Assembly (NCBI GenBank): GCA_003152485.1
Contig: PMAE01000020.1
Span: 26,695 to 69,279, forward strand
DNA length: 42,585 bases
Direction of reading: 5' to 3'
Source of the DNA: Gemmatimonadota bacterium
Lineage (GTDB): Bacteria; Gemmatimonadota; Gemmatimonadetes; Gemmatimonadales; Gemmatimonadaceae
A model generated the notes under the pieces. That model was not told the origin of the DNA, made no database searches, and saw nothing but the letters and a program-made list of their open reading frames with translations. Numbering within the stretch: the stretch's first letter is position 1; each line of letters starts with the position of its first letter. Below, piece after piece: positions 1 through 42,585 of this stretch. A program made the position numbers and the translations under genes.

Positions 1-1645
1 GCATCAGGAACCCGGGCGCGAAGATGCCATGCGTCAATCGCGCGCGGTCGCCAGCATCCTCGCCGACGCCCCCCTCGAATCGCGCCACGGCGCCTGGCCC
101 GTCGCTTGGGCCCAGCCACCGACGCACCGTGTACACGGACGCGGTGCGTCGGTCGACGTAGTCGTAGTCGTCCTGCACGATGAGCGACTCGAGTAGCGGG
201 CCACCTGTAAATACGGTACGGAAATCGTTCGTATTGTCGAGCGTCCGCGCGGCGGCTGCACCCAGCACCCAGGGACCATGGATCCATTCGATGCCCATCC
301 CCCCGCGCGCCGTGCGCTCGGCCCACGCCCATCCCGCGTTGGCCCGCACCACGACCCCAGGCGCCGCATCACGCAGTCGAAGCGATGCGCCCAGCCCGGT
401 GAAGAGTCCTTCGACCCGATCGAAGTGGATGAAATCCCCGAGGCGCTGGGTTCCGAGCTCGAGTCGCGGCGGTCCGCTCGAGCGCCACCGATCGGGCGCG
501 ACACTGGAGAAATCGTCAACCCGAACGCTGGTCGTCGCGTCGCCAATTGGCGCGCGCCATCCCGCGAAGCCGGACACGCTATCGGCGGGTGCGAAGGTGA
601 GCGTATGCGGCATGGCGCGCATCGTGTCGGTGGCCAGAGATGAGTCGCGGCCGGCGGAGTCGGCAGACGCCGTCGTTGACTGGCCAGTCGTCGTTGAAGC
701 GGGGGCGGCGCCCGGCGCCGAGTGAGCGAGCCCCGCGATCGAATCGTTGAGCGTGTAGGTGCCGAAGTGGGAGACGATACGGAGGAGCGACCGAGTCTCG
801 CCGGTGACCGGTGAGCCGACCTCCGCTTCGATCCGCTGCGTAGACGGGAGCCAGTATTGACCATCGACCTCGCGATTCGTGAGATCGATGAACGCGACAC
901 CTTCCACGGCGAGCGCTTCGAGGCGTGCGCCAAGCTTCGGGTGGCCGCCCACGGTTTCGAATGCGCCGCGCATCCGCACGATCTCGCCGTGCCGGAGATC
1001 GACAAAGACATCACCCTCGAAGATCACCACGCGATTCGGCGGATGCGCCCCAGGTCCGACGTGGATGCGCGCCACGGGAATCGTGCGTCCGTTGACTCGA
1101 ATCGTGAGCGCCGTATCACCGCCACTATACCGGTACACCGCCTCTCGATCCCGAGCGAATGGATGGACGACCCGCACCGACGAATCCCGCGCGACGGCGC
1201 GCCGGGATCGATGTGTGGTGTCCCGTCCGAGGAAGAGCCCCAACCGGTTGCCGTACAACAGCGGAACTGCCCACGCCTGTTTGAGGAGGCTCAGCACGGA
1301 GATGTTGAAGCCGGACAACCGCGAGCGGTACCCGATCACCCGTTGTGTGAAGGCGCCGGACCGTTGCCACTGGGCCACCGTCTCGACCTGCTCGATCTGC
1401 GTGGCACCTTCGGTCCCGTCTGAACGCCGCAGGAGCGTCGACAGCTCGCTTTCGATCTCGACGCGATATGACTCGAGGCCGCGCGGCGCGACGCCGTTCC
1501 GGATAGCGACTCGCGCGACGAGCGCGCGTAGCGCCGCGGTCGCGTAGACGGAATCCTGCGTCGAATCAGGGACGGGCAGCGAGACCGAGGCACGGACGGC
1601 GGGTAGTCCAGTGGCCGTGGCGAGCGCCGCGAGGAGGGCCAACAC
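1..1645 (-). CDS. Exported protein of unknown function, DUF5686-like, 3' end outside window
   Basis: An open frame runs on the minus strand to the window edge without a stop (548 codons visible). The GTG at 1645 directly follows an in-frame TGA. The N-terminus is a hydrophobic leucine/alanine stretch ending in an AxA-like site (LPAVRA), so the protein is probably exported. It then has a helical segment, two conserved-looking stretches (YGNRLGLFLG and VVIFEGDVFVDLRHGEIV) and, from about residue 370, a part that reads like outer-membrane beta-strands. The pattern resembles the DUF5686/surface-protein group by memory only. The signal peptide lacks a positively charged n-region, but that region is present upstream in the same frame beyond the TGA, starting at a GTG at 1699 with a GAGG ribosome site. 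The gene may therefore carry a nonsense mutation or be reinitiated. Function unknown. Confidence 0.7.
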   Translation of the reverse strand, partial: MLALLAALATATGLPAVRASVSLPVPDSTQDSVYATAALRALVARVAIRNGVAPRGLESYRVEIESELSTLLRRSDGTEGATQIEQVETVAQWQRSGAFTQRVIGYRSRLSGFNISVLSLLKQAWAVPLLYGNRLGLFLGRDTTHRSRRAVARDSSVRVVHPFARDREAVYRYSGGDTALTIRVNGRTIPVARIHVGPGAHPPNRVVIFEGDVFVDLRHGEIVRMRGAFETVGGHPKLGARLEALAVEGVAFIDLTNREVDGQYWLPSTQRIEAEVGSPVTGETRSLLRIVSHFGTYTLNDSIAGLAHSAPGAAPASTTTGQSTTASADSAGRDSSLATDTMRAMPHTLTFAPADSVSGFAGWRAPIGDATTSVRVDDFSSVAPDRWRSSGPPRLELGTQRLGDFIHFDRVEGLFTGLGASLRLRDAAPGVVVRANAGWAWAERTARGGMGIEWIHGPWVLGAAAARTLDNTNDFRTVFTGGPLLESLIVQDDYDYVDRRTASVYTVRRWLGPSDGPGAVARFEGGVGEDAGDRARLTHGIFAPGFLM

Positions 1646-1764
1646 TCAGCGAGACAAGCGTTTGCCGTGGGTCAACGCGGGTTTGAGCGGGACAGGCACT
1701 GCAATCCTCGATCGTTCGGGTCGCGGCTGGTCAGATCTAGCGCAGCGAGGTCATCTTTGAAGAT

Positions 1765-2577
1765 ATGCCCGCTCGCACCCGACGTCCGCTGTTGCCGCCG
1801 GTCATGGTTTCGTATTGGGACTCGAGCCGGGCACCTCGATACAGCGTGCTCTTCGCGTTGCCGCTGTTGCTGTTGTATGAAGCGATGGCGGCGTTTCTGC
1901 CGACTGGACACGGCCCCGAGCTCCGCAACGGGGCCGACGTGCTGCTGTGGGAGTTCTTCCTGACGGTCGCGGGGCGACAGTACGCACCGCTGGTGTTCGG
2001 CCTGACGCTGATCGGATTCGGCGTGTGGTTCGTCGGCCGCGACCTGCGTGGCACGCGCGCGCCGATCCGCGGCGGGTATTTCCTGGGGATGCTCGGCGAG
2101 TCATTGCTGCTCGCCCTGTGTTTTGGGTCGGTGGTCGGGACGCTGACCGCGCATCTGGTCCAGGCCACGATCCATCCCGCGCCAGCGGCAACGGTAGTCG
2201 CGATGATCGCGCCGCCGGGGGCGGGCGGCGGGGCATTGGCGAACGCCCCAACCGCGACCCGCGTTATGTTGTCGCTCGGCGCCGGGCTCTACGAGGAGCT
2301 GTTGTTTCGGGTGATCCTCGTGTCGGGGATCGCGTTCATTGGGCGGCGGTTGTTCGGCTGGAAGCCGTGGGTCGCGGGACTTGTTGCGGTGCTGCTGTCC
2401 GCGCTCACCTTCGCCGCGTTCCACTACATCGGCCCGTACGGCGACCCGCTACGCCTCGACTCGTTCGTGTTCCGATTGATCGGCGGCGTCGTCTTCAGCG
2501 TGCTGTATGTGACCCGCGGCTTCGGCATCACGGCGTGGACGCATGCGATGTACGATCTGCTGGTGTTGGTGGCGTAG
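1765..2577 (+). CDS. CPBP family intramembrane glutamic endopeptidase
   Basis: 270-residue membrane protein with about seven hydrophobic segments. It shows the motifs of the CPBP/Abi (CAAX protease-like) family: EELLFR at residues 177-182, FAAFH ending at His220, and HAMYD at 260-264. In this family these residues form the intramembrane active site that cleaves C-terminal or transmembrane substrates; the substrate here is unknown. The ATG at 1765 has only a distant GAGG. An internal ATG at 1804 (MVSYWDS) would still precede the first membrane helix and is an alternative start. The gene converges with the M13 peptidase gene, with 5 bp between their stops. Confidence 0.88.
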   Translation: MPARTRRPLLPPVMVSYWDSSRAPRYSVLFALPLLLLYEAMAAFLPTGHGPELRNGADVLLWEFFLTVAGRQYAPLVFGLTLIGFGVWFVGRDLRGTRAPIRGGYFLGMLGESLLLALCFGSVVGTLTAHLVQATIHPAPAATVVAMIAPPGAGGGALANAPTATRVMLSLGAGLYEELLFRVILVSGIAFIGRRLFGWKPWVAGLVAVLLSALTFAAFHYIGPYGDPLRLDSFVFRLIGGVVFSVLYVTRGFGITAWTHAMYDLLVLVA

Positions 2578-2582
2578 CCGCT

Positions 2583-4694
2583 CTACCAGATCGCGACGCG
2601 CTTGTCGGCCGGGCGCACCATGAAGTCCGTGGGTTGGCAGTGGAACGCGGCGGCGAATTCGGGCATGTTCGAGAGCGGCCCATCGACGCGCCATTTGCCC
2701 GGGGAATGCGGGTCGGTGAGCACGAGCTGTCTCGCGAACTCCGGACGGGAGCTCGTCGCCCAGATGCGGGCCCAGGACAGGAAGAACTGCTGTTCCGGGG
2801 TGAATCCGGCCGCCGATTCCCGGGTCTTGTGTTCGAGAGATCGTTCCAGAGCGGCGTACGCGATTTTGAGCCCGCCCAAGTCCGCGATGTTCTCGCCCTG
2901 GGTGAGCTTGCCATTCACGTGCAGCGAATCGCCGACCGTGTACCCATTGAACTGGTCAACGATCCCCTGAGCGCGCTCCTGGAAGCCTTTCGCATCGTCG
3001 GCCGTCCACCAATCGCGCAGATTCCCTTGCGCGTCGAATTTCCGTCCCTGGTCGTCGAAGCCGTGCGTCATTTCATGCCCGATCGCGGCGCCGATACCAC
3101 CGTAGTTGACGGCATCGGGCGCAGCGGGATCGAAGAACGGGGGCTGCAGAATGCCGGCCGGGAACACGACTTCGTTGAACCCCGGGCTGTAGTACGCGTT
3201 GACCGTGGGCGGCGACATCGTCCATTCGCTGCGGTCGAGCGGACGACCGATCTTGGCGATACGGCGATCGTAATCGAACTCGGCGGCCGCGATGACGTTC
3301 TCGATGAAGGGGCGCCGCGTGATCTCGAGCTTGGAGTAATCGCGCCATTTGTCGGGATAGCCGATCTTGTTCATGAAGGCATCGAGCTTCGTGATCGCCT
3401 GCGCGCGCGTGGCGGGGCTCATCCAGACCAACGTACCGAGGTCGTCATGTAGCACGGCCTCCATGTTGCGGACCATCGCCAGCGCGCGGGCTTTGGCGTC
3501 GGGGGAGAACGTACGCGTCACGTAGGCTTCGCCAAGGGCCTCACCCATCGCCGCATCCGACACGCGGACGCATCGCTGCCAACGAGGCAGCATCTCCTTG
3601 GTGCCGGTCAGGATCCCCTCCATCCGGAAGTTCTCAGCGACGAATCGCGAGTCGAGCCACGGCTCGCCGGTGGAGAGCAGATGCCAGCGAAGATAGGTCC
3701 GCCAATCGGACAGCGGCACTGACGCGAGCAGCGTGTCGAGCGACCGGAAGAAATCCGGGTCGGCGACATTGAGCGACGTGACATGCGGCACGCTGGCGTC
3801 GCCCAGCCACTCGGTCCACTCGACATGCGGAGCGAGTTTCTCGACGTCAGCGAGAGTCATGCGATGGTACACGGCGTAGGGATCACGTCGCTCGGTCCGC
3901 GCGCGCGCGATGCGCGCGAGCGACGTCTCGAGCACCATGACGCGGTCGGCTTCGCCGCTCGCCTTGGCGCTGTCGTCGCCCGCCAGGACGAACGCTCTAC
4001 CCATATGCGCGACGTACGCGGCTCGAATCGCCGCAGACGTCGAGTCTGTCTTGATGTAGTAGTCGCGGTCGGGCAGGCCGAGCCCACCCTGGGACACGGA
4101 GAGGATCACCTCACGGCTGTTCTTGGCATCCTGCTGCGAGCCCAACGCGAACATGACACCGGTGCGCATGGTCTGCAGTCTGGCCGCTTCGCGCCGGAAT
4201 GCCGCGGGGGTCGCGATGGCCGCGATCCGTGCCAATTCGGGCTGCAGCGGCGACAACCCCTGCGATTCCGCGGCCGCCGAATCCATGCACGATGCGTAGA
4301 AGCGTCCCACCTTCTCCGTCGCGCTCCGCGCGGAGCGATCGCCGGGGGATCCCGGGTGTCGATTTCCCGTCCCGGACGACGCATCCGCGGATGGCGATCC
4401 AGCCCCGCCCGCCTCGTGCGCCGCCTCCTCGAGTACCTGACGGACGGTCGCGCGATTGTGCTCCTGGAGCACGTCGAAGTTGCCCCACCGTGGATACGCC
4501 GCGGGGATCGGATTCCGAACGAGCCACCCGCCGATGGCGAACTGATAGAAGTCCTTGCACGCCGCGCAGGTCGTGTCGAGATCGGCGCGATCGATGCCGT
4601 GGACAATGGGCGCGGAATCGGACGGCTGCTGTGCCGCCACGGCCGCGTACGGACCCGCGAGGAGGACCGCAACTACCAGGGAATGCACAGACAT
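2583..4694 (-). CDS. M13 family zinc metallopeptidase (neprilysin/PepO-like)
   Basis: 703-residue secreted endopeptidase. The zinc site HEMTH is at residues 540-544 and the third ligand lies in ENIADLGG from Glu601. The substrate-binding NAYY at 499-502 and the usual FPAGILQPPFFD stretch are also present, as is the full M13_N plus M13 layout. I chose the ATG at 4694 because it opens a clean signal peptide ending near AVAA at residues 18-21. The frame stays open upstream to 4862, but that extension is basic, unlike the family, and overlaps a gene remnant. Ribosome site: only GAGG about 12 nt upstream. Likely cleaves peptides in the periplasm or outside the cell. Confidence 0.93.
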   Translation of the reverse strand: MSVHSLVVAVLLAGPYAAVAAQQPSDSAPIVHGIDRADLDTTCAACKDFYQFAIGGWLVRNPIPAAYPRWGNFDVLQEHNRATVRQVLEEAAHEAGGAGSPSADASSGTGNRHPGSPGDRSARSATEKVGRFYASCMDSAAAESQGLSPLQPELARIAAIATPAAFRREAARLQTMRTGVMFALGSQQDAKNSREVILSVSQGGLGLPDRDYYIKTDSTSAAIRAAYVAHMGRAFVLAGDDSAKASGEADRVMVLETSLARIARARTERRDPYAVYHRMTLADVEKLAPHVEWTEWLGDASVPHVTSLNVADPDFFRSLDTLLASVPLSDWRTYLRWHLLSTGEPWLDSRFVAENFRMEGILTGTKEMLPRWQRCVRVSDAAMGEALGEAYVTRTFSPDAKARALAMVRNMEAVLHDDLGTLVWMSPATRAQAITKLDAFMNKIGYPDKWRDYSKLEITRRPFIENVIAAAEFDYDRRIAKIGRPLDRSEWTMSPPTVNAYYSPGFNEVVFPAGILQPPFFDPAAPDAVNYGGIGAAIGHEMTHGFDDQGRKFDAQGNLRDWWTADDAKGFQERAQGIVDQFNGYTVGDSLHVNGKLTQGENIADLGGLKIAYAALERSLEHKTRESAAGFTPEQQFFLSWARIWATSSRPEFARQLVLTDPHSPGKWRVDGPLSNMPEFAAAFHCQPTDFMVRPADKRVAIW

Positions 4695-4842
4695 GGGGAC
4701 GAGACGCCTCGACTGAATGAAGAGGGGTGGGCCAAATCGCGGGAAAATGTCAAAATACGGCACAAAATGTACCCAGCGTATCGGTACGTCCGTCATCGAC
4801 CGACCGTTGATCGCCGGTCGCGGATCGCCCACCGTTCGCCAC

Positions 4843-4929
4843 TTACGGGTGCAGTTTCTCACCCCTCGAGAGCATCGCGACGAACTTCTCGATCCGCGCG
4901 ACTCGCGTCTCGGGCTTCTTCGCGGTCTG
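4843..4929 (-). pseudogene. Remnant of a YdeI/OmpD-associated family gene (C-terminal tail only)
   Basis: In the minus-strand frame ending in TAA at 4845-4843, the last 28 codons encode a basic tail with KKPETRVARIEKF followed by VAMLSRGEKLHP. This matches the conserved C-terminus of YdeI/OmpD-associated (YdhG/DUF1801-like) proteins as I remember it. Upstream, the same frame meets TGA codons within about 50 nt and no start fits, so only the 3' end survives. It lies between the M13 gene and a small exported protein and shows that a gene was lost here. A chance match is possible but unlikely given the length and the stop position. Confidence 0.5.
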
Positions 4930-4997
4930 CACTGCGTGCGGATTTGGCCGTGTTGCCCCGCTTGCCCGTCACCTTCATCGAACCCGCACCTGCGGCG

Positions 4998-5471
4998 TTA
5001 AGGGGCCGAGTCGGGTGGCGCACCGATCCGGCGGGCGCTGAAGTGCAGGAGCTTGGGGTTGGTCGGGTCGCGCCGCAGGGCGGTCATGAGCAACGACTGG
5101 GCATGGGCACCGTCGCCATCCTCGACCATCATGCGTGCGAGGTCCACCGACGCGTCGCTACAGGCACTGTTGTCGTCGAGGGCCTTTTCCCACGCGATCT
5201 TGGCGCTGTCCCGCATACCCGCCCGCGCTGCGGCTTCGCCACGGGCCACGTAAAGCAGCGCGCGCGCCGCGCGCGCCGCGCTGTCACCTGAGCCGACATG
5301 GGCGGTCGGCTCGGGTGGAAGAGTGACCGGGTGCGCGGTCGCATCCACGGGGCGAGCCGCTCGGTGCCCGCTATCCGCCCCGGTCGCCGGCGATGCGGTC
5401 GTCTGCTGCGCGTGCGCGGAACCGGCCAGACAGAGACCAAGAACCACCGAGCAGGGAATCGAGAGTCGCAT
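4998..5471 (-). CDS. Small exported helical (TPR-like) protein
   Basis: 157 residues from the ATG at 5471, which opens a signal peptide (MRLSIPCSVVLGLCLAGSA, cleavage near AHA-QQ). A GTG start at 5519 is possible but would place basic residues before that signal. After a Ser/Ala/Pro-rich linker, the C-terminal 90 residues form alternating helices with the alanine spacing of tetratricopeptide repeats (AIWEKALDD-like unit, then ALRRDP). It may hold one or two TPR units. No ribosome site is evident. It lies 51 bp downstream of the ABC-F gene on the same strand and may be read with it. Function unknown. Confidence 0.62.
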   Translation of the reverse strand: MRLSIPCSVVLGLCLAGSAHAQQTTASPATGADSGHRAARPVDATAHPVTLPPEPTAHVGSGDSAARAARALLYVARGEAAARAGMRDSAKIAWEKALDDNSACSDASVDLARMMVEDGDGAHAQSLLMTALRRDPTNPKLLHFSARRIGAPPDSAP

Positions 5472-5522
5472 GACGCGCAAGGTACGCGGGACGGACGGCG
5501 GTCGGAAGACGGAGGCCACGGC

Positions 5523-7462
<1,940 letters not shown>

Positions 7463-7466
<4 letters not shown>

Positions 7467-7819
7467 GAATTATTCGCCGCCACCCATGCTTTCCACTCGA
7501 CTTCGTCGAGGCCGATCGTGAGCCGGTGCTGCCACCGAGCGAGGGGAATGCGGAGGAGTCGCGGATCCTCGGCGAGCCGTTCGAGCCAGTGGTCGTCCGA
7601 ATACAGCGCGGTCTGGAGCCCGCTCTCGGCGAATCGCTTTCCGGCACGATCGATCAGCGGCTGGGCTCCGAATTTCTGCGCGAACCGCTTCAGCTCACCG
7701 AGGGCGGCCGCCCGCTCCTGGAGATCAACGAAATGTACGCGGACCCGGCGCTCCGCGAAGAAGCGGAGCGCCTTGCGAGTATCGGAATCCTTTTTTGTGC
7801 CGAAGATTTGGACTTCCAA
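7463..7819 (-). CDS. ArsC/Spx-fold protein lacking all cysteines
   Basis: 118 residues with the size and layout of the ArsC/Spx/YffB family: an N-terminal beta-alpha unit (VQIFGTKKDSDTRKALRFF), the strand VRVHFVDLQER, and the C-terminal part with RLLRIPLARW typical of the family's cis-Pro region. The catalytic cysteine, normally just after this first strand, is replaced (KKDSD), and the protein has no cysteine at all. It therefore cannot work as an arsenate reductase or a CxxC redox sensor; a binding or adaptor role is more likely. Its stop overlaps the start of the ABC-F gene, so the two are made together. The family call is good, the role unknown. Confidence 0.8.
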
Positions 7820-7915
7820 GCTGGAGACGCGTGGGTGGTGGTTGGCGGTGAGCGACTGGCGATCGGCGAGACGCGGCGATCGAAAGATGCATGGAGAGGC
7901 ACGCGTGCGGTCACG

Positions 7916-8698
7916 CTACGCCGTGGGGGCAGCGGCAGTTCGTGCGCCGAGCTCGGTCGCCATCACCTCGAGGTCGAATCCTTCCTTACGGATGCGGAGA
8001 TCGTAGTAGAGCAGTGTGAGGACCACGGTGGCGAACGGGTAGATGAACAGATGCACGATGTTGGTGGCGAGGTTGGTAAACGACGTGCCTAGACCGACCA
8101 GGCGTGCGAGCAACGCGATACCGACAGCGATGATGGCTTGGATGACGCCGACGATGATGCCGGTGAGAATGAGCACGCCCAGAATGCGACCGACCGACCC
8201 CGAGGCGAGATGGTACGACCGGCCCATCGCCGCGAAGGTTGACTTACCCTCGATCATAACCACGACGGTCGAGGCGAAGAATGCGCCCAGGAGATAGAAA
8301 CCAGGGATGATGAAAAAGATAAATCCGAGACTGACGGCCAGCGTTTGGAAAATGGCAACGAAGAACACCGACCAAAACCGCGCGAACACGCGTTGCACCG
8401 CGCTGCCGATGGAGATGTCACGACCGAGGTAGCTGTCTGATACGACGATGACGATCGCGGCGGTCGATACCAGGGCGAAGACAACCGCCACGAGCACGCC
8501 GCCGAGCACCGTCCAGATCTGGCCGCCCACCGGCATCGTACCAGTACGGACATCTGGTACGAGCAGGCTCAGGAGAATCGCGGGCATCAAGAAAATGGCC
8601 GTGATCGTGACCAGCTCGACGTAGTGCTGGCGCAGAAGCTGAACCGCGGCGTCGATCAGCTCTGTCGTGGACCGCGGGCGTAGCGCGACTGGGGGCAC
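7916..8698 (-). CDS. Multispanning membrane protein with GPDPase-type membrane domain
   Basis: 260 residues with about six hydrophobic segments. It starts with a short soluble motif (LRPRSTTELIDAAVQLL) and ends with YYDLRIRKEGFDLEVMA. That ending is characteristic of the glycerophosphoryl-diester-phosphodiesterase membrane-domain/DUF7847 group as I recall it, a group with no proven function. I set the start at the GTG at 8698, which has GGAG 5 nt upstream. The frame remains open far beyond but runs antisense to the neighbouring hydrolase gene and lacks protein character there. It is the first gene of a minus-strand series that continues with the Spx-like and ABC-F genes after a 96-nt gap. Confidence 0.8.
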   Translation of the reverse strand: MPPVALRPRSTTELIDAAVQLLRQHYVELVTITAIFLMPAILLSLLVPDVRTGTMPVGGQIWTVLGGVLVAVVFALVSTAAIVIVVSDSYLGRDISIGSAVQRVFARFWSVFFVAIFQTLAVSLGFIFFIIPGFYLLGAFFASTVVVMIEGKSTFAAMGRSYHLASGSVGRILGVLILTGIIVGVIQAIIAVGIALLARLVGLGTSFTNLATNIVHLFIYPFATVVLTLLYYDLRIRKEGFDLEVMATELGARTAAAPTA

Positions 8699-8876
8699 GG
8701 TAGCTCCGGACGGAGTGGTGGACGGCGAACACGTGGCGCACTGTTGATAGGCCCGCGCTGGCACGGGCAGCGTCGTCAGCGGCGGTGGCACTCCAGGCGC
8801 CCCAAATGTAGCATTGCCGAGCTCGGCTTGCGGCCGCCTATAGGGGCGGTCCACATCGTAACGCTTAGGAGCACCA
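8699..8876. promoter_or_regulatory. Divergent intergenic region between membrane protein and hydrolase
   Basis: 178 nt separate two divergent starts, so both promoters should lie here. Towards the hydrolase a TATAGG at 8840-8845 is preceded 19 nt earlier by TTGCCG, a weak candidate. The AGGAG ribosome site of the hydrolase is at 8867-8871. I see no clear operator. Confidence 0.4.
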
Positions 8877-9899
8877 GTGGTTGCCTCGCCATTGCACCCC
8901 GCCGGATCCAGTCGCCGATACCGGCCGGCGTGGTGGCTCCCGGGCCGGCACCTGCGAACCCTCTGGGGTCGGCTCGGTCGCCGGATGCCGGCCGTGGAGA
9001 CGCGGCGCGAGCGCTGGGACACGGCGGATGGCGATGTACTGGAGCTCGACCGGCTCGATGGCGCGTCCGCGGATGCGCCACGGCTGGTGATTCTGCACGG
9101 GTTGGAGGGAACTCCGCGATCGCGGTATGCGCGTGGCACCTTGGCCGAGGCGTCTCGTCGCGGCTGGGGGGCCGACCTGATGTACTTCCGTTCGTGCGGC
9201 GGCACGCTGAATCGCGCCCGTCGGCTCTATCACTCCGGAGAGACCACCGATCTCGGGTTCGTGGTGGATCGGTTGCGGCGCGAGCACCCACGGTCCCCGC
9301 TCGTGTTCGCGGGGTACTCGCTCGGTGGCAACGTCCTCCTCAAGTGGCTCGGCGAGCAGGGAGCCGATCTCCCCTCCCAGGTGCGGGGGGCGGCCGCGGT
9401 GTCGGTGCCGTTCGACCTCGCGCGTGGTGCGCGCTACATCGGACAGGGATTCGCGCGCGTCTACGAGGCCAGTTTTCTCCGCTCACTCAAACGGAAAACG
9501 TTCGCGAAGCTCGCGCAGTATCCGGACATCACCGATCCGGCGCGACTCGCTCGCGCCCGTTCGATCTACGAATTCGACGACATGGTGACCGCGCCGATTC
9601 ATGGGTTTCGCGACGCCGACGACTATTACACGCGATCGAGCGCCCTGCAGTACCTGGCGGCGATCCGGCGCCCGACGCTGCTGCTCAGCGCCATCGACGA
9701 TCCCTTTCTCCCGGCCTCGGTACTCGAGCAGGTGCGCACGATCGCGGCCAGCACCCCCGCGCTGGCACTCGAATTCGTCGCGCGCGGCGGTCATGTCGGA
9801 TTTGTGATGGGGCCGCCGTGGCGTCCCTTCTACTACGCGGAATGGCGGGTGGCGGACTTCCTCGCGGGCGTACTCGACACCGCGCTTGGGCGGCCATAA
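8877..9899 (+). CDS. YheT-like alpha/beta hydrolase
   Basis: 340 residues starting at a GTG with AGGAG 5 nt upstream. It matches the YheT/AB-hydrolase-4 (UPF0017) family: HGLEGTPRSRY near residue 74, NFRSCGG-like YFRSCGG at 103-109, HSGET at 119-123, and the nucleophile elbow GYSLGGN with Ser148. The acid is expected in IDDPFLP (Asp274/275) and the base His306 in RGGHVGF. Family members hydrolyse carboxyl esters; the natural substrate is unknown. No signal peptide is visible, so it is probably cytoplasmic or membrane-peripheral. Confidence 0.92.
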   Translation: MVASPLHPAGSSRRYRPAWWLPGRHLRTLWGRLGRRMPAVETRRERWDTADGDVLELDRLDGASADAPRLVILHGLEGTPRSRYARGTLAEASRRGWGADLMYFRSCGGTLNRARRLYHSGETTDLGFVVDRLRREHPRSPLVFAGYSLGGNVLLKWLGEQGADLPSQVRGAAAVSVPFDLARGARYIGQGFARVYEASFLRSLKRKTFAKLAQYPDITDPARLARARSIYEFDDMVTAPIHGFRDADDYYTRSSALQYLAAIRRPTLLLSAIDDPFLPASVLEQVRTIAASTPALALEFVARGGHVGFVMGPPWRPFYYAEWRVADFLAGVLDTALGRP

Positions 9900-10004
9900 G
9901 ATCGGGGCGGAAGCGAGGTGGCCGCGGCTTCCGTCGGCTCCACGCGACCGGCCACCATCCTCCGGCTTCATTACTCGTATGACGTTCAACAAAATCGAGG
10001 TCGC

Positions 10005-11777
10005 ATGTCGCACTCAGGGACGGGTTACGGGCGCGGATGGCGCCGACGGCTCGCGGTCGTCGCGATCGTGACAGTCGCGCGGTCGGGAGTGAGCCTCGTC
10101 GCGGGCGCCCAAGTTGGTGGCGCGGTTGCCACGCGTCCGATGGTGGGGCGGTCGGTAGTCGCGACGCGCTACGGCATCGTGGCGACGAGTCAGCCGCTGG
10201 CGTCGATGGCGGGAGTGCAGATCCTCGAGCGCGGTGGGAACGCCATCGATGCCGCGATCGCCGCGAACGCGACGATCGGGCTCATGGAACCCATGATGAA
10301 TGGCATCGGCGGCGACCTGTTCGCCATCGTGTACGAAGCCAAGACTGGACGGCTATACGGACTCAATTCCAGCGGGTGGGCGCCGGCGGGGCTGACACCC
10401 GAAGTGCTCGCCGCGCGGGGCGCGACGCGAATGCCGGACCATGGGATCTTCACCGTGACGGTGCCGGGCGCGGTGGCGGGATGGGCAGCCCTCCGTGAGC
10501 GATTCGGGCATCTGCCATTCGCCACCTTGCTCGCGCCGGCGATCCACTACGCGGCCGACGGCTTTCCGGTGAGTGAAGTCGATGCGCGGATGTGGGCGGA
10601 AAAAGAGGCGGTCGTGTCGGCGGACCCCGGCGCCCGCGCGACGTACCTGCCGGGTGGACAACCCCCGGCCGCGGGCACGGTATTCCGAAATCCCGACCTC
10701 GCGGCCTCCCTGCGCGCGATCGCGGAGCATGGACGCGATGGTTTCTACCGGGGCCCGACGGCGGACGCGCTCATGGCGTTCGCGCGGGCCGAGGGCGGCT
10801 CTCTCGCGGCGAGCGACCTCACGGAGTTCCAGCCCGAGTGGGTGACGCCGATCCAGACCACATATCGCGGCTGGACGGTGAGCGAGCTTCCGCCCAATAC
10901 GCAGGGAGTCGGTGTGCTCATGATGCTGAACATCATGGAGCGCTTTCCGCTTCGCGACTACGGATTCCACAGCGCGCGCGCCCTGCACGTGATGATCGAA
11001 GCCAAGAAACTCGCGTACGCCGACGTGTTGCGGTACGTGGGCGATCCGCGGTTCAGCCAGATCCCGGTGCATGAGCTGTTGAGCAAAGCGCGCGCGGCCG
11101 ATCGGGCGGCGCTCATCGACCCCCTACGGGCGCAGTGCGACGTCCGTCCATCGACCCTGGCGGCCGCACCGCCGCCTGCCGGGAGTGAGACGATCTACCT
11201 GAGTGTCGTGGATCGCGAGGGCAACATCGTGTCACTCATTCAGAGCAACTATTCCGCGTTCGGCTCTGGGTTGGTCGCGCCCCATACGGGATTCGTGCTG
11301 CAAAACCGTGGCGCGCTGTTCACCATCGCGCCAGGGCAGCCCAACACCCTGGCGCCGCATAAGCGGCCGTTGCACACGCTGATCCCGGGGTTTATGCAGA
11401 AGGATGACATCCGCATCGGTTTTGGGATCATGGGCGGATGGAATCAGGCGCAGGCGCACGCACAGTTCGTGGCCGACATCGCGGATTTCGGTCTGACGAT
11501 ACAAGAGGCGCTCGAAGCCGGCCGCTTCACGAAACCGACGTTCGCGGGATGCGACGTGGAAATCGAGGCGTTGGTGAGCGATTCAACGCGCCGCGCGCTC
11601 ACGGCGCTCGGCCATCAACTCACCGTGCTACCACCGCGAACCGGCGAGTTCGGATACGGCCAAGCGGTGATGACCGACTCGGCGGGGGTGCACTTCGGCG
11701 CGTCCGATCCTCGCCACGACGGCGCGGCGATTCCCGAGGGCGCGGAGATGCAGTGGCCAGCGGCCGGCGGCCGGTAA
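10005..11777 (+). CDS. ggt: Gamma-glutamyltransferase family protein, exported
   Basis: 590 residues from the ATG at 10005, which has GAGG 5-6 nt upstream and opens a signal peptide (basic GWRRR, then a hydrophobic run). A longer GTG start at 9918 is not needed. The proenzyme signature is intact: GNAIDAAIAANATIGLMEP near the N-terminus, GGDLF, and, before the C-terminal subunit, SETIYLSVVDREGN. In that stretch Thr396 aligns with the self-cleaving nucleophile of E. coli Ggt. The FGSG motif and lid-region neighbours follow. Family enzymes release or transfer the gamma-glutamyl group of glutathione-like substrates in the periplasm. The sequence after the nucleophile is closer to the shorter, lid-less bacterial branch. 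Confidence 0.92.
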   Translation: MSHSGTGYGRGWRRRLAVVAIVTVARSGVSLVAGAQVGGAVATRPMVGRSVVATRYGIVATSQPLASMAGVQILERGGNAIDAAIAANATIGLMEPMMNGIGGDLFAIVYEAKTGRLYGLNSSGWAPAGLTPEVLAARGATRMPDHGIFTVTVPGAVAGWAALRERFGHLPFATLLAPAIHYAADGFPVSEVDARMWAEKEAVVSADPGARATYLPGGQPPAAGTVFRNPDLAASLRAIAEHGRDGFYRGPTADALMAFARAEGGSLAASDLTEFQPEWVTPIQTTYRGWTVSELPPNTQGVGVLMMLNIMERFPLRDYGFHSARALHVMIEAKKLAYADVLRYVGDPRFSQIPVHELLSKARAADRAALIDPLRAQCDVRPSTLAAAPPPAGSETIYLSVVDREGNIVSLIQSNYSAFGSGLVAPHTGFVLQNRGALFTIAPGQPNTLAPHKRPLHTLIPGFMQKDDIRIGFGIMGGWNQAQAHAQFVADIADFGLTIQEALEAGRFTKPTFAGCDVEIEALVSDSTRRALTALGHQLTVLPPRTGEFGYGQAVMTDSAGVHFGASDPRHDGAAIPEGAEMQWPAAGGR

Positions 11778-11788
11778 CGGGCAATGGT

Positions 11789-11823
11789 GACCCGATACCG
11801 ACTGCCGTCGCGATGATCGGGTC
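11789..11823. terminator. Inverted repeat between convergent ggt and pmbA-like genes
   Basis: GACCCGAT at 11789-11796 pairs perfectly with ATCGGGTC at 11816-11823 around a 19-nt loop. It lies in the 49-nt gap between two converging genes. There is no U-tract, so it could be a weak bidirectional terminator or chance in GC-rich DNA. Confidence 0.35.
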
Positions 11824-11826
11824 CCG

Positions 11827-13272
11827 CTAGACCGCGTCCGACAAGCTGGTGAAGTTGAAGTCGTGTGATTTGACCGCGGGCATGGCGACGTCGCCGCCCG
11901 CCTCGGTGCCGGCGAGGCGCAGGGGCGCACTCATGGCCTCGACGTTGTTGAGCAGGAAGATCGGTGAATCGTTGAAGCGGAAGTTCTTCACTGGGTGGGT
12001 CACCGCTCCGTGCTCGATCAGATACGTGCCGTCCCGTGTCAGTCCCGTGAAGAGCGCCGTTCGCGGATCGACGGGCCGCAGGTACCAGAGGCGTGTGACG
12101 AGAATCCCGCGCTCAGTGCCTTTGATCATGTCGTCGAGGGACGCGGTGCCGCCGGCGAGTTTGAGCGAGCCGGGGATTCCGGTGAACGGCTTCCCCTGCT
12201 TCTTGGCCCAGAAACGCGTGTAGGAGAGGTTGGTGAGCACGCCTTTGTCGATCCACAGCTGACGGCCCAGCGGGTACCCGTCGGCATCGTGGGGCCGCGA
12301 CAGAAGCTGCGGGTCGGCCGGATCGGAGAACAGGGTGACGCTCGCGTCGGCGACCTTCTGGCCGATCTTCGAGCCGCCAGACGGATTTACGAATGGGCTA
12401 CGGCCTTCGTCGGCCTGCCGCGCGTCAATGAAAAATTGCAGGAGCTGCACCAGATCGCCGACCGCTTGGGGCTCGAGCACGACCGTGTACCGCCCTGGTT
12501 CGACGGCGACGGCGTTGCGGGAGCGACGGGCTTTCTCCAGGGCGTGGCTCGCGATCGCTTGGGGATCGATCTTGGTCCAGTCGCGGTCATCGCCTCCGGC
12601 CCATCCCGATCCCGTGCCGTCAGCTGTCCGGACGGTGAGCGTGTAATTCGCGTCCGTGGACCGGTGGAAGGCGGACAGGCCGGCTTTGTTGGCGAGGAGC
12701 GATGCCTGCGTGCCGACGACGATATATCCCGCGGCGACCGTGGCCTGATCTCCGCTCGACGCGCGCGCGGGTTGGAGCGCGGTGAGCGCGGCCCGCGCCC
12801 GCTGCTCAGGGGTCACCGTCGCCGTGCTCTCGAAATAGGCGTCCACCGTCGGATACTGCTGCGGGCCGAGCGGCGGCATGGCATCCGGGTCGTCGGGCGA
12901 GAGCTTGGCGAGCGCCTCGGACTTCGCAACCGCAGCGGCCACGGCGTCATCCGAGATGTCGTTGATCTGGACGACGGCGTGCTTCGGGCCGAAGGAGCTG
13001 GTGATGGTGACGTTCGTGTCGGTGACGTCGCCGGCGGTCGCGAGCTGATTCGCCGCAAAGCGCGTGTTTCCGGTGACGGTGCTGAAGACATTAATGGAGC
13101 AGCCGTCGGCCGTCGAGTGTTTGAGCCCGCGTTCGGCGATGCCCTGCAACTCGTCCCGCGTCAGAACGGTGAAGTCGCCGCCCTCGCGGCCGCGGCCACC
13201 GCTGAGCGTGGAAGCCGCGGTCCGGATCGCCTCGCGCCGGGAGATGCGGGCAGCATTCACGTGCGTACTCAT
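11827..13272 (-). CDS. TldD/PmbA family protein, PmbA-like subunit
   Basis: 481 residues with the PmbA/TldE layout: an N-terminal domain for substrate entry and a C-terminal beta-rich domain (RPHDADGYPLGRQLWIDKGVLTNLSYTRFW, in part). It lacks the HExxxH of the partner, as PmbA proteins do. In E. coli, TldD and PmbA form a heterodimeric metalloprotease that digests unfolded peptides and matures microcin B17. The start overlaps the tldD stop (ATGA), so the subunits are made together. The N-terminus has a twin-arginine (ISRREAIRTAAS) but almost no hydrophobic run after it, so any Tat signal is degenerate. Confidence 0.9.
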   Translation of the reverse strand: MSTHVNAARISRREAIRTAASTLSGGRGREGGDFTVLTRDELQGIAERGLKHSTADGCSINVFSTVTGNTRFAANQLATAGDVTDTNVTITSSFGPKHAVVQINDISDDAVAAAVAKSEALAKLSPDDPDAMPPLGPQQYPTVDAYFESTATVTPEQRARAALTALQPARASSGDQATVAAGYIVVGTQASLLANKAGLSAFHRSTDANYTLTVRTADGTGSGWAGGDDRDWTKIDPQAIASHALEKARRSRNAVAVEPGRYTVVLEPQAVGDLVQLLQFFIDARQADEGRSPFVNPSGGSKIGQKVADASVTLFSDPADPQLLSRPHDADGYPLGRQLWIDKGVLTNLSYTRFWAKKQGKPFTGIPGSLKLAGGTASLDDMIKGTERGILVTRLWYLRPVDPRTALFTGLTRDGTYLIEHGAVTHPVKNFRFNDSPIFLLNNVEAMSAPLRLAGTEAGGDVAMPAVKSHDFNFTSLSDAV

Positions 13273-14915
13273 GCCTTTCTCCCGGTGTTGATCACGTTGA
13301 CCTGCGAGAATTTCACGGGGACCGCGCCGTGGCTCACCGCGTTGATTTGCGGAGGCTGCCCTTTGCCGTCGAAGAACGATCCGTTGAGCTCATAGGAGCG
13401 TTTGCCGCCGATCATCTTCATCGAATTCCAAAAATCAGGGGTGCGAATCTGATAGGCGACATCCTTGAGCATGCCGACGATCTTGCCGCCTTTGATCTCG
13501 TAGAACAGCTGTCCGCTGAACTGCGCGTTGTACCGCTGCTGGTCGATGGAGAACGACCCGTCGCCGATGATCGCGATACCACGATCGGTGGCCGCGATCA
13601 GGTCTTCCCAGCTGTGATCCTCCTTGCCGGGAAGCAGTGACACATTTGGCATGCGCTGGAACTGGACATTGGCCCAGTCCTGCGCGTAGCAGCAGCCGTG
13701 CGAATGCGTCGGGCGTCCCTTCTTGTCGTACCACCACTTGATCCAGTTCGCTTGTTCTCGCGTGGTCTGATAGTCGTCGAGGACGCCCTCCTTGATGATG
13801 AGGAAGTCATCGGGCCGCACGCCATCGTCGTCGTACCCCATCGTCGACAACCCGCCGGCCTGCGTCCGGTCGCCTTGGATGTTCATGATTGGCGGGCCGT
13901 ACCGAAGCTGCCCCAGCATCTTCTCGGGCGGCGTGACGAAGCTCGTGCCCGCGTAATTCGCTTCGTAGCCCTTGGCGCGATCGAGCTCGGTCGGGTGTCC
14001 GATGGACTCATGGATCGTGAGCCAGAGGTTCGATGGGTGGAGCACCAGATCGTAGCGGCCGACGTCCACGGGTTTGGCTGACAGCCGGGCGTTGGCGTCC
14101 TCGCCCCATTGTTGCGCGTGACCGGGGAGATCGCGCTCGAGCACGTACTCCCACCCGCGGCCCATGGGCGCCACGACGTTGGTGCGATTCTGAAAATCCG
14201 TGCGGTCGGCGGAGACGGCCGTGATCTGCATGATCGGGAAACTGCGCACCAGCGTCTGGTGGATCGATGAGCCGACCGACGACGCGTAATTCCGCTCCTC
14301 TTTGGCGAAAAAGAGGCCGCTGTTGACGAACTTGACGTTGGGCGCTTTCAGTGCGGCGGCGTTGGCCTTGAGCAGCACATCGGTCTTCTGCTCGAGCGAC
14401 ACCGACCACGGGTCTATCGTAAAGCTGCTCTTCCATGTGACGTCGGCATACGCCGGGGTGGGTGCCAGTTCCACTGGCGCGTCGCGCGCCACGCCGGTCT
14501 GCCGGGCGGTCGCGACGGCTTGGCGAGCAGCACCCGCGACCGCGTCCGCGGTCAGCGTTCGCGTCGCCGCGAAACCCCACGTGCCATCGACCAGCGCGCG
14601 AACGCCGCAGCCAAGCGTGTCGGTGTCAACGACGTTGAGGATCTGCTGCTCACGGGTGAACACGAAGTTTCGCTGGAGTCGCTGGATCCGCACGTCAGCG
14701 TATTGCGCGCCCGCCATGTTCGCCGCGTTCAGCGCCGCGGTGAGGAGCTCCTTGATTGCCGGCGGGTCGCCGAGGACATCCACAGACGCGCCGGGCGCAT
14801 TCTGCCGTATCGCGCCGAGCACGGGCGATTCCCAGAGTGGCCCGCGTTTCGTTTGCACTGCAAGCAGTGCGGCGGCGGCCGCGCCATGCTTCAGAAACTC
14901 ACGACGATCTGCCAT
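13269..14915 (-). CDS. tldD: TldD-like metalloprotease subunit with Tat-type signal
   Basis: 548 residues. The catalytic HESIGH is at residues 302-307 (His302, Glu303, His307), with the third ligand expected downstream in the HSHGCC region near 410. It starts MADRREFLKHG and is followed by an alanine/leucine run, a good twin-arginine signal, so unlike E. coli TldD it is probably exported folded. The ATG at 14915 has GAGGT 6 nt upstream. That ribosome site is one arm of a short perfect inverted repeat at 14922-14935. Acts with the following PmbA-like subunit, to which it is coupled. Confidence 0.92.
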   Translation of the reverse strand: MADRREFLKHGAAAAALLAVQTKRGPLWESPVLGAIRQNAPGASVDVLGDPPAIKELLTAALNAANMAGAQYADVRIQRLQRNFVFTREQQILNVVDTDTLGCGVRALVDGTWGFAATRTLTADAVAGAARQAVATARQTGVARDAPVELAPTPAYADVTWKSSFTIDPWSVSLEQKTDVLLKANAAALKAPNVKFVNSGLFFAKEERNYASSVGSSIHQTLVRSFPIMQITAVSADRTDFQNRTNVVAPMGRGWEYVLERDLPGHAQQWGEDANARLSAKPVDVGRYDLVLHPSNLWLTIHESIGHPTELDRAKGYEANYAGTSFVTPPEKMLGQLRYGPPIMNIQGDRTQAGGLSTMGYDDDGVRPDDFLIIKEGVLDDYQTTREQANWIKWWYDKKGRPTHSHGCCYAQDWANVQFQRMPNVSLLPGKEDHSWEDLIAATDRGIAIIGDGSFSIDQQRYNAQFSGQLFYEIKGGKIVGMLKDVAYQIRTPDFWNSMKMIGGKRSYELNGSFFDGKGQPPQINAVSHGAVPVKFSQVNVINTGRKA

Positions 14916-15082
14916 TGAGCGACCTCGAACGAGGTAGAGAGTGCGGAGGAATCGAGCGGCCGTTTGACATCAAGCGGGCGACACTAGGTTGCCGGTCAGC
15001 GGCGAGCGGTCAGTTGGCGGGGCGAAGATACTGGACCGGGCGACGCGCGGCGAGGCGGCTGCGCGGGGAGCGAGCCTGCGGC

Positions 15083-15474
15083 TCAGGAAGCCGCGGTGGC
15101 GGCGGCGGTCGCAGCAGCGGGGAGGCGATAGGTGGCGATACAGCCGCTGGCGCCATCGCGGTTGGCGAGGGTCAGTGTACCGCCGTGCGCTTCAGCGATC
15201 TGGCGGCTGAGCGCGAGGCCGATTCCGGACCCGTGCGGCTTGGTGGTGAAGAAGGGCACGAACAGGTTCGCGGTGGCCGTCAGCCCGAGGCCGTCATCGG
15301 TGACGGTGATGTCGACGTGCCCGTCATCGACGGTCCACGCGACTTCGAGTCCACCCCCGGTCTCGATTGACGCATCGGCGGCATTGCGCACGAGATTGAT
15401 CAGCAGTTGATCGAGCTGGTCGGCGTCACCCGCGATGGTCACCGGCGGTCCGCATGGCACACCGGACGAAACAT
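15083..15474 (-). pseudogene. C-terminal fragment of a sensor histidine kinase (HATPase domain only)
   Basis: The frame ending at 15083 encodes the ATP-binding end of a histidine kinase. It has the N-box LINLVRNAADAS, G1 VTDDGLGL, F-box-like LFVPFFTTK and G2 GSGIGLALS, then an Ala/Thr-rich tail. The dimerisation/phospho-His domain and any sensor domain are missing. Upstream of about 15452 the frame turns into out-of-frame adaptor sequence. This looks like one side of a deletion and is almost certainly not functional as a kinase. Confidence 0.75.
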
Positions 15475-15720
15475 TACCCGACCCGCAGTCAGGGCGGCGA
15501 CGAACCGCACGTGCTCGGGCTCGAGCTTGCCCGGGGCCCGCACCTGGCGGAGCATCGTGCCCCGGCGGACCGTGTCGATCCACAGGGTCCCACGCTCGAC
15601 CGACGGCGCGCGGGATTCGAGGCGGCTGACCGCAACGGTGACCGAGGCGACAGCGACCATGGCGAGGGCGATGACGAAGTAACGGCGCCGACGCGGCGGC
15701 GGGGTACGCGTGATGTCCAC
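15439..15720 (-). pseudogene. N-terminal fragment of a membrane-fusion (HlyD/MacA-type) adaptor
   Basis: From the GTG at 15720 the frame has a basic start (TPPPRRRRY), one membrane anchor (FVIALAMVAVASVTVAVS) and then the conserved opening of bacterial efflux adaptors (RGTLWIDTVRRGTMLRQVR, later LTAGRV). Normal members run about 400 residues. Here, after LTAGRV (ending near 15475), about a dozen unrelated residues lead to a stop at 15439, inside kinase-coding DNA. The lipoyl, beta-barrel and hairpin parts are absent. Such adaptors normally sit with an ABC permease and ATPase, and often with a two-component pair; those genes are also missing here. Confidence 0.75.
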
Positions 15721-15926
15721 GGGCCTACTATATGGGAAGACGCGTGCCCGGTACAGACTTTGTGCTAACTCCTGTTGGCGCATGGATTTACGCCAGGATC
15801 ACTAAGCGGACGATTCCGGGTTCTGCCGCGCGGCTGGGATCGTCAGTCCCAATAACGGACAGTGGGCCGCGTTCAGTGGTTGGCTATCTTCTCTGCTCAA
15901 TCACCTGACAGCCAGGAGCGAGTGCT

Positions 15927-16355
15927 ATGCCGACGCGCCGAGCGAGCGCCGTGTGGGAAGGGGGACTGAAAGCAGGGAAGGGGAGCGTCAAGACGGAGAC
16001 GGGCGCGCTGGATGCGTCGTACTCGTTTGGGTCGCGTTTTGAGAGCGCGAAGGGCACGAATCCCGAGGAGTTGCTCGCGGCGGCGGAAGCGGCGTGCTTC
16101 GCGATGGCGTTGAGTCTGGGACTGGAGCAAGGCGGGACACCACCGACTCGCGTCGAGGCGTCCGCGGCGTGCACGATCGACAAGGTGCCCGAAGGATTCA
16201 AGATCACCACGATGAAGCTCACCGTCAGAGCGACGGTGCCCGGACTGTCGGCCGACGCGTTTCAAAAGGTCGCGCAGGCCACGAAGGACGGGTGTCCGGT
16301 GGCGGGCGCGTTGAAGGGGAACGTGAAGATCGAGCTGGATGCGAGTCTGAACTAG
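15927..16355 (+). CDS. osmC: OsmC family peroxiredoxin
   Basis: 142 residues, normal length for OsmC. The two active cysteines are Cys57 (AAEAACFAMAL) and Cys123 (KDGCPVAG), and the family opening RRASAVWEGGLKAGKG and TNPEELLAAAEA are present. OsmC reduces organic hydroperoxides in the cytoplasm. The ATG at 15927 has AGGAG 8 nt upstream. It converges with the PadR gene, with a strong hairpin between them. Confidence 0.95.
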   Translation: MPTRRASAVWEGGLKAGKGSVKTETGALDASYSFGSRFESAKGTNPEELLAAAEAACFAMALSLGLEQGGTPPTRVEASAACTIDKVPEGFKITTMKLTVRATVPGLSADAFQKVAQATKDGCPVAGALKGNVKIELDASLN

Positions 16356-16375
16356 GCGGCTCGCCGTGAGCTACA

Positions 16376-16420
16376 CGATCGAGGGCCGGCCCCTGACATC
16401 TTGGGGCCGGCCCTCGGTCG
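16376..16420. terminator. Strong bidirectional hairpin terminator
   Basis: An 18-bp stem (one G-U pair) joins 16376-16393 to 16403-16420 around a 9-nt loop. The inner 13 bp (GAGGGCCGGCCCC) are perfect. It sits between the converging osmC and padR-like genes. No long U-tract follows. Confidence 0.8.
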
Positions 16421-16441
16421 TTGACTGGCGAGGTGGCCGCC

Positions 16442-17083
16442 TTAGCTGGCGGTCTTGTCCCCTGCTTTCTCGATCTCTGCCACGGCGCGGTCGAGGGCGT
16501 CCTTGATCCGCTTGAGCTGCTCGGGATCCTTGAGGCGAGTAGCGGTCGCGTAGGTCGCGCGCGCCACATTCTTGAACGCCTGGTGCACCTCGACCATCGG
16601 CGCGCCGAAGAAGCTGGTGGCGAACTCCGAGATGCGATCGAAGATCTCGTCCACGGCGCCCTTGTTTTCCTCGAGGTACGTGCGCCCCTCAGCCGTGATC
16701 TCGTACACCTTCTTGCCCGCGTCGCCGGTCGTGCCACGTGCATAACCCATGTCTTCCAACATGGTCAGCGTTGGATAGACCGCGCCGGGACTGGGAGAGT
16801 AGGTGCCGCCGAGCCGCTCTTCGAGAGCCTTGATGACCTCGTAGCCGTGTCGCGGCTTCTCGCTCAGCAGTTGGAGGATGACATACTTGAGATCCCCCTG
16901 CTCGAACATCCGTCCCCCGCGCCCCCAGCCGTGCCGGCCACGCGAACCTGCGCCGGGACCCGCACCTGGTCCACGACCCCACAACCCACCCTCGGCCCAC
17001 GAACCGCCGCCCCAACCCCACGACCCACGAGCCCCGCGGGCTCCTCTCGGGCCACATCCGTGGCCCCTGTCGCCACCAAACAT
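16442..17083 (-). CDS. PadR family transcriptional regulator with Gly/Arg-rich N-terminus
   Basis: 213 residues. After about 58 Gly/Arg/Trp-rich residues comes the PadR winged helix: LKYVILQLLSEKPRHGYEVIK, then YSPSPGAVYPTLTMLEDMGY and a VYEITAEG wing, followed by a helical dimerisation tail (PadR-2 type). I chose the ATG at 17083 because GGAG ends 8 nt upstream; a TTG at 17089 is too close to it. PadR proteins are mostly ligand-responsive repressors that bind palindromic sites near their own promoter. Two GATATATC sites lie just upstream. The glycine-rich arm is common in this subgroup, role unclear. Confidence 0.92.
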   Translation of the reverse strand: MFGGDRGHGCGPRGARGARGSWGWGGGSWAEGGLWGRGPGAGPGAGSRGRHGWGRGGRMFEQGDLKYVILQLLSEKPRHGYEVIKALEERLGGTYSPSPGAVYPTLTMLEDMGYARGTTGDAGKKVYEITAEGRTYLEENKGAVDEIFDRISEFATSFFGAPMVEVHQAFKNVARATYATATRLKDPEQLKRIKDALDRAVAEIEKAGDKTAS

Positions 17084-17406
17084 ATTCAAAACTCCGTTAA
17101 AGTAATTACTTGAGATATATCGTAACTCTGGCGAAGATATATCGCAAGGGGGGGGACGCAGCCACGCGGGAGCCAGAGTATGGCTTGAGCGCTGGCGAGC
17201 GCCAGCCGCACGGAGCTCGCACGGGTTACCCGCGCCGCAAGAGGTGCCGCGTCATGGATCGACTCGTCGGCCTTCGGCTTCCGGCGACTGACATCTCGGT
17301 GGTAGTCTCTCGCCCCTCGGCTCTGGCATCCTGACCGGTCCGGCATTTTGTTGTGGGCGCGAGGTTCACCCCCATCACAATCGTTTGCCCGACCGAGGTG
17401 CTGATC
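17084..17406. promoter_or_regulatory. Intergenic region between padR-like and dienelactone hydrolase genes
   Basis: 323 nt without a credible gene. The padR side is AT-rich and holds a perfect 12-nt palindrome AAGTAATTACTT (17100-17111) and the twin GATATATC sites. A run of eight G follows at 17148-17155. Further on are two small inverted repeats, AGCCA/TGGCT (17171-17185) and GCTGGCG/CGCCAGC (17191-17206). The ribosome site of the hydrolase (GAGG) ends 8 nt before its ATG. Confidence 0.6.
17114..17143. promoter_or_regulatory. Probable PadR operator: two GATATATC palindromes
   Basis: GATATATC occurs at 17114-17121 and again at 17136-17143, exactly 22 bp apart (two helical turns). It is 30-60 bp upstream of the padR-like start and in the most AT-rich spot of this region. 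The TATATC parts could also serve as the -10 element, so binding would block transcription. Autoregulation is inferred from PadR family habits. Confidence 0.65.
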
Positions 17407-18390
17407 ATGCGCTGGTCTCTTTCGCTGGTCGTCCTGGCTGCGTCCGCAGCCACCGTCGCGCGTGCACAATCGCCAGGATCACGTGGCGGGAGCGCAGACG
17501 GTACGAATCATGGCGCCACCGTCTCCACTCCCTACGGCGCGACGGACATGGCGTCGCATATGGAGATGGCGGCGGCGACCTCCGGCGGTGCGACCGGTCT
17601 CGTGCTCGACGACCCGAGCCTGCCGGCGTCCGCCGCGACCGCGGCTGCTCGGTTGGCGAAATCGCCGCGCCATCGCGAGGACGTGATGATCCCCACCCCG
17701 GGAGTTCCCGGCGACAGCATCCACGCCTGGGTCTACTACCCACAGGTGAGTCATAAAGCACCAGTGGTGGTCGTCATCCACGAAATCTTCGGCATGAGCA
17801 CGTGGATCAGAGGCGTCGGCGACCAGCTTGCCGCAGACGGGTATATCGCGATCGTGCCGGATTTTCTGCATGGAAAGCAACTGCCAGGCGCGCCGGACAG
17901 CGTATCCGTGGACGCCGCGATCGCGGCGATCCGCACGCTCAATCCCGCCGACGTGCAACGCGACATCGCCGCGGCCGCCGCGTACGCGACCCATCTGCCC
18001 GCGGCCCTCCCGGTGTACGGCACCATCGGATTCTGCTGGGGAGGCGGTGTCTCGTTCGCCCACGATGTGCAGCCACCAGTCAATGGCGGACCCACGCTCA
18101 AAGCGACCGTCATCTACTATGGAACACCGCCCGATTCGGGGACGCTCTCCGCCGCTCGCGCGCCCGCGCTCGGACTCTATGGCGGGAATGACGCGCGCGT
18201 GTCCTCGACCGTACCCGGCACCGACTCAGCAATGCGGCGCCTCCACAAGGCGTACGATTTCAAGGTCTACGCGGGCGCCGGACACGGCTTTCTGCGTGCT
18301 CAGGAGGACATGGCGGGCGCGAACGCCACTGCGACGCAGGACGCGTGGCCACGCACGCTGGCGTGGTTTCGCAAGTACCTTCATACCTGA
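17407..18390 (+). CDS. Exported dienelactone hydrolase family protein
   Basis: 327 residues from the ATG at 17407, with GAGG 8 nt upstream and a signal peptide ending near ARA-QS. The DLH fold is clear: HEIFGM with Glu126, the nucleophile elbow GFCWGG with Cys210, Asp262 in GGNDARV and His293 in GAGHGFLR. This is the Cys-Asp-His triad of dienelactone hydrolases rather than a serine esterase. The first 90 residues are a low-complexity exported linker not found in the classical enzyme. It probably hydrolyses an ester or lactone in the periplasm; substrate unknown. Confidence 0.92.
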   Translation: MRWSLSLVVLAASAATVARAQSPGSRGGSADGTNHGATVSTPYGATDMASHMEMAAATSGGATGLVLDDPSLPASAATAAARLAKSPRHREDVMIPTPGVPGDSIHAWVYYPQVSHKAPVVVVIHEIFGMSTWIRGVGDQLAADGYIAIVPDFLHGKQLPGAPDSVSVDAAIAAIRTLNPADVQRDIAAAAAYATHLPAALPVYGTIGFCWGGGVSFAHDVQPPVNGGPTLKATVIYYGTPPDSGTLSAARAPALGLYGGNDARVSSTVPGTDSAMRRLHKAYDFKVYAGAGHGFLRAQEDMAGANATATQDAWPRTLAWFRKYLHT

Positions 18391-18463
18391 GGACACGGCG
18401 CCGCTCCGCGCGACGGCTGGTGGCTCAGGCTCTGCAACGGTTTACGCGACGACACCCTACCGT

Positions 18464-19033
18464 ATGTACATCGTTTTCCTCGTAACGTTCGCCATCGGGT
18501 TGCTGCTCGCCGTTCGCGCGATGCTGTACGGAATAGAGCGGCCGCCGAAGCCCGCCAGATCTCGCACCGCGGCCGCGACGGCCGTCGTCACCGGGGTGGC
18601 CGCTCCGCCACGGTTCGTCATCAACCTGCCTACCACGGCGGGATTCGCGACCGGATTCGGCGCCACCGGCTATCTGCTCGTACGGTATACGACGCTGTCC
18701 ACCGCACCGATCGTGGTCGTCGCAGCGCTCGCGGGAGTAGCCGGCGCAATTGGCGCGCTGACGCTCGTGGCGGCTTGGGCGATCCCGGCGGCCAAAGCAG
18801 AAGTCGTCGATGAGCGCTACGTGTTGCAGGGGGCACCGGCCCGCGTCGTCTCAATAACTGACAACGGCTCGTCGGCGGTGATCGAATACCAAGCGGACGG
18901 CGCGAAGTTGACGTCGCGCGCGACGGGATTGGATGGCGTGCTGCTCGAGGCAGGCGGGGACGTGGTCATCGAACGGATCGAGGACGGCATCGCGTACGTC
19001 GAGCCCTGGGATCGGGTCGAGGCGCGGCTGTAG
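18464..19033 (+). CDS. Membrane protein with NfeD-like C-terminal domain
   Basis: 189 residues. One helix lies at the N-terminus (YIVFLVTFAIGLLLAVRAML) and two more at about 65-110. The C-terminal 65 residues form a small beta domain (ARVVSITDNGSSAVIEYQ ... VEPWDRVEARL) that resembles the OB-fold of NfeD proteins. NfeD partners act with flotillin-like or stomatin proteins in membrane organisation; no such partner is next to it here. The ATG at 18464 has no ribosome site. It lies 73 nt after the dienelactone hydrolase and 20 nt before the zinc-ribbon gene. Confidence 0.72.
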   Translation: MYIVFLVTFAIGLLLAVRAMLYGIERPPKPARSRTAAATAVVTGVAAPPRFVINLPTTAGFATGFGATGYLLVRYTTLSTAPIVVVAALAGVAGAIGALTLVAAWAIPAAKAEVVDERYVLQGAPARVVSITDNGSSAVIEYQADGAKLTSRATGLDGVLLEAGGDVVIERIEDGIAYVEPWDRVEARL

Positions 19034-19053
19034 GCACCGGAGGTGACGGGCAC

Positions 19054-19329
19054 ATGTCCGACACAGCGATCTTCGCGGTGGTCTTGGGAGGCCTCTTCGT
19101 GCTGCGCTTCGCCGCGGTCACGGTAGTCTTTTACTACATCCTCCCCAACGACGACCGATGTCCGAATTGCGACGCGGCGACCGCCCGCGTTCAAGCCCGG
19201 TGGATTGGCCGGCTCCTACCCCATCTGCGCAACAGCTGGTGCATGCGGTGCGGATGGGAGGGATTCCTCCGGGAAGGCGCGTTGACGCCGGAGCCCCAAC
19301 CGACGGAGATGAGTAAGACTAGCAGGTAG
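19054..19329 (+). CDS. Small membrane-anchored zinc-ribbon protein
   Basis: 91 residues with one N-terminal helix (FAVVLGGLFVLRFAAVTVVFYY), then CPNC at residues 36-39 and CMRC at 63-66, a four-cysteine zinc ribbon on the cytoplasmic side or periplasmic face. The ATG has a very strong ribosome site (GGAGGTGA, 7 nt spacing). Function unknown. It follows the NfeD-like gene closely and probably shares its transcript. Confidence 0.75.
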   Translation: MSDTAIFAVVLGGLFVLRFAAVTVVFYYILPNDDRCPNCDAATARVQARWIGRLLPHLRNSWCMRCGWEGFLREGALTPEPQPTEMSKTSR

Positions 19330-20351
19330 CGATTGGCGATTGGCGAACGCAGGACTGTAGTTGCCGTCACATCGGCGCGAGAGGCCCGCGCAGCGGGGGC
19401 CGTTCGTGAAGCCCCTGACTGTCGGATGCCGCAAACGGGCCGCCGCGCACAAGCGGTTCGCCGTCGGTGCAGGTTGCCATCGCTATCCGCTTCCCCCACC
19501 AAGCCAGCCGGTATAGGCAACTGGTGGCGGCGCGCGAGGGCTGTTGCGGCGAGGTGTCGAACACTCGGGTCGCTGTCCGTGGCGGCGGCGGTCAGCGCGG
19601 CGCGGATCGCCTGAGAGGTGTCGGATGACGCCGCCAGGATATACGCGGCCTGCTCACGGACGCTCGCGGCCGGATCGCGGAGCGCGAGAATGGCCAGCGG
19701 GATGAGCACGACTGGCGCGGCGTGCGACGCCACCATCGCCTCGATCGCGACGGCCCGCACGTTCTCGTCGCCGTCGGTGGCAGCGCGCGCCAGCGCGGTA
19801 GTGACTGAGTGATCGCGGCCGGCGCCGACGTCGCCGAGGGCCGCGACCGCCGCGATGCGGAGCGATGGGTCGGACGCGGATGCCGCGCGGACGAGTGCGG
19901 GCGTGGCCGCGCCGGCCGCGGGGCCGGCGGCGCCAAGTACATGAGCCGCCTGCACTCGAGATGCCAGACGTGGCGATCGACTCAAAACGGTCACGACCGC
20001 GAATACGACGTCCGGTGATTCCGTGGCCATGCCCGCGAGGGCGGCGGTGGCCTCGTCTCGAGCATCGGCATCCGAATCCTCGAGCAGGCGAACCTCGGCG
20101 CGGACGATCTGCGCTCGGAGCGGGCCCGCCACGGGCCAGAGGTAGTCGAGCGCAGCCGCCGCGGTCGCCCGAGTGCGGGCCGACGTATCGGCAGTGGCAA
20201 CCAGCCACGCCGCAGCCGACCGGCCGTCGTAGCGACGCTCGTTGTTGATCCTGCCAAGCGACAAGACGGCACACAGCGTCACGATGACGATGATCGAAAC
20301 CATCGCCACCGCGGGCCGGGTGCCATCCTGCCAGCTCGATCGCGGGGCCAT
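19191..20351 (-). CDS. HEAT-repeat protein with N-terminal membrane anchor
   Basis: 386 residues from the ATG at 20351. An N-terminal helix (VAMVSIIVIVTLCAVLSLG) is followed by at least six HEAT/PBS-type repeats between residues 45 and 290 (units such as LRIAAVAALGDVG and VRHLAATALARRH). HEAT arrays bind proteins, so it may be an anchored scaffold. The last 100 residues lose all repeat character. They read through a GCGATTGGC-type spacer and 139 bp of the converging zinc-ribbon gene, so the natural C-terminus may be nearer 19500. It starts 22 bp after the TonB receptor gene on the same strand and is probably co-transcribed with it. Confidence 0.78.
   Translation of the reverse strand: MAPRSSWQDGTRPAVAMVSIIVIVTLCAVLSLGRINNERRYDGRSAAAWLVATADTSARTRATAAAALDYLWPVAGPLRAQIVRAEVRLLEDSDADARDEATAALAGMATESPDVVFAVVTVLSRSPRLASRVQAAHVLGAAGPAAGAATPALVRAASASDPSLRIAAVAALGDVGAGRDHSVTTALARAATDGDENVRAVAIEAMVASHAAPVVLIPLAILALRDPAASVREQAAYILAASSDTSQAIRAALTAAATDSDPSVRHLAATALARRHQLPIPAGLVGEADSDGNLHRRRTACARRPVCGIRQSGASRTAPAARASRADVTATTVLRSPIANRYLLVLLISVGWGSGVNAPSRRNPSHPHRMHQLLRRWGRSRPIHRA
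19330..19350. repeat. Short spacer repeat of GCGATTGGC type
   Basis: GCGATTGGCGATTGGCGA just after the zinc-ribbon gene is echoed at 24310-24340 (GATTGGCGATGGGCGATGGG) and near 37790 (GCGATTGGCGG). These look like copies of a short family repeat that sits in or near intergenic gaps. Confidence 0.45.
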
Positions 20352-20373
20352 TGCCCGCAACGGCCAGCGTGCG

Positions 20374-22851
20374 CTACACGCCGAGACTCAGTCGGAATTG
20401 GATCATGAACGGGCGGCCGACCGAGGCGCCGCTGAAGAAGGCGCCCTTCAGCAGGTACGTGTGGTCGAAGAGATTCGTGACGAAGATCTCAGGACGGACG
20501 TACGTCGCCCGAGCGAAGAAGGTGTATCCCAAGCTCAGGTTCTGGATGTAGCTCGGCGGCACTTTGAATGCGCGGTTGAAGCAGAACAACCCCGTGCAGT
20601 AGCTCTTGTTGCCCGGCTGGTAGCTGTTGCTGGCGACACTCCCGGTGTCGTTGGGGACGTTCCCGTCCGGGTTGTAGCCGTTCGTGAGGCCCGTTCCGTA
20701 GATCCCGGTGGCACTCACGTAGAAGCCATGCGCACTGTACATGGCGTTCGCGACGCTCGACATATGCTGGTCGTGATCGAGGTCGAAGTAGTCGTTCGGC
20801 GTCTGCGTCGGAAAGAATCCCCCCGTGATCGGTCCGATACCGTATGCATGATTGAGGGCCAAGTTGACATACCCGGATACTGGTCCGCTGGGCTTGAACT
20901 CCACCACGCTCTCGATGCCGGTCACCCAGATGTGACTGATGTTGACGTCAGTGGTGATGGCCGAGCCGGGAATGGTCGTATCGTCGATGCCGGGCGTACT
21001 CTCCTTGTGATAGCCGGAGAGCTTGGTCACGATACCGAATGGGAAGCGGTGGATGTACCCGACCTCATAGAACGCGTCGCGCTCGGGTAGGGTCGGTGAA
21101 GTCACGACGTTCTCGTCGGCTTGCTGCGTGATCGATCGTAGGTCCTCGATGTTGGTCGGATAGAAGAGGCGGCCGAAGTACAGGTAGAACGTGTTCGACG
21201 GCGTAGGAAAGAAGTTGAGTCGGATGCGAGGACTGGCCTGGGTCTGGTTCGCCGCGAACGGCTCCACGTGACTGTCGAAACGCAGCCCGGTGCGGAGCTC
21301 GAACCACTCCACCGGACGGACCGATGTCTCCGCGTAGGCGCCCCAGTCGTACCCATCGAGTCCGGAGACCGACGCGATGGGGGGCTGTACGCCCGTCGGA
21401 TCGGTGAGCTGGAAATTTTCGTGTCCGAAGGTGTGTGAATAGTTCGTGCCGATTTTGCCGTCCATGAGGCCTGTCACGACCGGAAAGGAGAAATCCGCTT
21501 TCACGCCCCCGATGTCGAAACTCCGATCCTCATAGACGTCGCGTGGCGTCGCCGTCGGGTCGCTCGCATCGAGGAACGACGGTACGTCGGCCGCGCCAGG
21601 TCGGTAATTCAGCGATCCCTGACGGAAATACGGTCCGATGAACAGCTCTGGCGGTTGGCTTCGCTCGTCGGTGCCCAAGGAATCCCCGAACCGGTGCCGA
21701 TAGGACAGGTTCACGAAGGCGTTGACGTCGGTCTGGTGGTCGTTGAGCGTCGCCACCGTCGAATCGTACGGGACGTCGAAGTGCGTCGTCGAGTAGTTCG
21801 CGTCCAGTGAGATCAGGTCGTGCGGGCCGGCTGCGTATTGCAGCTTGCCGAAGCCGAACAGATCCTGCCCATGGTTGTGGTAGTTGATTGGCGCGTCATT
21901 CGTGCCCCCGATGACTGGCTCGAGCCGCATGTCCGTTCCCTGCGCTTCGCCCGAGAAGAACATGCCCAATTTGCCCTTGTTGCCGCTCATGGTGAGCGAC
22001 TGACCCATCGCGTTGTAGGTGCCGTCGTACGTCGACTCTTCCATGTGGAACGGCCCGGTCGGGACCTTGGTCTGGATGTTGATGACGGCGGCGATACGGC
22101 CGCCGTATTCGGCGTCCCACCCTCCAGTCTGGAAGTCGATGTTCTGCACCACTTCGGGGTCGAACAGCTCGTTGAGGGAGCCCGAGATGCCTGGGGGCAC
22201 GGGCACGCCGTCGATGAAGTAGGTGTATTCGGCGTGCTGGCCGCGTATATGTACTTCGCCAGTGGGTGCCCGGGCGGCTCCGGCGATGGCCTGCTGGATG
22301 ATCCCCGACGTCGTCGTGCTGGGTGCAGTTCGGGAATCGCTTTCGTTGTACGTCTGGTCGCCGGTCCTGGTATCGACGGCGACCGGCGACTGGCCGGAGA
22401 CCTGGACCTCGGCGAGGGCTGCCGCTGCGGTCGAGAGGTGAAAATCGATACGCGTGGTGCCGCTCGTGATGGTGAGCGGATGGGTTTGCGACGCGTAGCC
22501 GATGAAATGGACGACGATGACGTAGTCGCCGACCGAAAGGTCGTGAATGATGAACCGTCCAAACGGATCCGTCGTCGTGTTGGCAACGATGTTCGTCGTG
22601 CGCTGGACGGTCACCTCGGCACTTTGGAGCGGGTGACCGTTGGCGCTGTCGGTGACGGTTCCGATCACGTCGCCGGATGTCGGTGGATCCCCCGGCGTCG
22701 ATCCGACAGCCACGACCGATCCGGCGCGTAGATGAACGGCCGCGTGGGCGGGGACGGCAATTGCGGCGGCCGCGAGGGCCAGACCGATGGACAGGGCGCG
22801 CGCGGCGCACGCGTGGCGCTGCGCACGGAACCGGTGAAGCACTGTGAGCAC
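20374..22851 (-). CDS. TonB-dependent outer-membrane receptor with CarboxypepD_reg domain
   Basis: 825 residues from the GTG at 22851, which has GAGG 8 nt upstream. It has a signal peptide ending near AHA, then a carboxypeptidase-regulatory-like beta domain (GDVIGTVTDSANGHPL ... VGDYVIVVHFIGY). The plug follows (STTTSGIIQQAIAGAARAP, VHIRGQHAEYTYFIDGVPVPP, with IAAVINIQTK), then a 22-strand-type barrel ending NLFDHTYLLKGAFFSGASVG and FMIQFRLSLGV. Such receptors import metal chelates, cobalamin or oligosaccharides using TonB energy. A small His/Cys-rich exported protein precedes it and a HEAT protein follows. The copper link is by neighbourhood only. Confidence 0.93.
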   Translation of the reverse strand: MLTVLHRFRAQRHACAARALSIGLALAAAAIAVPAHAAVHLRAGSVVAVGSTPGDPPTSGDVIGTVTDSANGHPLQSAEVTVQRTTNIVANTTTDPFGRFIIHDLSVGDYVIVVHFIGYASQTHPLTITSGTTRIDFHLSTAAAALAEVQVSGQSPVAVDTRTGDQTYNESDSRTAPSTTTSGIIQQAIAGAARAPTGEVHIRGQHAEYTYFIDGVPVPPGISGSLNELFDPEVVQNIDFQTGGWDAEYGGRIAAVINIQTKVPTGPFHMEESTYDGTYNAMGQSLTMSGNKGKLGMFFSGEAQGTDMRLEPVIGGTNDAPINYHNHGQDLFGFGKLQYAAGPHDLISLDANYSTTHFDVPYDSTVATLNDHQTDVNAFVNLSYRHRFGDSLGTDERSQPPELFIGPYFRQGSLNYRPGAADVPSFLDASDPTATPRDVYEDRSFDIGGVKADFSFPVVTGLMDGKIGTNYSHTFGHENFQLTDPTGVQPPIASVSGLDGYDWGAYAETSVRPVEWFELRTGLRFDSHVEPFAANQTQASPRIRLNFFPTPSNTFYLYFGRLFYPTNIEDLRSITQQADENVVTSPTLPERDAFYEVGYIHRFPFGIVTKLSGYHKESTPGIDDTTIPGSAITTDVNISHIWVTGIESVVEFKPSGPVSGYVNLALNHAYGIGPITGGFFPTQTPNDYFDLDHDQHMSSVANAMYSAHGFYVSATGIYGTGLTNGYNPDGNVPNDTGSVASNSYQPGNKSYCTGLFCFNRAFKVPPSYIQNLSLGYTFFARATYVRPEIFVTNLFDHTYLLKGAFFSGASVGRPFMIQFRLSLGV

Positions 22852-23096
22852 TGAACGATCCTCGTCGGCAGGAGATGGCGAGGACGTCGCATGACGCGCC
22901 GTCCTCGGCCACGGCGCGACGCGTCCGCGGACGCGGGCGTCGGCCATGGCGACTGCTGCGGAGGCCGGATCGCGGTGTGTCGCTCGGCCGATCGTGCCGC
23001 ACGCGGCGGCAGCCCGAATGGGTGTGCCGCGGAGGCCGATCAGTTGAGTGGGGTGCGCACTCGTCGCGTGGGCGACGGGCGCGTTACGCGGTCCGG
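22852..23096 (-). promoter_or_regulatory. Leader region upstream of the minus-strand TonB receptor
   Basis: 245 nt between the small exported protein and the receptor. It holds an 8-bp perfect inverted repeat (CGAGGACG 22879-22886 with CGTCCTCG 22900-22907) and a perfect 16-nt palindrome at 22920-22935. I see no open frame with protein character. It may be a structured leader, but such repeats are common at this GC content. Confidence 0.35.
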
Positions 23097-23447
23097 CTAG
23101 ACGAGGACCGGTGGTCCGCGAGAACGGGGAAGTGCGCCGAGCGCGGCGGGCGCATGGCCGAGGAGTGCCGCGACCTGCGGCCGCACGGTCGCGCTGGGCA
23201 GTGGTGCGGCGCGCGGTACGGCCGGCTTGTCGAACGCGGTGGCGAGGTACTGACAGATCGCGCAGTCGTCGGTGTGGACCCGCGCACATTCGGGACGACC
23301 GTGGGCCTCGATGTGCGAGGCGGCATTTGGTTGGTTGCCCGCCGCTTCGAGCTGAGCATCGGCCAACGCCGCGGCCGCCGGTCCGGTGAGCTGGACCAGC
23401 GCGACGACCAACGCCAGGAGCCGCAGATGCAGTTTACGCAGCCGCAC
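23097..23447 (-). CDS. Small exported His/Cys protein, DUF2946-like
   Basis: 116 residues from the GTG at 23447. It has a basic start and a hydrophobic signal (LRLLALVVALVQLTG), then a compact metal-ligand cluster (HIEAHGRPECARVHTDDCAICQYL with His, Cys and a CxxC). A proline/alanine tail ends in SRGPPVLV. This order (signal, H..C..H..CxxC, RGPP end) is that of DUF2946-type proteins, usually found beside TonB receptors or copper genes. No ribosome site exists, but a TACAAT element ends 7 nt before the GTG, so the mRNA may be leaderless. It is followed by the TonB receptor. Confidence 0.7.
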   Translation of the reverse strand: MRLRKLHLRLLALVVALVQLTGPAAAALADAQLEAAGNQPNAASHIEAHGRPECARVHTDDCAICQYLATAFDKPAVPRAAPLPSATVRPQVAALLGHAPAALGALPRSRGPPVLV

Positions 23448-23454
23448 GATGGGG

Positions 23455-23460
23455 ATTGTA
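23455..23460 (-). promoter_or_regulatory. -10 element TACAAT for a leaderless transcript
   Basis: TACAAT on the minus strand lies 7 nt before the GTG of the DUF2946-like gene, placing the expected transcription start at the start codon. No good -35 was found. Confidence 0.5.
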
Positions 23461-23681
23461 TATCCGTCCGGGTGGAAATACCAGGCGCCGTGGCGCAGCG
23501 AGATCGCGTTGCCCGACCCTATTAGACGCATGGTCATCGCCCAGGGGTTCCGGGTCGAGAGACCGAAGGGCATCGGCGTGCGTGGGGCTTGGCGCATGGG
23601 TATTGGGGGGATTGCGACTCTGGCCAGCCGGCCGTCTCCGACCATTGAGCTGTGCCATCTGGCCTCCGGGCCGCCCGTCAC

Positions 23682-23687
23682 TAGATT
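23682..23687 (+). promoter_or_regulatory. -10 element TAGATT for a leaderless transcript
   Basis: TAGATT ends 7 nt before the ATG at 23695, mirroring the divergent TACAAT. There is no Shine-Dalgarno sequence between them. Confidence 0.45.
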
Positions 23688-23694
23688 GTCGCCC

Positions 23695-24135
23695 ATGCGG
23701 TCCCCACTACGGCGATTCTTCGCGGGACTCTTCGGCCTCTGGATGACCATCACGGTCTCCGGGATCTCGCTGCAAGCGTGCCCGGAGCACGGTGGTGGCT
23801 GGCTTGGTGGAGCCGTGGACACGGGCATGCACCACGACCCGGCCTCTCCCATGACCGCTGACATGGCGGCCGCAATGGTCGCGGGCCATCGTGGCCACGA
23901 TGGCGATGCATCGGGCGCGGGACATGGCGGCCATCACGGGCATCAATGCACGTGTCCGGGCGCATGCTGCACGACCGGCTTGGTGAGTGTGCCCCCGGGC
24001 CGCCTGGTCGCGATTCCCGTTGTGCCCGTCGCCGTCGCGGCGGCGGCACCGCTCGTTTTTCGTGACGTCGCACCGCGCGCTGCGCCCGACGTCGTGATCC
24101 CTCCGCCACTCGGTCCCCCCGCGCAGAGCGTCTGA
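23695..24135 (+). CDS. Small exported His/Met/Cys-rich protein, first gene of the copper cluster
   Basis: 146 residues. The signal-like start (RRFFAGLFGLWMTITVSGISLQAC) is followed by a stretch packed with His and Met (GMHHD, MTADMAAAM, HRGHDGD, GHGGHHGHQ). Next comes a cysteine group (CTCPGACC), then a hydrophobic Val/Ala/Pro tail. The Cys after SLQA might be a lipobox cysteine (weak). The composition argues for copper or zinc binding in the periplasm. It precedes a TonB receptor, copC and copD on the same strand. Its stop codon lies next to a perfect hairpin. I do not recognise a named family. Confidence 0.7.
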   Translation: MRSPLRRFFAGLFGLWMTITVSGISLQACPEHGGGWLGGAVDTGMHHDPASPMTADMAAAMVAGHRGHDGDASGAGHGGHHGHQCTCPGACCTTGLVSVPPGRLVAIPVVPVAVAAAAPLVFRDVAPRAAPDVVIPPPLGPPAQSV

Positions 24136-24207
24136 CCCCGGTTACGGGGTCGCGCTGGGGCGACGCGCCGGATATGCGTCGCCGCGGGTCAGGGACACTA
24201 TGTCCCT
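24134..24207 (+). promoter_or_regulatory. Structured leader with three perfect stem-loops before the TonB receptor
   Basis: The 98-nt gap before the receptor start holds three exact hairpins in a row. First is GACCCCG/CGGGGTC (24134-24151, 4-nt loop). Second is GGCGACGC/GCGTCGCC (24159-24183, 9-nt loop). Third is AGGGACA/TGTCCCT (24191-24207, 3-nt loop). The GGAG ribosome site (24224-24227) follows. The first begins at the stop of the upstream gene and could act as an attenuator; the third could also be a protein operator. No known riboswitch signature was recognised. Confidence 0.5.
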
Positions 24208-24233
24208 CCCGTCGGACCTGTGCGGAGATCTAC

Positions 24234-26636
24234 ATGTCATTCGATGGGGATGTGCGCACCGCCTCCGCGGTTGCGCACACGCGCGGTGCCCCGCCCACGG
24301 CGGTATCGACGCGACGACCGATTGGCGATGGGCGATGGGCGACGGGCGGCCGGCGTATCGAAGGTGCGTTAGCTCGTGCGCGTCGCGTGTTGGTGTCGCT
24401 GACAGCCATCGGGATCGCGGTGGGTGGCGCGGCGGGCGTGGCCGCGGCGCAAGTGCCAAGCAGTCACCCCGACACGAGTGCACAGTCACGGACCACGTCG
24501 GCGGATAGCGCGGGTGCGGCGGCGTTCGCGGACTCGCTGGCCGACACGCTGCCCCACAGATTGCGGCGGCGGCGATCCGCGCCTGAGGCGGTCGCTCCGG
24601 CATCGCGCCGCGCATCGGCTGCGGCCGATACGGTGCCCAACTCCGCGGCCGGGACACCGCGGCGCGACCTGTCTGCGCGTCGCGATTCAATGGCCCGCGG
24701 AACCGCCCGGCTGGGCGCGGTCACCGTGACGGCGACGCCGGTACAGCCGACGGAGCCCGTCAGCGCGGTCACGGTGACGCCGGCGGCGATTTCCCAAACG
24801 CCGGCGAATTCTCCGTACGAACTCTTACGGGAAACCGCGGGCGTCGAAGCACACGAGCAGGGTCAGGGTCCGGGGTTCGGGTCCGACCTGTCGATCCGCG
24901 GGTTCAGCTCTGACCACTCGACGGACATCGCGCTGTGGATCGACGGCGTGCCGATCAACGAGCCGGTCAACGGGCACGCCGAGGGCTACAACGACTTCAA
25001 TCTCATGTTCCCGGAAGCGGTGAGCGGGATCGACGTGATCAAGGGTCCCACGAGCGCGCTATTCGGAAATTTCGCGTTCTCGGGCGTCGTCAACGTTCGC
25101 ACCCTCGAGCATCTCGACGGCACGCAACTCCAGTTGACCGGCGGGAGCTACGGCAACGGCGAAGGCGTCGTCTTGACCGGGTTCGATAACGGCGGAACGC
25201 GCGGGGTGCTGGGTCTCCGGGTCACCCACGATGATGGATGGCGCCCGCATGGGGAAAACCAGATCGGCCAGCTGCACGCCCGGTATCTGCACGACCTGAC
25301 GCGGTCGGTCACGCTCGATCTGGGGATCGAGGGGTTCGCCACCAGCTACAACTCACCGGGGTTCCTGGATACGGCGTCGTACTTGGCGAAACAGTATGGC
25401 GTGGTCTCGAACTTCGGCGATGGCGGGTTCAAGCGTCATGCACAGGAGCGCGCCAGCGTTCGCGTCGTGCTGTCGCCGTCATTGTTCTGGCGGAGCACCA
25501 TGTATGCGACGGAGGGCACGTGGAATTTTTGGTTGAGCACGCCGCCGGGGCTGGGCGGCGAGCTGGAAGGGTCGGGAATCGAGACGCGAGAGTACGATGG
25601 CCGGTACGGCGGCGGCGCGACGAGCGCGCTGACGTACAGTGTACCCGGGATCCAGGTGACCGCGGGCGGTGAGTCACGGTACGACCACTCCCACTATGAG
25701 AATTGGGGCGAAGCAGCCAGTGGTTTTCGCCAAGACTCAGTGCCGTTCGCGATCGTGCAGGCGCATCAGCTCTCCGGCGGCCTGTTCGTACAGAGCAACT
25801 TCGACGTCACCAAGTACCTCCGCGTGGACCTCGGCGGTCGCGTGGACCAGCTCTCGAGTAGCGCGCTCCAGCCGATGGCACTCGCGCCCGACACGATCGG
25901 TCCAAATGTGCAGAGCCAACACAGCAAGGGGGTGTTCTCTCCGAAATCCGGCCTGTTGTTCCGGCTCCTACCGTGGGCGGGTGTATACGTGAACGCGTCT
26001 CGCGGATTCCGGCAGGCGGACGGCGTGATTCTCGATCCCACCGTCCCGTTCATCACATTGTGGGACTACGAGGCCGGAGTGAAGATCGACCGCGGCCCGT
26101 TGTCCATCGACGCCGCGGTGTTCCGCATGGATCTGAGCAACGAGCAGTCGTTCAACGGGGTGACGACGATCAGCGGCGGTCCGAGCCGGCGGCGCGGGGT
26201 CGACGTGACGGCCCAGGCCGCGGTGACGCCGGATGTGACGCTCTCGACGAGCTTCACAGTGCTCGATGCGAAGTACACGCGCTATTTCGACTCGGACGCG
26301 GGGATCGACTATTCGGGCCAACCGGTGTTCAATACGTCGAGATTCGTGGGGGACGCGGCTATCGCGGTCATGCCACACCACTCGATCTGGCGGCTGCGGG
26401 TGGGAAGCAATTTCCAGGGACAATACACGCCCTTCGAGGAAGCGGTCGGCCTGACGCGCCCGGCGTTCGCATTGCTGTACGCCAGCGGCGGCGTCCGGGT
26501 CGGGCACGGCGTCAGCATCGAGGCGGGCGTTCGGAACATCCTTGACACGCAATATCGGGAGCTCGAATCGGGATATTTCATCGCCCCGGGCGAGCCCCGC
26601 GCACTTTACGGGACGGTCCACTACGACATCTTCTAG
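24234..26636 (+). CDS. TonB-dependent receptor, probably for copper or a copper chelate
   Basis: 800 residues from the ATG at 24234, with GGAG about 6 nt upstream. It has a long basic n-region with a hydrophobic signal (VLVSLTAIGIAVGGAAGVAAA), a 110-residue Ser/Ala/Arg linker and a possible TonB box-like stretch (LGAVTVTATPV). The plug has RETAGVEAHEQG, LSIRGFSSDHSTDIALWIDG and GIDVIKGPTSALFGNFAFSGVVNVRT. The barrel ends VRNILDTQYRELESGYFIAPGEP and finishes in aromatic YDIF. Substrate is not readable from sequence. Location between a His/Met-rich protein and copC-copD suggests copper. Part of the n-region is encoded by a GCGATGG-type spacer repeat. Confidence 0.92.
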   Translation: MSFDGDVRTASAVAHTRGAPPTAVSTRRPIGDGRWATGGRRIEGALARARRVLVSLTAIGIAVGGAAGVAAAQVPSSHPDTSAQSRTTSADSAGAAAFADSLADTLPHRLRRRRSAPEAVAPASRRASAAADTVPNSAAGTPRRDLSARRDSMARGTARLGAVTVTATPVQPTEPVSAVTVTPAAISQTPANSPYELLRETAGVEAHEQGQGPGFGSDLSIRGFSSDHSTDIALWIDGVPINEPVNGHAEGYNDFNLMFPEAVSGIDVIKGPTSALFGNFAFSGVVNVRTLEHLDGTQLQLTGGSYGNGEGVVLTGFDNGGTRGVLGLRVTHDDGWRPHGENQIGQLHARYLHDLTRSVTLDLGIEGFATSYNSPGFLDTASYLAKQYGVVSNFGDGGFKRHAQERASVRVVLSPSLFWRSTMYATEGTWNFWLSTPPGLGGELEGSGIETREYDGRYGGGATSALTYSVPGIQVTAGGESRYDHSHYENWGEAASGFRQDSVPFAIVQAHQLSGGLFVQSNFDVTKYLRVDLGGRVDQLSSSALQPMALAPDTIGPNVQSQHSKGVFSPKSGLLFRLLPWAGVYVNASRGFRQADGVILDPTVPFITLWDYEAGVKIDRGPLSIDAAVFRMDLSNEQSFNGVTTISGGPSRRRGVDVTAQAAVTPDVTLSTSFTVLDAKYTRYFDSDAGIDYSGQPVFNTSRFVGDAAIAVMPHHSIWRLRVGSNFQGQYTPFEEAVGLTRPAFALLYASGGVRVGHGVSIEAGVRNILDTQYRELESGYFIAPGEPRALYGTVHYDIF

Positions 26637-26655
26637 CCCGGCGATCGACCCGCGC

Positions 26656-26661
26656 TTGACA
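26656..26661 (+). promoter_or_regulatory. Possible -35 element TTGACA before copC
   Basis: A consensus TTGACA lies 32 nt before the copC ATG. No convincing -10 follows at the right distance, so an internal promoter for copC-copD is only suggested. Confidence 0.25.
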
Positions 26662-26693
26662 TAGCTTTCGGATCCATCCTCTTCCCCTCGCGA

Positions 26694-27188
26694 ATGTCAA
26701 CTCCACAATCCGCTGTTCTCGCCGCCCGCTGGTCCCGAGTAGCTGTCGTCGGCGCAATCCTGATGATCGGCGTCGGCGCCGCGCCATCGACACCTGCCGC
26801 GCGACGAGCATCCGATCGCGTGTCCGGCACTCGCGCCCGGCAGCTGCAGTTGCACCTGCACCGACACCTGCACCTCGAACGGTCGGAGCCCGCGGCCAAC
26901 GATACGGTCACGGCGGCGCCGGCGGCCGTCCGGCTGTGGTTCTCCGAGCAGCCCGAGCTGGCCGTGACGACCGTGCGACTCAGTGCCACGGGTGGTGGAC
27001 CGATCGCGGTCGCGCCGCTCACCCGTGATGCTGGGGCCGACGCTCCGGTCGTCGCCCCGTTGCGCGGGCCGTTGGCGGCCGGAGTCTACACGGTGTGGTG
27101 GCGGTCCACGGCGCGCGATGGGCACGTTTCAACGGGCCAGTTCCAGTTCGTCATCGCGCCGCCCGGATCGAAAGCCGGCGCGAAATAG
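26694..27188 (+). CDS. copC: Copper-binding periplasmic protein CopC
   Basis: 164 residues. It has a signal peptide (VAVVGAILMIGVGAA) and then the CopC beta-barrel: HLHLERSEPAAND (the usual mature N-terminal His plus SxPA motif), VRLWFSEQPE and the C-terminal YTVWWRSTARDGHVSTGQFQF with its Asp-Gly-His copper ligand. Between the signal and the domain is an odd alternating tract (QLQLHLHRHLHLE). CopC binds Cu(II) and passes it to CopD for uptake or delivery. copD follows after 26 nt. Confidence 0.93.
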   Translation: MSTPQSAVLAARWSRVAVVGAILMIGVGAAPSTPAARRASDRVSGTRARQLQLHLHRHLHLERSEPAANDTVTAAPAAVRLWFSEQPELAVTTVRLSATGGGPIAVAPLTRDAGADAPVVAPLRGPLAAGVYTVWWRSTARDGHVSTGQFQFVIAPPGSKAGAK

Positions 27189-27214
27189 GGACTCGATCGC
27201 GCGGACGGTTTGGA

Positions 27215-28189
27215 ATGGATGGGGGTCTTTCGACGGCGGATGTCGTCGCGTGGCTCGGCCGATGGGTGATGCTGGCGGGGATCACCATCTCGGTTGGCGC
27301 GGTGAGCTGCCGGCTGCTGCTTGGCATGGTCGGCCAGCCGCTGGAACCGCTGCCCGACCGGGCGCGCCGAGCCGCGTCGTTGGGGATGTGGGCGTCGTTC
27401 GCGGTGCTGCCCGCCGCGCTCGTGCGGCTCGGCACCGAGGTCATGGACCTCGCTGACCCAGGCCAAACGTGGTCTGATTGGGTGCATCTCGCGGGGACGG
27501 TGCTCAGCCACACGCATTGGGGGTTGGTGTGGGTCGTACACGTCGCGATCGCGGTCGTCGGGAGCGCGGCGTTCGCGCGTGCGCGGACGGGGTCGCACCG
27601 GGCGTGGACTGCCGCGGGGGTCTGTGCGGTTGCATTGGCCGCCACCCCGGCGTTTGCCGGACATGCGGCGGCCGTCGAACACCACCGCGCGATCGTGATG
27701 ACGGCCGACGTGCTGCACGTCCTTGGCGCCGGCGCCTGGATTGGCACTCTGTGTGTGCTCGCGAGCGTCACGCTCTGGAGCGAGCCTCGCTCACCAGGGC
27801 GTCGCCGCGCCCCCGAAGAATGGGGGGCCGATATCGCCGGGCTGATACGGGCGTTCTCCCCCGTGGCGCTGACATCCGCGGCTGTCATGGCGGTGACCGG
27901 CAGCGTCGCGGCGTGGACCCATCTCGACCGAGTGGCATCGCTGTGGCAATCCGGGTATGGCCGGGCGTTGCTCGTCAAGCTTGCGCTGGTGGCGCTCGTG
28001 CTGGCAGCCGGCGCTTACAACTGGCAACGAGGCACGCCGGGGCTGACTGCACCCGGCGGCGGCGGGGTACGAGCGTTCACCCGGTCGGTGTCGGTCGAGA
28101 TCGCGCTCGGCATGCTCGTGCTGGTCGTCACGGCGGTATTGGTCGGGATGCCCATGCCGATGCCCATGACCATGCCCATGGCGCACTAG
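27215..28189 (+). CDS. copD: Copper transport membrane protein CopD with Met-rich tail
   Basis: 324 residues with eight hydrophobic segments. CopD features are GRWVMLAGITISVGAVSCRLLL at the start, GHAAAVEHHRAIVMTADVLHVLGAGAWIG (in part; conserved histidines) and GYGRALLVKLALVALVL near the end, the usual copper resistance D domain. The last residues are a repeat of Met with Pro or Thr (GMPMPMPMTMPMAH), a plausible Cu(I) site facing one side of the membrane. Works with CopC to bring copper into the cytoplasm or to a cuproenzyme. A separate gene here, whereas many bacteria fuse CopC and CopD. Confidence 0.93.
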   Translation: MDGGLSTADVVAWLGRWVMLAGITISVGAVSCRLLLGMVGQPLEPLPDRARRAASLGMWASFAVLPAALVRLGTEVMDLADPGQTWSDWVHLAGTVLSHTHWGLVWVVHVAIAVVGSAAFARARTGSHRAWTAAGVCAVALAATPAFAGHAAAVEHHRAIVMTADVLHVLGAGAWIGTLCVLASVTLWSEPRSPGRRRAPEEWGADIAGLIRAFSPVALTSAAVMAVTGSVAAWTHLDRVASLWQSGYGRALLVKLALVALVLAAGAYNWQRGTPGLTAPGGGGVRAFTRSVSVEIALGMLVLVVTAVLVGMPMPMPMTMPMAH

Positions 28190-28233
28190 CCGGTTCGTCG
28201 GCCCCCGTCGCGGCGGCCGTGCGGCACAGCCAA

Positions 28234-29745
28234 TCACCGCATCGTCATCCCGGCCGACATCTCGTCGGCCCCGTGCGAGTGGGCGGGGCGAATTCTCAGG
28301 TAGACGCCGATGCCGCCCGGGGTGCGGGTGTGGTATGTCGCGGCCAGCGTTTGTGGGATGGCGTCGAGGGTCAGCACGGCGCCGATGCTCGTCGTGAGGT
28401 ACGGCGTGAGCCGACCGATCACGCGGGCGTAGCCGATGCTGGCGGATCCGATGTTGAAGCGATCGGCCGCCGGTGGAGGGGGCGTGTCAACGAACAGATC
28501 GGCGGGTGATTTCGCGACGTACTCGAGCCGACCGAACACCGTGTTCGCGCCATCCAGATCGAGGTTCGATTCGACGAGTGCACTGTTGGACAGCCGGGGA
28601 TCGTTCGAGTAGAGATTCGCGCCGTAGATCAACGCGCTAGACCACCGCCCGCGGCTGCCGAAGGCCCGATCATTGAGGACTGAAGCACCAAGCCGGTGCT
28701 GCGAAACGGTCGGCTCGAGTTGCTCCGGGCGGTGCAGATATGCATACCACGTCGAGACGCTCCAGCCAGCGTCAGGGTTCACGGTGAGTCGGCCAGAATA
28801 CGAGTCGAGGACCGGCCCGTGGTCGTCGTACTCGATGTCGGATCGGTGTTGATCGGGCTCGTGGCCGTTGAAGAAACTGGATTCGAGCTTGATGTCGTGG
28901 GTGTAGATCCCAACTGTCGCGACACCGAAAGAAATGTGGGTAGCGTCTTGCCAGTGATGCGACAATGGCGCGAAGGGGTCGCTCTGTGCGGACGGTCGAT
29001 GGGGGAACGCCACTGGTCCTACAGCCGGCTCGCCGACCGGAGCCGCGTAGACCTGGACGGCCAGTCCGTGGGCGATCGGCGTGTCGTAGATGGCCGCCAA
29101 CTCCATGAACAGATTGTGCGGGTGTTGCCGGTCGTGGAGCGGCGTTCCGTTGAATGCTTCGCCGGATTGGAGAATGAGCGGATACCCACGGGGAGACGTC
29201 GTCCACGGGTCGGCGCTGAACATTCCCCGGAGGCCGAGTTGACCGTCGCCCAGCGCGTGCGTTGCGGCGCCCATGAGCCATCCGATTCCCACCAGTTGGG
29301 TAGCGCCGCGGCTGCCTCCGAACTGCTGGTCGTAGGCGCCGAATTCGACGCCGTGGATCATGAGCTGCCAACCGCCGATCGGAATGAGTTGGGCGTGCAT
29401 CGGCGCGCCGTCCGGAAGCCACGACGTCCCTGAGCCCTGGCGGGTCATTCCAATCCCGAGCGGTCCGGCGCGCATGTGCATCGTGGGTGAGCCGCTATCC
29501 GCGGGCATCTCGGCCATAGCAGCCATCGCGGGTGCGCTGCCCTGTGCGCCGCCCAGTGCGCCACCGCGTGCCGTCCCGCCCCCGTGGGCCGCATCGGCCG
29601 CCGAGTCCTGAGCGGTGTCGGCGGCAGCCGGCGGGGTGGACGCCGGAGACTGCCCGGCGACCGACCGCGCGCTGACGATGGCAAGGGCGAAGAGGGCGCG
29701 TGAGACCGACCGCCGGACAACAACCGGCGTGTGGCGACGGGACAT
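28234..29745 (-). CDS. Outer-membrane beta-barrel protein, His/Met-bearing, copper locus
   Basis: 503 residues. The signal peptide (VSRALFALAIVSARSVAGQ) is followed by an Ala/Gly-rich linker with several Met and His (PTMHMRAGPLG) and then about 400 residues of alternating beta-strand pattern without a TonB plug. Recurrent short motifs include HDRQHPHNLFMELAAIY, HHWQDATHISFGV and SSFFNGHEPDQHR, all rich in histidine; the end is HSHGADEMSAGMTMR. I do not recognise a named family, though proteins like this sit in metal resistance loci. It converges with copD and follows a small His/Cys-rich exported protein on its own strand. Confidence 0.75.
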   Translation of the reverse strand: MSRRHTPVVVRRSVSRALFALAIVSARSVAGQSPASTPPAAADTAQDSAADAAHGGGTARGGALGGAQGSAPAMAAMAEMPADSGSPTMHMRAGPLGIGMTRQGSGTSWLPDGAPMHAQLIPIGGWQLMIHGVEFGAYDQQFGGSRGATQLVGIGWLMGAATHALGDGQLGLRGMFSADPWTTSPRGYPLILQSGEAFNGTPLHDRQHPHNLFMELAAIYDTPIAHGLAVQVYAAPVGEPAVGPVAFPHRPSAQSDPFAPLSHHWQDATHISFGVATVGIYTHDIKLESSFFNGHEPDQHRSDIEYDDHGPVLDSYSGRLTVNPDAGWSVSTWYAYLHRPEQLEPTVSQHRLGASVLNDRAFGSRGRWSSALIYGANLYSNDPRLSNSALVESNLDLDGANTVFGRLEYVAKSPADLFVDTPPPPAADRFNIGSASIGYARVIGRLTPYLTTSIGAVLTLDAIPQTLAATYHTRTPGGIGVYLRIRPAHSHGADEMSAGMTMR

Positions 29746-29860
29746 GAAGTTCTCGAGCGGAGGCCGGGGCGTGGCACCTGTACCCAGATGGTCCGGGCAG
29801 CGACGGTGCACTCCGATGCCGCCGCCGGCGTGAGCCAGCGGCGGGCAGTGCGAACGCAGC

Positions 29861-30259
29861 CTACCGCTTGGGGGGGGGAGAGTCTGGCGCGGCGCGCCGT
29901 GCCGCGGGCGCGATCGTGGTGGCCGACGCGAGCGACTGGCTGGCGACGGCGCGCCCAACTTCCGTCCCGCGGGCGGGGGAGAACACCCCGCGACATGCGT
30001 CCATCCCGGCGCAGCAGCCTTGGTCGTGGTGCGGGTGGTGCGGCAGCTGAGGCGGCCCCAGCGTCGAGACGGCGACCGCGTCTGACGCGATCGTCCCCGA
30101 GGCCGCGCTCGGCGCCACATCTTGGCAGTGACCGGCCGTACCGTGCGGCATGTGGCCAGCGGCGACGTGGTGGGCGACGCACGCGAATAGCGGCGGCGCC
30201 AGGAACATCTGGACCACCGTAACCATCAGCACGAGACCAGCCAGTCCACGGCGCGGCAT
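29861..30259 (-). CDS. Small exported His/Cys-rich protein (third of its kind)
   Basis: 132 residues from the ATG at 30259, with AGGA 8 nt upstream. It has a signal (LAGLVLMVTVVQMFLAPPL, cleavage near the first Cys), then HH, HMPHGTAGHC, a linker and LPHHPHHDQGCCAGMDACR, with five Cys and at least ten His in all. It probably binds copper or a similar metal in the periplasm. A run of nine cytosines (coding strand) precedes the stop, so length could vary by slippage. The beta-barrel gene follows after 115 nt. Confidence 0.7.
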   Translation of the reverse strand: MPRRGLAGLVLMVTVVQMFLAPPLFACVAHHVAAGHMPHGTAGHCQDVAPSAASGTIASDAVAVSTLGPPQLPHHPHHDQGCCAGMDACRGVFSPARGTEVGRAVASQSLASATTIAPAARRAAPDSPPPKR

Positions 30260-30315
30260 CACCGGTATCCTAGCCTCTGATCGCGGGTAAGTCACGCGCC
30301 GCGGGTAGGGCGGGG

Positions 30316-31608
30316 TTACGCGGCGATGCGGTCGGCCACACCGGCGGCGCCAGGGTGGAACTCGCCCTCGCTCCGCGCGATGACGATCGTGGCGACGCCA
30401 TTGCCGATCAGGTTCACGATGGCGCGGGCTTCGGACATGAAGCGGTCGATACCGAGGAGGAGGGCCAGGCCGGCGACAGGGATGATGTGCGTGCTCCCAA
30501 GTGTGGACGCCAGGACAATAAACCCTGAGCCGGTCACGCCCGCCGCGCCCTTGGAGGTGAGCATCAGCACGGCGAGCGTGGCGAGTTGCTGACCGATCGA
30601 CATGTGCACATTGAACACCTGCGCCAGGAAGCCGACGGCCATCGCGAGGTAGATCGAGGTGCCGTCCAGATTGAACGAGTAGCCGGCCGGGATCACGAGG
30701 CCGACCACGGGGCGCGCGCATCCAAAGCTGACCAGCTTGTCCATCATGCCCGGCAACGCCGCCTCGGACGACGAGGTGCCGAGCACGAGCAGGATCTCGT
30801 CTTTGATGTGCGCGAGGTAGGCGAGCATCCGAAACCCCGCCAGGCGTGCGATGAGGCCGAGCACGACGAAGACGAAGATGCCCATGGTCAGGTAGACGTC
30901 GGCCATGACCCGAAGCAGCGGGCGCAGGGCGTCGAGGCCGAAGGTCCCGACGGTAAAGGCCATCGCGCCGAACGCCCCGACGGGTGCGACCAGCATGATG
31001 AGCGTGACGAGTCGAAAGAACACCCGCTCGAGGGAGTGGATGAGCGCGACCACGGGGCGCCCACTCTCACCGACCGCGCTCAGCGCGACACCGAAGACAA
31101 TGGCGACGAAGACAACCTGCAGGACATCACCGGCGGCGAACGCGCCGACGATGCTCGACGGCACGATGTGGGTGAGGATGTCCACGAGCGACCCCTGTTG
31201 CGCACCGTCGACATACCGGGAGACATCGCCGTGCGGCAGCCGGGTCGGGTCGAGGCCGGCGCCGGGACGCGTGAGGTTGACGACGACCATCCCAATCACA
31301 AGGGACGCAGTACTGACCACCTCGAAGTACAGCAGTGCCTTGACGCCGACACGCCCGACGCGGCGCAACGATCCCGCGCCCGCGATCCCCATCACGATGG
31401 TGAGGAAGATGACCGGCGTCACGATCATCTTGACGAGATTGATGAACGTATCGGAGACGGGTCGGAGGGCTGCGCCCCAATCCGGGCGGAGTGCGCCGAC
31501 CGTGGCGCCGAGCACGATCGCGACCAAGACCTGGGCACTCGGATGACGCGCGATGCGGGAGAGCACGCCGGCCGGGCTCCGGCCGCGCGTCTCGCCGTCG
31601 AGGGTCAT
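30316..31608 (-). CDS. Dicarboxylate/amino acid:cation symporter (DctA/GltP type)
   Basis: 430 residues with the SLC1 fold: eight helices plus two hairpins. The first hairpin carries GTSSSEAALPGMM and helix 7 has GYSFNLDGTSIY; both hold the substrate and Na+/H+ sites. FINLVKMIVTPVIFLTIVMGI near the start is typical. It imports C4-dicarboxylates or glutamate/aspartate; the SSSE hairpin and GYSFNLDG fit either. The ATG at 31608 overlaps the stop of the upstream 95-residue gene (ATGA), which decides the start over a longer frame from 31638. Confidence 0.93.
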   Translation of the reverse strand: MTLDGETRGRSPAGVLSRIARHPSAQVLVAIVLGATVGALRPDWGAALRPVSDTFINLVKMIVTPVIFLTIVMGIAGAGSLRRVGRVGVKALLYFEVVSTASLVIGMVVVNLTRPGAGLDPTRLPHGDVSRYVDGAQQGSLVDILTHIVPSSIVGAFAAGDVLQVVFVAIVFGVALSAVGESGRPVVALIHSLERVFFRLVTLIMLVAPVGAFGAMAFTVGTFGLDALRPLLRVMADVYLTMGIFVFVVLGLIARLAGFRMLAYLAHIKDEILLVLGTSSSEAALPGMMDKLVSFGCARPVVGLVIPAGYSFNLDGTSIYLAMAVGFLAQVFNVHMSIGQQLATLAVLMLTSKGAAGVTGSGFIVLASTLGSTHIIPVAGLALLLGIDRFMSEARAIVNLIGNGVATIVIARSEGEFHPGAAGVADRIAA

Positions 31609-31892
31609 CGAGTAGTTGCGACGAACACGTTGAGCCACGCGGGCCAGTTGCCACTCATCTCGAAGAAATCGTCGAAGTAGATGAGGCCCAGCGATTCCAA
31701 TTCGGCGACCAGGCCGGTGAGCGCGTCCTCGCCCACGAGTGGTCCGATCGCGATGAGGTCACCCTCGACCCGGAAATCATCCTCGGTCAACGCGAAGCGC
31801 TCGTCGAATGCGGTGCGCGTGAGCCCCGCCCGTTCGAATGCGGCGCGCTGGATCAGGAGGGTCGGGTACGCGTCGCTCAGCGGCAGCGGCAT
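31605..31892 (-). CDS. Small acidic hypothetical protein coupled to the symporter
   Basis: 95 residues, acidic, no signal or membrane segment. It begins MPLPLSDAYPTLLIQRAAFERAG and ends FFEMSGNWPAWLNVFVATTR. I do not recognise a family. Evidence that it is real: its stop forms an ATGA overlap with the symporter start, and its composition is protein-like with helices and a short beta stretch. No ribosome site is seen at the ATG. It is divergent from mnmG with 97 nt between the starts. Confidence 0.6.
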   Translation of the reverse strand: MPLPLSDAYPTLLIQRAAFERAGLTRTAFDERFALTEDDFRVEGDLIAIGPLVGEDALTGLVAELESLGLIYFDDFFEMSGNWPAWLNVFVATTR

Positions 31893-31977
31893 GGCGAACG
31901 TGTGGGGGGTGGCGGTTCGATCCGGGGGCCCCTGGAGGAGCACCGGCGGCCGCTCGTGACGATCGAGCGGCCCCGTG

Positions 31978-31983
31978 TACCTT
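31978..31983 (+). promoter_or_regulatory. -10-like TACCTT directly before mnmG
   Basis: TACCTT is followed by 6 nt and then the mnmG ATG, with no ribosome site. This fits a leaderless mRNA. Confidence 0.4.
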
Positions 31984-31989
31984 TGAAAT

Positions 31990-34038
31990 ATGCATCCCAA
32001 CGACCGTCGCCACACGGAGGCGGACTTCGACGTGCTCGTGGTGGGTGCCGGCCATGCCGGGACCGAGGCCGCGGTCGCTGCCGCACGTCTTGGCGCACGG
32101 GTCGGACTGGTCACGAGCGCGCTCGAGACGATCGGCCAGATGTCGTGCAACCCGGCGATCGGCGGCGTGGCCAAGAGTACCGTCGTGCGAGAGGTCGATG
32201 CCCTCGGCGGGATCATGGGACGCGCGACCGATCTCGCGACGCTGCAGTTCCGGATGCTCAATCGCGGCAAAGGGCCAGCCGTGTGGGCTCCCCGCGCACA
32301 GTGCGATCGTGGGCTGTACCGCCGGGCGATACGGTCGCTGCTGGAGCGGCATGCCAATCTCCACCCGATTCAAGGGACGGTCGCCCGACTGCTCCTCGAT
32401 CGGGCGCACCCCGAGTCCGCGGATCGATCGTCCGGGGGCGTCACGCACGGGTCGGCGGCCGTGGCCTCGACGTTTCGGGTCGTCGGGATCGAGACGATCG
32501 AAGGACGGCGCTTCGGCACGCGGTCCGTGGTCGTGACGTCCGGCACGTTCGGACGCGGACGCATCCATATCGGCACCGACCGGCAGGTCGCGGGCGGAAG
32601 GGCCGGCGAGGCGCCCGCCACGCATCTCGCGGAGCAACTCGAGGCACTCGGACTCACGGTCGGCCGATTCAAGACGGGGACCCCCCCGCGGATCGACGGG
32701 CGGTCGGTGGATTTCGCGCGGCTCGAGCGGCAGGAGAGCGAGATCGACGCCTTCGACTATTCCTGGTCGCACTTCTGGACCTCGCCCCGCACAACCATCA
32801 CCGAGACGCGTCACCCCGCACAGCTCCCGTGCTGGATCACCTTCCTCGGAGCAGAGGGAAAACAGGTCATCGCGGACCACCTCGGCGAGTCGGCGATGTA
32901 CGGCGGCGCGATCGCCTCACGCGGTCCGCGATACTGTCCCTCGGTGGAAGACAAGATCGTGAAGTTTCCGGACGCGGTGCGCCATCAGCTGTTCCTCGAG
33001 CCGGAAGGGCATGACACCTCCGAGCTGTATGTCAACGGGCTATCGACATCGCTCCCCGCGCCGGTGCAGGTCGAGATCCTCCACACGGTGCCGGGGCTCG
33101 AAGAGGCGCGAATGACGCGCGCGGGGTATGCGATCGAGTACGACTACTATCCGCCGACGCAGCTCGACGCGACGCTCGCGGTCCGCGCGGTGGCGGGTCT
33201 CTATTTCGCCGGGCAGGTCAACGGCACGACGGGGTACGAAGAGGCGGCGGGTCAAGGAGTCATGGCAGGCCTCAATGCGGCGCTCGCGGTCCAGCAGCGG
33301 CCGCCCGTCGTGCTCGGCCGCGAGACCTCATACCTCGGCGTATTGATCGACGACCTCGTCACCCGTGGGGTGGACGAGCCGTACCGCTTGTTTACTTCGC
33401 GGTCGGAGTTCCGACTCACGGTGCGACAGGACAACGCGCTCGCGCGCCTCGCACCGATCGGGCAATCACTCGGGCTGTACGATGCCGCCGAGCGGATGAT
33501 GGTGGAGACCCGGCTCGAGGCGGAGGGCGCGGCACGCGATCTCGCCGAACGCACGACGGTCCGGCCGGACCAAGTCGCGGGATTGCTCGTGGCCGCGGGG
33601 AGCGCGCCGCTCACGCAGCCGGTGCGGGCGGTCGAGCTCGCGCGCCGGCAGGGGGTAACACTCGAGGCGTTGTTTGCGGCGGCCGGCGTCGGGGCTGATC
33701 TCCCGCGCGACGCGATCATCACCGCGGAGCTCGAGATCAAATACGCCGGCTACTTCGACCGGGAGCGTGTCCAGGCAGAGCGAATGCGTCACATGGGAGA
33801 GCTGACGCTCGACGTGGGGCTGCCGTACGCGGAGATGCGCTCACTGACGCTCGAAGCGCGCCAGAAACTCGCGGCGCTCCGACCGGGAACGCTCGCGCAG
33901 GCGTCGCGGATCCCAGGCGTCAGTCCCAACGACCTGCAGAACCTCGTGATCGAGATCGAGCGGGTGAAACGGCGATTGAGCGCGATCACGGGTGCCGGGT
34001 CCGCAGCCGCGCGGCCAGCCGTCGCCGAGGAGCCCTAA
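31990..34038 (+). CDS. mnmG: tRNA uridine-5-carboxymethylaminomethyl modification enzyme MnmG (GidA)
   Basis: 682 residues. FAD-binding VVGAGHAGTEAA is near residue 17, followed by CNPAIGG, GIMGRATD, RMLNRGKGPAVWAPRAQCDR, RFKTGTPPRIDGRSVDF, the EYDYYPPTQLD stretch and GQVNGTTGYEEAAGQG; the C-terminal helical domain ends LSAIT. With MnmE it modifies the wobble uridine of several tRNAs. An extra Ser/Gly/His-rich loop (around PESADRSSGGVTHGSAA) enlarges the N-terminal half. In most bacteria rsmG (gidB) follows; here the next gene is a membrane protein. Confidence 0.97.
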   Translation: MHPNDRRHTEADFDVLVVGAGHAGTEAAVAAARLGARVGLVTSALETIGQMSCNPAIGGVAKSTVVREVDALGGIMGRATDLATLQFRMLNRGKGPAVWAPRAQCDRGLYRRAIRSLLERHANLHPIQGTVARLLLDRAHPESADRSSGGVTHGSAAVASTFRVVGIETIEGRRFGTRSVVVTSGTFGRGRIHIGTDRQVAGGRAGEAPATHLAEQLEALGLTVGRFKTGTPPRIDGRSVDFARLERQESEIDAFDYSWSHFWTSPRTTITETRHPAQLPCWITFLGAEGKQVIADHLGESAMYGGAIASRGPRYCPSVEDKIVKFPDAVRHQLFLEPEGHDTSELYVNGLSTSLPAPVQVEILHTVPGLEEARMTRAGYAIEYDYYPPTQLDATLAVRAVAGLYFAGQVNGTTGYEEAAGQGVMAGLNAALAVQQRPPVVLGRETSYLGVLIDDLVTRGVDEPYRLFTSRSEFRLTVRQDNALARLAPIGQSLGLYDAAERMMVETRLEAEGAARDLAERTTVRPDQVAGLLVAAGSAPLTQPVRAVELARRQGVTLEALFAAAGVGADLPRDAIITAELEIKYAGYFDRERVQAERMRHMGELTLDVGLPYAEMRSLTLEARQKLAALRPGTLAQASRIPGVSPNDLQNLVIEIERVKRRLSAITGAGSAAARPAVAEEP

Positions 34039-34051
34039 GAGCCACACGCAG

Positions 34052-34091
34052 GGTCGCATGTGCACCTACCCAGGCGACCGCATGTGCGACC
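34052..34091 (+). terminator. Hairpin after mnmG, abutting the next gene start
   Basis: GGTCGCATGTGC (34052-34063) pairs over 12 bp, with two G-U pairs, with GCATGTGCGACC (34080-34091). The loop is 16 nt. It lies 13 nt after the mnmG stop and ends one base before a GTG that could start the next gene. There is no U-tract. Confidence 0.45.
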
Positions 34092-36383
34092 GTGGCCGAA
34101 GCTCGCGATGGGTCGTCTCTGACCCACATGCACGTGTCTCCCACCACCCCGGACGCGGAGCCGTCCCGCGACACGCGAGGTGAAGCGCAACGCGCGTCCG
34201 GCGATGCCAGTCGGGACGACCGCCGAGACAACGAGGGACGTGGGCGCGGGGCCCTACCGGATACGCGGCGTGTCCCAGTCTCACGCGCGGGGCTCCTGAC
34301 CGCGGGCGTCGTGGCGGCGCTCGGATTCCTGCCGTTGGTCAACTGGGTTCCCGGCGGATACAAACTCCCCGGTTATTGGAGTGTGGTCGCGCAGTGGCTA
34401 TCGGGGACCGCGATCGCCGTGGGCGGCGGAATCGTGTTGACGATTCTGTCGCGGCGCATGGTGTGGCTCTGGCGCGACCGCGACGCCGAGCGGATCGGGG
34501 CCTGGATGGACACTAAACCGACTACGGTTGTCGCGGGTGCGGCGTTGTGTGCCGGAGGTCTGTACGCGGCCATCGCGCGATGGATCTTCCACGGGCGGCC
34601 GCTCCTGATCGACGAGATCGCGCAGGTCCGGCAAGCGCAGATCTTTGCGGGCGGACATCTGTGGCTTCGGACGTCGCTCTATCCGGAATTCTTCAGCTCC
34701 CTGCACATGGTGGACGGCGCGGGGAAGGTGTACTCGCAGTTCCCGCCCGGTGGTCCGGCGCTGCTCGCCCTCGGTGCGCTGGCGGGTGCGACGTGGATCG
34801 TAGGACCTCTCTGCGGGCTCGTCTCGGTGTTCGCGTTCGCATCGTTCGCGCGCGTCGCGGAGCCCAACCCTCGCATCGCGGTGACTGCGGCGGCGCTGTT
34901 CGCGTTGGCGCCGTTCACGATGTTCATGGCGGGTTCGCATATGAATCACGTCACCGCGCTCACCTGCATCTTGATCGGTGCGGCGGCACTCGTCCACGCG
35001 ACCGCGGACCCGGCGCCGGGCGGCCAGGACGCTGCGTCGAGACCGGTGAGCGACCGCGGCGGGCGGCGGCGATGGCTCGCGTTCGTAAGTGGGCTCGGGT
35101 TCGGCGCCGCGGCGACGATCCGTCCGGTCGATGCGCTGGCGTTCGCCGCGCCGGCGGCACTCTGGTACCTGGCACGGGCTGTCCGCGAGCCTCGTCGATG
35201 GGGAGAGGCGGCCGCGGCGCTCGTCGGCGTTGCGCTGCCGATGAGCGCGATGTTCTACGTCAACGCGCACACGACCGGCGCGCCGTTGCTGTTCGGCTAT
35301 CAAGTCCTGTGGGGGAAGAACCACGATCTCGGCTTTCATCCTTCGCCCTGGGGTGAGCGCCATACACCGGGTCGCGGGCTCGAGCTGATCAACCTGTATT
35401 TCCTACGGTTGCAGGACTACCTCTTCGAAACACCGATTCCGGCGCTACTCCCGGCGATCGGCGCGTTGGCGATGGCGCCGCGGTTGCGCGTCGCGGACCG
35501 GTATCTCCTCGTGAGTTGCGGCCTGCTCGTCGCACTGTACTTCGCGTATTGGGCGGAGGGGGATTTCCTCGGCCCGCGGTTCATGTACGCGCTCGGTCCG
35601 GCGCTTGCGCTGTGGACGGTCCGATTGCCGGTGCTGCTGCGCGACCGCCTTCGGTCCTCGCTGCCCTCGACGGCAGCGGCGTTTGCCTTTCGGGTCGCGG
35701 TGTTCGCGCTCGCTATCAGCGCGGTCGTCGCGGTGGCCGTGGACATTCCGCTGCGCGCGCACGCATACCGCAATACCGCCGCAACCGAGCGCTGGGCGAC
35801 CCCCGACGTCGCGGCGCAAGCCGGCGTCCACGACGCTCTTGTGTTCGTGCGCGAGGGATGGGAGGAACAGCTCGTGGCGAGACTCTGGGCCCTCGGCGTG
35901 TCGCACCCGCACGTCGAGACGTTGTATCGCGCGGTGGATGTGTGCCGGCTCGATTCGGCGACGACGGCACTCGAAGTGGCCGCCCGTGGTCGGGCGGGCG
36001 ATGCCGTGATCGCGGATCCGTTCCCCCAGCTCCAGCCCTTGGTTGCCGACTCTGCGCGCGTCGAGGCACAGACCGTAGGGCCCAGCGCGAAGCTGCACGT
36101 GCAGGCGGGCTACGGCTACTCGCCCCACTGTCTCCGACGGGCCACGGAGACGGCAGCGGGGATTACACCTTTGGCGCCGCTGCTTGCGGTGGGTGGTCCA
36201 TCGGACCGGAACATTTACGCGCGCGATCTGCATGCGCGCGATTCGCTCCTCCTCGCCGCGTATCCCAATCGGCCGATCTATCTTCTGCGGCCGACCACCG
36301 CGGCCGCGAGCGAATTGCCAGCGTTTTTTCCGGTGTCGCGGGATTCGCTCGAGCGTGCGTGGCGCGTCGAGGCACGGGAGTAG
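34092..36383 (+). CDS. Large membrane protein, probable GT-C fold glycosyltransferase
   Basis: 763 residues if read from the GTG at 34092; an ATG at 34128 is equally possible because no ribosome site supports either. A charged N-terminal arm of about 60 residues is followed by roughly ten membrane helices to residue 550, then a soluble C-terminal part of 200 residues. The first outer loop has DEIAQVRQAQIFAGGHLW, like the Asp-Glu motif of GT-C (PMT/ArnT-like, GT39/83) enzymes that use lipid-linked sugars. FPPGGPALLALGA and GSHMNHVTALT follow in positions typical of that group. Donor and acceptor are unknown. Confidence 0.75.
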   Translation: MAEARDGSSLTHMHVSPTTPDAEPSRDTRGEAQRASGDASRDDRRDNEGRGRGALPDTRRVPVSRAGLLTAGVVAALGFLPLVNWVPGGYKLPGYWSVVAQWLSGTAIAVGGGIVLTILSRRMVWLWRDRDAERIGAWMDTKPTTVVAGAALCAGGLYAAIARWIFHGRPLLIDEIAQVRQAQIFAGGHLWLRTSLYPEFFSSLHMVDGAGKVYSQFPPGGPALLALGALAGATWIVGPLCGLVSVFAFASFARVAEPNPRIAVTAAALFALAPFTMFMAGSHMNHVTALTCILIGAAALVHATADPAPGGQDAASRPVSDRGGRRRWLAFVSGLGFGAAATIRPVDALAFAAPAALWYLARAVREPRRWGEAAAALVGVALPMSAMFYVNAHTTGAPLLFGYQVLWGKNHDLGFHPSPWGERHTPGRGLELINLYFLRLQDYLFETPIPALLPAIGALAMAPRLRVADRYLLVSCGLLVALYFAYWAEGDFLGPRFMYALGPALALWTVRLPVLLRDRLRSSLPSTAAAFAFRVAVFALAISAVVAVAVDIPLRAHAYRNTAATERWATPDVAAQAGVHDALVFVREGWEEQLVARLWALGVSHPHVETLYRAVDVCRLDSATTALEVAARGRAGDAVIADPFPQLQPLVADSARVEAQTVGPSAKLHVQAGYGYSPHCLRRATETAAGITPLAPLLAVGGPSDRNIYARDLHARDSLLLAAYPNRPIYLLRPTTAAASELPAFFPVSRDSLERAWRVEARE

Positions 36384-36394
36384 GGGAACTGCAG

Positions 36395-36431
36395 GGAGTA
36401 GAGAGCAGCGAGTAGCGAGAAGACAGCAGAG
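36395..36431. repeat. Purine-rich AGTAGAGAGCAGCG spacer
   Basis: A short low-complexity stretch built of GAGTAG/AGAGCAG-like units lies after the GT-C-like gene. A similar stretch lies between parA and parB (about 38993-39027). No coding potential. Confidence 0.4.
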
Positions 36432-36451
36432 ACCTGCGGTGGTGTGGGGTG

Positions 36452-36477
36452 CCCGCACGCATCCCCATGTGCGCGGG
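36452..36477. terminator. Bidirectional hairpin between convergent genes
   Basis: CCCGCACGCAT (36452-36462) pairs with ATGTGCGCGGG (36467-36477), 11 positions with one mismatch and one G-U, loop CCCC. It sits between the GT-C-like gene and the convergent methyltransferase. No U-tract. Confidence 0.55.
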
Positions 36478-36487
36478 ACCCTGACCG

Positions 36488-37780
36488 CTAATCGTTGCCC
36501 TTCAGGCGCACGCAGTACAGGTGTTCGCGGACAGAGTCGGACGTGTACCGTCGGGTCGCGCTGGGCCGGTCGGAGCGATAGCGCTGATACGTGCGCGTGA
36601 TGCGGCGGTAGCTGCCGCGGCGGCCGTGCGCGCGGAAGATCCGTGTGATCTCCGCCTCAGGAATAATTCCCTCGCTGTTGTAGCTCATGACGACGTGGTC
36701 GGCATCGGTGTCGGCGAGGAGCTGGTCGAGGGCCGCACCACATCCGGCGCGAGTGGACCATTGGGATTTCTGCGCGCCCGGGAGGAGACCGGTCTTGCCG
36801 CGCAGGACGGGGGGTTCGCCGAACCAGCCGCGGGCGATGAGCTCGGGGATGTGATAGTACGCGCTGTACTGCCGAGTGTTGTATGGCGGATCGAGGTACA
36901 GCAGATCGAAGTGGCCGAGTGTGGGCGCGAGCGCGGACACATCGCCCTGGTGGGCTTCGCATCGCGCGTGGCGGCCGTTGTTGGTCCCGGGGCGCGCGGC
37001 GATCGATGGCGGCCGGAGGCGCAACTCGCGCAGGGCATTGGACTGCCAACTCTTGATATACGCGGCGTAGATGCCGGCGGTATTCGCCACCGAATCCGCG
37101 GCTTCGAGGAGCGCGGCGAGCACGATGTAAAACTCATCATCGCTGATCGCGGCGGTGGCGCGCCATTCGTGGAGCTGGACCCGAATCGCGTCGATGCGGC
37201 GGGCGGCATCGAGCGTGAAATACATGCGAGGCGCCGGCTCGGCAGCATTAGGGGCAAGGGTCGTGGACGCCGCGGTCGATCGAACGCGTCGAGCGTGGAG
37301 TGCCGTAATCACAGATGCGGGGCGCGACGGAACCGGTGTCCCGGGCGCGTGTGGCATCGCGAAATGGTGTGAGATGAATGCAGTGAGTGGATCGAGGTAG
37401 TGGTCGAGGTAGACGAGCAGTTCGTCCAGCGGTCGTGCGCCGGCGGCGGCCGCGCGCGCGGCATCGGATCGCTCGGCGGCGCGTCGATCGACGAGTGCAG
37501 CGAAGTCTGGTCGGACCCGTGCGGCGTGCAGGCCCGCGTCATCGCGTAGTGCGGTGAACTGCGGATAGGTCTCGGCCACCACGTAAGCGCGCTGGAAGAC
37601 GTAACTGAAGGTCATGAGGTCGCATCCCACGACCGTGGCGCCGCGCGACTTGAGAAATGTGCCGACGGCGGCGGTCCCGGCGAAGGCGTCGAGCGCACGC
37701 GTCGGCTGGGGAAGGTCGAGCCGGTCGAGTGCGCCGGCGATGAACGGGAGGAGCTTGGTCTTGTTGCCGATATAGCGCAT
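36488..37780 (-). CDS. D12-class DNA adenine N6-methyltransferase
   Basis: 430 residues. It begins MRYIGNKTKLLPFI, the typical N-terminus of D12 (Dam/DpnM-type) enzymes. The AdoMet-binding motif is DAFAGTAAVGTFLK near residue 31, and the catalytic motif DPPYNTRQY follows FDLLYLD near residue 290. A downstream VVMSYNSEGIIP is also typical of D12 enzymes. A variable target-recognition part lies between the motifs. It methylates adenine in DNA; the site is unknown. There is no restriction enzyme next to it, so it looks like an orphan methylase. It sits between mnmG and parA, where a role in replication or segregation control is possible but unproven. Confidence 0.9.
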   Translation of the reverse strand: MRYIGNKTKLLPFIAGALDRLDLPQPTRALDAFAGTAAVGTFLKSRGATVVGCDLMTFSYVFQRAYVVAETYPQFTALRDDAGLHAARVRPDFAALVDRRAAERSDAARAAAAGARPLDELLVYLDHYLDPLTAFISHHFAMPHAPGTPVPSRPASVITALHARRVRSTAASTTLAPNAAEPAPRMYFTLDAARRIDAIRVQLHEWRATAAISDDEFYIVLAALLEAADSVANTAGIYAAYIKSWQSNALRELRLRPPSIAARPGTNNGRHARCEAHQGDVSALAPTLGHFDLLYLDPPYNTRQYSAYYHIPELIARGWFGEPPVLRGKTGLLPGAQKSQWSTRAGCGAALDQLLADTDADHVVMSYNSEGIIPEAEITRIFRAHGRRGSYRRITRTYQRYRSDRPSATRRYTSDSVREHLYCVRLKGND

Positions 37781-37890
37781 GAAGGGCCGGCGATTGGCGG
37801 CGAGCGGACAGCGTCTAGCGGGAGGCTAATCGTTGAGGGGCTCGCGCGTAACGTGCGAGGGGAGCACCGCGCGGTGGAAACAGATGTTTA

Positions 37891-37906
37891 TGTTCCACGT
37901 GGAACA
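37891..37906. other. parS: parS centromere site (perfect palindrome)
   Basis: TGTTCCACGTGGAACA is a perfect 16-bp palindrome one symmetric change from the canonical parS. It is 100 bp upstream of the parA start. ParB loads here as a CTP-dependent clamp. Confidence 0.92.
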
Positions 37907-37992
37907 TCGGCGAATCGGGAGCTGGGCGAGACATGGATCGCCCGGGTTGGCGACGGAATCCGAGGTGGTCGCCCGGTCCACCGATCTGACGC

Positions 37993-37998
37993 TATATT
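37993..37998 (+). promoter_or_regulatory. -10 element TATATT directly before parA
   Basis: TATATT ends 8 nt before the parA GTG. No ribosome site is present, so a leaderless parA mRNA is likely. Confidence 0.5.
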
Positions 37999-38006
37999 CA
38001 CGCGCC

Positions 38007-38975
38007 GTGCCTCATGTCCTCGCCATCGCCAATCAGAAAGGCGGTGTCGGCAAGACAACGACCGCTGTGAATCTCGCGGCCAGTCTCGCCGTCGCCGAAC
38101 AGCGGACGCTGCTAATCGATGGCGACCCGCAGGGGAACGCCACGAGCGGTATTGGCCTCGCCCGCGACGCGCTGGGTGCGACGGTGTACGACCTATTGAT
38201 CGGTGGCGCAACGGCAGCCGAGGCTCGCCACCGGGCGGTTCAGTTCGAGACGCTGGACGTCATTCCCGCGACGCCGGACCTGGCGGGTGCAGAGATCGAG
38301 TTGATCTCGCGGCATCGCCGGGACCAGGCCATGCGGGACGCGTTAGCGCCGATCGCCTCGGAATACGACTACATCCTGATCGATTGCCCGCCGTCGCTTG
38401 GACTCATCACGATCAACATGTTGGCGGCGGCCGACGCGTTGCTGATCCCGGTCCAGTGCGAGTACTACGCGCTCGAGGGGCTGTCGCAACTGCTCAATAC
38501 CGTGCATCTCGTTCAGCAGAGTGTCAACGAGCTCCTCTCGATCGACGGCGTGCTGCTGACCATGTTCGACGGACGGTTGAACCTGTCGCGCCAGGTCGCG
38601 GCCGACGCCCGCGAGTATTTCGGGCCTAAGGTCTACAACAACGTGATCCCCAGGAATGTACGGCTGGCTGAGGCGCCGAGCTTTGGGAAGCCGATCATCC
38701 TGTACGACGTAACATCAGTCGGGGCACAGGCGTATATGGCGGTCGCCCGGGAGATGCTCGAACGCCATCGGTCGGCGTCCGCAGCCGCCGCGCGACGCGC
38801 GAGCGCCGGTGGACGGGGGGCGTCAGGCGCGCGGGAGCGAGCCGCGCCGGCTGGCGCTCCAGCAGACCGGATGCGAGACGAAGCGCTGCGGCAACGTGGG
38901 GGTGAAGGACCATCAGCGAGTGGCCTCCCGACCGGCGGTGACGACGAATCTGGGGACTTCGTCCCGAGGGTCTAG
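38007..38975 (+). CDS. parA: Chromosome partitioning ATPase ParA
   Basis: 322 residues. The deviant Walker A KGGVGKTTT is at residues 11-19, LLIDGDPQGNATSG follows near 37, Walker B is ILIDCPPSLG, and the signature NVRLAEAPSFGKPI lies near 225. About 60 residues of Ala/Gly/Arg-rich tail are added at the C-terminus. I chose the GTG at 38007 because the frame upstream runs through the parS site and the homologous start is at VLAIANQKGG. ParA binds DNA with ATP and drives segregation of parS-ParB complexes. parB follows after 139 nt. Confidence 0.96.
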   Translation: MPHVLAIANQKGGVGKTTTAVNLAASLAVAEQRTLLIDGDPQGNATSGIGLARDALGATVYDLLIGGATAAEARHRAVQFETLDVIPATPDLAGAEIELISRHRRDQAMRDALAPIASEYDYILIDCPPSLGLITINMLAAADALLIPVQCEYYALEGLSQLLNTVHLVQQSVNELLSIDGVLLTMFDGRLNLSRQVAADAREYFGPKVYNNVIPRNVRLAEAPSFGKPIILYDVTSVGAQAYMAVAREMLERHRSASAAAARRASAGGRGASGARERAAPAGAPADRMRDEALRQRGGEGPSASGLPTGGDDESGDFVPRV

Positions 38976-38999
38976 AGACCTACGGGCCGAAGTCTAGAG
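38970..38999. repeat. Direct repeat GTCTAGAG at the end of parA
   Basis: GTCTAGAG at 38970-38977 is repeated at 38992-38999, 22 bp apart, across the parA stop codon. Meaning unknown; possibly chance. Confidence 0.3.
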
Positions 39000-39077
39000 C
39001 GTAGACAGTCGAGAGTAGCCAGGAGAGGGAAGGGCGAGAGGTGATCGCCACGCGTCGACGGACCGTCTGGAGGAAGA

Positions 39078-39093
39078 TGTTCCACGTGAAACA
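39078..39093. other. parS: parS centromere site (second copy)
   Basis: TGTTCCACGTGAAACA matches the canonical parS core. It lies 21 bp upstream of the parB start, so ParB binding may also control its own expression. Confidence 0.92.
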
Positions 39094-39114
39094 CCCGTAC
39101 CGGACGGTGGCCTA

Positions 39115-40059
39115 ATGCCGTCCGAGACGCCGCGGCGATTGGGGAGGGGGCTCGGGGCGTTACTCGCACCAGGCACTTCCGGCCAATCACGGGGCGGCGG
39201 TCCCGCCACTGAGGGGACCGTTCAACGGATCCCCCTCGGACAGATCCGCCCGAACCCGTTTCAGCCTCGCAAGGAGTTCGCGCCCGAAGAGCTGGCCGAG
39301 CTCGCGAGCAGCCTCAAAGCATCCGGTCTCCTGCAGCCGGTGACGGTCCGTTCGGTCAGGTCCACGGGATCGGACGGAGAGTCCGGCCGCGGCGACGGGG
39401 CGAGGTTCGAGCTGCTCGCCGGCGAGCGGCGCTACCGTGCCGCGCTCGGTCTTGGCTGGGTGGACATCCCGGCCGTAGTGCGTGACGTGGATGACCGCAC
39501 CGCCCTGACACTCGCCCTCGTCGAGAATCTGCAGCGTGCCGATCTCAATCCGATCGAGGAGGCCGACGGCTACGCGAGCCTGATCCGCGACTTCACCCTC
39601 ACACAGCAGCAGGTGGCTGACGCGGTGGGCAAGGAGCGATCGACGGTTGCAAACATGCTGCGGCTCCTCAACCTTCCGAGCGCTGTGCGCACGATGCTCC
39701 GAGACGGCCAACTCTCGCTTGGTCATGCCCGCGCCCTCCTGGCGCTGAACACGGAGCGGGAGATCGTGGCCGCAGCTCACGAGACCGTCGCCCGCGGGCT
39801 TACGGTACGAGACGTCGAAGGGCTCGGACGCCAGCAAAATGGGGTATCAAAGCGCCACAAACGCGCCACTAAAGCGGCACAACGCCTGGATTCCCATGGA
39901 AGGGAAATGGAGGACAGGCTCCGGCGACATCTGCAGACCGATGTCACGCTGGCGGTGACGTCACACCAGCGCGGCCAGATCTCGATCCAGTTTTATTCGA
40001 ACGACGACCTCGAGCGGCTACTCGAACTGATCCTCGGTCCGACTGGAGAGACGCTGTGA
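39115..40059 (+). CDS. parB: Chromosome partitioning protein ParB
   Basis: 314 residues. It starts with the ParA-stimulating RRLGRGLGALL. Next are IRPNPFQPRKEF (box I), GERRYRAA at 103-110 (box II, CTP-binding) and ENLQRADLNPIEEA at 137-150. The helix-turn-helix QQVADAVGKERSTVANMLRLL and a C-terminal dimerisation domain follow. A 14-residue Gly/Ser/Asp loop lies before box II. ParB loads on parS, spreads as a clamp and is moved by ParA. The stop overlaps the start of the next gene. Confidence 0.97.
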   Translation: MPSETPRRLGRGLGALLAPGTSGQSRGGGPATEGTVQRIPLGQIRPNPFQPRKEFAPEELAELASSLKASGLLQPVTVRSVRSTGSDGESGRGDGARFELLAGERRYRAALGLGWVDIPAVVRDVDDRTALTLALVENLQRADLNPIEEADGYASLIRDFTLTQQQVADAVGKERSTVANMLRLLNLPSAVRTMLRDGQLSLGHARALLALNTEREIVAAAHETVARGLTVRDVEGLGRQQNGVSKRHKRATKAAQRLDSHGREMEDRLRRHLQTDVTLAVTSHQRGQISIQFYSNDDLERLLELILGPTGETL

Positions 40060-40883
40060 CCACGGTGGGCCCGGACATGGGTGGCACTAGCGCCCCACCG
40101 ACCGCCGAGGCGCCGGATGCCTCCATGGGATCCGCTCCGGCGCGCAGCACACGGACACCGGCCGCGCCGGACGCACCGGACGCACCGATCGCAGGCGGCT
40201 ACGGCAACATCTACACCCCCCACGCGGGGTCGATGATCATCCAGGTGCAGCGCGAGAGCGGACTCCAGAGCCGCACCATCGTGCTCTCCGCTCGACAGAT
40301 TCGCGTGCTGCGATTCATCATGTCGCGCACCGGGAAGATGCTCGCCGCGGCCGCGGTGGTGATCGCCGTACTCCTGATCGCGGAAGCCGCGCGCGTGCCG
40401 ACGCTGACGTATCGGATCTCTCGCATGGAGCACACGGCACAGCGACTCGACACACTGGAGCGCTCGCTGTCACAACTCCAGAAACGGTACGACCAAGTGC
40501 GCACCATGATGGGCGGCGCCGCCGCCGCTGACGCCGATCATACCGCGACTGGCGTGGTAGGATACGCGCCGGCCCCGAGCGCGCAGACGAGAGTGCCCGC
40601 GAGCGCGCCGGCGAACACATCGGTGAACGCATCCGCGGGCGCGGCTACGAACGCTGCCGCCGGCAACACCGCGACCAACGCCACAGGCGACGCCGCAGCG
40701 CCCGACGTGGCTACCACACCGCCACTGACTACGGGTGACGGGTCGGCCGACTCCGCCGCGGTGGCGGCGCCGGCGGCCCGTTCGAGGAAGGCGAGGCACA
40801 CCCCAGCGGCGCCCGCAGCCGTCGTCGTCCCGCCGCCGCCGGACTCCGGTGCGCCGCCGAGCCCTGAGGCGGAGCCGCAGTGA
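40056..40883 (+). CDS. Membrane-anchored coiled-coil protein coupled to ParB
   Basis: 275 residues starting at a GTG that overlaps the parB stop (GTGA). Order: a Pro/Ala/Asp linker, a conserved-looking soluble stretch (GSMIIQVQRESGLQSRTIVLS), one helix (MLAAAAVVIAVLLIAEAA), a coiled coil (ISRMEHTAQRLDTLERSLSQLQKRYDQVRTMM), then about 110 Ala/Pro/Thr residues. The middle part resembles the N-terminal region of M23 envelope peptidases, but no peptidase domain follows. Coupling to parB suggests an envelope anchor or placement factor for the partition machinery. That is inference; no family name fits. Confidence 0.7.
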   Translation: MTTVGPDMGGTSAPPTAEAPDASMGSAPARSTRTPAAPDAPDAPIAGGYGNIYTPHAGSMIIQVQRESGLQSRTIVLSARQIRVLRFIMSRTGKMLAAAAVVIAVLLIAEAARVPTLTYRISRMEHTAQRLDTLERSLSQLQKRYDQVRTMMGGAAAADADHTATGVVGYAPAPSAQTRVPASAPANTSVNASAGAATNAAAGNTATNATGDAAAPDVATTPPLTTGDGSADSAAVAAPAARSRKARHTPAAPAAVVVPPPPDSGAPPSPEAEPQ

Positions 40884-41071
40884 TTGGTGGTGGGCAGTGG
40901 GCGGCCAGCGAGTAGATTTGCCCGTGCCCTCCCGGGCGGACTGATCGTCACACGAACGTCCGAGTAGAGGATCTGCGGCGTGCACCTGCGGCGTACGCCG
41001 CATCGAGAATCGCGTCGCCCGCCCACACGGCGTCGCCATCGCTTCCAGACTCACCTTTCACGATCGCACCC
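40884..41071. other. Intergenic region before bactofilin
   Basis: 188 nt with no credible gene on either strand and no clear promoter or ribosome site. Confidence 0.4.
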
Positions 41072-41515
41072 ATGGCCATGTTCACGAAAGACACAGTCGA
41101 CAAGCCAGATCTGAAGACCAACGCACCAGCGGAAGCTGCACTCTCGATAATCGCATTCGGGATGAAGGTGCACGGGGACATCGACACGAACGGCGTGATC
41201 AAGATCGAAGGGAGCGTCGAAGGCACGATTCGTGGTGCGCGGCAAGTGCTGGTGGGTCGCCAGGGCGAGATCAAGGGCGACGTCAACGCACGCGAAGTGG
41301 TCGTCGGCGGCCGGATCGAAGGCACCATCACCGCGTCCGAGCGCGTCGAGATCCAGGGTACCTCAGGGGTCAGCGGCGACATTTACACGAAGTCGATCGT
41401 GGTCCTCGAGGGCGGACGCATCAATGGCGCGGTACGTATGGATGAGGCAGGCCGCGCGATCGGGACGGCGCCGCGGACGGAACCGAAGCCGATGCCGGTC
41501 GCGGTGGTGAGGTAG
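41072..41515 (+). CDS. Bactofilin (cytoskeletal beta-helix protein)
   Basis: 147 residues. A flexible arm of about 22 residues is followed by the DUF583 beta-helix: repeating six-residue rungs such as GDIDTNGVIKIEGSVEGTIRG and GDVNAREVVVGGRIEGTI, ending in a Pro/Arg tail. Bactofilins polymerise without nucleotide and, in several bacteria, hold ParA/ParB-parS complexes near the pole or help cell-wall growth. The location just after parAB supports such a role here. An internal ATG (41078) is an alternative start. Confidence 0.95.
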   Translation: MAMFTKDTVDKPDLKTNAPAEAALSIIAFGMKVHGDIDTNGVIKIEGSVEGTIRGARQVLVGRQGEIKGDVNAREVVVGGRIEGTITASERVEIQGTSGVSGDIYTKSIVVLEGGRINGAVRMDEAGRAIGTAPRTEPKPMPVAVVR

Positions 41516-41534
41516 CGGCCGACCGCCAATCCCC

Positions 41535-42585
41535 ATGCGTCTGTCCACATCTGTCCACATCGGCCTGTGCATAAGTCTGTGCGCGTGTGGGCAACTGCGG
41601 GACACACACCGGCGTAGGGCTCGAAACGACCGCGCGGCGACCAGCGACCAGAAACCCTTCAAAGTTGCGTTGCTCACGCCCGGTCCGATCTCCGACCAGG
41701 CGTGGAACTCGGCGGCCTATCGTGGGCTCCTGCGGATACAGGACAGCCTCGGCGCGCAGATCAGCCACATCGAGACGAAGACGCCCGCCGAGTTCGACGA
41801 AAACTTTCGGCAGTACGGGGCGCAGGGGTACAATCTCGTCATCGGGAATGGCTTCGAGTATCAGGACGCCGTGCAACGCGTCGCCCCCGACTACCCGCAG
41901 ACGATGTACGTGACGACGTCCGGCGACCGGACGGGTCAGAACTGGGCCGGCATCGATTTTCGGTTCGAGGAAGGGGCGTACCTCGCGGGGATGATCGCGG
42001 GCAGCGTCACGAAGACCGGTGTGATCGGCACCATCGGCGGCACCGAGCTGCCGCCCGTCAAACGTGGATTCGCCGGGTTCATCGCGGGCGCACACGCGGT
42101 CAACCCGCGGATCAAGGTTCTGTCGTCGTACGTCGGAAATTGGGACGACGCGAGCGCCGCTAAAGAGCAAGCGCTCGCCCAGATCACCCAGGGCGCCGAC
42201 GTCATCTTCCAGAACGCGGACGCCGCGGGCCTCGGTGTGTTCCAGGCCGCGAAAGATTCCAAAGATGTGTGGGTCATCGGTTCCAACTCCGACCAGAACG
42301 GCATCGCGCCCGCAGTCACGCTCGGCAGCGTGGTGATCGATCTCCCACACGCGTTGTTCATGGTCGGCCAACAGATCCGGGACGGTCTGTTCACGCCAGG
42401 GGTCATCACACTTGGCGCGGAACAACAGGTCGTGAAGATGGTGATCAATCCCGCGCTCGGTCCACAGATCCCGGGCGCGACACGCGTGGCCGTCGATTCC
42501 GTTCAGCAGAGTATGGTGGCGGGCCGGTTCGTCGTCCCGATCGACAGCGCCCTGCTAGCGCCGGCGGCGGTGCCAGCGGCGGTGC
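41535..42585 (+). CDS. BMP family ABC transporter substrate-binding lipoprotein, 3' end outside window
   Basis: 350 codons, open to the window edge. The ATG at 41535 is the only start in the frame after a stop; it gives a short signal with lipobox SLCAC (Cys at residue 18). The BMP/PnrA fold follows: KVALLTPGPISDQAWN, YNLVIGNGFEYQDAV, NWAGIDFRFEEGAYLAGMIAG, VIGTIGG, GADVIFQNADAAGLGV and VWVIGSNSDQN. Family members bind nucleosides or related ligands for ABC import. No ribosome site is visible. Permease and ATPase genes would be expected beyond the window. Confidence 0.88.
   Translation, partial: MRLSTSVHIGLCISLCACGQLRDTHRRRARNDRAATSDQKPFKVALLTPGPISDQAWNSAAYRGLLRIQDSLGAQISHIETKTPAEFDENFRQYGAQGYNLVIGNGFEYQDAVQRVAPDYPQTMYVTTSGDRTGQNWAGIDFRFEEGAYLAGMIAGSVTKTGVIGTIGGTELPPVKRGFAGFIAGAHAVNPRIKVLSSYVGNWDDASAAKEQALAQITQGADVIFQNADAAGLGVFQAAKDSKDVWVIGSNSDQNGIAPAVTLGSVVIDLPHALFMVGQQIRDGLFTPGVITLGAEQQVVKMVINPALGPQIPGATRVAVDSVQQSMVAGRFVVPIDSALLAPAAVPAAV
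41541..41574. other. Cluster of three DnaA-box-like sequences
   Basis: CTGTCCACA at 41541-41549 and 41551-41559 (7 of 9 match, 10-bp tandem repeat) and TGTGCATAA at 41566-41574, whose complement TTATGCACA fits the DnaA box consensus TTATNCACA exactly. They overlap the first codons of the lipoprotein gene, so codon choice could explain them. No AT-rich unwinding region lies beside them. Confidence 0.35.

Follow-up and report, generated by a model that had tools for sequence, protein, structure and literature searches.

In Bordetella pertussis, CruR (bp2923, DUF2946/PF11162) is the leader of bfrG/crtA and is laid out as a CxxC motif that senses Cu, 45 residues, an RAPP motif and 3 final residues (PMC9426467). 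Arrest by CruR has been shown in vitro (PMC12992588), as has arrest at RAPP/RGPP biochemically (PMC12992588; PMC10951233), and its action in Bordetella was attributed to Rho termination, with no Shine-Dalgarno (SD) switch invoked (PMC9426467). CutF is the leader of cutO in Rhodobacter capsulatus, and CopL is a cis-acting leader of copper genes (PMC9973294). CutF-like proteins were defined as having fewer than 150 aa, a signal peptide, PP in the last 15 residues and a same-strand gene within 1000 nt (PMC9973294). Both CruR (PMC9426467) and CutF-like proteins (PMC9973294) are already known ahead of TonB receptors and outer-membrane efflux channels, so the repeated pairing of a small protein with a barrel, which an earlier note on the DNA studied here had put forward as its new-looking element, had been described before.

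We analysed a 42,585-nucleotide stretch of a Gemmatimonadota genome (the window), in which the surroundings of copC-copD encode three small exported Cys proteins, S1, S2 and S3, each 98-245 nt 5' of a gene for an outer-membrane barrel (Table 1). All three ORFs proposed by the earlier note were recovered ahead of their barrels, and its layout also held: the S1 and S2 modules diverge from a shared 247-nt region, and the plus-strand module continues directly behind B2 into copC and then copD. The entire locus is present in identical order in a second genome of the same genus, G132. S1, S2 and S3 are short and divergent from each other. The likely starts of the barrel genes are GTG 22851 for B1 (SD GACGAGGAUC, 245 nt past the S1 stop), ATG 24234 for B2 (98 nt past S2, with an alternative GTG at 24387) and ATG 29745 for B3 (115 nt past S3). 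With these gaps, lengths of 116, 146 and 132 aa and signal-like N-termini judged by eye, S1, S2 and S3 fit the CutF-like definition.

Table 1. Features of the locus; leader roles and motif functions are predictions
Feature	Position	Strand	Description
B1	20374..22851	-	TonB-receptor-like outer-membrane barrel with CarboxypepD_reg domain
B1 Shine-Dalgarno region GACGAGGAUCG	22856..22866	-	Pairs with S1 tail; cognate-specific across 43 loci
S1	23097..23447	-	CruR-type (DUF2946) leader ORF, 116 aa: signal peptide, CAIC, RGPP, 3 residues, stop
S1 anti-Shine-Dalgarno CGGUCCUCGUC	23100..23110	-	Final S1 codons; 11-bp duplex with 22856-22866, -20.8 kcal/mol
S1 RGPP	23109..23120	-	Predicted ribosome-arrest motif
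S1 CxxC (CAIC)	23253..23264	-	Presumptive Cu(I) site, 44 residues ahead of RGPP
TACAAT	23455..23460	-	-10-like box, 13 nt ahead of S1 start
TAGATT	23682..23687	+	-10-like box, 13 nt ahead of S2 start; conserved in G132
S2	23695..24135	+	CopL/CutF-like leader ORF, 146 aa: His-rich, CTCPGACC, ...PPPLGPPAQSV, stop
S2 Cys cluster CTCPGACC	23947..23970	+	Presumptive metal site, 47 residues ahead of GPP
S2 tail PPPLGPP	24100..24120	+	Presumptive arrest motif, overlaps anti-SD 24101-24116
B2 Shine-Dalgarno region	24214..24227	+	Pairs with S2 tail codons, -22.0 kcal/mol; cognate-specific, 23 loci
B2	24234..26636	+	TonB-dependent receptor, plug and barrel
copC	26694..27188	+	PF04234, E 1e-20
copD	27215..28189	+	PF05425, E 7e-18
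B3	28234..29745	-	16-strand porin-like barrel, invariant DRQHPH and HHWQDATH, outside any Pfam family
S3	29861..30259	-	Leader ORF, 132 aa: CCAGMDAC, 38 residues, PPPKR, stop
S3 PPPK	29867..29878	-	Presumptive arrest motif
S3 Cys cluster CCAGMDAC	29993..30016	-	Presumptive metal site
TAGGAT	30267..30272	-	-10-like box, 13 nt ahead of S3 start

We consider it likely that each of S1, S2 and S3 is a leader ORF for a metal-sensing arrest peptide and controls, in cis, the barrel gene behind it. This reading is based on the Cys site, the Cys-to-proline distance and the complementarity of the last codons to the SD, all of which are fixed while the protein bodies diverge quickly; features of this sort are hallmarks of arrest-peptide leaders acting in cis.

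Judged by its sequence, S1 is a CruR-type (DUF2946) leader. It matches Pfam DUF2946 (PF11162) over the full profile (E 8e-4; 20.6 bits, below the curated cut-off of 23.7), has the layout CAIC-44-RGPP-3-stop, and belongs to a family in which CxxC-(43..45)-R[AG]PP-(1..4)-stop is kept in 40/40 aligned homologues that otherwise have only a few positions in common. Clusters of His, Met and Cys had been attributed to all three proteins; S2 and S3 do carry Cys clusters and S2 is His-rich, but S1 has only its CAIC pair and scattered His, with no His/Met cluster. A comparison of S1 with plasmid records yielded no match.

S2 and S3 appear to represent two more leader families, with proline ends of their own and fixed spacing. 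The S2 family ends in ..GPP with a Cys-to-proline spacing of 44-47, and the S3 family has the consensus tail APEPPPPKA and a spacing of 38-40. Matches of both families to CopL_fam/DUF2946 are sub-threshold and confined to some members: the CopL family profile NF033807 gives weak, sub-threshold matches in 11/24 S2 and 4/22 S3 members, and S2 itself scores 17.1 bits, below the curated cut-off of 40 bits. Because GPP and PPPK differ from the published RAPP/RGPP, and arrest by them is only predicted, these ends might instead serve an exported protein as signals for docking or degradation. We regard this as quite unlikely, given that nearly every member has its proline tail within 1-5 residues of the stop, that the Cys-to-tail spacing resembles that of CruR, and that the same tail codons carry the anti-SD described below. 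The fixed spacing could, as an alternative to an arrest layout, reflect a folded domain.

The pairing of small protein and barrel is conserved, repeated and far above chance. The earlier note had suggested searching other genomes for this linkage, and it was found there: starting from the barrel, 17/27 B1 loci had a CruR leader, 24/28 B2 loci an S2 leader and 18/30 B3 loci an S3 leader, with no other leader type in any set, while the patterns used matched no leader in 10/27 B1 and 12/30 B3 loci. Starting from the leader, a long ORF, mostly a TonB receptor, followed S1 and S2 homologues after 13-184 nt. Loose S2/S3 regular expressions gave spurious matches (including loci L147, L203 and L213) that a strict spacing pattern eliminated; the strict leader patterns occurred 21, 27 and 32 times in 1.08 Mb of related loci and 0 times in reversed sequences. 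Leaders of similar design also precede B3 barrels in Verrucomicrobiota. In addition, 50/83 leaders (~60%) have a -10-like box ~13 nt ahead of the start codon, compared with 4.6% of the first ATGs of long ORFs, and leaders with this box therefore look leaderless and first in their transcript.

Regarding the barrels themselves, the earlier description of two TonB receptors and one plug-less barrel stands for B2, which has both plug and barrel, and B3 is porin-like; a Pfam plug domain was not detected in B1. Sequence searches of the PDB returned no match for B1 and only distant TonB receptors for B2, and B3 had no sequence match to solved structures or Pfam. The B3 fold resembles general porins (TM about 0.5), and its function therefore cannot be read from the fold. 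In 12 loci B3 is followed by CopC at a distance of 77-183 nt, and we flag B3 as a copper-linked porin-like barrel family absent from Pfam. The earlier note had proposed a copper pathway, and a setting in copper homeostasis is borne out by copC/copD, the CruR-type leader and the CopC behind B3. Cys pairs bind several soft metals, and His-only CutF-like clusters adjoin Ni/Co genes, so leaders of this kind might sense Ni, Co, Zn or redox/secretion state instead. That is very unlikely in our view, since copC/copD adjoin here, CopC recurs behind B3, and CutF-like proteins with Cys-rich motifs mostly precede Cu genes.

The other part of the earlier proposal, a single copper pathway in which the small proteins collect or relay metal at the barrel, is not supported. 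Signal peptides, clustered Cys, His and Met and the constant barrel linkage would all suit stable exported collectors or chaperones that pass copper or a chelate to the barrel. Against this, S3 ahead of its last 20 codons has 60 nonsynonymous and 23 synonymous changes relative to G132, while its tail RRAAPDSPPPK is unchanged despite 7 synonymous changes; likewise, the last 20 codons of S2 have 0 nonsynonymous and 10 synonymous changes. Selection on the tails thus acts at the protein level. S1 homologues are alike only in the few positions given above, CruR could not be produced and has not been detected in any proteome (PMC9426467), CutF is degraded after export (PMC9973294), and the RNA complementarity described next has no role in a collector model. 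We consider such collectors highly improbable, and metal collection as the main function of S1-S3 was rejected on the divergent bodies, fixed tails and RNA complementarity. A regulatory explanation with precise predictions takes the place of the metal relay.

The new element here is the cognate complementarity between leader tail and barrel SD. Over its final ~20 nt, a leader ORF is complementary to the SD of its own barrel when cognate and swapped pairs are compared, with energy differences (cognate minus swapped) of -2.1, -3.1 and -1.2 kcal/mol for S1, S2 and S3, and with a peak confined to the last 18-23 nt. The difference is significant for S1 and S2 (p<0.0005) and weaker for S3 (p 0.004, put overall at about 0.005-0.02; 0.02-0.05 after deduplication), and the signal as a whole survives deduplication. 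Within the window, the S3-B3 pairing is likewise weak (-11.7 kcal/mol). None of this complementarity was seen in 70 ordinary gene pairs used as a control, and it was also present in 28 Sphingomonadaceae DUF2946 leaders (CruR homologues), which were selected by tail alone and whose proteins keep R[AG]PP and a single conserved Cys region. Ranked among all windows of its own locus, the S1 SD window is unremarkable (median percentile rank 0.47), but such a rank is uninformative because GC-rich regions pair well with anything, and only the cognate-versus-swapped comparison counts.

A C>G bubble runs from the CxxC codons of S1 through its 3' half into the intergenic region, with (C-G) 0.176 in the window and a mean of 0.092 across the S1 set, compared with 0.002 in the background, as would suit a rut site. 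This bubble, together with the long intergenic regions, fits arrest-peptide leaders that act solely through Rho-dependent transcription termination between the two genes, the mechanism put forward for CruR in Bordetella without an SD switch (PMC9426467), the tail-SD pairing being incidental or mRNA-stabilising. We think this rather unlikely, as it leaves aside a cognate-specific complementarity whose restriction to the SD window and to the final codons of the leader recurs in four independent sets.

For the arrest-peptide leaders that we favour, transcription would begin right at the leader start codon or close beside it, as the -10-like box suggests, and the leader would be translated as an exported protein. 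The Cys site precedes the proline motif (RGPP, PPPLGPP or PPPK) by 38-47 residues and would just have emerged from the exit tunnel when that motif occupies the peptidyl-transferase centre; metal binding at this site, or its absence, would determine whether translation stalls or runs to the end. As an anti-SD, the final codons of the leader would base-pair with the barrel SD over the intervening sequence. A ribosome held at the proline motif would mask this anti-SD and free the barrel start, whereas one that finishes would depart and leave the barrel off. S1-B1 would be expected to respond as CruR does, with stalling and barrel expression at low Cu and release and shut-off, possibly reinforced by Rho, in its presence. 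For S2-B2-copC-copD and S3-B3 control may run either way, repressing as with CruR or inducing as with CutF/CopL. Stalling on S2 and S3, the identity of the metal, the direction of control and the substrates of the barrels are all inferred.

Taken together, S1 resembles CruR in its signal peptide, CxxC, 44-45 residue spacer, R[AG]PP and stop after about 3 residues, as well as in its C-rich 3' half, long intergenic region and place as first gene ahead of a TonB receptor. It differs in having RGPP, another type of TonB receptor with a CarboxypepD_reg domain, a probable leaderless start and the tail/SD complementarity, which is not discussed for CruR in PMC9426467. Like CutF, S1-S3 are exported Cys leaders with a proline-rich C-terminus, and RNA structure would shield the SD of the next gene, strongly for S1 and S2 and weakly for the window's S3. 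In contrast, CutF controls a multicopper oxidase, copper raises expression, and its anti-SD was assigned to a cutF-cutO stem-loop rather than being traced to the leader tail through cross-genome comparison. S2 and S3 precede outer-membrane barrels, unlike the CopL family of Xanthomonas/Stenotrophomonas (NF033807), which has CopA downstream. In SecM and other arrest-peptide leaders, as in our model, a C-terminal stall alters access to a downstream SD, although SecM senses protein export and not metal. These comparisons would extend copper arrest-peptide control to Gemmatimonadota and add two leader families that end in other presumptive arrest motifs. They also offer a candidate answer to how a stalled copper leader signals to the next gene, namely that its last codons are that gene's anti-SD. 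It is possible, though short of probable, that a stop-proximal anti-SD is a general output device of copper arrest-peptide leaders including CruR, that GPP and APEPPPPKA are two further tails at which metal gates arrest, and that this one copper locus holds three ribosome-based copper switches, each for one outer-membrane channel. An anti-SD in the leader tail would unite the models for CruR and CutF, at present two different ones.

The genome that holds the window is 4.27 Mb in size and of Gemmatimonadota type, and the three small ORFs encoding exported Cys proteins (S1, S2 and S3), each upstream of an outer-membrane barrel gene (B1, B2 and B3), are present as described in the earlier note. 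The entire locus recurs with the same gene order in a genome of the same genus, G132. Pfam searches matched both CopC and CopD in the window and revealed TonB plug and barrel domains in B2; S1 gave a full-length match to DUF2946 (E 8e-4, 20.6 bits, below the cut-off of 23.7), S2 weakly matched the NCBIfam profile CopL_fam, and neither B3 nor S3 had a Pfam match.

Positions of leaders, barrels and paired segments (window coordinates unless a locus or contig is named)
Feature	Position	Strand	-10-like box	Remark
S1	23097-23447	-	TACAAT	leader ORF
S2	23695-24135	+	TAGATT	leader ORF
S3	29861-30259	-	TAGGAT	leader ORF
B1	20374-22851	-		barrel after S1
B2	24234-26636	+		barrel after S2
B3	28234-29745	-		barrel after S3
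S1 tail	23100-23110	-		CGGUCCUCGUC; pairs with B1 segment, 11 bp, -20.8 kcal/mol
B1 segment	22856-22866	-		GACGAGGAUCG
Fourth leader, S3-like (L348)	G000 (window's own genome) contig C13, 139145-139495	-		before TolC-like channel
Second CruR-type leader	L169, 4775	-		behind B1
Second CruR-type leader	L178, 4835	-		behind B1

S1 homologues were found in 70 of the 179 same-family genomes searched. When 40 of these were rebuilt and aligned, all 40 retained a CxxC, 43-45 residues, R[AG]PP, 1-4 residues and a stop codon, despite an overall identity to S1 of only 30-45% for most of them. The family thereby has the layout of Cys pair, spacer, proline motif and stop of Bordetella CruR (CxxC, 45 residues, RAPP, 3 residues), whose nascent chain uses its CxxC to sense copper and is arrested at RAPP (PMC9426467). 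Both RAPP and RGPP have been published as arrest motifs, and CruR itself as arresting in vitro (PMC12992588); structures of other RAPP peptides are available (PMC10951233). Judged from its sequence layout, S1 is a CruR-type leader. In two genomes, a second such leader is encoded behind B1 on the other strand.

S2 homologues combine a His-rich body with a CxCxGxCC-like cluster and have tails such as PPPLGPP, RPPSIGPP and LPFANGPP. In S3 homologues the Cys clusters are CC-x5-C-like and the protein ends in APEPPPPKA. The Cys site precedes the proline motif by 44-45 residues in S1, 44-47 in S2 (not counting two members in which a further Cys lies downstream) and 38-40 in S3; given the length of the ribosomal tunnel, it would just have left the ribosome as the proline codons are decoded. 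S2 and S3 look like two further leader families. CopL_fam or DUF2946 matches, scoring under the cut-off, were seen in some of their members, which makes both families resemble divergent branches of the wider CutF/CopL/DUF2946 group. Some members also weakly match LpqS (a mycobacterial copper protein) or DUF6153 profiles, and these families may likewise be leader peptides. Compared with G132, S2 has no nonsynonymous and 10 synonymous differences within its last 20 codons, and 35 and 39 in the remainder of the ORF; the S3 tail RRAAPDSPPPK is identical despite 7 synonymous differences, with 60 nonsynonymous and 23 synonymous differences before the last 20 codons. Constraint on the leader tails works at the protein level.

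A fourth leader of S3-like design in the window's genome has a Cys cluster, ends in TPPEIPPPRA and lies 139 nt upstream of a TolC-like outer-membrane channel; five further genomes have comparable pairs (L349-L353). In verrucomicrobial leaders ahead of B3 (L269, L272-L274, L278, L280, L283, L286, L302), the proline motifs LDTGPP and AHAPP both occur, ~18 residues apart, possibly as two stall sites.

The linkage of small proteins to downstream barrels noted earlier was also found across genomes. Among barrel homologues with enough upstream DNA, a CruR leader preceded B1 in 17/27, an S2 leader preceded B2 in 24/28 and an S3 leader preceded B3 in 18/30. Under strict patterns, no barrel type at these homologous loci had another type's leader; three cross-type matches to a loose regular expression disappeared. 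In 1.08 Mb of barrel loci, the strict patterns gave 21 matches for S1, 27 for S2 and 32 for S3, and none once the same DNA was reversed. Leader-barrel pairing is type-specific. Searching from the leaders, long ORFs lay 13-184 nt after S1 and S2 homologues, with few exceptions; of 46 downstream ORFs scanned with Pfam, 26 had a TonB receptor domain and one resembled an outer-membrane efflux protein, and the B1-type barrels among them had no Pfam barrel match.

B3 represents a widespread family (Gemmatimonadota, Acidobacteriota, Verrucomicrobiota, Myxococcota, Bacteroidota, Alphaproteobacteria) with essentially no Pfam match, save one marginal BBP2 match among 46 members. The B3 of the window was modelled as a barrel with a pLDDT of 88 and matches 16-strand porins; the invariant DRQHPH and HHWQDATH motifs lie in long loops that would place them in the lumen. 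In 12 loci, CopC comes 77-183 nt after B3 on its strand, and P-type ATPases are among the downstream genes. In the named genome collection, 75 B3 loci had sufficient DNA upstream; 29 of them, from Gemmatimonadota and Verrucomicrobiota, carry a Cys leader ending PPP[KRQ] or GPP...APP, which is absent before B3 in Bacteroidota and Myxococcota.

In 50 of 83 leaders, a TANNNT box starts 11-17 nt upstream of the start codon, most often at 13 nt; the corresponding share is 4.6% for the first ATG in long ORFs and 1.7% over all ATGs. Such a position agrees with transcripts that are leaderless and open with the leader ORF. Folding of the S2-B2 junction paired the B2 Shine-Dalgarno (SD) sequence with S2 tail codons. 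We compared duplex energies of leader segments with the barrel SD window (-20 to -4) between true pairs and pairs swapped between genomes. Only the final 18-23 nt of the leader ORF paired better with the cognate barrel than with a swapped one (difference of -2.1 kcal/mol for S1, n=43, p<0.0005; -3.1 kcal/mol for S2, n=23, p<0.0005; -1.2 kcal/mol for S3, n=23, p 0.0035). This advantage was missing when the target was moved to different windows near the barrel start, and missing in 70 ordinary same-strand gene pairs. It persisted after removal of similar loci, clearly for S1 and S2 and with p 0.02-0.05 for S3. In the window itself, the S2-B2 duplex reaches -22.0 kcal/mol and that of S3-B3 is weak (-11.7 kcal/mol). 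As the test peaked in the same segment for 28 Sphingomonadaceae DUF2946 leaders (p 0.0005 or lower), this complementarity is not confined to one phylum. Many Sphingomonadaceae leaders (L312-L347) end in RPPLRGPP or RPPLRAPP; they lack the CxxC pair and retain a Cys ~40-50 residues ahead of the tail and a second one closer to the N-terminus. If a ribosome stalled at the proline motif, it would sit over the anti-SD codons.

By analogy with CruR, S1 would turn its barrel on under copper scarcity; a C>G bubble after the S1 CxxC leaves room for an additional Rho role. S2 and S3 may act in either direction: CutF is reported to arrest upon copper addition, with induction (PMC9973294), and the channel behind the fourth, S3-like leader resembles CusC.

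Taken together, the role of metal collectors at or below dedicated barrels, proposed for the small proteins in the earlier note, is probably wrong. A search of the CruR paper for Shine-Dalgarno found no mention (PMC9426467), and the tail anti-SD would be an output element without description in the CruR literature examined; in CutF, a stem-loop between cutF and cutO shields the SD (PMC9973294). S1-S3 are best read as three ribosome-based metal switches, one of a known type and two new variants.
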